Source: Dethiobacter sp.
GTDB lineage: Bacteria > Bacillota > Dethiobacteria > Dethiobacterales > Dethiobacteraceae
Length of the DNA: 40,642 bases
Assembly: GCA_020725465.1 (NCBI GenBank)
Contig: DYEY01000055.1
Span: 1-40,642 of the forward strand
Direction: 5' to 3'
Shown: one piece after another, positions 1-40,642 of the stretch
Layout: the number at the start of each line of letters is the position of its first letter
Position numbering within the stretch: the stretch's first letter is position 1
Position numbers and translations under genes: made by a program
Notes under the pieces: generated by a model
Database searches by the model: none
What the model was told of the DNA's origin: nothing
What the model saw: the letters and a program-made list of their open reading frames with translations, nothing else

Positions 1-351
1 AGTTTGCGTTTCCGGGCGGAAAAGCGTTGGTTTTGGTTCGCTTCTCTCGCTGCCATCAATCAGCACCTTGATGCTCAGGTGGGTATTCTCGGAGGAACCC
101 TCTTTCTTAAGTTAGGCCTAATTCATAAAGCTGCCTGATTTCCCCTGAACCAGGTCTAAAAAGTGAGTCACCGGCAGGGCTTATTTCATGCTGCCTTTTT
201 TAGAGTTCTGGATGATTATTTTCTTGCTATTGCCATATGAAGCTGTCAAAGAACGATTTGCGGCGATCCCGACTCCCGGAGTTACCATACTCTATTTTTT
301 TTGGGATGGGTTTCCGAGAGTCTTTTTGCAAATAAATCAAAATATTCTGAA
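1..351. other. No recognisable gene at the left edge
   Basis: I see no convincing gene here. The plus strand is open from the first base for about 45 codons to a TGA near base 138, but the peptide matches nothing I recognise and has no visible start. The stretch lies beyond the broken dehydrogenase fragment and may be more degraded sequence. Confidence 0.4.
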
Positions 352-575
352 TTAAGCCTTCACACCACTTCCTTGCCTGAACTGAATTATGGGTCCCGCA
401 CAGGCATATCTAAATTTTTGGATTGCCGCTGTTGAAGGCCTCGGTGGCGATGACTCCCGGGACGATGGCATTAATCGTGATATTGTAGCGCGTAATTTCC
501 AGGCTTCTTTTTCCTGGAGAAAGCGGCGACGCCTTCCTTCCGGGGACTTCAATTAGGTTAACGTATGCCATATAG
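352..575 (-). pseudogene. Remnant of a short-chain dehydrogenase/reductase (FabG-like)
   Basis: Two overlapping minus-strand frames together give the middle of an SDR enzyme. One frame reads RYNITINAIVPGVIATEAF, the segment that follows the catalytic YxxxK helix in 3-oxoacyl-ACP-reductase-type proteins. A neighbouring frame over the preceding bases reads KEGVAAFSRK, the helix itself, so at least one frameshift separates them. The Rossmann-fold N-terminus is absent because the carboxyltransferase gene stops at 580, directly before the fragment. The C-terminal part also fades out. It is probably the relic of an oxidoreductase that once ended the acyl-CoA operon. Confidence 0.65.
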
Positions 576-579
576 TTAC

Positions 580-2118
580 CTAAACCGGCATTACGCCGTG
601 TTTTCGCCACGGTCGCTGACGCTTCTTGTTCCTGGCCAGCGTCAGTGCGTTAATAATGACTTTTCTTGTCTCAGCCGGCTCAATAATATCGTCGATAAAA
701 TGATTGGCCGCGGCAAGATAGGGGCTGATCAGTTTCCTAAAGGCCGCGCAGCGTTCATTCCTCAGTTCTTCCGGATTGTCTGCCTCGAAAATTTCCTTGC
801 GGAAGATGATATTAACCGCGCCTTCCGGCCCCATTACGCTGATTTCGGCGGTAGGCCAGCCAACAATCAGATCCGGTTCGTATTGTTTACCGCACATCAC
901 AAAATACCCGGCCCCGTAAGCCTTGCGCAGGATTACAGTTACCTTCGGCACGGTGGCTTCGGAGACGGCAAAGAGCATCTTTGCTCCGTGACGGATGATC
1001 CCCAGCTTTTCCACACGGGAGCCGATAATGAACCCAGGGACATCCTGCAAAAAGATTAGGGGTACATTGAACGCGTCACAGAGCTGCATAAACCGTGTGG
1101 CCTTATCCGCGGAATCGATGTCCAGAATGCCGCCCCTAACCATGGGCTGGTTGGCCAGGATACCACAGGAGATGCCGTTAAAACGGGCAAAGCCGGTGAT
1201 CAGGTTTTTCGCCCAGCCCGGTTTGATTTCGAAGAAACTGTCCCGGTCAACGATGCTGTAAATTACGTCATACATATTGTAGGGCATCTTCGGGTTATCG
1301 GGCACGATTGAATTGAGTTCTTCACAGAGGCGGTTGGGAGGATCACCCACGTCGATTTCGGGAGGCACATCCTGGTTGTGGGACGGGAGATAGCTCAGAA
1401 ACCTTTTGATGCTCCGGATGCACTCCTCGTCGTTTTCAACTTCCAGGTCCGCCACGCCGCTCTTTGTGCAATGCACCTGCGAGCCGCCCAGCTCCTGTTC
1501 AGAAACGTCCTCGCCAATGGCCGCCTTTACCAGGTGGGGGCCACCAAGGGCCATACTGCTTGTGCCCCTAACCATGGGAACAAAGTCAGACAGTGCCGGA
1601 ATGTAGGCCGTGCCCGCTGCGCCCGGCCCCATCATGGCAGCAACCTGCGGGACCACACCGGACATGATGACTTGGTCGAAGAACAATTTACCGGATTCGG
1701 CGAACTGGGAGCCGGTGCTTTCCTGGATACGGGCGCCCGCCGAGTCAATCAGCCAAATCATGGGCATTCTGTTGTCCAGTGCCCACTGTCGTATGCGCGT
1801 GACTTTTCTTTCCCCAACCTCGCCCATGGAGCCGGCAAGCACCGTGTAATCGTATGCCGCAACGCATGCCAGGCGGCCATCAATATGTCCGAACCCGGTG
1901 ATCACTCCATCAGCCGGCGTATTGCGTGCACTCAGGCTGGGATGGTTGGAATGGGCAAGGACCCCTACTTCATAAAATGTTCCTGCATCGAAAAGCAGGT
2001 CAATCCGCTCACGTGCGGTAAGCTTGCCCTGTTGGTGCTGCTGTGCGATTTTCTCCGGTCCGCCCATCTGCCGGGCGCTTTCCTTTTTACTTCGCAGTTC
2101 GGTGATCCTGTCTGTCAT
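580..2118 (-). CDS. Acyl-CoA carboxylase, carboxyltransferase subunit (PccB/MmdA family)
   Basis: About 512 residues, full length for the propionyl-CoA carboxylase beta/methylmalonyl-CoA decarboxylase alpha family. It transfers the carboxyl group between biotin and an acyl-CoA. Family features include DSAGARIQE, the oxyanion segment GPGAAGTAYIPALSDF in the N-terminal half, and QDVPGFIIG, KAYGAGYFVM and WPTAEISVMGPEGAVNII in the C-terminal half. I chose the ATG at 2118 (MTDRITEL), which follows AAAGG at normal distance; the frame stays open upstream to 2217, but that would overlap the acyl-CoA dehydrogenase gene. It is the last intact gene of the operon and works with the biotin carboxylase and biotin carrier encoded upstream. 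The true substrate (propionyl-, methylcrotonyl- or geranyl-type CoA) cannot be read from motifs alone. Confidence 0.93.
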   Translation of the reverse strand: MTDRITELRSKKESARQMGGPEKIAQQHQQGKLTARERIDLLFDAGTFYEVGVLAHSNHPSLSARNTPADGVITGFGHIDGRLACVAAYDYTVLAGSMGEVGERKVTRIRQWALDNRMPMIWLIDSAGARIQESTGSQFAESGKLFFDQVIMSGVVPQVAAMMGPGAAGTAYIPALSDFVPMVRGTSSMALGGPHLVKAAIGEDVSEQELGGSQVHCTKSGVADLEVENDEECIRSIKRFLSYLPSHNQDVPPEIDVGDPPNRLCEELNSIVPDNPKMPYNMYDVIYSIVDRDSFFEIKPGWAKNLITGFARFNGISCGILANQPMVRGGILDIDSADKATRFMQLCDAFNVPLIFLQDVPGFIIGSRVEKLGIIRHGAKMLFAVSEATVPKVTVILRKAYGAGYFVMCGKQYEPDLIVGWPTAEISVMGPEGAVNIIFRKEIFEADNPEELRNERCAAFRKLISPYLAAANHFIDDIIEPAETRKVIINALTLARNKKRQRPWRKHGVMPV

Positions 2119-2132
2119 ACCCACCATCCTTT

Positions 2133-3275
2133 CTAAATATTCAGCTGCTTGGCAATGATTTCGTGCATGATTTCGTCGGTGCCAGCACCGATCCTGTAGA
2201 GACGCACATCTCGCCAAATCCGCTGAATGGGATACTCCATCATGTACCCGTACCCGCCGTGGACTTGGAGGACAAAATCAGCTGTCTCAAAGGCCACCCT
2301 GGAAGATAGCAGCTTGCACATGGAAATTTCTTTAACCGGGTAATCCTTGTTTTGCACACGATAACCGATATGGTAAACCAACTGGCGCACAGCTTCAATC
2401 TGCGCAGCCAAATCGGCAAAGCGATGGCGGATCACCTGGAACTTGGCAATTGGCTTTTCAAACTGGACTCTTTCCTGCGCATAGCGGATGCCGATTTCCA
2501 AGCATTGCTGGGCAAAGGCGACGGCTCCCGCGGCGGCAATGATTCTTTCGCCCTGCAGCTCCCACATGATGTGGTAAAAGCCCTCGCCCAACCGGCCGAG
2601 TACATTGCTGTGGGGAACGTGGCAGTCGCTAAAGCTTAATTCCGCTGTATCCGAACTGCGCATCCCCAGTTTATCCAGCTTCTTGGAAATTGTAAATCCG
2701 GGTGTGCCTTTTTCCACCAGGAAAAGGGTTACCCCCTGGTAGCCCTTTGACCGCTCGGTTTTCGCCACCACAATGACCACATCGGCCCTAGTCCCGTTGG
2801 TGATGAACATCTTACTGCCGTTAAGCACCCAGTGATCGCCGTCCCGTACGGCATACGTCTGGATACCGGCCACATCGGAGCCTGCGTTCGGTTCGGTGAT
2901 GGCCAGCGCGGTAATGATGTCCCCCTTAACCGCGGGCACCAGGTACTTCTCAAGCTGCTCTTCAGTCCCGAACTGCAGAATGGTGGGAATAACCATTTCC
3001 ATCTGCACCGCCACACCCATGGGCATACCGCCGGCGCCGCAGCGGGCCATCTCTTCGGCGATTACAAGAGAACTATAATAGTCGGCCTCGCTGCCGCCAT
3101 ATTTTTCTGGGCAGCGGATACCCAGTATCCCCAGGTCTCCTAGCTTCTTGAATATTTCCCGTGGGAATTCTCCGGCCTCTTCCCATTCATCCACAAAGGG
3201 AGAGACTTCTTTTTCCACAAACTCGCGCACCACCTTGCGAATTGCCTCATGCTCTTTGGTAAAATAATGGCTCAC
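2133..3275 (-). CDS. Acyl-CoA dehydrogenase
   Basis: A 380-residue flavoprotein of normal family length, expected to introduce an alpha,beta double bond into an acyl-CoA and pass electrons to an electron-transfer flavoprotein. The N-terminal helical domain is followed by the FAD/substrate segment ALAITEPNAGSDVAG, the middle beta domain (GSKMFITNG), and a C-terminal helical domain with QVHGGYGYMMEYPIQRIWRD and a terminal RIGAGTDEIM signature. The GTG at 3275 follows TAGGAGG at a good distance. It lies 21 bases after the biotin carboxylase and 14 bases before the carboxyltransferase gene, so desaturation and carboxylation of one acyl-CoA are probably coupled. It resembles citronellyl-CoA or isovaleryl-CoA dehydrogenases in role by context only. 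Confidence 0.93.
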   Translation of the reverse strand: MSHYFTKEHEAIRKVVREFVEKEVSPFVDEWEEAGEFPREIFKKLGDLGILGIRCPEKYGGSEADYYSSLVIAEEMARCGAGGMPMGVAVQMEMVIPTILQFGTEEQLEKYLVPAVKGDIITALAITEPNAGSDVAGIQTYAVRDGDHWVLNGSKMFITNGTRADVVIVVAKTERSKGYQGVTLFLVEKGTPGFTISKKLDKLGMRSSDTAELSFSDCHVPHSNVLGRLGEGFYHIMWELQGERIIAAAGAVAFAQQCLEIGIRYAQERVQFEKPIAKFQVIRHRFADLAAQIEAVRQLVYHIGYRVQNKDYPVKEISMCKLLSSRVAFETADFVLQVHGGYGYMMEYPIQRIWRDVRLYRIGAGTDEIMHEIIAKQLNI

Positions 3276-3296
3276 TTCCTCAACCTCCTATCTGCA

Positions 3297-4634
3297 CTAT
3301 TGCACCAATAAGCGGGACACCAGGTTGGTATTGTAGCTTCCCTCACGGAAACTACCGTCGCTGAGTATCTTCTGCAGCAACGGGATGTTGGTCTTAATTC
3401 CATCAATCCGTATTTCTCCGAGGGCCGAGATGATCTTTTCCAGCACATGCTCCCTAGTTACACCCCAAACAATCACTTTGGCCAGTAACGGGTCATAAAA
3501 TGCGGATACCTTATATCCCGGTAGTAGGCCGTGGTCAATGCGGAGGCCGTCATCTTCCGGTAAGAACAGAGCCGTTATCACTCCCGGGGACGGACGGAAC
3601 GTCTCAGGATCTTCGGCATAAACTCGGCACTCTATGGCCCAGCCGTCAGCCCTTGGCGTCTCCCTTCCCGACAGTAGTACCCCGGCAGCGATTTTCAGCT
3701 GCTCGTGCACCAAATCCAGGCCTGTGATCATTTCCGTTACCGGATGTTCGACCTGGAGTCGTGTATTCATCTCCAGGAAATAGGGTTCTCTATCCTCGCC
3801 AATGATAAATTCCACCGTACCGGCATTTTCATAGCCGATCGTCTCGGCGCACCGCACGGCCGCCCGGACCAGCTTTTCCCGCAGCAGGTCATCTACAAAA
3901 GGCGAAGGCGCCTCTTCGATAATTTTTTGGTGCCTGCGCTGTACCGAGCATTCCCTTTCATGGAAATGCAGCACGGTGCCCTCTTTGTCGCCCAGAATCT
4001 GAACTTCGATATGCCTGGGATTGACAACGAGCTTTTCGAGATAGACTGCTTCTTTGCCGAAACTAGATTTGGCCCGGAAGCAGCATTCTTTATATAGCCT
4101 AGCCATTTCATCCGGCTTGTGCACGGCCGCCATGCCGATCCCGCCGCCGCCCGCGGCTGCTTTAAGCATGACAGGATAGCCCAGCTCCGCCGCCGCCCTT
4201 AGCGCCTCAACCTCATCGGCCAACGGCTCATTGTGCCCGGGGACCACAGGCACCCCTTTGGCCGACAGCAGCCTGCGCGCGGCCAGCTTGTCTCCCATCA
4301 GCTCGATAGCCTCCGGTGTGGGGCCGATAAAAACCAGGTTGTTTTCCCTGCAAAGGCGGGAGAAATGCGGGTTTTCCGATAATAATCCGTAACCGGGGTG
4401 AATCGCTTCCGCCCTGCTCTCCAGGGCCGCCCGGATAATTTTCCCGGCGTTCAGATAGCTTTTTGAAACCGGGGGCTCACCAAGCGGATAGGCCTCGTCA
4501 GCTATTTTCACATGAAGGGCGTCCGCGTCAGCGTCGGAATACACGGCTACCACAGCAATGCCGAGCTGTTTGCATGTTCTGGCAACCCTAACGGCGATTT
4601 CACCCCTATTGGCAATCAGTATCTTTTTAAACAT
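3297..4634 (-). CDS. Biotin carboxylase subunit of acyl-CoA carboxylase
   Basis: 445 residues, the length of a free-standing biotin carboxylase (AccC type) rather than a fused alpha chain. It carboxylates biotin on the carrier protein with ATP and bicarbonate. The N-terminus KKILIANRGEIAVRVART is canonical; the ATP-grasp domain shows the glycine-rich loop KAAAGGGGIGM, HIEVQILGD, ERECSVQRRHQKIIEE and EMNTRLQVEHPVTEM, which include the catalytic Glu, Arg and metal-binding residues. The carrier domain is encoded separately 11 bases upstream, and acyl-CoA dehydrogenase starts 21 bases downstream, so this is a three-gene carboxylase embedded in a catabolic operon rather than the fatty-acid synthesis enzyme. 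Confidence 0.94.
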   Translation of the reverse strand: MFKKILIANRGEIAVRVARTCKQLGIAVVAVYSDADADALHVKIADEAYPLGEPPVSKSYLNAGKIIRAALESRAEAIHPGYGLLSENPHFSRLCRENNLVFIGPTPEAIELMGDKLAARRLLSAKGVPVVPGHNEPLADEVEALRAAAELGYPVMLKAAAGGGGIGMAAVHKPDEMARLYKECCFRAKSSFGKEAVYLEKLVVNPRHIEVQILGDKEGTVLHFHERECSVQRRHQKIIEEAPSPFVDDLLREKLVRAAVRCAETIGYENAGTVEFIIGEDREPYFLEMNTRLQVEHPVTEMITGLDLVHEQLKIAAGVLLSGRETPRADGWAIECRVYAEDPETFRPSPGVITALFLPEDDGLRIDHGLLPGYKVSAFYDPLLAKVIVWGVTREHVLEKIISALGEIRIDGIKTNIPLLQKILSDGSFREGSYNTNLVSRLLVQ

Positions 4635-4645
4635 ACTTCATCCCT

Positions 4646-4858
4646 CTATTCCAGGATGACGAGGGGATCATCTTCGCCGATAAAATCCCCCTCAGAAACT
4701 TTGATTTCCCTGACAATGCCGCCAATCTCGCTGACCAGGGTGATGATACTTTTCATCGACTCTACGTCGACGACTTCCTGGCCCGGGATAACTTCATCAC
4801 CCACTTTGACCTTGATCTCGGCTATTACGCCGTCGATGTTTGAACAAATCGACTTCAT
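4646..4858 (-). CDS. Biotin carrier (biotinyl/lipoyl attachment domain) protein
   Basis: A 70-residue protein made up of one biotinyl domain. The attachment motif reads VESMKSII, with Lys36 as the predicted biotinylated residue; the usual EAMKM is replaced by ESMKS, so the residue after the lysine is Ser instead of Met. The symmetry-related VGDEVIPGQEVV and EGDFIGEDDPLVIL turns frame the hairpin as expected. A GGAGGAGG ribosome site precedes the ATG. It sits between enoyl-CoA hydratase and biotin carboxylase and must carry CO2 between the carboxylase and the carboxyltransferase of this operon. A lipoylated function is possible in principle, but the neighbours make biotin far more likely. Confidence 0.9.
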   Translation of the reverse strand: MKSICSNIDGVIAEIKVKVGDEVIPGQEVVDVESMKSIITLVSEIGGIVREIKVSEGDFIGEDDPLVILE

Positions 4859-4876
4859 TACGTACCTCCTCCACTG

Positions 4877-5659
4877 TCACTTGCCCTGCCAGCAGGGCTG
4901 CCGCTTTTCCAGGAAAGCCCGGGCACCTTCTGCCAGGTCATCGCTTTTAAAAGAGATGGTCCGCAGGATGTTCAAGTAGCTCGTGGCGTCAGGAACCGGC
5001 ATTTTCTCCGCCTGCAGCGCCGCAAACAGACCCATCCTTACCGCCAGCGGGCTCCTGCCGGCCAGCCTGGATGCCAGATTTAACACTTTTTCATCCAGCT
5101 CCGCAGAGGGGACCACGTCATTAACCAAACCCATCGCCTTTGCCTCCCCGGCATCGAACTGCTCGCCCGTAAGGCTTAGTTCAAGTGCTTTGCGGTAGCC
5201 GACGGCCCTGACCACGAGCGGTAAAATCACAAAAGGGAAAAACCCTAGGTTGATTTCCGTCAGGCCAAACCTGGCATCTTCCGCGGCTACGGCCAGATGG
5301 CACATCGCCGTCAGGCCCACACCGCCGCCCATGGCCAGCCCGTTGACCGCGGCGATTAACGGCTTTTTCATCGTATCACCCAATTGAAAAAGTTCGGTTG
5401 TCTCAACTCCCTCCAGGTAAACCTCCACCGGACTTTTTTGCACAACGGCAGCAAACTCACCGATATCACCGCCTGCACAAAACGCTTTTCCGCCTCCACG
5501 GATAATAACGGCACCGACTCCGTCATCACTATCCGCTTCCTTAAGCACGGCGACCATCTCCGTTACCATCCTGTAGCTTAAAGCATTTCTCACCTGGGGT
5601 CGGTTCAGTGTTACAATCGCGACCCTGTCCGTTTTTTCATAGAGAATATCCTGGTACAA
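4877..5659 (-). CDS. Enoyl-CoA hydratase/isomerase family protein
   Basis: About 260 residues of the crotonase fold. Visible landmarks are VAIVTLNRPQVRNALS, the first oxyanion segment FCAGGDIGEF, and the second glycine block KPLIAAVNGLAMGGGVGL. A Glu (LTEINLGFFP) is present in the catalytic helix region where crotonases often carry one. The frame is open back to 5773, but that would overlap the gene before it; the TTG at 5659 is preferred because AGGGAGG lies eight bases before it, while the GTG at 5665 is too close. In the operon it should hydrate the product of the dehydrogenase or carboxylase, as AtuE or LiuC do in related pathways. Confidence 0.9.
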   Translation of the reverse strand: MYQDILYEKTDRVAIVTLNRPQVRNALSYRMVTEMVAVLKEADSDDGVGAVIIRGGGKAFCAGGDIGEFAAVVQKSPVEVYLEGVETTELFQLGDTMKKPLIAAVNGLAMGGGVGLTAMCHLAVAAEDARFGLTEINLGFFPFVILPLVVRAVGYRKALELSLTGEQFDAGEAKAMGLVNDVVPSAELDEKVLNLASRLAGRSPLAVRMGLFAALQAEKMPVPDATSYLNILRTISFKSDDLAEGARAFLEKRQPCWQGK

Positions 5660-5678
5660 CGCCACACCTCCCTGCAGC

Positions 5679-6011
5679 TTATAGTTCGCTCTCTTCAACC
5701 TCAACCCACATCTTAAGCAGCGCGCTCCCGAAACATTTGCCCAGGTTGTCACTGCGTATGGAACTGGCCGCACCCCCGTTCAGGGCCTCGTACAGGACAT
5801 AGTTCAGCGCGTCGATGTTGGGCATTTCATACCGCACCACTTCACCCCTGGCAAAGTCTCCGAAATGTTTTTTTACCTTTTCGGCTGTAACCTCCCGCAG
5901 CAAGATAGGATAATATTGCGGTTTCCTGGAAATCAGGCCGATGTTGCAAGTGTTTCCTTTGTCGCCCGACCTGCTGCGCGCCAGTTCTTTAAGCCGGATT
6001 TTCACTACCAT
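5679..6011 (-). CDS. AtuA C-terminal-domain-like small subunit
   Basis: A 110-residue protein matching the small domain that ends AtuA proteins of acyclic terpene utilisation (AtuA-like ferredoxin-fold domain). The opening RLKELARSRSGDKGNTCNIGLI is its signature. Here the domain is a separate gene that starts immediately after the stop codon of the larger AtuA-like gene (stop TAG directly followed by ATG), with GGAGGTG at the end of the upstream gene as ribosome site. The two products very likely form one complex. The biochemical role of AtuA is not established; genetic context ties it to acyl-CoA carboxylation pathways. Confidence 0.85.
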   Translation of the reverse strand: MVVKIRLKELARSRSGDKGNTCNIGLISRKPQYYPILLREVTAEKVKKHFGDFARGEVVRYEMPNIDALNYVLYEALNGGAASSIRSDNLGKCFGSALLKMWVEVEESEL

Positions 6012-7379
6012 CTAGTTCACCTCCAGAATCTCCACAACCGGTTTTATTTCTTCTCTGGAGACAAGGGCGGACCAGAGGCCGATCAACTCACGCGCCCGAT
6101 TGCCGCCGAAACTGCCGGCACCGAGGCCAGGAGGGCCGTTAAGTGCAAGGGGCGGGAAAAGCCGGGGAAACAGCTCTGCCTCCCTACGATTTTTCGTCCT
6201 GATGGCCATACGCAGCCCCACTTCTTCCAGGTCGCCGGGTGGTTCGTCCGCCGCGGGCCCGAGCAGAGAATTAACCCCTAGGTATTCCACGACCGTTTCT
6301 TGCGGTTTAATCTGCAGCAGTGCCATTTGCCTGCGGATAATCTCTTCGGCCTTGCGCGCCTTTTTCAACGCATCCGGCCAGGCGTAGCGGACGGTCATCT
6401 CACCGCACCAGCCGTTGCTGTAGCCAATGGAAACTTTAAGTTTTTCGGGCCGGGGCGCCCCTTTGACCTCTGTCACGGATACACGGTTACCGCCCAAATC
6501 TTTCAATCGTACGCTGGTAAAGTCAGCCACTACGTCAGGAGTCACGTATCTTGCCGGGTCGTGTACCTCATAGATTAGCTGCTCGGCGACCGTTTCCCGT
6601 GTCACCAATCCACCGCACCCTTCCGCCTTGGTCAACACGGCGTTACCGTCTTTATCCACTTCGGCGATAGGGTACCCGGGGCGGTGCATATCCGGGACAT
6701 CCCACCAGTCGCCACTGAAGTTCCCCCCGGTGGATTGTGCCGAGCATTCCAGCAAATGCCCCACAACCACACCGGCAGCAACACGGTCCCAGTCGTTCAC
6801 TGCCCAGCCGAATTCGTGAATAAGCGGCGCAAGGAACAGGGCTGTATCGGCACAGCGCCCGGTAATCACCACATCAGCACCTTTGTCCAGGGCTTCAACA
6901 ATGGGCCCGGCGCCAAGATAAACATTGGCGAAGAGGATCTGGTCCCTGCTCAGAGCCGAGAAAGGCTCCCCCGTCTCCAGATTGTCCAGGGGGATACCCC
7001 GTTGCAGGAATTCATCTAAGGAGCCGCTGATGTCGTCACCTTCCACCACGCCGACGCGCAGGCCCCTAATGCCCAGCGCCCGGGCCGCATCAGCGACTTC
7101 CGTGGCCGCTCCCCGGGGATTGAGTCCTCCTGCTGAAGTAATAATTCTGATATTTCGCTGCCTGCATTCCCCAAGTAAAAGATTCATATAGGTCCTGAGA
7201 TCTGGTGTCCAGCCGCCGCCGGCACCGCGATTTTTTAGCTTTTGGAGAATTGCCAGGGTAAGTTCGGCCAGCGCGTCGCAGCATAAAAATGCAACCTCGC
7301 CATGGCGTACCACATCCAAGGCTGGGAAAGGACTGTCTCCCAGAAAACCCTGGCCTGCCCCAATTCGTACCTTTCTCAT
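6012..7379 (-). CDS. AtuA-family protein, large part (DUF1446)
   Basis: About 455 residues of the DUF1446/AtuA family, named from acyclic terpene utilisation in Pseudomonas. Typical features are the start VRIGAGQGFLGDS, the ITSAGGLNPRGAA segment, VVITGRCADTALFLAP and the block around SAQSTGGNFSGDWW. I chose the ATG at 7379, which follows AGGATGAT; the frame is open to 7517 but the added part would span the promoter and terminator described here. It is the first gene of the seven-gene operon. AtuA proteins always travel with an acyl-CoA carboxylase, dehydrogenase and hydratase, which is what follows here. Its reaction is unknown. Confidence 0.88.
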   Translation of the reverse strand: MRKVRIGAGQGFLGDSPFPALDVVRHGEVAFLCCDALAELTLAILQKLKNRGAGGGWTPDLRTYMNLLLGECRQRNIRIITSAGGLNPRGAATEVADAARALGIRGLRVGVVEGDDISGSLDEFLQRGIPLDNLETGEPFSALSRDQILFANVYLGAGPIVEALDKGADVVITGRCADTALFLAPLIHEFGWAVNDWDRVAAGVVVGHLLECSAQSTGGNFSGDWWDVPDMHRPGYPIAEVDKDGNAVLTKAEGCGGLVTRETVAEQLIYEVHDPARYVTPDVVADFTSVRLKDLGGNRVSVTEVKGAPRPEKLKVSIGYSNGWCGEMTVRYAWPDALKKARKAEEIIRRQMALLQIKPQETVVEYLGVNSLLGPAADEPPGDLEEVGLRMAIRTKNRREAELFPRLFPPLALNGPPGLGAGSFGGNRARELIGLWSALVSREEIKPVVEILEVN

Positions 7380-7418
7380 TACATCATCCTCCGACTGACC
7401 AGACTTGACTCTACATAA

Positions 7419-7434
7419 AGCAAGAATTATACCA
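7419..7434 (-). promoter_or_regulatory. Predicted sigma-54 (-24/-12) promoter of the AtuA operon
   Basis: On the minus strand TGGTATAATTCTTGCT fits the sigma-54 pattern: GG and GC separated by exactly ten bases, with TTGC at the -12 element. It lies about 40 bases before the AtuA start, downstream of the gene for a sigma-54 activator. The -24 element (TGGTAT instead of TGGCAC) is imperfect, which lowers confidence. Confidence 0.65.
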
Positions 7435-7442
7435 AACCTTGC

Positions 7443-7475
7443 AAAAAACAAAAAGCCTTTGGTAAAGGGCTTTTT
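7443..7475 (-). terminator. Rho-independent terminator after the CBS-PAS activator gene
   Basis: The minus strand has AAAAAGCC, a ten-base loop, GGCTTTTT and then GTTTTTT. It separates the activator gene from the operon it probably controls, so the operon must use its own promoter just downstream. Confidence 0.75.
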
Positions 7476-7525
7476 CATCAGGCCGGCAATTATTAAGGTG
7501 TCCGCGTTCTTGTACAATCGGTTTT

Positions 7526-7549
7526 AAGTGTACGAATATTCAGACACTT
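7526..7549. promoter_or_regulatory. Imperfect palindrome, likely upstream activator site
   Basis: A 24-base imperfect dyad starts immediately after the stop codon of the activator: outer arms AAGTGT and ACACTT, inner GAAT/ATTC, 10 of 12 pairs matching. It is about 105 bases upstream of the predicted -24/-12 promoter, a usual distance for an enhancer-type site of a sigma-54 activator. Confidence 0.5.
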
Positions 7550-9694
7550 TCACAGCCAAATATCCATTTTCTTCAATCTTTCGTACAGCCAGGAGCGGCT
7601 TTTCCCAAGGAGCGCGGCCGCTTTGCTCTTGTTCCCCCCCGCAGCGCGCAGTGCGGAAAGGATAATTTCGTATTCCGCTTCGTTGACCTTCTTTTCAAAA
7701 ATATCCGCGTTTACACTTGTGCCTTTGTCGCCGTCGCTGTGCTGTTTATCGGGCTGTTCCTGTCCGGGGAAAAGCTTGGCGGGAAGGTGTCTTTCCTCGA
7801 TTACATCATGGCTTGCGAAGTTGACAGCCCTCTCAATCACATTTTCCAATTCACGGACGTTGCCCGGCCAGTCATAATTCTGCAGTACGAACATGGCCTG
7901 AGGTGACAACTCTTTGATGTTCAGCCCGAACAGCTGATTGTATTTTTGCAGGAAAACATAGGAAAGCGGGATGATATCTTCTTTTCTTTCCCGCAGGGGG
8001 GGCAGTTCCAGCGAAATCACATTTAACCGGTAGTACAGGTCTTCCCGGAAGCTTCCTTCCCTTAACTTCTTTTCCAGGTTCTGATTGGTCGCGGCAATGA
8101 CACGGACATCAACTTTTTTTGACTTGGTAGCCCCAAGTCTTTCGACCGCCCTGTCCTGCAGCACCCGCAAAATCTTGGCCTGCAGGGAAAGCGGCATATC
8201 GCCGATTTCATCAAGAAAGATTGTCCCCCCATCGGCAAGTTCAAATTTACCCGGCTTTCCTTCCCGGTGAGCACCGGTAAAAGCTCCGGGCATATAGCCG
8301 AAAAATTCGCTTTCAAGCAAATTTTCGGGCACCGCCGCGCAGTTCACCTTGATAAACGGCCCTTTGCGGCGCTGGCTGGCAAGATGGATGGCCTGCGCGA
8401 ACAGCTCTTTGCCGGTACCACTTTCTCCGGTAAGCAGGATGGTAGAGTTGCTCTGGGAAACCCGGTAAGCCTCCTGCTTGGTTTTGATAAACTCACTGTT
8501 GATTGTTACGATATCATCGAAGCTAACCATGTCGGGAGCATTTTTGCTGTACTTACTTAGCTCTTTCTTGTAAAAAGACAGTTTGCTCGCCATTGCGTCA
8601 AGCTTGCGGGCAATCTCCTGAACTTCCTCCACCCTGCTGAACACAATCTTGCCGATGGCGCCGATAATCCGGCCGTCTCTGACGATTGGCAGACGGCTGA
8701 CAACATACGGCTTACCCTTAATGAACTGAACATCATTAATCTCGGTAGCACCTGTCTTCGCCACAATATGAAGGCGGCTATTTTCAATAATATTTTCCAG
8801 TTTCTTACCCATAAGCTGCCCATGGCTCAAGCCAAAAAAGTCGAGAAAAGCATGGTTGACGAGGATGACTCTCCCGTGCTCGTCAACGACAACAATTCCG
8901 TCATACGCCATCTCCAGGATCGTTTCCATTGTTTTGTTCAGCCGCTTGGTTCCTTCCAGTTCCATGGCCACGCTCTCTAGCTCAGTAATGTCCTGGAAAA
9001 CGGCAACCCCTCCGGCAATGCCGTCTTCCTCAATAATGGGGGTAGCGTTGACAATGACCGTTTTCTCCCGATATTCGTATTTTTTACTGTTAATGGTTTC
9101 TCCGCCGGCAAGCAGCTTCTCCACGTTCAGTCCCGGAAATTGTAGCGCCAGCGGGGTATTGACTATATCCTTCTCTCTGACTGAAAAGATTTTTTTAATC
9201 GCCCTGTTGACAAAAGTGATGATGCCCTGTTCGTTAAAGGAGACGACACCGCTTTGCATAGCATTATAGATGGCGCACAGTTCGGCGTTCAGCATTTCTC
9301 CCTTCCGGACGACAGCCAGAATTAAATCAACTTTTGTAATCATGCCCACCGTCCGGTCATAGTCGTCCACCACAACGCCAAGCCCAACAGGACTACTTTT
9401 GATGATGGTGATAAACTCCTCATAAGACACGTTCTCACTGATTTTGGCTACGCGCAGGTTAAAGTAGGGTTCAATACTATCCGCAAGGCCAGTTCCCAGA
9501 AGCAGCGCGTCGTAGAGATTGGTTTTGGTAAAAATGCCAAGGAGCGTGCCGTTTTTGTCCAACACGGGTAACCCCTCGAGTCTTGTTGTCCGAAAAGAGC
9601 GGATCGCCTTTTCAATGGTATCATCTGGCTGCAGGCGCACGAAATCGGTTGTCATGATATCCTTTATCTTGGTAATTTCTTTCCATCTTCGCAC
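7550..9694 (-). CDS. Sigma-54-dependent activator with CBS pair and two PAS domains
   Basis: 714 residues. Order of domains: two CBS repeats (about 10-125), PAS (about 135-235), a second PAS (about 250-360), a sigma-54 AAA+ domain (about 395-625) and a Fis-type helix-turn-helix at the end ([19 protein letters not shown]). The AAA+ part has Walker A GESGTGKE, the sigma-54 contact loop GAFTGA, and Walker [13 protein letters not shown], so it should be a true activator. CBS pairs often bind adenosine nucleotides and PAS domains sense small ligands or redox state, so energy or redox control of the operon is plausible. The GTG start at 9694 follows AGGAGG by seven bases. The gene is followed by a terminator, a dyad and a -24/-12 promoter for the AtuA operon, its likely target. 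Confidence 0.93.
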
Positions 9695-9797
9695 GACCGG
9701 TCCTCCTATGCACGTGTTTGTTACGCTTCAATGCATCTGGGTATTTACCTGTGTTATTCTTCGCCAAAGGAAAAATAAATCCTGCCGACACCTCCGC

Positions 9798-10490
9798 CTA
9801 CCTCCCGTGATAAACAGGGCTCCGCTTTTCAAAAAAAACCGCAATGCCCTCGCAGGCGTCTTTCGACTTGCCCGGGCAAAAGATAGCGTCGGCCCAATCG
9901 CCAGCTTCAGCACGATAGCCGCCACTTTCTCCGGGAACTCCTTTTTGCCAAACACATCATGGAAAATGCCAATCTCGGCGGCCTGCTGGGCATCTAGCAC
10001 AGGGTCCAGATAAAAGCAGTTCGGAAGCTTTGGCAAGGCCGACTATAGCCGGCAGAAACTCGGTAAAACCACCGTCCGAGCAAAGCGCGGCACTGGTATC
10101 GGACTGCCTGAAACGGGCGTTGTCCGCAGCGTAACGCAGGTCACAGGCCAGGGCCAAGCTGTAGTCGCCACCGCCAAGTGAACCGTTATCGGCAGCAATT
10201 ACGGGTTTTGGCAGAAGCTGGATGTCTGGATCAGGCAGTGGAACATATGGGTCAAATCGCCCAGCAGTTGCGACAGCTTTTCCCTGACTGCCGCCTGCAT
10301 GACCTTTAGGTCACCGCCGGATTCAAAGGACTTACTCGCCCCAGTTAGGACCAATGCCCTGATTTCGCGCAAAAAACACTTTTCAAACAACCAAAGCCAG
10401 CTCTTCGCCCATCTGTACGTTTAGCGAGTTCAACGACTCCGGTCGGTTCAGCGCAATAGTTGCCGCCACTTTGAACAGCACCGTCTTCAT
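9798..10490 (-). pseudogene. Broken enoyl-CoA hydratase/isomerase gene
   Basis: A complete crotonase-family gene can be followed across several frames. It begins with ATG at 10490 (MKTVLFKVAATIALNRPESL), hits a TGA, then resumes in other frames as IRALVLTGASKSFESGGDLK, LACDLRYAADNARFRQSDTS, EFLPAIVGLAKASELLLSG and DAQQAAEIGIFHDVFGKKEF, and ends with EGIAVFFEKRSPVYHG at a TAG at 9798. At least one in-frame stop and several frameshifts make function impossible. It lies upstream of the CBS-PAS activator and probably once belonged to the same acyl-CoA pathway. Several separate lesions argue for real decay rather than sequencing error. Confidence 0.85.
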
Positions 10491-10879
10491 TCATGAAATC
10501 TCCCTGTCTCAATATTTTGCTGTTTTTCTACTTAAGATCTTTGACAAAATGAGCCGGATAGTCAGGTTGAATATTATCCATAAGGGCAGTGACCCAGCAA
10601 AGGAGCATGACTGACATCCACCTCATGGGCAGGCAGAACGAAGGAATTTAGGGCACCGACCCTGTGAGATATGGGAGGTTCGCCGCCAAGAGACATGTGG
10701 ATACCAACGGCCACAATACTGTGAAATATGTGTAGTTTAGCTTAACGTACGCACATGCTTCCAGTTATTGATGTAAATGTCATTGTCACCCATGAGGGCT
10801 CATTTAACTAAAGTTGAAATACTGTGATTTCGTGAGGTATTGGAAGAAAATCAAAGATTATAGAGGGAGGTTAAACCGA
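10491..10879. other. Intergenic region before cooS
   Basis: No gene is recognised. It separates the divergent hydratase pseudogene from cooS. A weak sigma-A-like candidate on the plus strand is TTGAAA with a 17-base spacer to GTATTG near 10823, just upstream of the cooS ribosome site GGGAGG. Two short similar strings containing ATACTGTGA occur about 100 bases apart (near 10718 and 10830), which could be a regulator site but are not clearly symmetric. The minus strand holds a 47-codon open stretch of unknown origin. Confidence 0.35.
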
Positions 10880-12752
10880 ATGGATAAGCTCTCGCCAAAA
10901 AGCTGCGACGCCGCCACCCTGGCCATGCTGGAGCAGGCCGGCAAAGAGGGCCTGGAAACAGCCTGGGAGCGCCTGAAAAAGCAGGAACCGCAGTGCGGTT
11001 TCGGCCAGCTTGGCCTCTGTTGCCGCCACTGCAACATGGGCCCCTGCCGCATCGACCCCTTCGGAGAAGGGCCGGCCAGAGGCGTCTGTGGCGCGGATGC
11101 CGACACCATGGTGGCCCGGCACCTGCTGCGGGCTATTGCCGCCGGGGCCGCCGCCCACTCCGACCACGGCCGGGACGTGGTGGAAACCCTCTGCCACGTC
11201 GCCGAAGGCAAAGCCCGCGATTACGGCATTAAAGACCGGGCCAAGCTTCTGGCCCTGGCCGCGGAGCTGGGAATCGCCACCGATGGGCGGGAGGACCTGG
11301 ACGTAGCCAAAGAAGTGGCCGGGCGGGCGCTGGATGAATTCGGCATGCGCAAAGGCAGCCTGGACTTCATTAACCGCGTCCCTGCCAAGCGCCGGGAACT
11401 GTGGGACAGTCTTGGCATCACCCCCCCGCGGCATCGACCGGGAAGTGGTGGAAATCATGCACCGTACCACCATGGGCGTGGACAGCGACTACGTGAACCT
11501 GGTCCTGCAGGGACTGCGGGCCGCTCTTTCCGACGGCTGGGGCGGGTCCATGTGGGCCACCGAACTGTCGGACGTCCTTTTCGGCACGCCACAGCCCATC
11601 AGGGTTAAAAGTAACCTGGGCGTACTGAAAGAAGACGAGGTCAATATCATTGTCCACGGCCACGAGCCGGTTCTCTCCGAGATGATCGTACAGGCGGCCA
11701 ATGACCCGGAACTGCTGGCATTAGCCGGGAAAGTAGGCGCCAAAAGAATTAATATCAGCGGTATCTGCTGTACCGGCAACGAAATCCTGATGCGCCACGG
11801 CGTACCGGCGGCCGGCAACTTCCTGCAGCAGGAACCGGCCATCATCACCAGCGCCGTGGAGGCAATGGTAGTGGACGTGCAGTGCCTGATGCCCGCCCTG
11901 ACCGAACTGGCCAAGTGTTACCACACCCAGATCATTACCACCTCGCCCAAGGCCAGGATACCGGGCGCCCGCCATGTCGCTTTCAGCGAATCAGCAGCCC
12001 TGGCGTCAGCCAAAAACATCGTGAAAATCGCCATCGAAAACTACCCGAACCGCAACCGCGCCAAAGTCTTCATCCCGCGGGAAGAAACAGATTTCATGGC
12101 CGGCTTCTCGGTGGAAGCGATCGTGGGCGCCCTGGGCGGCAGCCTCTCCCCCCTGCTCGACGCCGTTAAAGCCGGCAGCATCCGGGGCATCGCAGGCGTG
12201 GTGGGCTGCAATAACCCCAAAACAAAACAGGACTTCAGCCATATCACCCTGACCGAAGAACTGATTAAGCGGGACATCCTGGTGGTCCAGACGGGCTGTG
12301 CCGCCATCGCCTGCGCCAAGGCCGGGCTCCTGGTACCGGAAGCGGCCGGCAAGGCCGGATCCGGGCTGCGCGCCGTTTGTGAGTCCCTGGGCATCCCGCC
12401 CGTTCTTCACATGGGCTCCTGCGTCGACATCAGCCGCATCCTGGTCACCGCCGCCGCCGCCGCCAATGCGCTGGGCGTGGATATCTCCGACCTTCCCCTG
12501 GCCGGCGCCGCCCCGGAGTGGATGTCGGAGAAGGCGGTCAGTATAGGTGCTTACGTGGTGGCTTCCGGCATTTTTACCGTCCTTGGCACCATACCCCCGG
12601 TCCTGGGCAGCGGCAACGTGGCAGCACTGCTTACCTCCGGCGCCGCCGGTGTGGTGGGCGCCGCCTTTGCCGTGGAACCGGACCCGCAGGCCGCGGCCCG
12701 GCTCATCGACGAACACCTTGCCGCCAAGCGCAAAGCCCTGGGTCTGTCCTAG
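10880..12752 (+). CDS. cooS: Anaerobic Ni-Fe carbon monoxide dehydrogenase catalytic subunit, frameshifted
   Basis: Oxidises CO to CO2 (reversibly) at a Ni-Fe-S C-cluster. The N-terminus has the cluster-binding cysteines CGFGQLGLCCRHCNMGPCRI and CGAD; downstream lie HGHEPVLSEM, GICCTGNEIL, VVGCNNPK, QTGCAAIACAK and MGSCVDISR, the His and Cys residues that hold the C-cluster. The reading frame changes at 11421-11427, a run of seven C where six would give a continuous protein of about 623 residues, the normal length. Everything before and after the run is intact, so a sequencing error or a very recent mutation is likely; if real, the gene makes only a truncated N-terminal piece. ATG at 10880 follows GGGAGG. 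No cooF or cooC gene is adjacent. Confidence 0.93.
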
Positions 12753-12757
12753 CAGAA

Positions 12758-12790
12758 AACGGTCCGCATCACCGGTGCGGGCCGTTTCCC
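12758..12790 (+). terminator. Stem-loop after cooS
   Basis: Plus-strand inverted repeat AACGGtCCGCA / TGCGGgCCGTT with a seven-base loop, starting six bases after the cooS stop and followed by TCCC rather than a long T run. Likely a transcription end, though weak as a rho-independent terminator. Confidence 0.55.
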
Positions 12791-12953
12791 TGTCCTTGCC
12801 GCCAAACCGGGGTCGGCACCATCAGCCGTATCAGCCGCAGGTCCGCCTGGTATACTGATTGATATAAGAATTGTGCCCGTGTCATCTTTAACCACATAAT
12901 CCTGCCCGATCGGCAAAATACTAACAATATCTCCACGTTAAGGGTGAGCGATT

Positions 12954-13523
12954 GTGAAAGACCCTGTTGGCAGAGGTCTGATTGCCGGCGCCGCGGGTGT
13001 TTTGGCCATCAACCTGGTGGAAGTACTGCTGATGAAACTGAATATAAGTGAAACCCCGCTTTGGCAGGCAGGCGGAATCGTATTTCTTACCGAACCGGCC
13101 CTGAAAACACCTCTGGGAATGGCAATCGGAATTTTTTCACATATCTTTATCGGCCTGGTGCTTGGCACAGCCATAGCCTATTACATCTCCTGTACTGGAA
13201 AAGACTTTGCCGTCCTCAAAGGAACAGGGCTTTCCCTAATAGCAGGTTTTGTAGTTCTGACCATTATATTTCCCATGCGCCAGGTAGCCGTGGAAATGCA
13301 AAGCAGTCCCGGAGATGTATTGTCTGCCCTGATTGACCACAGCGTGTTCGGGGCACTGGCCGGTTACACGGTAAAGCGCCTTCAGGCCGCATATGAAACA
13401 GAAAACAAGGCACGAGCAAAAAAAGATGTAACCGTGAGTAGAGTTAATTACATCAGGTTTTTACCCAAGCCACTTTCCGGAACAAACAGAAAAGTTGTCT
13501 TCAGAAAACCAAAAAAGATTTAA
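12954..13523 (+). CDS. Small membrane protein of unknown function
   Basis: 189 residues with about four hydrophobic segments: near residues 7-28 (GLIAGAAGVLAINLVEVLLM), 55-80 (GMAIGIFSHIFIGLVLGTAIAY), 88-108 (LSLIAGFVVLTIIF) and a weaker one near 125-140 (GALAGYTV). The last 50 residues are strongly basic and hydrophilic (many Lys and Arg) and probably lie in the cytoplasm. I do not recognise the family with certainty. The start is a GTG at 12954 after AAGGGTGAG. It stands alone between the cooS stem-loop and a terminator shared with the converging lipid kinase gene. Confidence 0.75.
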   Translation: MKDPVGRGLIAGAAGVLAINLVEVLLMKLNISETPLWQAGGIVFLTEPALKTPLGMAIGIFSHIFIGLVLGTAIAYYISCTGKDFAVLKGTGLSLIAGFVVLTIIFPMRQVAVEMQSSPGDVLSALIDHSVFGALAGYTVKRLQAAYETENKARAKKDVTVSRVNYIRFLPKPLSGTNRKVVFRKPKKI

Positions 13524-13548
13524 AGCACCGCCAGAGCGGTGCTTTTCT
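13522..13548. terminator. Bidirectional terminator between converging genes
   Basis: Stem AAAGCACCGC / GCGGTGCTTT with a CAGA loop. It begins at the stop codon of the membrane protein gene and is followed by TTCT on the plus strand; it also serves the converging lipid kinase gene, whose stop is at 13547. Confidence 0.8.
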
Positions 13549-14422
13549 ACTTTCTTGGGGTCAGGACCTTTAACCTGCCCGGCAACACCTCTACCTGCCA
13601 GGGCAGCGGCGGGCCCTGCTCGCCGTCCAGGTCGGTGGCCACCTCGGGCGGCGCTGCCACCTCCAGGCTGCGGGCGCGGAAATACAGAACATTGGGATCG
13701 TTCAGGTGCTTCCCGGACACTGCCTTAATAACTAAATTGATAAAATCGGTAAGGGCACACTTTTTAAAGACCAGGCAGTCAAACGTGCCGTCATCCATTT
13801 TCGCCTTTGGCATCAGGCCGTTGAAGCCACCGGCGCCACACCCGTTTAACACCAGAAAAAGCAGCATATCGCCCCTAAAAACAGTCCGGCCATCGGCGAC
13901 AAACCTGGCCTCCACCCCGCGAAAATTGGGAATCTCGGCCACACCTTGCATATAATAGGCAAGCTTCCCTAAGTTATTTTTCAGGCGCTGGTCCACTTTA
14001 TAGGCAATATCGGCCAAAAGCCCGGCCGAGGCCACATTTGCAAAGTATCTGCCCGCCACTTTACCCACATCCACCAGCGACAGGCTCTCCGGGTTTATCA
14101 TCTCCAGATCAAACCTCTGCGGCGAAAAACCTAAATTCTCGGCAATATCGTTTACCGTCCCCAGCGGAATAACGCCAAGTGGAGGCTGAGCCCCGTGCTG
14201 CATCAGGCTGTTGACCACCCTGTGCACTGTCCCGTCGCCACCTGCCGCCAAAACCAGGTCCACTCCTCCAAGCAATTCCTGCAGCGTCTCTTCGCGGTAA
14301 GGGGTGCGAATGGGGATTAAAAGCATATTCCGGCTCTGGAAATGCGCCACGGCTTCATCCAAAAACAGTACCGACTTTCCTGTCCCGGAAACAGGGTTAT
14401 ACACCAGCAGTACTTTTTTCAT
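13547..14422 (-). CDS. Diacylglycerol/lipid kinase family protein (YegS/BmrU type)
   Basis: 291 residues, the normal size of YegS/BmrU/DgkB-like lipid kinases that phosphorylate diacylglycerol or related lipids with ATP. The N-terminus KKVLLVYNPVSGTGKS and the nucleotide-binding block VLAAGGDGTVHRVVNSLM are the family signatures; further on are LGVIPLGTVNDIAENLGF and the C-terminal beta sandwich with the GGFNGLMPKAKMDDGTFD segment. The ATG at 14422 follows GGGGAGG. The gene appears monocistronic. The actual lipid substrate is not visible from sequence. Confidence 0.9.
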   Translation of the reverse strand: MKKVLLVYNPVSGTGKSVLFLDEAVAHFQSRNMLLIPIRTPYREETLQELLGGVDLVLAAGGDGTVHRVVNSLMQHGAQPPLGVIPLGTVNDIAENLGFSPQRFDLEMINPESLSLVDVGKVAGRYFANVASAGLLADIAYKVDQRLKNNLGKLAYYMQGVAEIPNFRGVEARFVADGRTVFRGDMLLFLVLNGCGAGGFNGLMPKAKMDDGTFDCLVFKKCALTDFINLVIKAVSGKHLNDPNVLYFRARSLEVAAPPEVATDLDGEQGPPLPWQVEVLPGRLKVLTPRK

Positions 14423-14553
14423 GCCGCCACCTCCCCGGCCGCAACCGGCCTACCGGTACGTAAACAGCTGAAAAATCAACTGCCTGATACTTTTGAATCA
14501 GCACCCGGTTATCCTGCCTTTGCACATAAAACATAGAAAGGGTTGCCTTTCCC

Positions 14554-15306
14554 TTATCTTAGCACTTCCATTAAAACCTCGCCGATGCCGTAGGCTTTTA
14601 AGCCGATGGCCTCCGCGGCAGCCATTGACAGGTCAATGATCCTGCCGGCGATATGGGGTCCCCGGTCATTGATACGGACCAGAATACTTTCCCCCGTTTT
14701 AAGAAATGTCACTTTAACCAGCGTACCGAACGGCAAGTCACGGTGAGCGGCGGTAAAATCGTAGGGGTTGAATTTTTCACCACTCGCGGTGGGCCTGCCT
14801 GCAAACTGGGCACCGTACCAGGAAGCCATTCCTGTTTGCGAGAAAACAACCTCAGGTGCCAAAAGCTTCCCCTCTTTCGGTGGTTCGCCCGATGTTTCTA
14901 TCGTTATCTCCCTTTTGGCAAAGTTCCAGCTGACACAGGCGCCGAACATCTCCGCCACAAAGCGGAGAGGAATTAAGGTGTAACCGTCCACCAGCCTGGC
15001 CGGCAGGCCGATTTTCATCTCTTCCCCGTTGACCAGTGCAAAATCACTGCCCACAGGTATCCTGACCTCCACGCCGGCCTTAACCCCCACGGCGGTCCGG
15101 GTCTGGACCTCCCATCGGACTTCGGCTCCCAGGTGCTCGAAAAACTGCCTCATGGGCACCAGCGTTGTGCCGCTTCCAATTACCGGGGAAGGCTTAAAGC
15201 AAACCTGCTCTCCGTTAATCAAAACCGTGATATCACTTTCCGCCATGGCAAACCCGGGAACCGACAGGACCAGAAGTAATGCAAGAATAAGGCAAAGCTT
15301 CTTCAT
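14554..15306 (-). CDS. Secreted protein: copper amine oxidase N-terminal-like domain plus RlpA-like domain
   Basis: 250 residues with a clear signal peptide (MKKLCLILALLLVLSVPGFAMA). Residues about 25-135 form the stalk domain called copper amine oxidase N-terminal domain, common in secreted clostridial proteins (GTTLVPMRQFFEHLGAEV, YTLIPLRFVAEMFGACVSW). Residues about 155-250 are a RlpA-like double-psi beta barrel: GMASWYGAQFAGRPTASGE, LPFGTLVKV, INDRGPHIAGRIIDLSMAAA. RlpA proteins are septal or cell-wall-associated and some cleave glycan strands, so a cell-wall role is likely. The gene is single, with AGGTGG before the ATG; an AT-rich leader of about 200 bases lies upstream. Confidence 0.9.
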   Translation of the reverse strand: MKKLCLILALLLVLSVPGFAMAESDITVLINGEQVCFKPSPVIGSGTTLVPMRQFFEHLGAEVRWEVQTRTAVGVKAGVEVRIPVGSDFALVNGEEMKIGLPARLVDGYTLIPLRFVAEMFGACVSWNFAKREITIETSGEPPKEGKLLAPEVVFSQTGMASWYGAQFAGRPTASGEKFNPYDFTAAHRDLPFGTLVKVTFLKTGESILVRINDRGPHIAGRIIDLSMAAAEAIGLKAYGIGEVLMEVLR

Positions 15307-15504
15307 TCAACCACCTGACTCCATAACAGTTAAAAATTTCTTAATATATTGATTATGTATTCTTCACTCCCCGCAGTATTCCTTTTTACAGGCAAATTCA
15401 TTATATTATTTTCCAAAACCGCATGACCTGCAGTACTTTTGCTAAATACATCATATGAAATAACGGCTTTCCGGTGTTCCCACCGAACAGCCCTGTATGT
15501 AACC

Positions 15505-15543
15505 CCAAAAACAGCAGAGCAGTCCCAAAGCGGGACTGCTCTG
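15505..15543 (-). terminator. Terminator after the second acyl-CoA dehydrogenase
   Basis: Minus strand: 11-base stem AGAGCAGTCCC / GGGACTGCTCT with a five-base loop, starting right after the stop codon and followed by GCTGTTTTTGG. It ends the MerR-dehydrogenase transcript. Confidence 0.8.
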
Positions 15544-15544
15544 T

Positions 15545-16777
15545 CTATTCGTAAATTTTCTCCTCCAGGTTTTCCGCCTCAGGGGCATCCTGCTCCACGT
15601 CACGGCTGCCGGTTCCCTGCAGGAATTCTTTGTAGTACTCATGCTGGATGATCAGGTCCATCACCTCGTTGGTACCGGTCCAGATCATGATGAGACGGGT
15701 ATCGCGCAGCATGCGTTCGATGGGATAGACATTGGTGTAACCGATGCCGCCCATGATTTGCATGGCGTGGTTAACCACATTCCAGGCCGTCTCAGTGGCA
15801 AACTTTTTAGCCTGGGAAACCATGCGCCGCTGCAGGGCGTCGGGGGCGCCGGAGTCAACGCAGCGGGCGGTGGCGGTTACCATGGCCCGGGCGGCGTCAA
15901 GCTGGGTGATGCTGTCGGCCACCTTAAAGCTGACCGCCTGGAAGTTTTTGATGTGCTGGCCAAAAGCCTTGCGCTTGGTGCTGTAGCGGGTGGCCACATC
16001 CAGCGCGGCCTGAGCGCCGCCGATGGCACCGGCAGCACTGGTCAGGCGCTCCGGAATCATCATACGGTAGAAGATGGCTGCAGCGCCGTTTTCCTCGCCC
16101 ACCAGGTTTTCCGCCGGTACAAAGGCATCCCGGAACAGCAAGCGGCCGGCGCCGCCGCCGCGGGTACCCATCAGACCGTAGATGTGTTTTACCTCTACCC
16201 CGGGGCCGCGGTCCACCAGGAAAGCGCTGATGCCTTTATGCGGCGGGGCGTCCAGGTTGGTGCGGGCGTAGACCAGGAAGTAGTCAGCCCCCTCGGCCCC
16301 CACCACGAACCTTTTCTGCCCGTTTAAGATATAGCCCCCGTCCACTTTCACCGCTTTGGTGGTGGAGCCGAAAAAGTCAGAGCCGCCGCGCGGTTCTGTC
16401 AGTGCTTCGGCGGTGAACTTCCGTCCCTGTAGCGTCTCTTTCAGGTATTTTTCTTTCTGCTCCGGGCTGCCGAAAACATTGATGGCTTCACCCACAATGG
16501 TGGGCAGCGAATACAGGCAGGCAAGCGATGTGCCAAGGAACCCCACCTCAGCCAGGGCCACCACTTCCTCACTCCAGCCCAGGCCCCGCCCTCCATACTC
16601 CCTGGGGAAGCGCAGGCCGAGCAGGTTGGCATCGGCCAGGGAGCGCACATAGTCGGCAGGATAGACCACCTTTTCTGAGTCCATGTCCAGGATCAGCTGT
16701 TTATCCACACCCTTTACAAACTCCTGAACTTCGGCTCGCAGCTTCTTTTGCCTCTCATCCAGCAGAAAATCAAACAC
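15545..16777 (-). CDS. Acyl-CoA dehydrogenase
   Basis: 410 residues of the acyl-CoA dehydrogenase family, slightly longer than average. Key segments are [16 protein letters not shown] (flavin/substrate loop), [31 protein letters not shown] and the C-terminal [23 protein letters not shown] followed by [11 protein letters not shown]. The electron acceptor is presumably an electron-transfer flavoprotein. It starts with a GTG at 16777 that overlaps the last eight bases of the MerR regulator gene, so the two are translationally coupled and the regulator very likely controls this enzyme. The acyl-CoA specificity is unknown. The C-terminal acidic tail ([11 protein letters not shown]) is not part of the core fold. 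Confidence 0.92.
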
Positions 16778-17189
16778 CGGCTTTTCCCCTTTCTTCTTTT
16801 TGTTCCAGGTCAGTCAGTAAACCAGTGAAGCGCTCGCGAAACTCCAGCATCTCTTCTTTTATCTGGATAAGGTCCGCTATCATTTCCTCCACTTCGGCGA
16901 TTTTTCGGTCGCCGTATTCAATGGTACGCCGCAGTTGTTCCTTCTGGGTGGGGTCCACATCGTAAAGCTCGATCATTTCTTTTATCTCGCCCAGGGAGAA
17001 ACCGAAGCGCCTGCCCCGCAGGATGAGTTTCAGGCGTGCCCGGCTGCGGGCATCATAAAGGCGCTGGTGGTTCTGGCTCTCCCGGGTGGAGGCGAGAAGG
17101 CCCACCTCCTCGTAATAGCGGATGGTGCGGGGCGTTATCCCAAACTCACTTGCCAGTTCCGAGATAGTGTAAATTCGCTGTTTGCCCAT
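16770..17189 (-). CDS. MerR-family transcriptional regulator
   Basis: 139 residues: an N-terminal winged helix-turn-helix ([26 protein letters not shown]), a second basic segment ([31 protein letters not shown]) and a long C-terminal coiled coil that would form the antiparallel dimer. There is no C-terminal cysteine pair, so it is not a metal or redox sensor of the classical type. MerR regulators of this shape (LiuR-like) often control acyl-CoA catabolism, and this gene overlaps an acyl-CoA dehydrogenase gene. GGAGG precedes the ATG. An ACGT-rich dyad in its promoter is the likely autoregulatory site. Confidence 0.9.
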
Positions 17190-17204
17190 AAACTACCTCC
17201 ATTT

Positions 17205-17246
17205 GTAATAATATAGTAGCATGTGCTTACGTTTACGTCAACGTTA
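17205..17246 (-). promoter_or_regulatory. Promoter and candidate operator of the MerR-dehydrogenase operon
   Basis: Minus strand: -35 TTGACG (17236-17241) and -10 TACTAT (17213-17218) with a 17-base spacer; CTATAT at 19 bases is an alternative, the longer spacing typical of MerR-activated promoters. ACGT occurs three times at six-base spacing (AACGTTGACGTAAACGTAAG) across the -35, forming the partly symmetric core TNACGTNNACGTNA. Confidence 0.6.
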
Positions 17247-17261
17247 TATTGGGAGGGGATA

Positions 17262-17302
17262 ATCCCAAAAAACCGAAAGCGGCGCCCTAAGCGCCGCTTT
17301 TA
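17262..17302 (-). terminator. Terminator after the thioesterase gene
   Basis: Minus strand: AAAGCGGCGC / GCGCCGCTTT stem with a short loop, then CGGTTTTTTGGG. The left arm overlaps the last codons of the thioesterase gene. Confidence 0.8.
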
Positions 17303-17697
17303 ATACCCCTGTTACCGCTTAGTATCATATAGGTGGCGGTGCCAATGGCAGCCAGGTTACCGCCGGCGTCTTTCACCTCCACCATCCCCACCGCAATGGT
17401 CCTGCCCTGTTTGACTATCCTGGCTTCGGCGGTTATTTCTCCCTCTCGTACCGGTGCCAGGTAGTTCACCTTCATTTCCACAGTGGAAACTGAATCCTCT
17501 TCCGGCGAAATGCCGTTAAACAGCGCCACACCCGCCGCCGCGTCCACCAGGGAAGCAATAGCTCCGCCATGGACAACACCGAAGCGCTGTCTGATCTCCT
17601 CCCTGACCGGAAGGCGCAGCCGGGCATACCCGGGGCCGTTTTCGATAAGTTCCATGCCCAGCAGTTTCCAGTAAGGGCTGGGCCTGTTCTCCAACAA
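17287..17697 (-). CDS. PaaI-family (hotdog-fold) thioesterase
   Basis: About 136-139 residues, a single hotdog domain of the PaaI/acyl-CoA thioesterase family, which hydrolyses acyl-CoA esters in the cytoplasm. The signature RFGVVHGGAIASLVDAAAGVAL carries the HGG motif and the Asp of the long helix; VEMKVNYLAPVREGEI and GRTIAVGMVEVKD are the following strands. The frame opens with GTG at 17706, but GGAGG touches that codon; the TTG at 17697 has a normal eight-base distance and is preferred. It lies 69 bases after the 3-hydroxyacyl-CoA dehydrogenase gene on the same strand and probably shares its transcript. Confidence 0.88.
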   Translation of the reverse strand: MLENRPSPYWKLLGMELIENGPGYARLRLPVREEIRQRFGVVHGGAIASLVDAAAGVALFNGISPEEDSVSTVEMKVNYLAPVREGEITAEARIVKQGRTIAVGMVEVKDAGGNLAAIGTATYMILSGNRGIKSGA

Positions 17698-17766
17698 AGT
17701 TTCCACCTCCGCTGGCAGTGCCTAAAATGAAACACCACCCAACTTCTCCGGGACATAAGGCACACA

Positions 17767-18636
17767 TTATTTCTGGTACTGGTAAAACCCCTTACCTTTT
17801 TTCTGACCCCATTCACCGCGGGCATACATTTCCACCACGGTGGGGCTGGGCTTGTCCGCCGGGTTGCCGGTCTCACGGTAACGCTCCATACAGATGTGGT
17901 AGGTCAGATCTACACCGGTTAAGTCCATCAGGCGGAAAGGCCCCATGGGGTGGCCAAGGGCGTTTGTAATCGCCAGGTCGATTTCCTCCGCGTCAGCGAT
18001 GCCCTGATCCAGCAGGTACAGAGCTTCGTTGGTAAGAGCCATCAGTACCCTGTTCACCAGAAAGCCGTAGATTTCTTTTTTAAGCAGCACCGGCAGTTTA
18101 CCCATGGCTTTACACAGCTCCACCGTCACATCCGCCGTTTCCGGAGCGGTATGCGGTCCCTTCACCACTTCCACCAGCCGCATGACCAGAGCCGGGTTGA
18201 AAAAATGCATGTTACAGATTTTGGCCGGACGGGCGGTGGCATTGGCCACCATGGAACTTACAATAAATGAGCTGTTGGTGGCCAGGATGGCATGGGGCGG
18301 CGCCAGCTTATCCAGGCTGGCAAAAATTTTACGTTTTAAATCCAGCTTTTCGGTGGCCGCCTCGATGACAAAATCAGCGTCTTTGACCGCCTCCTCCAGG
18401 GATGAGGTAAAAGAAATGTTCCGACGGGCCTGTTCGGCTGCTTCCTGGGTTAACTTGCCCTTGGCCACCCTTTCCGGAAGATATTTGTCTGCAAAACTTT
18501 CAGCTTTTTTTAATGCTTCCTCCGAGATGTCGGTACAGGTGGTCTTAAAGCCGGACAACGCCGCCAGCAGCGCAATTTGATGACCCATATTGCCAGCCCC
18601 CACCACGCCAATGTTCCTGATCTTTGCCGTTTTCAT
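17767..18636 (-). CDS. 3-hydroxyacyl-CoA (3-hydroxybutyryl-CoA) dehydrogenase
   Basis: 289 residues, the usual length of single-function 3-hydroxybutyryl-CoA dehydrogenases. It interconverts 3-hydroxyacyl-CoA and 3-ketoacyl-CoA with NAD(P). The Rossmann motif is GVVGAGNMGHQIALLAALSG; catalytic-region features are TNSSFIVSS, NMHFFNPALVMRLVEVV (His of the His-Glu pair) and GFLVNRVLMALTNEALYLLDQG, with GHPMGPFRLMDLTGVD in the C-terminal dimer domain. GGGGAGG precedes the ATG. It heads a two-gene unit with the thioesterase and supplies a beta-oxidation step that neither acyl-CoA dehydrogenase cluster encodes. Confidence 0.93.
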   Translation of the reverse strand: MKTAKIRNIGVVGAGNMGHQIALLAALSGFKTTCTDISEEALKKAESFADKYLPERVAKGKLTQEAAEQARRNISFTSSLEEAVKDADFVIEAATEKLDLKRKIFASLDKLAPPHAILATNSSFIVSSMVANATARPAKICNMHFFNPALVMRLVEVVKGPHTAPETADVTVELCKAMGKLPVLLKKEIYGFLVNRVLMALTNEALYLLDQGIADAEEIDLAITNALGHPMGPFRLMDLTGVDLTYHICMERYRETGNPADKPSPTVVEMYARGEWGQKKGKGFYQYQK

Positions 18637-18790
18637 TGTCTTTCCTCCCCTTCATTAATAATTTCAGATTTCCCGCGCGTGACCGGTTGCCTCCACACAG
18701 GCACTTACTTTCCTGAAAATTATTCAATTGCAGCTGTAGCCTTGATGTGTTATCCTTTGCTGGGAAATATGCTTTGGTACGGAGGCGACT

Positions 18791-19468
18791 ATGGAAACAA
18801 TAGTGCTTGACAACATTCCCTTTACTGTTACCGTGGAGGCTTTGGCGGAGAAGTTAAAAGTCCGTAGCAAGGAGCGTTTTGCCGCCGAAGCGGAAAAGCT
18901 GGTCGGTGAGGCCCGGGCGCTGGCCAGGCCCAAAGCCATCTACAGGGTGGTATATGTGGGAGACAGGGGTGATGACTGGGTTCTGGCCGCGGGAGTGGAA
19001 CTGAAAAGCAAGGTTTTACGGGTCAACCTGGACGGGCTGCATCGCTGCTTCCCCTTTGTGGTGACCTGCGGCACGGAGCTGGACAAATGGGCAGCTTCTT
19101 TTACCGGGATGTACGAGCGCTTCTGCGCCGACGCCGTCTGTGAACTGGCGCTGCGCTCGGCTGTCACGGCCATGGAAAAAGATCTGAACTGGCGTTTTGA
19201 AATAGGGCACTCGGCCATGATGAATCCGGGTTCACTGCCCGACTGGCCACTGGATGAACAAAATAAAGTTTTTCACCTGTTGGGTGATCCGCGGCAGGCC
19301 ATTGGTGTTACTCTCACCGACAGCTACCTGATGATACCGGTGAAGTCGCTCTCCGGCATACGTTTTGCAACCGAAAACGACTATAAGAACTGCATGCTCT
19401 GCCCCCGCGAGGACTGCCCCGGCCGTAAGGCTCCTTATGATCAAAAGATGACAGAAAGATATAAATAA
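18791..19468 (+). CDS. MetH activation-domain-like protein with C-terminal Cys cluster
   Basis: 225 residues. The segment FVVTCGTELDKWAASFTGMYERFCADAV to the end resembles the reactivation domain of cobalamin-dependent methionine synthase (fold that binds S-adenosylmethionine and reactivates oxidised cobalamin); YLMIPVKSLSGIRFA corresponds to the conserved end of that domain. The last 25 residues add CMLCPREDCPG, a C-x2-C-x4-C arrangement that could hold a metal or iron-sulfur centre. Such stand-alone proteins occur in anaerobes with Wood-Ljungdahl or corrinoid methyl transfer. A role in reductive activation of a corrinoid protein is inferred. GGAGG precedes the ATG; the gene is monocistronic and ends at a strong terminator. 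Confidence 0.8.
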   Translation: METIVLDNIPFTVTVEALAEKLKVRSKERFAAEAEKLVGEARALARPKAIYRVVYVGDRGDDWVLAAGVELKSKVLRVNLDGLHRCFPFVVTCGTELDKWAASFTGMYERFCADAVCELALRSAVTAMEKDLNWRFEIGHSAMMNPGSLPDWPLDEQNKVFHLLGDPRQAIGVTLTDSYLMIPVKSLSGIRFATENDYKNCMLCPREDCPGRKAPYDQKMTERYK

Positions 19469-19492
19469 CCACCTTAGGGTGGTTATTTTTCT
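19464..19492 (+). terminator. Terminator after the MetH-activation-like gene
   Basis: Stem AATAACCACC / GGTGGTTATT with a TTAG loop, followed by TTT and CTCC. It overlaps the stop codon region. Confidence 0.85.
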
Positions 19493-19626
19493 CCGCTTGC
19501 AGCCTGTTTCCTGCCGGGGGGCCAAGCGGTGCTATGCTTATTTTAACTATAACCCGACTGAAGGGAAAATGCACCAATATGTCAAATTTGATTGTCAAAA
19601 ATGTGCCGTCTGACAGGAGGTGCCTG

Positions 19627-20706
19627 ATGAGCAGTTTTGCCCGCACCCGTGACTATCCCGAAGCCTTAATCAAAATCCTGTTTAAGGTCATCGACAGGAC
19701 GCCATACGGTGGTGCCACCCTTGACGAACTGCTGGAAGCCTACCGGGACGCCCGTGACCGTGTCCCCCACCGGAAGACCATCCAGCGGGCGGTGAAGCGC
19801 ATAAACCAGTTGTTCGACCCGCTGGCCTACTGCGCCGAAGCAGAAGAGGGCCACCACTTACCGGCCCCTCCCCGCGCCATTGAACAGGTACGGGACCGGG
19901 GGCGTATCCGTTACCGCTTCACCCGGGACCTGCAAGAGAGGCAAATCGACCCAAGCCTCGCCTTCCTGATGGCACTCAGCCTCTACCCCCAACAGCGCGG
20001 CCTGCTGGGCAGCCAGTTTGAAGTGGTGATGAAGCTGGTGTTCGAGGAGGTGCTGGGGCGGCTGGCCAACGTTTGCGACCTCTACAACGATATAAGAAAA
20101 TACATATACGTGACCGGGCCCGAACCGCTGGCACCGCAAAAAAGCTTTAATACAATCAAAAAGGTGCTGCAGGCCATCCGCCAGCAGAAGCGGTTAAAAA
20201 TAGACTATTGCCGCACTTATGACGGCGAGCTGACGGTACGGGAAGTAGAGCCGTACGGCATCATCTGCCGCTTCAACAACTGGTACCTCACCGGCAGATG
20301 CACAGACAAAAATCAGCGAAGGATATTTCTCTTAAGCCAAATCCGCCGTATCACCCTGGTGGAAAACAGTACCTGCCGTATCCCCGACGGTTTTAGCCTG
20401 CACGACGATTACTGCCACAACTGGGGAATCTGGACCGAAGAAGAAGCTGCCCCTCCGCAGCCGGTGATCCTGTGGGTCGGTAAAGGACCGGCAGAAAGAT
20501 TCAGGACATATCGCTTCCATGACAGCCAGAAAATAAGAGAGCTGCCCGGCGGCAGCCTTGAAGTCAGCTTCCTGGTTTCCGGCATGCGGGAGATGCTCCC
20601 CTGGCTGATGTCCTGGGGGGATGCCATCCGGGTGCTGGCACCGGAAGAGCTAAGACAGGCGCTCTGCGAACAGCTGGAAAGAGCACTTGGTGTTTACCGG
20701 CCATAG
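19627..20706 (+). CDS. WYL-domain transcriptional regulator
   Basis: 359 residues. The N-terminal part (about 1-75) is a winged helix-turn-helix region of DeoR-like type (TLDELLEAYRDA followed by RKTIQRAVKRINQLF). A WYL domain follows at about 175-260, with QQKRLKIDYCRTYDGELTVREVEPYGIICRFNNWYLTGRC containing the WYL-type motif as WYL in NNWYLTG, and a C-terminal extension (WCX-like) ends the protein. WYL proteins bind nucleotides or nucleic acid and repress or activate genes. The ATG at 19627 follows AGGAGG and replaces an upstream ATG at 19534 that lacks one. No obvious target operon adjoins it: the gene stops seven bases before the converging AbrB-like gene. Confidence 0.85.
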   Translation: MSSFARTRDYPEALIKILFKVIDRTPYGGATLDELLEAYRDARDRVPHRKTIQRAVKRINQLFDPLAYCAEAEEGHHLPAPPRAIEQVRDRGRIRYRFTRDLQERQIDPSLAFLMALSLYPQQRGLLGSQFEVVMKLVFEEVLGRLANVCDLYNDIRKYIYVTGPEPLAPQKSFNTIKKVLQAIRQQKRLKIDYCRTYDGELTVREVEPYGIICRFNNWYLTGRCTDKNQRRIFLLSQIRRITLVENSTCRIPDGFSLHDDYCHNWGIWTEEEAAPPQPVILWVGKGPAERFRTYRFHDSQKIRELPGGSLEVSFLVSGMREMLPWLMSWGDAIRVLAPEELRQALCEQLERALGVYRP

Positions 20707-20712
20707 ACATTA

Positions 20713-21201
20713 TTATTTTTTTACAAAAACCAGGATCAGGGGAACCAGGACGGTTATGGCAAGTATCCTTAGCAGATGTATTGTTAATACAACGGTGGTC
20801 TTTGCGTCAAAAGCAAGAGCAAAGGAGCCCATTTCAGTAAGCCCCCCGGGAACCATAGAGAGAATGGCGGTGGCTGTATCCAGACCGGTAAAGTGTTTTA
20901 ACAGAAATGCAATTAAACCTGATAAAGACAAGAGCAGGAATACAGCTATGCAGGCAGGAAGCATCACCGCTTTCAGCTGTTTAAAGAAATCAGAGGTAAA
21001 ACTGGCACCAATTGCAATACCGATGGCTATCTGCGAAAACAGAACAAAGCCGGGCGGAAGTGACAGTGCCTGTTCTGAACTGATTTGCTTGTAAAGAATA
21101 ATGGCAATGATAGCACCTACCATGCCTCCTGCCGGTATGTGCAATTTATGACCTGTGATGCCTCCGATCAGGCCAACCCCAATAAGATACACAACTCCCA
21201 C
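20713..21201 (-). CDS. AbrB-type membrane protein, single-repeat (half-size)
   Basis: About 162 residues, almost wholly hydrophobic, with five or so membrane segments. It matches one unit of the AbrB membrane family (the ammonia monooxygenase-like/AbrB duplication domain): GVGLIGGITGHKLHIPAGGMVGAIIA at the start and SMVPGGLTEMGSFALAFDAKTTVVLTIHLLRI towards the end. Full-length members have two such units in about 310-350 residues, so this is a half-size form. The name is historical; it is unrelated to the DNA-binding AbrB. GTG at 21201 follows AGGGGGG; the open frame continues upstream into the TRAP permease gene. As last gene of the TRAP operon it may assist export or transport, which is inference. 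Confidence 0.8.
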   Translation of the reverse strand: MGVVYLIGVGLIGGITGHKLHIPAGGMVGAIIAIILYKQISSEQALSLPPGFVLFSQIAIGIAIGASFTSDFFKQLKAVMLPACIAVFLLLSLSGLIAFLLKHFTGLDTATAILSMVPGGLTEMGSFALAFDAKTTVVLTIHLLRILAITVLVPLILVFVKK

Positions 21202-21233
21202 AGTGTCACCCCCCTGCCTGTTAAAATCGGACT

Positions 21234-23132
21234 CTATATGTGTCGCAAGGCACGCCTGCTGTTTGCTCCAAGGGAGATAATACAAAGAACAAATCCCAGT
21301 GCAAGCCACAGAGGGTTGCTGTTAACAAAGATATAGAAAAGAGCCGCGAGGCACGAGGTCAGAATAATAACCGCTTCCCTGAACAGTATTTTGTTTTTCC
21401 ACTGCCTGTTAAATAATATTGACAAAGTAAAGAAGGTCAACAGTACCGCTGCAACGCTTAACATCCCAGCAGAAAAGTTATCGTACTGCAGAAGAATGGC
21501 GGGAGCATAGACAAAAAAGAACGGCAGAAAAAGCGAGGGGAAGGCCGCCTTAAAAACTTCAATCGCACCTCGTTTATAATCTCCGCCCGCCAGTTTACAT
21601 GCTATCAGCAGTCCTACGCCGACCGGAGGCGTAAGGTGAGAAAGGAATGCGTAAAACATGGGAAACAGGTGGGCCTGCATGGGAGGCAGTCCCTGCCTGA
21701 TCAGAAGCGGTGACAATACAGTGGCGACAATTACATATGCCGCCGGAGTCGGTATGCCTGTTCCCAAAATCATGCTTGCCAGCATGGTAAAGAAAAGCAA
21801 TAAAAATAAATTATCCCCCGCGGCTTTACCTAAGACAATGCTGAGTTTCAGTGAGAGTCCGGTTACTTCGATTGCTGCCACCGCAATTCCGATAACCGCC
21901 AGTATTACAGCGACATTGGCCCCCATAACAACACCATCGCTGAACTTTTCCTTTACTTCATTCCAGTTCAGCCTGGATTCCCTGCGCAATGAAGATATCA
22001 GGCCGATGGCAACTACGACAATAATACTCCAGAAAACAACCATCATCAGAGAGTAACCCATTATCAGCAAAACAACCAAAAGGGCAAGAGGAATGATAAA
22101 AAGCGGGGCGTCCAAAAGAAGCTCTCTTACATTAATCTGGCTGGGCAACGTCACGATATTCAACTTCCTGGCGTTAAGCTCGGCATATAATAAAAGCATT
22201 AAAAAATAAATCAGGGCAGGAACCAGCGCTGCCTTGGCTATCTGAAGATAGGGAATACCGGTGTAAGCTGCCATTACAAACACTGTTGCGCCCATTATAG
22301 GAGGGAGAAACTGGCCACCGTTGGAAGCAGCTGCTTCAATGGCCCCCGCCTGCTCGGGTGTATACCCGGCCTTCTTCATCAGGGGAATGGTAAATGAGCC
22401 GGTTATTGTTATATTCGCAGCTGTACTGCCTGTTATCGAACCCAGAAGGGCACTGCTGATCACTGCCAGGGCTGCCGGACCACTTCTAAGCTTTGAGGCC
22501 GCAAAGTTTCCAAGCCGGATAACAAACCTGAGCCCGCCAAATGCATGAAGTACAGATCCGAAAAGAATAAAAAGAAAAAGGTAATTGGCTGATAAACCCA
22601 GGAGGTTACCGTACAAGCCCCAAGGCGAGGTCACATCTGAAGCAAGAAGCACAACAGCTCTCCGCGGTGATATTAAAGGCGCTCTCAAAAGACCGGGAAT
22701 ATAGTGGCCAAACAGCACATAGAACACAGCAATTACTGAAAAAACCGGGAATAGCCAGCCAAATGACCAACGGACCAGAAGAATGGCGATAACAGAGCCG
22801 AGCACACCAAAAAAAAGAGCTGCTGTCGGCGGGTAACTGGGGTTTGCCAGTATGGTTTTATAACCAAAAAAGAAATAAGCTGTAACTGCCAGTGACGAGA
22901 GCAGTACCAGAGTCATATACGCCATCTGCAAGGGAGTACGTATATCACGTAACTTGGACCAAACACATACCACCATAGCAAACCCCAGGTGCACCACGGC
23001 ATGGATTGTTGGTTCATAGGGGAGCGCTTTTATATAATACATCTGATACGCAATGAAAGTAAATATCAGGACCAGAAAAACATTATCGATCCACCTGTGA
23101 TTTTTGCCGGACTGGCTTAACTGTTCTGACAT
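21234..23132 (-). CDS. TRAP transporter fused permease (DctQ/DctM type, TAXI-associated)
   Basis: 632 residues with about 16-18 membrane segments. It is a fused small and large TRAP permease of the 4TM/12TM type that pairs with TAXI binding proteins. The conserved GSVIAILLVRWSFGWLFPVFSVIAVFYVLFGHYIPG, GSITGSTAANITITGSFTIPLMKKAGYTPEQAGAIEAAASNGGQFLPPIMGA and LGTGIPTPAAYVI blocks are typical. TRAP systems use an ion gradient to take up organic acids. It is co-directional with its binding protein (89 bases upstream) and separated from it by a stem-loop; AAGGGGGC precedes the ATG. By context the cargo is a carboxylic acid processed by the upstream enzymes. Confidence 0.92.
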   Translation of the reverse strand: MSEQLSQSGKNHRWIDNVFLVLIFTFIAYQMYYIKALPYEPTIHAVVHLGFAMVVCVWSKLRDIRTPLQMAYMTLVLLSSLAVTAYFFFGYKTILANPSYPPTAALFFGVLGSVIAILLVRWSFGWLFPVFSVIAVFYVLFGHYIPGLLRAPLISPRRAVVLLASDVTSPWGLYGNLLGLSANYLFLFILFGSVLHAFGGLRFVIRLGNFAASKLRSGPAALAVISSALLGSITGSTAANITITGSFTIPLMKKAGYTPEQAGAIEAAASNGGQFLPPIMGATVFVMAAYTGIPYLQIAKAALVPALIYFLMLLLYAELNARKLNIVTLPSQINVRELLLDAPLFIIPLALLVVLLIMGYSLMMVVFWSIIVVVAIGLISSLRRESRLNWNEVKEKFSDGVVMGANVAVILAVIGIAVAAIEVTGLSLKLSIVLGKAAGDNLFLLLFFTMLASMILGTGIPTPAAYVIVATVLSPLLIRQGLPPMQAHLFPMFYAFLSHLTPPVGVGLLIACKLAGGDYKRGAIEVFKAAFPSLFLPFFFVYAPAILLQYDNFSAGMLSVAAVLLTFFTLSILFNRQWKNKILFREAVIILTSCLAALFYIFVNSNPLWLALGFVLCIISLGANSRRALRHI

Positions 23133-23167
23133 ATTATCGCCCCCTTAAAACCGTTTTGCCTGTTTAG

Positions 23168-23214
23168 GCAGGGCAACTTCCCCCTTCTTTTGTCGGAGAG
23201 GGAAATTGCCCTGC
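23168..23214 (-). other. Stem-loop between TRAP binding protein and permease genes
   Basis: Arms of 15 bases (minus strand GCAGGGCAATTTCCC and GGGAAGTTGCCCTGC, one wobble mismatch) with a 17-base loop, directly after the binding-protein stop. There is no T run, and a second small hairpin (GCCTGTTTAGGC) follows. It may stabilise the upstream message or reduce permease expression relative to the binding protein. Confidence 0.65.
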
Positions 23215-23221
23215 TTTACCT

Positions 23222-24313
23222 TTATTCATTAAATGACTTTAGGGTTACACCCATTTCACGGTAGAATTTTAAAGCTCCGGGATGGTACATTTCAAGACGC
23301 TCTTTTTCGTCATCCCAGAAAGACCTGGTAATAAAGTCTACCGTTATTCCTTTGCCCATAGCATGGTAAGGTATGAAGTCACCGTTTTTGGCGGCCTCAT
23401 ACAATATCCTGGTTATTTCATATACAACATCTTCCGGCATTTCAATCCCTGCTGCCCAGTAAACCGGGGTGCTCACAAAAGCCATCGGTTCAGACTGAGT
23501 GACACCCAGAGCGCCGGCTGGAGCCACCATTCCCAGTGGCGGCAGGGCTTTCTCTCCAATAAAAGGGTCAGTGACACAGGCTTCAGCTATTATTGCCAGA
23601 TTTTTTTCAATATCGCCCTGATTGGGGAAATAGAGAGTGCCGCGGGCACCCAGTTCAAGCAGACTGGCACTTAGGGCAAATTCCCCCGGATAATAATAGT
23701 CAAAGGGGAGCACACCAACCTGAGCAGCACCGTCTCTGAGAGCGGTCAGCCTGGCATCAATGCCACCGTGCATAAGCCTGTAATTGGTTGCCCCGGCAAT
23801 ATCGAGCATATTGCGGAATATCCAGGCATATCCGTCAGGTACATCCCTGGGAAGTGCTACGGTTTTTCCCGAAAAATCAGCCAGAGTTTTTATCCGGGGG
23901 TCAAGGGTGACAAATGTCTCGTTAAGCATAACCAGCATACCGATTTTTAAGGGCATATACTCCCCTTCCCCCCATATGGTGGCACCCGGCAGCATAGTTA
24001 CATTTACATGGGTCCCCCGTAAAGCTTTTTCACCCATAAGAAGGCGGGTATTGTCAGTAACTCCGGCGGTAGCTACCACATCAGCAGTCAGCCAGTCCGA
24101 TCTCTCATTAATAAAGGTTGCCAGAGCATGGGACAAGACATACCACATATCCCCCGGCCGGCCTGCGGCAATGCTGATGTGCATCGGCTGTCTTTTTTGT
24201 GTTTCCTCTCCCGGCTTTGGTGCCTCCGATGCAGGTTTTGTTCCGCAGCCTGAAACCATAACAGCCAACAACAGAAGTACACTGAACAGGATTGAGAAAT
24301 TTTTCTTTTTCAT
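23222..24313 (-). CDS. TAXI-family TRAP transporter solute-binding lipoprotein
   Basis: 363 residues. The N-terminus is a lipoprotein signal (hydrophobic FSVLLLLAVMVSG then Cys in GCGTKP), placing it on the outer face of the membrane. The mature part shows the TAXI pattern ISIAAGRPGDMWYVLSHALATFI, typical of the TRAP-associated extracytoplasmic immunogenic family, followed by ATAGVTDNTRLLMGEKALRG and a long C-terminal lobe. TAXI proteins bind carboxylates such as glutamate or 2-oxoglutarate-like acids; the ligand here is unknown. GAGGAGG precedes the ATG. It lies 108 bases after the lyase gene and before its permease, within the operon started by the aconitase-like subunits. Confidence 0.9.
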   Translation of the reverse strand: MKKKNFSILFSVLLLLAVMVSGCGTKPASEAPKPGEETQKRQPMHISIAAGRPGDMWYVLSHALATFINERSDWLTADVVATAGVTDNTRLLMGEKALRGTHVNVTMLPGATIWGEGEYMPLKIGMLVMLNETFVTLDPRIKTLADFSGKTVALPRDVPDGYAWIFRNMLDIAGATNYRLMHGGIDARLTALRDGAAQVGVLPFDYYYPGEFALSASLLELGARGTLYFPNQGDIEKNLAIIAEACVTDPFIGEKALPPLGMVAPAGALGVTQSEPMAFVSTPVYWAAGIEMPEDVVYEITRILYEAAKNGDFIPYHAMGKGITVDFITRSFWDDEKERLEMYHPGALKFYREMGVTLKSFNE

Positions 24314-24421
24314 TCAGTTTGCCTCCTCAAAATTACTTTAAGATGCGCTCCGGAGGTAAGAACCTGTTAGTTTACATAATTATTCTTTTATCCCCCCTCT
24401 TTATCCTTTTATATTTCTTTT

Positions 24422-25279
24422 TTACAGAAACGATTTCTCCAAGGAACGCAACGCTTCCACACCAACTAATTCATAAAATTCAGGAAAACTTACCATATTG
24501 GACTGAAATGCCTCTGTGGAATCTGTCTCCCGGAGACACTGCAGCAAGTTCATCATTGACCTGGTGGCGGCATACAGCATTGAAGCCGGGTAGATTACTA
24601 TCTTATAGCCCATCTGTTCCAGTTCTGCTGAAGTTAGAAACGGTGTTTTTCCCTTTTCCACCATATTAGCCAGCAGAGGCTTATCTATGGACTCAGCAAC
24701 TTTTTTCAGCTCTTCCACAGTCTGGGGGGCTTCAAAGAAAATCACATCCGCTCCGGCTTCTGCATAAGCAAGAGCACGCTCCATTGCGTCATCAAAACCG
24801 TTGACCGCCCTGGCATCTGTCCGGGCGATGATAACAAAATCCTCAGAGCGCCTGGCATAAACAGCCGCTTTTACTTTAGCCACCATTTCATGTTTCGTAA
24901 CCAGTTCCTTACCTTCCATATGGCCACAACGTTTTGGAAACACCTGGTCTTCCAGCTGAATGGCAGCAACTCCACCCCTTTCGTACTCTCTCACCGTTCT
25001 TATCACATTGAGCACGCCGCCGTATCCGTTGTCACCATCCGCTATCAGCGGGATATTTATCGCTGCTGCCATATTCCTGGCATGGGTAGCCATTTCGGTT
25101 AATGACATCAATCCGATATCAGGTTGGCCTATAACACTGACCGAAGCACCATACCCGGTCATATAAACGGCAGGGAACCCCGCCTTTTCCACCAAACGCG
25201 CCGACCAGGCGTCAAAGGCTCCCGGGGCACGTATTATACCCGGCCTCTTCAGCAACTCCCGCAATTTTACCTGTCCCAT
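24422..25279 (-). CDS. Isocitrate lyase/PEP mutase-family carboxylyase (dimethylmalate or methylisocitrate lyase-like)
   Basis: 285 residues, a short (PrpB-sized) TIM-barrel lyase. Features in order: GAFDAWSARLVEKAGFPAVYMTGYG; PLIADGDNGYGG with metal-binding Asp residues; QLEDQVFPKRCGHMEGKEL, whose KRCGH motif carries the catalytic Cys; and IIARTDARAVNGFDDAMERA. Members include 2-methylisocitrate lyase, 2,3-dimethylmalate lyase and oxaloacetate decarboxylase-like enzymes, which release pyruvate, or succinate plus pyruvate, from substituted malates. It follows the aconitase-family subunits by two bases, the same three-gene set known for dimethylmalate formation and cleavage in nicotinate-fermenting Eubacterium barkeri. 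Substrate remains inference. Confidence 0.85.
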   Translation of the reverse strand: MGQVKLRELLKRPGIIRAPGAFDAWSARLVEKAGFPAVYMTGYGASVSVIGQPDIGLMSLTEMATHARNMAAAINIPLIADGDNGYGGVLNVIRTVREYERGGVAAIQLEDQVFPKRCGHMEGKELVTKHEMVAKVKAAVYARRSEDFVIIARTDARAVNGFDDAMERALAYAEAGADVIFFEAPQTVEELKKVAESIDKPLLANMVEKGKTPFLTSAELEQMGYKIVIYPASMLYAATRSMMNLLQCLRETDSTEAFQSNMVSFPEFYELVGVEALRSLEKSFL

Positions 25280-25281
25280 TG

Positions 25282-25782
25282 CTAATTGCCTCCTCTGTCT
25301 GTACTTCTGTTTTTAAGGTAATTGACCAAACCGCCTTCCCGGATAATATCCATTATAAAACCGGGGAAAGGTGTAAACGTATAGGTTTCTTCCTGCGTTA
25401 AATTAATAATCCTTCCTTCCTGAAGTTCTACTGCAATTTCATCCCCTTCCCTGATTGACCGGGCAGCACTTTTTGATTCCAGTACCGGAAGGCCGATATT
25501 AATGGCATTCCGGTAAAAAATCCTGGCAAAACTTACCGCAATAACACAGCATATGCCGGCAGCCTTTATACTGATTGGGGCATGCTCTCTGGAACTGCCG
25601 CAGCCAAAATTACGCCCCGCGACAAATACATCTCCTTGCCGCAAACGGGAAGCAAATCCGGCATCCAATCCCGCCATACATACTCCGGCCAATTCTTCAG
25701 GTGTGGAGAGCGTCAAAAACCGGCCCGGTACAATCAGATCCGTATCCACATTATCACCAAAAACATAGGCCCTGCCGGACAT
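25282..25782 (-). CDS. Aconitase-family hydratase, small subunit (LeuD/DmdB-like)
   Basis: 166 residues, the swivel domain of the isopropylmalate isomerase/homoaconitase group. It opens GRAYVFGDNVDTDLIVPGRFL and contains VAGRNFGCGSSREHAPISIKAAGICCVIA, the hallmark segment that completes the active site, and ARIFYRNAINIGLPVLE. Its ATG overlaps the stop codon of the large subunit (TAATG at 25782), so the two are made together. Members include LeuD, HacB and the small subunit of dimethylmalate (dimethylmaleate) hydratase. The neighbours (C-C lyase and TRAP importer, no leucine genes) argue for catabolism rather than leucine synthesis. Confidence 0.9.
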   Translation of the reverse strand: MSGRAYVFGDNVDTDLIVPGRFLTLSTPEELAGVCMAGLDAGFASRLRQGDVFVAGRNFGCGSSREHAPISIKAAGICCVIAVSFARIFYRNAINIGLPVLESKSAARSIREGDEIAVELQEGRIINLTQEETYTFTPFPGFIMDIIREGGLVNYLKNRSTDRGGN

Positions 25783-27044
25783 TAAACCACCTCCCGGGGA
25801 TCGGCGATTCTGCCTTTTAAAGCTGAAGCGGCGGCAACCGCCGGGCCTGCCAGATATACTTCCGAAGTTTGATGTCCCATACGTCCCACAAAATTTCTGT
25901 TAGTGGTAGAGACACAACGTTCACCGGCGGCCAGGACACCCATATGCCCCCCAAAACAGGGGCCGCAGGTTGGTGTGGACACAGCCGCGCCTGCCTGTAT
26001 AAAGATTTCGATTAACCCTTCCTGTATCGCCTGCAAATAAATGTCCTGGGTGGCGGGAATTACAATTACACGCACGTAAGGGTGAATCTTCCTTCCTTTG
26101 AGGATATCTGCAGCCACGCGCAGGTCTTCCATCCTCCCGTTGGTGCACGAGCCGATAACCACCTGGTCAATGAGGATGTTGTCGGCCTCACTGACGTTTT
26201 TGGTGTTGGAAGGCAAATGAGGGAAAGCCACCTGGGGCTCCAGTTCCGAGATATCAAATTCATATGTTTCCTCATACAGTGCATCGGGATCACTGTTGAA
26301 AAAACGGTAAGGTCGCCGCGCCCTGTTTTTGACAAAGCCCTCGATTTTTTTATCAGGAGCAATAATACCGTTTTTGGCCCCGGCCTCCACCGCCATATTA
26401 CACATTGTAAAGCGGCTATCCACAGAAAGTTCCTCCACCACCTCACCGGTAAACTCCATAGCTTTATAAAGGGCTCCGTCCACGCCTATCCTGCCGATGG
26501 TAAACAAAATCAGGTCCTTCCCAGAAACAAAAACAGGCAGCTTTCCTTTATAAATAAACTTAATGCTGGCGGGAACTTTAAACCATAACTGGCCTCTGGC
26601 CATCCCAGCCGCCAGGTCGGTACTACCCACACCTGTGGAAAAAGCGCCCAGTGCGCCATAGGTACAGGTGTGGGAATCACCGCCGATTATTACATCTCCG
26701 GGCAAAACAAGGCCCTTTTCCGGCAAAAGTACATGCTCTATACCCATTGTCCCTGCATCATAAAAGTGTTCCAGTTTACAGGCCCTGGCAAAATCACGGC
26801 CGATTTTACACTGCATTGCAGCTTTAACGTCAGAATTTGGCACAAAATGGTCCATTACAAATACCACTTTTGTGTTATCAAACACGTTGGTAAAGCCCAT
26901 TTTTTTTAGTTCCGGGATGGCAACGGCGGCGGTAATATCATTGGCCAGGACTACATCCAGCCCAACGCTGATTATTTCCCCCGGTTCCACTTTTGCTGTT
27001 CCCGCATGAGCCGCCAGAATCTTTTCCGTAATTGTCATTCCCAT
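25782..27044 (-). CDS. Aconitase-family hydratase, large subunit (LeuC/HacA/DmdA-like)
   Basis: About 420 residues, the compact LeuC/HacA-type large subunit with a [4Fe-4S] cluster. Landmarks are [53 protein letters not shown], the cluster-ligand regions [14 protein letters not shown] and [14 protein letters not shown], and [23 protein letters not shown]. It should hydrate, dehydrate or isomerise a substituted malate or citrate. I chose the ATG at 27044, which follows AAAGGA by nine bases; an in-frame ATG at 27062 would leave almost no leader after the predicted sigma-54 start site. It is the first gene of the operon. Confidence 0.92.
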
Positions 27045-27080
27045 AGCTCTACATCCTTTCATCCGTTATGCCTCTCCCAG

Positions 27081-27096
27081 TGCAAAAGCCATGCCA
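27081..27096 (-). promoter_or_regulatory. Predicted sigma-54 (-24/-12) promoter of the hydratase-lyase-TRAP operon
   Basis: Minus strand TGGCATGGCTTTTGCA matches the sigma-54 consensus closely: TGGCA at -24, TTGCA at -12, ten bases between GG and GC. It lies 36 bases upstream of the chosen ATG and downstream of a sigma-54 activator gene. Confidence 0.88.
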
Positions 27097-27107
27097 TGAG
27101 GAATGCA

Positions 27108-27146
27108 GATAAAAAGGGAAGCAAAACCTACATTTTGCTTCCCCTT
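27108..27146 (-). terminator. Rho-independent terminator after the PrpR-type activator gene
   Basis: Minus strand stem GGGAAGCAAAA / TTTTGCTTCCC with a six-base loop, followed by TTTTTATC. It ends the activator transcript just before the operon promoter. Confidence 0.88.
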
Positions 27147-27166
27147 TTATCGACAGGCAAGGACTT

Positions 27167-27215
27167 ATGTTTCAGGGACTGAAACATATTGTTTAATTTT
27201 GTTTCATTTGTTTCA
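27167..27215. promoter_or_regulatory. Array of TGAAAC half-sites with a perfect palindrome: likely activator binding region
   Basis: On the minus strand, starting at the activator's own stop codon, TGAAAC occurs, then TGAAAC again 9 bases on and TTAAAC 10 bases on, followed by a perfect palindrome at 27167-27187 with arms ATGTTTCAG and CTGAAACAT around TCC. The spacing of about one helical turn and the position roughly 70-130 bases before the -24/-12 promoter fit an enhancer-type site. Confidence 0.75.
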
Positions 27216-29078
27216 ATGCTCTGGCGGGGCATCCCGCAGATCTTTCAGTTTTCGCCAAAGGCTGGTGCGGCTGATGCCAAGTTCCGCTGCAGCCTTTGTT
27301 TTGTTGCCCCTCACACTGTCAAGCACCTTAATGATTTTTTCCAGTTCAGTGGCATTGGCATCTTCCATCTGTTTATTCCTGAATATAAGTGACAGCAGCC
27401 GGGCAGGATCTTCCTTTTCGTAAAGTACGGCAAACCTTTCCACCATATTTTTCAGCTCTCTCACATTGCCCGGCCATCTGTACGACATAAACACCCGGTT
27501 ATTGACAATTTCTTCTGTTTCAGTCTCATTAAGATCTTTCCGCAGCTGACCCAGAAAGTATCGCGCCAGGATGGGGATATCCTTTTTCCGGTTACGCAAG
27601 GGCGGTACGTGTAACTCCAAAACATTTATCCTGTAATAAAGGTCTTCGCGGAACTTATTTTCTTTTACCAACTCCCCCAACCTTTTGTTTGTAGCCGCAA
27701 TAACCCGTATATTTACCGGAATAATTCTGTCTCCACCAATACGCATAACCTCATGTTCTTCCAGCACTCTGAGTAACCGTGATTGCAACTTTAACGATAT
27801 TTCTCCTATTTCGTCCAAAAATATCGTGCCCCCGTGGGCAAGTTCAAAAAGTCCCTGCTTCCCTCCCTTACGGGCACCGGTAAAGGCACCCTCCTCATAA
27901 CCGAAAAGCTCGCTTTCCAAAAGGCTTTCAGGCAATGCAGCACAATTAACGGCAATAAACGGTCTTTTTGCACGGGCACCGGCATTATGAATGCCTTGGG
28001 CAAAAAGTTCTTTTCCCGTTCCTGATTCTCCCACAATCAGTACAGTTGAGTCCGTCTGGGCATAAAGATGCGCCACTCTTTTCACTTCATTAATTGCTTC
28101 ACTGTTGCCCAATATATCGTCAAGGGAAGCTTTGGCCAAAAAGCCTTTTTCAAAGAGGCTTTTTCTGATTGCTTCCTCCGCCTTCTGAATTGTGCCGATG
28201 TCCTGAAAAGTAGCCACCGCACCGGTTACTTCTCCGTTAACAATTATGGGAATGCGGTTGGTTAAAATTTTGATCTCTCCCACAGCCTGAAACTGATTAA
28301 GCTCAGGTTTTGCCTTACGTATTACCTCAATCAGGCGCGTGTTTGGAATAACATCTTCTATTGAGCGGTTCAGTGCCTTATAACGAGGTATACCTGTAAT
28401 TTTTTCAGCACTGGGATTAAAAACAGTAATAATCCCATCCTTATCCGTGGCGACGATACCACTGTAAGCAAAATCCAATATAATCCGCAGCCGCTCCGCT
28501 TTTTCCGACTCGGCTTTCTTTGAAAGGGCTATTTTTACCGCAGAGTCAAAAGCGCGGGCAATACCATCCGCTGAATAAATGAAAACTCCGTGCATTCCTT
28601 TGTTACGTGCCCGCTCCAGAACCAGGCTTGCACCCACAACCGTGTTAATGCCTTTATTAAGGAGCCCGTCAAGCACTTTATCAATTTCTTCCAGATAATT
28701 ATAAGTCACCTGTTCCACATGGCAGATCAGTATTTCAGAAACTTCCTCCAGGTAAGGAATTTTTTGCTGATATGTCACTACTCCGATACGCTGTGAGTAT
28801 TTCATTGCTTCTTTTAAAGCCAGGAAAATATCAAAACCGGTAATTTTAATTTCCACGAAAGGACTCTTCAAATACCGGGACAACAACCTGGCGTTACCAC
28901 CTGCTGAGACAAAAACATCGGCTTCCTGATTTTCCTCAATTCTCAGCGCTTCTTTTAACGCGTCCTCCAGGACTGCATCTATTACAATTAAGTTTACCGA
29001 CTCAAGCAGTTTATCCTCAATCGGCCTGATAAGTGAAGTTAACCAGCGGTAACTCATTACTGCAATTGTCGGTTTCAC
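27213..29078 (-). CDS. PrpR-type sigma-54-dependent activator
   Basis: About 621 residues. The N-terminal ~185 residues (TIAVMSYRWLTSLIRPIEDK onward, with VFVSAGGNARLLSRYLKSPFVEI) match the PrpR_N sensor domain, known from the activator of the 2-methylcitrate pathway. A PAS domain follows (about 195-310, VATDKDGIITVFNPSAEKITG), then the AAA+ domain (about 325-555) with [25 protein letters not shown] and [12 protein letters not shown], and a Fis-type helix-turn-helix (KTKAAAELGISRTSLWRKLKDL). The GTG at 29078 after AGGGGG avoids the overlap with recQ that the open frame from 29129 would cause. It probably activates the operon downstream from the TGAAAC array; the ligand is likely a substituted tricarboxylate or malate, which is inference. 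Confidence 0.92.
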   Translation of the reverse strand: MKPTIAVMSYRWLTSLIRPIEDKLLESVNLIVIDAVLEDALKEALRIEENQEADVFVSAGGNARLLSRYLKSPFVEIKITGFDIFLALKEAMKYSQRIGVVTYQQKIPYLEEVSEILICHVEQVTYNYLEEIDKVLDGLLNKGINTVVGASLVLERARNKGMHGVFIYSADGIARAFDSAVKIALSKKAESEKAERLRIILDFAYSGIVATDKDGIITVFNPSAEKITGIPRYKALNRSIEDVIPNTRLIEVIRKAKPELNQFQAVGEIKILTNRIPIIVNGEVTGAVATFQDIGTIQKAEEAIRKSLFEKGFLAKASLDDILGNSEAINEVKRVAHLYAQTDSTVLIVGESGTGKELFAQGIHNAGARAKRPFIAVNCAALPESLLESELFGYEEGAFTGARKGGKQGLFELAHGGTIFLDEIGEISLKLQSRLLRVLEEHEVMRIGGDRIIPVNIRVIAATNKRLGELVKENKFREDLYYRINVLELHVPPLRNRKKDIPILARYFLGQLRKDLNETETEEIVNNRVFMSYRWPGNVRELKNMVERFAVLYEKEDPARLLSLIFRNKQMEDANATELEKIIKVLDSVRGNKTKAAAELGISRTSLWRKLKDLRDAPPEH

Positions 29079-29106
29079 AGTTTCGCTTCCCCCTGCCAAG
29101 GTGTTC

Positions 29107-30885
29107 TTATTTTCCCCTGTTTCCTGCATAATACTGTATCAGCTGCAAAAACTCGTCCCCGTATTTAGCCAGCTTCACTTCACCGACCCCGCTGATTTTA
29201 AGCAGCTGTGCCCTGTTGACGGGAAGGAGTTCACTCATGGCGCGCAGCGTGCTGTCAGCAAAGATGATGTAAGGAGGCACCCCTTCCCGACCGGCAATCT
29301 CTTTGCGCAGCTGCCGCAGCGACTCAAACAGGGCATCGTCACGGGCAGCAGCTTTTTTCCTGCGCTTCTTTAAGACCTGTTCCCCCTGCCTTAAAACAGC
29401 AGCAGCCCTGCTGCCCAGCCTGACCACGGGGTACTTACCCCCGGTCAGAGCCAGGTAGCCCTCAGTGGCCAGGAAATTGATCAGATCCTTGATTTCCTGT
29501 ACAGTATAGTCGCTGAGCAGGCCGAAGGTGCTAAGTTTATTAAACCCAAGTCCACGCACCTTTTTATTGGCGTTGCCTTTAAGCACATCGGCCACCATGC
29601 CGGCACCAAAGCGCCCTTTCAGCCGGTAGACACAGGAAAGTACTTTTTGCGCCTCCACGGTGACATCGGTCTCTTCGCTGTCATCACAACAGTTACCGCA
29701 GGACCCGCACCGCTGCGGCAGATCTTCGTTACCTTCAAAATACTGCAGGATAAATCTGCGGAGGCACCTTGGCGTATGGCAATAATCCACCATAGTCTGC
29801 AGTTTCCGGTATTCGCTGGCTCTGCGCTCCGGCGCGTATACCGACTGTTCAATGAGAAATTTTTGCATCAGCACATCCTGCGCCCCAAAGAGCAGGATAC
29901 ATTCTCCGGGCTCACCGTCACGGCCAGCCCTTCCCGCTTCCTGGTAATACGACTCCAAATTCTTCGGCATGTTGTAGTGAAGCACAAAACGGACGTTGGA
30001 TTTGTCTATGCCCATCCCGAAAGCATTGGTAGCCACCATGACCGGTACGTCATCGTAAATAAAAGCTTCCTGGCTGGCCGTCCGTTTTTTCTCGGTCATG
30101 CCGGCATGGTAACTGGTGCAGGAAATGCCGTTTGCCTCCAGCCACTGGGCAAGCATATCCACCTCTTTGCGTGTGGCGGCATAAATGATTCCCGACTGAT
30201 GACGGTTAGCCTGCAGGTAATCCAGCACATATTCCTTTTTGTTCTCTCCGCGTAACACGGAAAAAAAGAGGTTCTCCCGGTCAAAACCGGAAACATAGAC
30301 CGTCGGTGACCGCAGGGCCAGGAAATGAACAATGTCCTTTTTTATCTCCTCCGTGGCGGTGGCTGTAAAAGCGCCGATTACCGGTCTTCTGGCAAGACCT
30401 GCCGCAAATTGCGCAATCCGGCGGTAACTGGGCCTGAAATCATGACCCCATTGTGAAACGCAATGCGCCTCGTCCACGGCCAAGAATGCCACATCCAGCG
30501 ACTGGGCCAGGCGGAGAAATGTTTCGTTCTCCAGCCGCTCCGGCGCCACATAGATCAGCCTGTAATCACCGCGGGCGGCCCGTTCCAGCCTTCTTTTCTC
30601 TTCAGAGACGCGCAGGGCGCTGTTGATAAAGGTGGCAGGGATGCCGGCGGTACCGAGGGCGTCCACCTGGTCTTTCATTAACGCTATCAGGGGCGAGATA
30701 ACCAGGGTAACGCCATTGAAAACCAGGGAAGGCACCTGGTAGCAAACCGACTTGCCGGCGCCGGTGGGCATCACGGCCAAAATGTCCCGGCCGTTCAGAA
30801 TGCTCTCTATGACCCCGGCCTGTCCCTGCCTGAAAGAAGGGTAGCCAAAGTATTTAAGCATCATTTCTCCCGCTTTTTCCAGCAT
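29107..30885 (-). CDS. recQ: ATP-dependent DNA helicase RecQ
   Basis: 592 residues, full length. It unwinds DNA 3' to 5' during repair and recombination. Helicase motifs in order: FRQGQAGVIESIL (motif 0), MPTGAGKSVCYQVP (Walker A), VISPLIALMKDQ, FLAVDEAHCVSQWGHDFRPSY (DEAH box and aromatic loop), GAFTATAT, IIYAATRK, ATNAFGMGIDKSNVRFVLH and EAGRAGRDG. A zinc-binding RQC region follows (CLRRFILQYFEGNE, then CGSCGNCC), then a winged helix, and an HRDC domain ends the protein (about 520-590). GGAGG precedes the ATG by eight bases. It is co-directional with the PrpR-type activator 28 bases downstream, so the activator may be read through from recQ. Confidence 0.96.
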   Translation of the reverse strand: MLEKAGEMMLKYFGYPSFRQGQAGVIESILNGRDILAVMPTGAGKSVCYQVPSLVFNGVTLVISPLIALMKDQVDALGTAGIPATFINSALRVSEEKRRLERAARGDYRLIYVAPERLENETFLRLAQSLDVAFLAVDEAHCVSQWGHDFRPSYRRIAQFAAGLARRPVIGAFTATATEEIKKDIVHFLALRSPTVYVSGFDRENLFFSVLRGENKKEYVLDYLQANRHQSGIIYAATRKEVDMLAQWLEANGISCTSYHAGMTEKKRTASQEAFIYDDVPVMVATNAFGMGIDKSNVRFVLHYNMPKNLESYYQEAGRAGRDGEPGECILLFGAQDVLMQKFLIEQSVYAPERRASEYRKLQTMVDYCHTPRCLRRFILQYFEGNEDLPQRCGSCGNCCDDSEETDVTVEAQKVLSCVYRLKGRFGAGMVADVLKGNANKKVRGLGFNKLSTFGLLSDYTVQEIKDLINFLATEGYLALTGGKYPVVRLGSRAAAVLRQGEQVLKKRRKKAAARDDALFESLRQLRKEIAGREGVPPYIIFADSTLRAMSELLPVNRAQLLKISGVGEVKLAKYGDEFLQLIQYYAGNRGK

Positions 30886-31000
30886 CTGCTGCGCCTCCGT
30901 CAGAACCGGCCAAAGCCGCTCGCCAAATATTTGTCCATTAAATATAAATACACTGTCGTGCCCCTGTTTCCTGCTCCCGGCCGGTTTATTTCACCATAAG

Positions 31001-31031
31001 GCAAAAGGCAGGAGAAAGTCCTGCCTTTTGC
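31001..31031 (-). terminator. Stem-loop between the unrecognised gene and recQ
   Basis: Perfect 13-base arms GCAAAAGGCAGGA / TCCTGCCTTTTGC with a five-base loop, just after the stop of the 31055 gene. The T residues are inside the stem and no further T run follows. Confidence 0.7.
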
Positions 31032-31054
31032 TGAGAAAAAATTAAGGTAACGGC

Positions 31055-31792
31055 TCATTCCACCGATACTTCGCAGATTCTGGAACCGTCGTCACGCTCA
31101 TTTACCCTGATATGGACCGTCCTGCCCTGGTCAAGGACGATGGCTACAGGAGTTTTCTTATCTCCCTTGCGGAAAAACGCCACGCTGTCACCGAATTTAT
31201 CCAGCCGGTCGGCCAGCACCAGGGTTCCGTTGGAAATAATAACGTCCCTGCCTGGCAGAAATTCCAGGGTGGGCACAGTGCTTTGCCTCTTTCCGTTGAA
31301 GACAATGCTGACAGCCTTCCCCGGGTCAATCCTCCACAGCCGGTCCGTATATATTTCCTGAGTTTCAACAGTAAAGTTTTCCGTCACTTCCACAAAGTCA
31401 TCGCTGCAAAATTCCACTTCCCCCTTACCCCTGGCATACAGCACCAGCGGCGTTCCCTTGAACAGGACCCCCTCCACAATACTTTTAGCGTCTTTGATTG
31501 TACTGCCCTTAACAGCGGCAATGCCAAAATTCATCAGCCAGGCTGCCGCCTCTCCCAGGTTAAACTCATTTTTGGGGAACTGGATGGACACCAAAAGCAG
31601 GTTGCCGTCTTTCTCCACCACCGAGGCAAAAACATTCTTTAACTGAACAGCCGAGTTCTCAAACCCCGGGAATTGTTTTTCATAGCCGTTAATCAGGCAG
31701 AACTCGTAAAAATCACTGTGTTCTCTGAAACAATTGCGCCTTTTGACAAGAAAACGCTTCTTTCTGTAATATTCCAGATCGGATAAAACCAT
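31055..31792 (-). CDS. Protein of unknown function
   Basis: About 245 residues, soluble, with no signal peptide or membrane segment. I do not recognise a family. The N-terminal third is basic and aromatic (YYRKKRFLVKRRNCFREHSDFYEF); the C-terminal half is rich in beta strands (EFCSDDFVEVTENFTVETQEIY, RTVHIRVNERDDGSRICEVSVE). The ATG at 31792 follows GGGGGTG; the frame is open to 31864, but that start would put coding sequence across a perfect palindrome at 31845-31864 that looks like an operator. It stands alone, behind its palindrome and ahead of a strong stem-loop. Confidence 0.75.
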   Translation of the reverse strand: MVLSDLEYYRKKRFLVKRRNCFREHSDFYEFCLINGYEKQFPGFENSAVQLKNVFASVVEKDGNLLLVSIQFPKNEFNLGEAAAWLMNFGIAAVKGSTIKDAKSIVEGVLFKGTPLVLYARGKGEVEFCSDDFVEVTENFTVETQEIYTDRLWRIDPGKAVSIVFNGKRQSTVPTLEFLPGRDVIISNGTLVLADRLDKFGDSVAFFRKGDKKTPVAIVLDQGRTVHIRVNERDDGSRICEVSVE

Positions 31793-31844
31793 GGTGCACC
31801 CCCGTCTGACCTTGACTAATCCTGGTACAATTTTAGCATGACGA

Positions 31845-31864
31845 TTGGACACAAGTATGTCCAA
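31845..31864. promoter_or_regulatory. Perfect palindrome upstream of the unknown gene
   Basis: Seven-base arms TTGGACA and TGTCCAA with a six-base centre. It lies 53 bases before the chosen start, with TAAAAT (a -10-like string) between them, so it is placed for a repressor or activator at this promoter. TTGGAC alone also resembles a -35 box, but the spacing to TAAAAT is too long. Confidence 0.5.
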
Positions 31865-31931
31865 GCCGTTGTTTTAATGATTTCTTCTCAAAGCTACCTG
31901 CTCCTGCCGCACGGTAAATTTTTATCACATG

Positions 31932-31956
31932 CAAAAAAAGAGGGCTCCTGCCCCTT
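31932..31956 (-). terminator. Terminator after the ADP-ribosylglycohydrolase gene
   Basis: Minus strand short stem GGGC / GCCC with an AGGA loop, followed by TCTTTTTTTGC, ten bases after the stop codon. Confidence 0.65.
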
Positions 31957-31965
31957 GCGTATATA

Positions 31966-32886
31966 TTATACCTTTTGCGCCAACTCATAAAGCTTTTCCG
32001 CCAGCGTTTCAATCAGTTCCCGCCAGGCCAACATCTCTCTCCATTTTACCGGGATACCGTCCTCACCGTAGTAAGCTCCGGCCAGTTGTCCGTAAACAGC
32101 TCCCGTCGTGTCGGCGTCATCCCCCAGGTTAACCGCCAGCAGGCAACCATCCCGGAAATCGCTGCTGTGGTAAAAAGCCCATAGTGCAGCCTCCAGTGAC
32201 CGCACCACGTAGCCGGTGCCCCTGATTTCAGGAGGGTTTTTTGTTTTAAACGACCCCAGCGCCACCTCGTCAATCTCCGGCGCCAACGGTTCCTCTTCAA
32301 AACAACCCGGCACCGGGCTATAACGCGGTGACAGCAGCTCGTCCTTGTCCACTCCCTGCAGCGCTCCCACCAGCAGTCCGGCCAGGTAACGGCAGGCATC
32401 CAGGGCAGCCCTGGCACCATGGGTTGTCAGTGAGCTGAGAGCAGCCTTGGTCACAGCCAGGTCCGGTCGCATGGCATAAAACAGCGCCACCGGCGCCAGG
32501 CGCATAATGGAACCGTTCCCCGCCGCTGAATCCTCTGCCAGGCCGCTGAAGGGCTCATGTGTGACCTCAAAGCGCAGCAACGCCGAACTGACAGTCCGGC
32601 CGATGCCAATGCAGCGTCCCCTGCAACTCATATATCCTTCCCTGTACCACTTCAGGTACCTGTTCATCTGGTCGAGGGGGTCAAAACCGCATTCCGTAAG
32701 GCTGGCTGCCAGGCAGAGAGCCATGGCAGTGTCATCGGTCCATTCGCCGGGTTTCAGGTTAAAGGGACCCCCGCCCACCATGTCAGTCACAGGCTTAAAA
32801 GTACCGGGAGCAGCAAATTCCAGCGCGGCACCCATAGCATCTCCCACCGCCAGGCCTAGCAGCGAACCACGAAAGCGCTCCCTCAT
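31966..32886 (-). CDS. ADP-ribosylglycohydrolase family protein (DraG-like)
   Basis: 306 residues. It should remove ADP-ribose from a protein side chain or small molecule. The two-metal site is complete: [25 protein letters not shown] (DDT), and [21 protein letters not shown] (DADT) near the C-terminus, with [13 protein letters not shown] between. Good match to the DraG/ARH3-like bacterial family in length and order. GGAGG precedes the ATG. No matching ADP-ribosyltransferase or nitrogenase gene lies in the window, so a DraG role in nitrogenase control is not supported; the target is unknown. Confidence 0.93.
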
Positions 32887-32960
32887 AAAAAACCTGCCTC
32901 CTTACTGTATTTTGTTTCTTTCTTCTGCCTGCGGCCCGGTTCTTCCTGCCGGAACACATA

Positions 32961-32991
32961 AAAAAATCCCCCGCAATAAAGTGAGGGATTG
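32961..32991 (-). terminator. Terminator after the DMT-permease remnant
   Basis: Minus strand AATCCC and GGGATT arms around a partly paired centre, followed by TTTTTTT. It probably ended the permease gene before decay and now ends the mtnA transcript. Confidence 0.65.
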
Positions 32992-32995
32992 AAGG

Positions 32996-33270
32996 CAGGG
33001 CCATCGCTCCAGTACGTAGATATAACAGCTATAAGCCAGTATCACCGTCAGACAGAGGATTGAGCCTATTCCCTTCAGACTGAGATTAACCTGCGATCCT
33101 TCACCCGGCAACAGGGCCAGCATCTGTATCCCGATGTGGGTAGCGATGCAGCCGGTAGCTTTAAACTGCTTTGAGTATACAGAGCCAATTGACCAGAAAA
33201 GTGCAGTACATATCAGCATTGAAGCTCCAAGCTGGAATTGTAGTAATTTGCTTCTGACCTTTGGAAGCCA
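32996..33270 (-). pseudogene. Remnant of an EamA-type drug/metabolite transporter
   Basis: The frame reads QLGASMLICTALFWSIGSVY, then SKQFKATGCIATHIGIQMLA and, at the end, ILAYSCYIYVLERWP, the middle of the second EamA repeat (ten-helix DMT permeases). An amphipathic stretch replaces one helix, the first repeat is missing, and after YVLERWP the sequence runs into the terminator instead of the last two helices. Only about 90 of the roughly 300 residues remain, so no function is expected. It fills the gap between mtnA and the ADP-ribosylglycohydrolase gene. Confidence 0.65.
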
Positions 33271-33282
33271 TACTACGTTTCT

Positions 33283-34347
33283 TTATTCCGCTTTGGCGCA
33301 GCTGCCCTCCGCCGTGCAGAGCTTTTCAATGTTTTCGGTATAAGGCGGGTAAATCACGCCTTTTTCTGTGACAATGGCGGTAATGTTTTGATGTGGTGTA
33401 ACGTCAAAACCGGGGTTGTATACTTTGACGTTGGGGGGGGCAGTGGGGATGCCGAAACGGTGAGTTACCTCGGAGGGATCTCTTTCTTCTATGGGAATAT
33501 CGTTTCCCGTTTTGGTATTTAAATCGATGGTGGGCGTGGGAACGGCCACATAAAACGGTATGCCGTAATGTCTGGCCAGGATGGAGACGCCCAGGGTGCC
33601 TATTTTGTTGGCGGCATCGCCGTTGGCGGCCAGGCGGTCGCAGCCCACGATTACGGCATCTATTTTGCCCTGAGACATCACCATGGCTGCCATGTTGTCG
33701 GTGATAACCGTGACATCGATGCCGGCTGCACAGAGTTCCAGGGCCGTCAGAGTTGAGCCCTGAAGCCTGGGCCTGGTTTCGCAGGAAAACACCCTGAGGT
33801 TCCAGCCCCTTTCCCGGGCCAGGTACAAAGGCGAGGTGGCTGTGCCGTACCGGCTGGTGGCCAAAGCTCCGGCGTTGCAGTAGGTGAGGATACCCATGCC
33901 GTCTTTCAATAGGGTCAACAGATTCTCGCCAATTTTGCGGTTGATTTCCTCGTCTTCCTGCTGAATCAGGATTGCTTCCTGTTCCAGCAGTTTCTTGATG
34001 GCGGGTACAGGCAGGTGCCGGTTAGACTGCACCTTGTTAACCATTCTTTCCAGCGCCCAAAACAGGTTGACCGCGGTAGGCCTGGAGGTAGCGAGTAAGC
34101 CAGCTTTTTCTTTCAGCACCCGGTGGAATTCCTCAAAGCTGCCATCCGGGGCTTCCCTGACACCCAGGTAAAGGCCGTAAGCGGCCGCCATACCGATAGC
34201 CGGGGCGCCCCTGACCTTCATTTCTTTGATGGCCTCCCGCACACCCTCTGCCGTGTCAAACTCTTCGTATACTATCTGGTTGGGCAGCAGCGTCTGGTCC
34301 AGTAAAACCAGCCTGTCTTTTTTCCACTCGATTGCTTTAAGCGACAC
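33283..34347 (-). CDS. mtnA: S-methyl-5-thioribose-1-phosphate isomerase
   Basis: About 354 residues, full length. It converts methylthioribose-1-phosphate to methylthioribulose-1-phosphate in methionine salvage. Visible features are [21 protein letters not shown], the catalytic-Cys segment [34 protein letters not shown] and the Asp-containing [20 protein letters not shown]. The GTG at 34347 follows AGGAGGAG by seven bases and starts [21 protein letters not shown] as in relatives; the open frame extends to 34431 without a good ribosome site. No other salvage gene is next to it. The related ribose-1,5-bisphosphate isomerase is an alternative, less likely by the motifs. Confidence 0.93.
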
Positions 34348-34437
34348 AGGATATCTCCTCCTGCCGGTGCTATTTCTGTTATGGCAGCACCTTAATGATA
34401 ACTTGTAAAATACATACCAGAAATATATCACAAAAGC

Positions 34438-34467
34438 AAAAAATAAAACAGCCCCGCAGGGCCGTTG
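34438..34467 (-). terminator. Terminator after the phosphate transporter gene
   Basis: Minus strand ACGGCCC / GGGCTGT stem (one wobble pair) with a short loop, then TTTATTTTTTGC. Confidence 0.8.
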
Positions 34468-34473
34468 TAAAGG

Positions 34474-35520
34474 CTATATAAACACTTGCTGCAGGAACAC
34501 GTTTTGCAGAATAAGCAGTGACAGGTAGGAGAAAGCCAGTGCCGCCACCGGGGTGGCCACCCACCCCAGACCGATTTTAAATAGCAACCGGAAATTTATG
34601 TTCCTGCCCCCCTTGGCCAGGCCCACCCCCAGGACGGCCCCCACCACCGCCTGTGACTGGGAAACGGGGACCAGCGGCAGGGTCGGAAGTCCGATGGAAA
34701 CCAGAAAAGCCTGCAGGTGCTCCGAGGCAAACAGGAACAGCACAGCAGAGGCAGACAGCACCACCACGAAAGCGGTAACAGGAGAAAGGCGGTAGATACC
34801 GGAGCCCACCGTCATCATGACCTGCCGGGAATAGGTGATTACGCCGGCGGCTATGGCCAGGCTCCCCAGCAAAAACAGCTGCTGGACACTGGTTACGGTC
34901 AGGCCGGCAATACTTAAATCCGGAAACGGAGTAGAGCGGACAAACACCCCCACCACATTTGCTATGTTGTTGGCGCCCAGGCTGTATGAGCCGAAAGCCC
35001 CGGCCAGGATAAGCGCCGTGCGGGTGTACTTGTCAAGCATGAGGATATGGATGCAGGCATTTTCAACACAGACCTTTACCAGGCGGTAAAATCCCACCGC
35101 AATCAGGGCGGCCAGCACCGGACAGAACACCCAGGTACCCATTATCCTGTAAAACGTGCCAAAATCGGTAGGGTTACCAGAGAACAGGTTCCAGCCGATA
35201 ATGGCGCCCACTATGGCCTGCGATGTTGATACAGGCAGGCACATCCTGGTCAACAGCATAACAGTGAGGGCTGCGGAAAAAGAAACGGCAAAAGCGCCGG
35301 GCAGGGTATTCACTCCCCCCAACCTGCCCAGGGTGTGGGAGGGTCCCGCCCCGCTGATCAGCGCTCCCAGCACCACAAATACGCTGCAGACCAGGGCGGC
35401 TGTTTTGAACTTAACCATCCTGGTGCCCACCGCCGTGCCAAAAATATTGGCAGCGTCATTGGCCCCCAGGGACCAGCCCATGAAAAGCCCGCTGGACAGA
35501 AATATCAGTGTGGAAAACAT
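34474..35520 (-). CDS. Inorganic phosphate transporter, PiT family
   Basis: 348 residues with about ten membrane segments. The two PiT signature repeats are present: SLGANDAANIFGTAVGTRMV near the start and YSLGANNIANVVGVFV in the second half, as well as PVSTSQAIVGAIIGWNL and PVSQSQAVVGAVLGVGL. It imports phosphate (usually as metal-phosphate) with a proton or sodium gradient. It lies 44 bases after the DUF47 gene, the usual partner of PiT, and ends at a terminator. GGGGAG precedes the ATG. Confidence 0.95.
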   Translation of the reverse strand: MFSTLIFLSSGLFMGWSLGANDAANIFGTAVGTRMVKFKTAALVCSVFVVLGALISGAGPSHTLGRLGGVNTLPGAFAVSFSAALTVMLLTRMCLPVSTSQAIVGAIIGWNLFSGNPTDFGTFYRIMGTWVFCPVLAALIAVGFYRLVKVCVENACIHILMLDKYTRTALILAGAFGSYSLGANNIANVVGVFVRSTPFPDLSIAGLTVTSVQQLFLLGSLAIAAGVITYSRQVMMTVGSGIYRLSPVTAFVVVLSASAVLFLFASEHLQAFLVSIGLPTLPLVPVSQSQAVVGAVLGVGLAKGGRNINFRLLFKIGLGWVATPVAALAFSYLSLLILQNVFLQQVFI

Positions 35521-35564
35521 TTTAACAACACTCCCCGGGTTTCGCCTCAGCGGTAACTATTAAG

Positions 35565-36218
35565 TTAAATTCTTCTTTTCACGTTGTAAATAAGCAGGTT
35601 TTTGGCCACATCTTCGGCTTTGTCGGAAAGCAGGGATATCTTTTCGACAAAATACCTGATATGCAGCTTGGAGCAGAGCCTTGGAATTTCCGCTGAGTCA
35701 AAAACTGCCCGCTTAATGCTCTCTTCCAGCCGGTCGGCCTCTTTTTCATGGCAATAAACCTTACTTACGTGTTCTTCGAGAGACCTGGCGTTTCTGAAAA
35801 AAGCCCTTACTCCGACCACCAGTTCCTCCACCGCGCGGTAGGAAGCCTCCCCCAGCTCAATGAAGCTTTGTTTCAGAAAATCAGGGATCTGTGGTTTTTC
35901 AATGCTAAGCTGCAGTAATACCTGCTTGGCTGCGTCCACCATGTCGTCCATGGTATCAAGCAGCCGGTAAACATCGCCTCTTGATTCAGGGAGCAGCATG
36001 AAAACATACAGCTTATATTTGACTTTCTTAAGGCATTCGTCAGCAGCCCTCTCTATTTTGGCCACTTCCAGCCGATTGCAGTCAAACCCCTCCATATTCC
36101 CTGTAAAGAAGTCCCGAACCCCCCCGGCAAACAGCAAAGCCGACCTGTCCACGCAGTCCAGGTAGAAACCGATCTCTTCCTGCAGTTCCTTACTCCTGTC
36201 GGGAAATATTTTTCTCAC
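35565..36218 (-). CDS. PhoU-like DUF47 protein, partner of the PiT transporter
   Basis: 217 residues, all helical, of the TIGR00153/DUF47 family: FPDRSKELQEEIGFYLDCVDRSALLFAGGVRDFF at the start, VYRLLDTMDDMVDAAKQVL in the middle and VYCHEKEADRLEESIKRAVFDS towards the end. These carry the paired acidic residues (Glu/Asp-x3-Asp type) that bind metals in PhoU-like bundles. It is thought to regulate PiT activity. The start is GTG at 36218 behind GGAGGGGGTG. A TATAAT (-10-like) on the minus strand at 36314-36319 and a highly structured leader precede it. Confidence 0.93.
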   Translation of the reverse strand: MRKIFPDRSKELQEEIGFYLDCVDRSALLFAGGVRDFFTGNMEGFDCNRLEVAKIERAADECLKKVKYKLYVFMLLPESRGDVYRLLDTMDDMVDAAKQVLLQLSIEKPQIPDFLKQSFIELGEASYRAVEELVVGVRAFFRNARSLEEHVSKVYCHEKEADRLEESIKRAVFDSAEIPRLCSKLHIRYFVEKISLLSDKAEDVAKNLLIYNVKRRI

Positions 36219-36240
36219 CGGCAGACACCCCCTCCACCTG

Positions 36241-36302
36241 CGGGCCGGTCCGGCACCGGTGCCAGGCGGGATCCCCGCCTGCTGCCGCCGGCACCCGGCC
36301 CG
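36241..36302 (-). other. GC-rich, strongly foldable leader before the DUF47-PiT operon
   Basis: Nested symmetry: outer arms CGGGCCGG and CCGGCCCG (36241-36248, 36295-36302), inner arms CAGGCGGG and CCCGCCTG around ATC (36263-36281), and the palindrome GGCACCGGTGCC at 36252-36263. It sits between a TATAAT at 36314-36319 and the GTG start, so it should be transcribed. It matches no riboswitch I know. Confidence 0.55.
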
Positions 36303-36420
36303 TGCTTACATATATTATATATCGACAATTAAGGTAAAGACATTACATCTTTGCTGTTAATATATAGAAAACCACCAGGCATGCCAATCCCGCTTATTGT
36401 ACTTTTTGCCTGTTTTATTA

Positions 36421-36449
36421 TTGTTTTTAACAGGAAAATAGGGTAGAAT
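36421..36449 (+). promoter_or_regulatory. Sigma-A promoter of the aminotransferase-reductase gene
   Basis: TTGTTT at 36421-36426, 17-base spacer, TAGAAT at 36444-36449. The start codon is 51 bases downstream of the -10, leaving room for the palindrome at 36462-36479. Confidence 0.65.
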
Positions 36450-36461
36450 ATACTCAGTTAG

Positions 36462-36479
36462 GTGCACATAAATGTGCAC
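36462..36479. promoter_or_regulatory. Palindromic operator before the aminotransferase-reductase gene
   Basis: Perfect eight-base arms GTGCACAT and ATGTGCAC around AA. It begins 12 bases after the -10 box and ends 21 bases before the ATG, where a bound repressor would block transcription. Confidence 0.7.
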
Positions 36480-36500
36480 AAAGTCGGGAGGTCTTGGCAA

Positions 36501-39134
36501 ATGCACCCATATATCCAATACGTGAACCCGCACCTTGGCCGGCTGCTCAGCAACCTGAAGCTGGACAAAAGCTTTCTTACCGGAAACGGCTGCTACCTGT
36601 ATGACAGTGACGGCAACCGTTACCTGGATTGCATCGCCGCCTACGGCGCCCTGCCTTTCGGGCACAACCCACCGGAGATCTGGGACGCCATCAATAGGTT
36701 TCAGCTGTCCCGGGAGCCTGGTTTTGTTCAGCCTTCCGCGCTCAACGCCGCCGGGGAACTGGCCAAAAGGCTGGTGGAGCTGGCACCCACCGGACTTGAA
36801 TGTGTCACCTTTGCCAACAGCGGCGCCGAAGCGGTGGAAGCAGCCATCAAGCTCTGCCGCTCTGCCACCGGCAGGAAAGGGGTTCTTTCAACCCTGAACA
36901 GCTTCCACGGCAAAACCATGGGCGCCCTTTCCGCCACCGGCAACGACAGGTACCAGAAATATTTTGACCTTCCCTTTGAAGGCTTCAGTTATGTACCCTT
37001 TGGTGACCTGGAAGCACTGGCGGCGGAACTGTCAGGCCGGCCGGACTATTACGCCGCCTTCATCGTTGAGCCCATCCAGGGTGAAGGCGGTATCGTGGTG
37101 CCCCCCCGCGGTTACCTGGCCGGTGCGAGAGAAATCTGCAGCCGGTATGGAGTGCTCCTGATATTTGACGAAGTACAGACGGGTCTTGGCCGGACCGGGA
37201 CTTTGTTCGCCTGCGAAAGCGAAGGTGTCTCTCCTGATGTTATGGTGTTGGCCAAAGCTTTGGGTGGAGGCCTGATGCCCATCGGCGCTTGCCTTAGCAC
37301 CGCCGGAGCGTTTAACAAAGATTTCGCCACCAAGCACTCCTCCACCTTTGCCGGTAGCTCCCTGGCCTGCCGGGTGGGACTGCGGGTCCTTGAAATGCTT
37401 ACAGACCCGGAGCGGTCGATCCTGGACCACATTAACGAAACAGGCCGGGCCCTGAAAGAAGGCCTGGAGGAACTCCGGGCCGGGTATCCCCACATCGTCA
37501 GGGCTATCCGGGGACGGGGGCTGATGCTGGGTATCGAGTTCGGCCTGGACCGGGATACCTTCCCCGGCAGCCTGCTTGGCATCATGGCTGAACAGGAACT
37601 GCTGACCCCGGTTATCTCCGCTTACCTGTTAAACCGGGAGAAACTGCGGGTGGCTCCCACCTTAAACGGCAGCAGCGTCATCCGGATTGAACCGCCCCTC
37701 AACATTACCAGGGAGCAGTGCGAGGAAGCCGTTGCCGGTGTGGGCCGGATGCTTTCAGTCTTAAACGAAGGCAATACCGCCAAACTGTTATCCTTTTTGG
37801 TTGGCAACGACACCGGGCGTACGTACTCCGTGTTCATCCCCCGCTCCGCCAACAAAATCTCCCCCTCCGGCGATGAAGGCCGGTTCGCTTTCCTGGTGCA
37901 CCCCCTGGATGTGCAGAATTATCCTCAGTTTGACGAAAGCCTGTACGATTTCAGCGAAAATGAACTGGGTGAGCTTATCGACAAGTGGAACGACCTGATC
38001 GATCCTTTTCTGATTTCCAGGGCAATGATTACCGCCAAAAGCGGCAGGAAAGCCTACGGTGAATTTATCGCCGTGCCAAGAACCACCGAAGAGCTGGTGG
38101 CCATGCCCAAAGCACAGGCACTGCAGGAGCTAAAAGCGGCCATTAGGCTGGCCAAAGAACGGGGCGCCCGCATTGTGGGCCTTGGTGCCTATACCTCGGT
38201 GATTTCCATGGGCGGGTTATACGTCAAAGACGAGGGCGTCCCTGTCACCACCGGCAACAGCTACACGGTGGTGGCCGCCATTGACGCCGTCAATACCGCC
38301 ATGGAGAAACTGAACATACCGGCGGCCCAGGCCACGGCGGCGGTAATCGGCGCCACCGGCGCCATCGGCAAAGGGCTTTCCATGCTGCTCTCGGAAAACG
38401 TCTCCGGCTTAATTTTAATCGGTAATCCCAACAACAAAGATTCCAGTATAGGGCGCATGCAAAATATCGCCGCTGAAATCTGCCGTTACCTGGCCTCTCT
38501 CATTGCAAGCAACTACAGTTTTACCCCCGGCAGTATCGGCCACCAGCTGGCCGCCTGCAAAGACCTGCCCGCTGCCGGCGCGCCGCTTGGCGATTTTGTG
38601 GAGTTCGTCCGGGGCAGTGGGCGCAAAAACCGCCTGATCAGTGTTTCCACATCCATTAATGATGTCCTGCCCAGGGCCGACGTGGTTATCAGCGCCACCA
38701 GCACCATGGGCAAGCTGATCCACGCCGGCAACCTGAAACGGGGTGCCGTGGTCTGCGACATCTCCCGTCCCGCCAACGTCAGTGAGGAAGTGGAATCGAT
38801 GCGGCCGGACGTGCTGGTCCTGGATGGCGGCGTCATTGAGGTGCCGGGCCAGCCCGATCTGGGCTGGAACTTCGGCTTTGAAAAGGGCTTGGCCTACGCC
38901 TGTATGGCGGAAACCATGTTGCTCGCCCTGGAGCAGCATTACCACAACTACAGCCTGGGCGCCTCCGGCATCACCATCGAAACCATCCTTAAAACCAGGG
39001 AGTGGGCCAGGAAACACGGCTTCAAGCTGGCCAGCTTCCGCAGCTTCAACCGACCGCTCTCCGAAGAGCGCTGGCAGACAGTCCTTCGCCTGCGCGAGCA
39101 GGACTTCCAGCTCCCCGGCACCGCCAGCAAATAA
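36501..39134 (+). CDS. Class III aminotransferase fused to an acyl-ACP reductase-like domain
   Basis: 877 residues. Residues about 15-425 are a complete class III (ornithine/GABA type) PLP aminotransferase: FANSGAEAVEAAIKL, SFHGKTMGAL, FIVEPIQGEGGI, IFDEVQTGLGRTG and VLAKALGGGLMPIG with the PLP lysine at 252. Residues about 455-870 resemble the cyanobacterial long-chain acyl-ACP reductase: RFAFLVHPLDV, GLGAYTSVISMGG, VTTGNSYTVVAAIDAV, the nucleotide loop AVIGATGAIGKGLSML (617-623) and YACMAETMLLALEQHYHNYS, with Cys801 at the place of the cyanobacterial catalytic Cys (C294, from memory). The likely job is acyl thioester to aldehyde to primary amine (or the reverse, amine breakdown). ATG at 36501 follows GGGAGG. 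It has its own promoter and operator and no obvious partner gene. Confidence 0.9.
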   Translation: MHPYIQYVNPHLGRLLSNLKLDKSFLTGNGCYLYDSDGNRYLDCIAAYGALPFGHNPPEIWDAINRFQLSREPGFVQPSALNAAGELAKRLVELAPTGLECVTFANSGAEAVEAAIKLCRSATGRKGVLSTLNSFHGKTMGALSATGNDRYQKYFDLPFEGFSYVPFGDLEALAAELSGRPDYYAAFIVEPIQGEGGIVVPPRGYLAGAREICSRYGVLLIFDEVQTGLGRTGTLFACESEGVSPDVMVLAKALGGGLMPIGACLSTAGAFNKDFATKHSSTFAGSSLACRVGLRVLEMLTDPERSILDHINETGRALKEGLEELRAGYPHIVRAIRGRGLMLGIEFGLDRDTFPGSLLGIMAEQELLTPVISAYLLNREKLRVAPTLNGSSVIRIEPPLNITREQCEEAVAGVGRMLSVLNEGNTAKLLSFLVGNDTGRTYSVFIPRSANKISPSGDEGRFAFLVHPLDVQNYPQFDESLYDFSENELGELIDKWNDLIDPFLISRAMITAKSGRKAYGEFIAVPRTTEELVAMPKAQALQELKAAIRLAKERGARIVGLGAYTSVISMGGLYVKDEGVPVTTGNSYTVVAAIDAVNTAMEKLNIPAAQATAAVIGATGAIGKGLSMLLSENVSGLILIGNPNNKDSSIGRMQNIAAEICRYLASLIASNYSFTPGSIGHQLAACKDLPAAGAPLGDFVEFVRGSGRKNRLISVSTSINDVLPRADVVISATSTMGKLIHAGNLKRGAVVCDISRPANVSEEVESMRPDVLVLDGGVIEVPGQPDLGWNFGFEKGLAYACMAETMLLALEQHYHNYSLGASGITIETILKTREWARKHGFKLASFRSFNRPLSEERWQTVLRLREQDFQLPGTASK

Positions 39135-39140
39135 CCGCAC

Positions 39141-39170
39141 CCCCCGTGACACGGGGACGGTTCTTTTGTC
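39141..39170 (+). repeat. REP-like palindromic repeat, possibly terminator
   Basis: Begins with CCCCGTG-A-CACGGGG, a near-perfect hairpin, then ACGGTTCTTTTGTC. The string ACACGGGGACGGTTCTTTTG is, from memory, a widespread dispersed repeat in Desulfotomaculum- and Moorella-like genomes, often near REP-associated transposases. Only one copy is in this window. It lies seven bases after the fusion gene stop and may also end its transcript. Confidence 0.5.
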
Positions 39171-39461
39171 ATCAAAAAAAGATATTGCCCGTTTAAGGCC
39201 ACTGGCAGGGTATGTCTGATGCATTTCTTTAGATAAATCAATCGCCACCTGATACTAGCTTACCAGCTTCCCCCGCCGATTCTTGCCACGTGGAGCAACG
39301 CATTCACACCAGAGGAACTCATCTCTCCAGGATGGGCTCTATCGTGACATCTCCCATTCTATTGTTCATCATACAGGACATCCCTCACATAATGATCAAC
39401 CAAATGCAGAAGCAGCTGCACGGTGGGTGCGTAGTATTTGGCACTGGCATGCAATCTTACA
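39171..39461. other. Stretch without a recognisable gene
   Basis: About 290 bases between the repeat and the toxin gene. Short open frames exist on both strands, but none matches a family I know or has a ribosome site. Its looser base composition compared with flanking genes suggests decayed or inserted DNA, perhaps linked to the repeat at its left. Confidence 0.35.
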
Positions 39462-39890
39462 TCAACTTAAAATTGTTCTTACCACATCCTGATACGCGGT
39501 TCCCTGAACTGAATCAAACAGCTTCATATCCGCAGTGACAAGTTTGGCCTCCGTAGCCACCGCCAAAGCCAGATACAGGCCGTCATACACCGTAATATTA
39601 CAAGCGGCAGCTATTTCCAGGGCACCCGGCACCAGGACCTGGTTTTCAACCACCTGTACCGGTAAGTTCTCTGCGATGGCCCGTACAATGGCCCGCACTT
39701 CAGCCAGCGAAAGTTCTTTACTACGATACTTCCGCCACAGGACATCGGCCATTTCCACCCGGATCAGGTCCGGCGCCACCAGCTTTGCTTTCCCCTCCCC
39801 AGCGGCATAGAGCCACTTAACGGCAGATTGGGAATCAGCCTCCGGCACATACCACTTCAGCACAACACTGGCATCCACCACCCAGCGCAT
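39462..39890 (-). CDS. vapC: PIN-domain toxin, VapC type
   Basis: 142 residues, one PIN domain, an Mg-dependent RNase toxin. The acidic residues are visible: VVDASVVLKWY (first Asp), PDLIRVEMADVLWR (Glu), ITVYDGLYLALAVATEAKLVTADMKLFD (Asp pair). The ATG overlaps the stop of the antitoxin gene (TAATG at 39890), the standard toxin-after-antitoxin arrangement. Being a FitB/VapC-like protein, its RNA target (commonly tRNA or rRNA) is unknown. Confidence 0.9.
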   Translation of the reverse strand: MRWVVDASVVLKWYVPEADSQSAVKWLYAAGEGKAKLVAPDLIRVEMADVLWRKYRSKELSLAEVRAIVRAIAENLPVQVVENQVLVPGALEIAAACNITVYDGLYLALAVATEAKLVTADMKLFDSVQGTAYQDVVRTILS

Positions 39891-40126
39891 TACCGCTCCC
39901 TGTCCCGGCGTACCAGGTCCGTACTGTCACCGTACTTTCTCCCCTGTGTTTTCAATTTCTCCCTTATACAGTCGGCCAGTTCAACCGCTTTGACCAGGTT
40001 CAGGCCGGCCGCTTCCTCCAGTATGATTAACAGTTCCTGCTGCAGCGACCTTTTGTTCGCCACCGCCCTGGCTTTAAGGCCGACCAGGACATCTTCGGGG
40101 ATATTGCGGACTAACAAATCTTTCAT
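39890..40126 (-). CDS. vapB: VapB/FitA-type antitoxin
   Basis: About 78 residues. The N-terminus KDLLVRNIPEDVLVGLKARA followed by NKRSLQQELLIILEEA is a ribbon-helix-helix of the FitA/Arc-like type; the C-terminal tail should bind the toxin. I chose the ATG at 40126 with GGAGG nine bases before; the open frame to 40186 would run through the operator palindrome. It represses its own promoter by inference, with the palindrome at 40141-40173 as operator. Confidence 0.85.
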   Translation of the reverse strand: MKDLLVRNIPEDVLVGLKARAVANKRSLQQELLIILEEAAGLNLVKAVELADCIREKLKTQGRKYGDSTDLVRRDRER

Positions 40127-40140
40127 CTGATAAAACCTCC

Positions 40141-40173
40141 GGGCCTGTGATATCATTATGATACCACAGGCCC
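40141..40173. promoter_or_regulatory. Operator palindrome of the vapBC pair
   Basis: A 33-base inverted repeat: 16-base arms (GGGCCTGTGATATCAT and its partner ATGATACCACAGGCCC) around one T, with a single mismatch. It lies 15 bases upstream of the antitoxin start and contains TATCAT, a possible -10. Long dyads of this kind are standard operators of RHH antitoxins. Confidence 0.8.
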
Positions 40174-40202
40174 GACTTATCGTCAAACTCCAATCAGCTC
40201 AG

Positions 40203-40547
40203 TTAACAGTTGTCAACCTGGTATTTCTGGCGAAGGTACTTTATCGGCTCCCAGGCAAAAGCGTCCCCCGCTCCCCAGTCCACCTTAATAAACATGCCCT
40301 TGCTGGTTCCGCAGCCCACCGTCTTCACCCGGGTACGCTCCGGCCCCAAGCTCTCCACCAAGACCATCAGCGTGGCCTGGTTGCCCACCCGCATGAAAAA
40401 ATGCTCATACAAAAGCACCGCCACAAATATTCCCTCACCGGCCACGGCATCGGCGCTGACCCGGGTGACATGAGCCATTTTTTCTGCCAGGTAATAATAG
40501 ACCTCCTCGGCGCCCGCCGCCACTTCCACCTCGTAAACTGCAGCCAT
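40203..40547 (-). CDS. Small conserved protein of unknown function (DUF6054-like)
   Basis: About 114 residues, soluble. The start AAVYEVEVAAGAEEVYYYLAEKMAHV and the later LLYEHFFMRVGNQATLMVLVESLG and KVDWGAGDAFAWEPIKYL resemble small clostridial proteins of the DUF6054 type; the match is from memory and not certain. ATG at 40547 sits behind AAAAGGGGATG; the frame is open to 40604. It is the last gene in the window and is co-directional with vapBC but separated by the operator, so not part of that operon. Confidence 0.6.
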   Translation of the reverse strand: MAAVYEVEVAAGAEEVYYYLAEKMAHVTRVSADAVAGEGIFVAVLLYEHFFMRVGNQATLMVLVESLGPERTRVKTVGCGTSKGMFIKVDWGAGDAFAWEPIKYLRQKYQVDNC

Positions 40548-40617
40548 ACCACATCCCCTTTTCTTAAATAGTACTTTCTCGGAAACTCGAAAGCTAGTCT
40601 CCATGCCGCTTTTCGGC

Positions 40618-40642
40618 CTGGAGGCTTTTCATTTTCCTCCAG
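40618..40642 (-). other. Stem-loop at the right edge
   Basis: CTGGAGG and CCTCCAG form a seven-base stem around an 11-base loop at the very end of the window. A second small hairpin (GCCG, loop, CGGC at about 40607-40617) is adjacent. Both lie in the leader of the DUF6054-like gene. I do not recognise a riboswitch class. Confidence 0.4.

Follow-up and report, generated by a model that had tools for sequence, protein, structure and literature searches.

A solitary cooS gene of Dethiobacter sp. split by a one-base frame change in a run of seven C

Organization of the split cooS gene

The gene cooS was located at positions 10880-12752 (+; 1873 bases) of the window (the whole stretch of DNA analysed, i.e., the entire contig C45 of 40,642 bases in a 78-contig, 2.91-Mb genome with 98.2% completeness), and its two halves lay in different frames on either side of a run of exactly seven C; a recent frameshift by one extra C, most likely through replication slippage, is somewhat favored as the cause. 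Its sequence identified the broken gene as that of a monofunctional Ni-CO dehydrogenase (CODH), with the following features:

10864-10870 (+): Shine-Dalgarno-like AGGGAGG upstream of cooS, read from the sequence
10880-11608 (+): 5' part of cooS, encoding the D/B-cluster domain in frame as far as the C run and, past it, 60 residues out of frame before a stop (ORF, TIGR01702 1-174, Cys/His positions)
11421-11427 (+): run of seven C, point of the frame change (sequence, frame HMM)
11427-12752 (+): 3' part of cooS in the other frame, undamaged through its stop and carrying every C-cluster ligand (ORF, TIGR01702 174-621)

The C run was bordered by A on one side and G on the other, and the two halves were one base apart, which confirmed the one-base shift claimed in the preliminary description. 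The ORF from ATG 10880 ended with the stop at 11608 and by arithmetic encoded 242 residues (about 182 native plus 60 out of frame); the downstream frame was open from at least 11334 through the stop ending at 12752, neither half had an internal stop, and the frame changed only once within the gene. A codon-statistics HMM, trained on the genome itself and given no homology input, placed the change at 11425. Monofunctional Ni-CODHs are encoded in a single uninterrupted reading frame, and cooS as assembled was not, its frame changing at 11421-11427. With six C, the gene would have 1873 - 1 bases, i.e., 624 codons including the stop, and the 623-residue CooS proposed earlier thus holds arithmetically. 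Two separate genes with reinitiation were considered and rejected: ATG 11334 of the second ORF precedes the C run, and a product started there would begin with out-of-frame residues; by eye, no Shine-Dalgarno-like sequence was seen before this ATG.

The N half matched NCBIfam TIGR01702 at profile positions 1-174 (174.1 bits) and the C half at 174-621 of 621 (534.5 bits), the halves meeting at one position; the family cut-off of 478 bits was passed by the C half alone. Pfam Prismane/CO dehydrogenase was likewise matched at 1-136 by the N half and at 133-513 by the C half. The N half contained Cys 39, 47, 48, 51, 56, and 70, which we take to be the D- and B-cluster Cys in CODH-II numbering, plus His 93, and its D/B-cluster Cys aligned with those of 6t7j and 1jqk. 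The C half contained the motifs HGH, GICC, VQC, VGC, TGC, GSC, and SEK, all aligned with solved CODHs and presumably comprising the C-cluster His and five Cys together with the catalytic His and Lys. The window CooS thus resembled monofunctional Ni-CODHs (CooS, TIGR01702) over both halves and in all ligands, the nearest structures being 6t7j and then 6vwy/6b6v (assumed to be from Desulfovibrio vulgaris). The earlier statements that all cluster ligands are present and that the downstream part is undamaged were both borne out: the ligands were spread over the two halves, and the C half was free of stops along its whole profile match.

A second cooS, found on contig C69, had an intact 659-residue frame and adjoined an acetyl-CoA synthase match; the CODH/ACS pair of this genome was therefore regarded as intact and the broken cooS as a solitary extra gene.

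Comparison with homologues

The homologues were gathered from the best 80 loci of a contig scan plus further loci from relatives of the window's genome. Among 59 relative genomes, none of which was from the same genus, 57 had a cooS match and 47 had one above the cut-off. The C half was matched by 121 loci (the two of the window's own genome being excluded), and 82 of these were at least 55% identical to it among the matches listed. A locus was counted as open if its frame continued for at least 160 codons before the Pro codon at the run and for at least 430 after it. By this definition, 79 of the 82 homologues among the matches listed were open in one frame across the Pro codon, and the remaining three comprised two loci cut by contig ends (L064 and L085) and one without the searched motif (L124). 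The comparison with relatives called for in the preliminary description therefore showed the break to be isolated. In the 81 homologues readable at this place among the matches listed, the C run over the Pro codon was two (31 loci), three (12 loci), four (29 loci), five (5 loci), or six (4 loci) bases long and in no case seven; the closest homologues among the matches listed were 75-79% identical and had one Pro ahead of Arg-Gly-Ile-Asp.

A break shared with relatives was considered, as two of them seemed interrupted at about this profile position, and it was rejected because neither supported a common shift site: (i) in G025:C97 the split coincided with a stretch of N in the assembled sequence and (ii) the locus in G045:C43 (L035) was a 5' cooS remnant of another CODH, about 190 codons long, and had no 3' half, shifted or otherwise.

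A tree of 34 C halves placed the window cooS among Bacillota sequences, where one of the 12 rows had a longer end branch than its own (0.30; range 0.007-0.32); with this length inside the Bacillota range, there was no clear sign of long decay. The nearest tree rows came from other families of the window's class or from further Bacillota, and the nearest match from the window's own family among the matches listed was 50% identical, and on these grounds the solitary cooS was taken to be patchily distributed. No conserved gene order was seen when four flanking proteins were searched in loci L005-L125, where the matches amounted to one regulator (L059) and one enoyl-CoA hydratase (L065).

Homopolymer runs and other shifted genes

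Exact C7 matches numbered 155 across the genome (76 forward and 79 reverse). In a sample of 1.44 Mb of the 2.91-Mb genome (the window and 80 further stretches), 80 C/G runs with a length of exactly seven were scored: 64 were gene-interior and in frame, two were interior shifts, three lay at gene junctions, three at strand changes, and eight at gene edges or in noncoding DNA. The frame was thus kept at 64 of 66 gene-interior C7/G7 runs, at all seven gene-interior C8/G8 runs, and at 380 A/T runs of 7-9 in the sample; most C/G runs of seven or eight being in frame, the assembly was therefore regarded as generally right at such runs.

The second interior C7/G7 shift was found in the Wadjet gene jetC (seven G; 14894-14900 of L212, near 54894 of G000:C21), whose halves matched a single PADLOC model of 1097 positions, at 1-821 and at 828-1091. 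Two further genes were split at runs: (i) an acyl-CoA dehydrogenase gene at A7 (1506-1512 of L144, G000:C37), with the N domain in its pieces followed by the middle and C domains, and (ii) an M14 carboxypeptidase/PA-domain peptidase gene at C9 (15441-15449 of L140, G000:C29), a tract long enough for a candidate switch tract. Two cases were less certain: (i) a frame change at A10 (11638-11647 of L220, G000:C44) probably involving a chelatase-like ATPase (identified from the letters and not by family search) and a von Willebrand-like part, which could be two genes, and (ii) a frame change at T8 in an IrrE-like gene, with a Pfam match in the first piece only. A T7 place at 14559 of L200, also flagged as a shift, was an ordinary gene end with a stop. 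The first open-frame filter overlooked jetC and picked up many normal gene-start overlaps, and the second rule scored the C9 peptidase and T8 IrrE-like shifts as 'junction'; the number of shifted genes is accordingly a minimum obtained by rough rules and partly by eye, and it is not a rate. Low-level homopolymer indels, real or artefactual, are general to this genome or assembly, and cooS is one instance of them.

Origin and consequence of the frame change

The frame changed exactly within the C7 run, and the homology continued up to it from either side without a gap, which supports a slip. An extra C would have been gained in the homopolymer by replication slippage and would be present in the organism and not just in its assembly. 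The seven-C gene would then give the 242-residue product, which has the B and D clusters, lacks the C cluster, and should therefore be inactive; because an intact CODH/ACS pair is kept elsewhere, loss of a solitary, patchily distributed CODH would probably be tolerated. The same data fit an error in C-run length made during sequencing or assembly, with cooS intact in the organism, and this less favored but quite possible explanation is a close second: the remainder of cooS was undamaged on both sides, and several other genes of the assembly were shifted at runs of at least seven bases, as residual homopolymer errors would give. In those passages of PMC3711429 that concern such genes, isolated one-base shifts with intact homologues are described as usually sequencing errors or recent mutations, and the GeneTack authors expect sequencing errors to account for most isolated frameshifted genes that have homologues. 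Against an error, the in-frame interior C7/G7 runs and A/T runs of the sample would imply a low error rate of about 1 in 100 runs, and the affected genes looked dispensable; jetC and the acyl-CoA dehydrogenase and M14/PA peptidase genes resembled cooS in this respect and lean, weakly and with about five cases in all, toward a real mutation. Placing a mutation ahead of an artefact, both of which had been named as causes in the preliminary description, is a judgement and not a measurement.

Two further explanations would leave the seven-C gene with a function, and the homologues, as far as sequence comparison goes, argue against a site conserved for recoding or switching. In a reversible slipped-strand switch, the tract would toggle cooS on and off in the population, as a one-base change in a mononucleotide run within the first third of the gene could do. 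Poly-C/G slipped-strand phase-variable genes are a known class, and cooS has in common with them a run inside the gene; its run is, however, shorter, is not conserved, and lies in a gene for a cytoplasmic metabolic enzyme. Phase-variable products are mostly surface-exposed according to the part of PMC3711429 that treats this class. The tract was neither kept in relatives (two to six C, never seven, in the 81 homologues readable among the matches listed) nor unusual for a genome with C7 this common, and 64 other interior runs of its kind were in frame; the slippery phase-variable tract suggested in the preliminary description was thus left unsupported, and such a switch is very unlikely. A literature search, in which the phrase 'phase-variable cooS' was not itself a query, returned no paper on such a gene. 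Even less probable is that the seven-C gene yields some full-length CooS through +1 shifting by ribosomes, or slippage by RNA polymerase, at the C run. The sequence of the run, ACC CCC CCG, includes the slippery CCC-C, as C runs do by chance wherever they occur; +1 shifting at the CCC codon would restore the exact family sequence, tRNA-Pro UGG, CGG, and GGG were all found in the genome, and the downstream RNA fold was mildly better than that of shuffled sequences (z -2.08, with 9 of 200 shuffles as good). In E. coli, CCC-C is among the most +1-prone sequences, shifting at rates that reach about 1% beside the start codon, according to the portion of PMC4519876 dealing with it. By contrast, the frame transition expected to be conserved at a programmed +1 site was absent from 79 of the 82 homologues among the matches listed (the other three being unreadable there), the zero-frame stop lay 60 codons on and not at the shift site, and by eye no Shine-Dalgarno-like stimulator was seen just upstream; any +1 leak would at best be around a per cent or less. 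It is likewise highly improbable that a real seven-C allele is maintained, with a leaky +1 shift on CCC-C or a reversible run keeping the solitary CODH very low or switchable beside the intact CODH/ACS.

Related cases and annotation

A frameshifted CODH gene is, as a kind of event, already known, and one such gene of Carboxydothermus hydrogenoformans is presumably cooS-III/acsA. Frameshifted CODH genes are reported, in the sections of PMC6085454 and PMC6557876 on these organisms, for C. hydrogenoformans (where the shift is described as laboratory-acquired) and for Calderihabitans maritimus. As far as those sections go, both resembled the present genome in having a frameshifted CODH catalytic-subunit gene in an organism with further CODH genes, the likeness lying in the frameshift as such, but the broken copy there was that of the Wood-Ljungdahl pathway (CODH/ACS), whereas here CODH/ACS was intact and the solitary cooS was broken. 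With a second, intact CO dehydrogenase present, the cooS break would be an ordinary one; if real, a recent slip in cooS would add to the cases, reported for other CO-metabolising Clostridia, in which a small slip costs an organism one CODH gene while another is kept. In annotation, cooS should be flagged as frameshifted and not entered as two proteins, and the organism should not be credited with CO oxidation by the window CooS. Just upstream of cooS, a decayed enoyl-CoA hydratase gene was observed at 9894-10225 (-), with a partial ECH_1 domain match followed by a frame change.

Follow-up and report, generated by a model that had tools for sequence, protein, structure and literature searches.

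A stand-alone aminotransferase–acyl-thioester reductase fusion gene in a Dethiobacter genome and its likely control by an XRE-type regulator

Introduction

Proteins combining a class III aminotransferase (TA) domain with an acyl-thioester reductase (TR) domain similar to cyanobacterial acyl-ACP reductase (AAR) are known from several bacteria. In PtTamH of Pseudoalteromonas tunicata, involved in tambjamine YP1 biosynthesis, the TA domain precedes the TR domain, and the protein converts C12-ACP to the C12 amine in vitro; when combined with TamA, an acyl-ACP ligase, it turns C12 acid into C12 amine, NADH being used but not NADPH, and acyl-CoA not being accepted (PMC9594044). For KecF, reductive release and transamination have been proposed as steps of koreenceine biosynthesis (PMC6498172). 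A further report describes the TA-TR order in three fusions from thermophilic Firmicutes, i.e. TfFusion of Thermincola ferriacetica and TmFusion and TsFusion of Thermaerobacter, and maps their cysteine to Cys294 of AAR; as given there, the activity measured for Pseudomonas PP_2782 and the Thermaerobacter/Thermincola fusions is that of the TA half only, with aldehydes being transaminated (PMC10829540). In PigE, an enzyme of prodigiosin MAP biosynthesis, the domains occur in reverse order, and both thioester reduction and transamination are supported in cell lysate (PMC8341465).

A gene of this type was found on a 40,642-nucleotide stretch of a Dethiobacter genome (contig DYEY01000055.1 of assembly GCA_020725465.1), referred to as the window below. 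Compared by published description, its product shares with PtTamH an N-terminal class III TA domain, a C-terminal AAR-like TR domain, the catalytic lysine, the GxxGxxG motif and the cysteine. With KecF and PP_2782, which belong to koreenceine-type clusters of Pseudomonas, it has in common a TA domain followed by a COG5322 reductase, and with TfFusion, TmFusion and TsFusion, again by published description, the domain order and a Firmicute host. However, whereas PtTamH is part of a biosynthetic cluster with TamA as adenylation-ACP partner, and KecF and PP_2782 lie within type II PKS clusters, the gene studied here stands alone, with an operator of its own and outside any such cluster. The original prediction knew of no characterised enzyme of this design, a view that does not hold in the light of PtTamH, of KecF/PpKTFusion and the three thermophilic Firmicute fusions with the same domain order (PMC10829540), and of PigE with the reverse order (PMC8341465). 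The design of the fusion is already known, and what is new is its setting: an operator shared with an XRE-type regulator, a partnership of this regulator with a protein termed Q5, and the decay of a separately encoded lone reductase. None of these three aspects is reported in the accessible parts of the literature on related fusions, and the available sections of PMC10829540 describe no regulator, operator or partner gene for TfFusion, TmFusion or TsFusion.

Domains and catalytic residues of the fusion protein

The open reading frame is intact, with its ATG start at 36501 and a stop codon ending at 39134, and displays the following features:

36501-39134, + strand: TA-TR fusion gene, 877 aa, with domain matches and full-length homologues
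36486-36491, + strand: ribosome-binding site GGGAGG, directly upstream of the fusion ATG
36582-37739, + strand: class III aminotransferase (TA) domain, residues 28-413 (Pfam PF00202; same coordinates in the genome search)
37254-37256, + strand: codon of Lys252, the predicted PLP-binding lysine, in motif LAKALGGG, invariant in 16 homologues
37878-39098, + strand: AAR-like acyl-thioester reductase (TR) domain, approximately residues 460-866 (PDB sequence matches to PigE and SeAAR; model match to SeAAR)
38178-38198, + strand: GLGAYTS motif, residues 560-566, aligned with GLGGFTS of PigE and ALGGFTS of AAR
38349-38369, + strand: GATGAIG dinucleotide-binding motif, residues 617-623, aligned with GATGDIG of AAR
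38901-38903, + strand: codon of Cys801, the predicted acyl-binding cysteine, opposite Cys294 of SeAAR; present in 35/35 fusions

The N-terminal domain, close to putrescine aminotransferase, matches Pfam Aminotran_3 over residues 28-413 with 302.8 bits (cut-off 30.5), and Lys252 and Cys801 are both invariant in an alignment of 16 sequences. The C-terminal half gives PDB sequence matches to PigE (4ppm) and to AAR of S. elongatus (6jzq, 6jzu). Counting residues along the 6jzu alignment places Cys801 opposite AAR Cys294, and the same column holds Ser in the AAR C294S structure 6jzz. Among the 35 fusion homologues collected, the Cys motif is found in all and GAxGxIG in 34, with the exact sequence GLGAYTS in only 20. 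As to the cofactor, the original prediction had an assay with NADPH in view, whereas PtTamH uses NADH alone, and the arginine following the second strand of AAR (TARNQ) has no counterpart in the fusion (IGNPN) in the sequence alignment; either cofactor may serve here. When the reductase half was modelled (pLDDT 84), the five best PDB matches were all AAR structures, with TM-scores of 0.77-0.80 on the target, and the next was a 'TAD' domain of carmabin biosynthesis. The model of the full-length fusion is of moderate confidence (pLDDT 76). Alignment and model thus give the reductase half both the catalytic cysteine and the fold of AAR.

The TR domain has the fold, the Cys294 position and the Rossmann motif of AAR (6jzu). 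Nevertheless, AAR is a single-domain protein working with an aldehyde-deformylating oxygenase, whereas TR is fused here, and the model for long-chain acyl-ACP reductase (TIGR04058) gives one partial match of 59.0 bits and another of 40.3 bits, both under its curated cut-off of 449.7. Both domains are homologous to those of PigE, whose NCBIfam model (NF053554) is the best for the fusion; its score of 568.5 bits, however, remains under the curated cut-off of 850, and the domain order is the opposite of the TR-TA order of PigE. The protein combines the features expected of a TA-TR fusion, an N-terminal class III TA with its PLP lysine and a C-terminal AAR-like TR with GxxGxxG and Cys, and since it has full-length homologues in other genera and families, a chance fusion or an assembly artefact is ruled out. 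Judged from its sequence, 36501-39134 is a real two-domain TA-TR enzyme of the PtTamH/KecF/TfFusion type. In these respects the original prediction is borne out: the intact 877-aa frame, Pfam and PDB matches and the model agree with a single chain joining a class III aminotransferase to an AAR-like reductase, and the aminotransferase around Lys252, the place of Cys801 and the two reductase motifs are as it had described them. The search for both domains in one chain and the structural model that it had proposed have likewise yielded homologues in other genera and families and a reductase half resembling AAR.

Distribution and origin of the fusion

Among 60 genomes, comprising this one and 59 relatives, 20 have homologues of full or near-full length, four of which are interrupted or truncated in the drafts. 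They were also detected at 18 loci of a genome collection, with 51-61% identity. Of 149 genomes taken from across the phylum, 22 have one, corresponding to 16 of 127 genera. The AAR-like family, regarded in the original prediction as usually cyanobacterial, proved more widespread, a domain of this kind being present in this genome and in each of the 36 relatives searched with it (37 of 37).

Within family f1, to which this genome (G000) belongs, the fusion occurs only here and in genome G011. The TR tree places both inside the fusion clade of family f3 (17 rows, support 100/96), which suggests that they acquired the fusion by lateral transfer, although differential loss could also explain the pattern. 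In the trees, the TA and TR sequences of the fusions each form one group, distinct from their lone counterparts, which is what would be expected if fusion had happened once.

Gene neighbourhood

The fusion is a stand-alone gene outside any antibiotic-type cluster. Its neighbours in the window encode RecQ, an ADP-ribosylglycohydrolase, an MtnA-like protein, a phosphate transporter, DUF47 and a PIN protein, and no ACP, ketosynthase or adenylation gene of a PKS or pyrrole-alkaloid cluster was present among the neighbours identified. The genes for the ADP-ribosylglycohydrolase and the IF-2B/MtnA-like protein (31966-32886 and 33283-34431, - strand) are ordinary neighbours, and genes for a toxin-like PIN-domain protein and a DUF6054 protein lie downstream of the fusion (39462-39890 and 40203-40604, - strand).

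Neighbours in relatives are also of housekeeping type (M16 peptidases, proS, dapF, DegT aminotransferase). In most f3 genomes the fusion is located between a pair of M16-type peptidase genes and proS. In fusion-less genomes of families f1 and f5, a lone TA gene (41-46% identity) follows the M16 pair at 6/6 loci read, and proS, where seen, adjoins the lone TA or sits a few genes further on. In another Bacillota group (L047-L061), genes named by eye as DegT/DnrJ-type aminotransferase, diaminopimelate epimerase and glycerophosphodiester phosphodiesterase come after the fusion.

An operator shared with the XRE operon

A perfect palindrome, GTGCACA-N4-TGTGCAC, is found just before the ribosome-binding site of the fusion:

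36444-36449, + strand: candidate -10 box TAGAAT, 12 bases before the operator; boxes TATAAT, TAAAAT or TAGAAT in relatives
36462-36479, + strand: palindromic candidate operator GTGCACATAAATGTGCAC, kept before fusions in relatives and common to the XRE-operon promoter

The palindrome or a near form of it precedes nearly every fusion with upstream DNA at hand, and related forms occur in other classes of the phylum. In this genome, the promoter of XRE (G000:C14:4774-5340) contains TGTCCACAAATCTGTGCACA. A scan of 19 genomes allowing at most one mismatch gave matches in 18, nearly all of which have one before the fusion; only six sites were located elsewhere, of which four lie where an XRE gene begins, and a control pattern gave 0 matches. 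The strict pattern TGTNNACA-N4-TGTGCACA, scanned in 16 genomes, matched solely at fusion and XRE-operon promoters. No operator precedes the lone TA within the stretches read.

Because the operator is common to the fusion and XRE-operon promoters, the XRE protein is the likely regulator of the fusion through 36462-36479, and since the site overlies the transcription start, it would act as a repressor. XRE was not found in the drafts of G046 and G059, though both have perfect operators. A TetR gene beside the fusion in f3 genomes was also considered as the regulator; no close counterpart of it occurs in this genome, G011, G038 or G051, and it was rejected because this genome and G011 nevertheless carry the perfect operator.

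The lone reductase, XRE and Q5

The usual lone-TR operon of the class encodes the XRE-type regulator, Q5 (approximately 300 aa) and then TR, the XRE label being absent at a minority of the lone-TR loci read. In fusion-less genomes, the lone TR has an intact Cys motif in 15/15 readable cases. In fusion genomes, the cysteine is lost in 7 of 8 readable cases (G000, G034, G038, G043, G028, G069 and G153) and kept in G011; these counts cover related genomes, such that the changes are not independent events, and we estimate at least four separate losses. The lone TR of this genome (G000:C14:2726-3814, locus L088, - strand), encoded after XRE and Q5, reads SAGMAET for ACMAET, with Gly at the Cys position. 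This position is occupied by Trp in G034, G069 and G153, by Pro in G038 and G043, and by Asp in G028, and in the TR tree the branches leading to the lone TRs of G034, G028 and G000 are unusually long. Nine f3 fusion genomes lack a TR gene after XRE-Q5, and at least six of them have greA and lysS (named by eye from the sequence) next to Q5 instead. In the distant genome G167, a member of another family, XRE and Q5 are followed immediately by the fusion, which there occupies the place of TR. Most simply, the fusion would have assumed the function of the lone reductase.

XRE and Q5 are each present in 17 of the 20 fusion genomes of the class, and Q5 in 19 of 20 fusion genomes from other classes. 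Q5 is also common in fusion-less genomes (11 of 15, counted for Q5 alone), which weighs against the function proposed below. Q5 is rich in invariant residues and has no significant match in Pfam, NCBIfam or PDB, profile searches against Pfam and PDB included; a literature search on the Q5 family and on Clostridial fatty amines returned nothing on point. We regard Q5 as a probable functional partner of TR. In several genomes (e.g. G008, G021, G024, G025) TR occurs without the TA relative of 41-47% identity, and TR can therefore function in its absence; the aldehyde may be used otherwise there, or another aminotransferase may serve.

Proposed function and alternatives

We consider it likely that the fusion is an acyl-thioester-to-amine enzyme which replaces the lone TR, is controlled by XRE through the operator and has Q5 as a partner. 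The acyl group of an acyl-ACP or acyl-CoA would be transferred to Cys801 of the TR domain and reduced there to an aldehyde at the expense of NAD(P)H; the TA domain would then turn this aldehyde into a primary amine using an amino-acid donor. The fusion would stand in for the separately encoded TR of the XRE-Q5-TR operon, its transcription would be governed by XRE at 36462-36479, and Q5 would assist the reductase. This proposal builds on the domain identity, the key residues, the shared operator, the loss of the lone TR or its cysteine, and the XRE-Q5-fusion order elsewhere, from which we infer the substrate class, the direction of the reaction, channelling, repression by XRE and the role of Q5. 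By analogy, the chemistry of the original prediction, from acyl thioester through aldehyde to amine, appears right in kind, since experiments on PtTamH, an enzyme of identical architecture, have demonstrated it (PMC9594044).

The main alternative is the degradative direction, in which TA would convert an amine to an aldehyde and TR would oxidise the latter to an acyl thioester, as amine catabolism in an anaerobe. Both half-reactions are reversible in principle, the TA domain is near putrescine aminotransferase, a catabolic enzyme, and no biosynthetic cluster surrounds the gene; but the characterised homologues PtTamH, PigE and KecF are biosynthetic and no amine-uptake or degradation gene is conserved in the neighbourhood, so that we regard this direction as unlikely. 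A prodiginine- or tambjamine-like secondary-metabolite pathway, as suggested by antiSMASH for thermophilic relatives, is more improbable by far. It would fit the PigE model as best NCBIfam match (568 bits) and the prodiginine-type cluster calls noted for thermophilic relatives in PMC10829540, yet the match falls below the 850-bit cut-off, the genes around the fusion, both here (RecQ to PIN) and in relatives (M16, proS, dapF, DegT), do not suit such a pathway, and the published calls may reflect the PigE-like gene itself. The palindrome, for its part, could form an RNA hairpin or mRNA-stabilising element rather than a protein-binding operator, since a 7-bp stem with a 4-base loop is possible just upstream of the ribosome-binding site. 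We give this little credence: GTGCTC, GTACAC, GAGCAC and TGTATACA alter one arm in an uncompensated manner with the DNA boxes retained, and the XRE-operon promoter has the same motif.

With the fusion read as an XRE-controlled enzyme of amine formation, it is tempting to speculate that many Bacillota possess an undescribed primary, not secondary-metabolite, pathway from acyl thioester to amine, composed of XRE, Q5, TR and often TA, apart or fused, under one operator with two targets, with Q5 as a new family of enzymes or carriers acting with the reductase; we rate this wider proposal at slightly less than an even chance. The fusion serves as a 'Rosetta stone' tying aminotransferase, AAR-like reductase, XRE and Q5 into one system in many Bacillota, with operator, regulator and substrate class made concrete for testing. 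AAR-like reductases are common beyond cyanobacteria and secondary metabolism, and the chemistry of the fusion, already known, is of biocatalytic interest.

Further observations

In two related genomes, G069 and G153, three similar tandem ORFs of about 590 aa are located directly upstream of the fusion (L201:9969-15339 and L202:5064-10432). Elsewhere in the Dethiobacter genome (G000:C62:11603-11776, in L144, - strand), 58 residues of a 66-aa frame have 59% identity to the C-terminal end of the fusion (positions 384-441 of the reductase-half query), and are possibly the remnant of a second copy.
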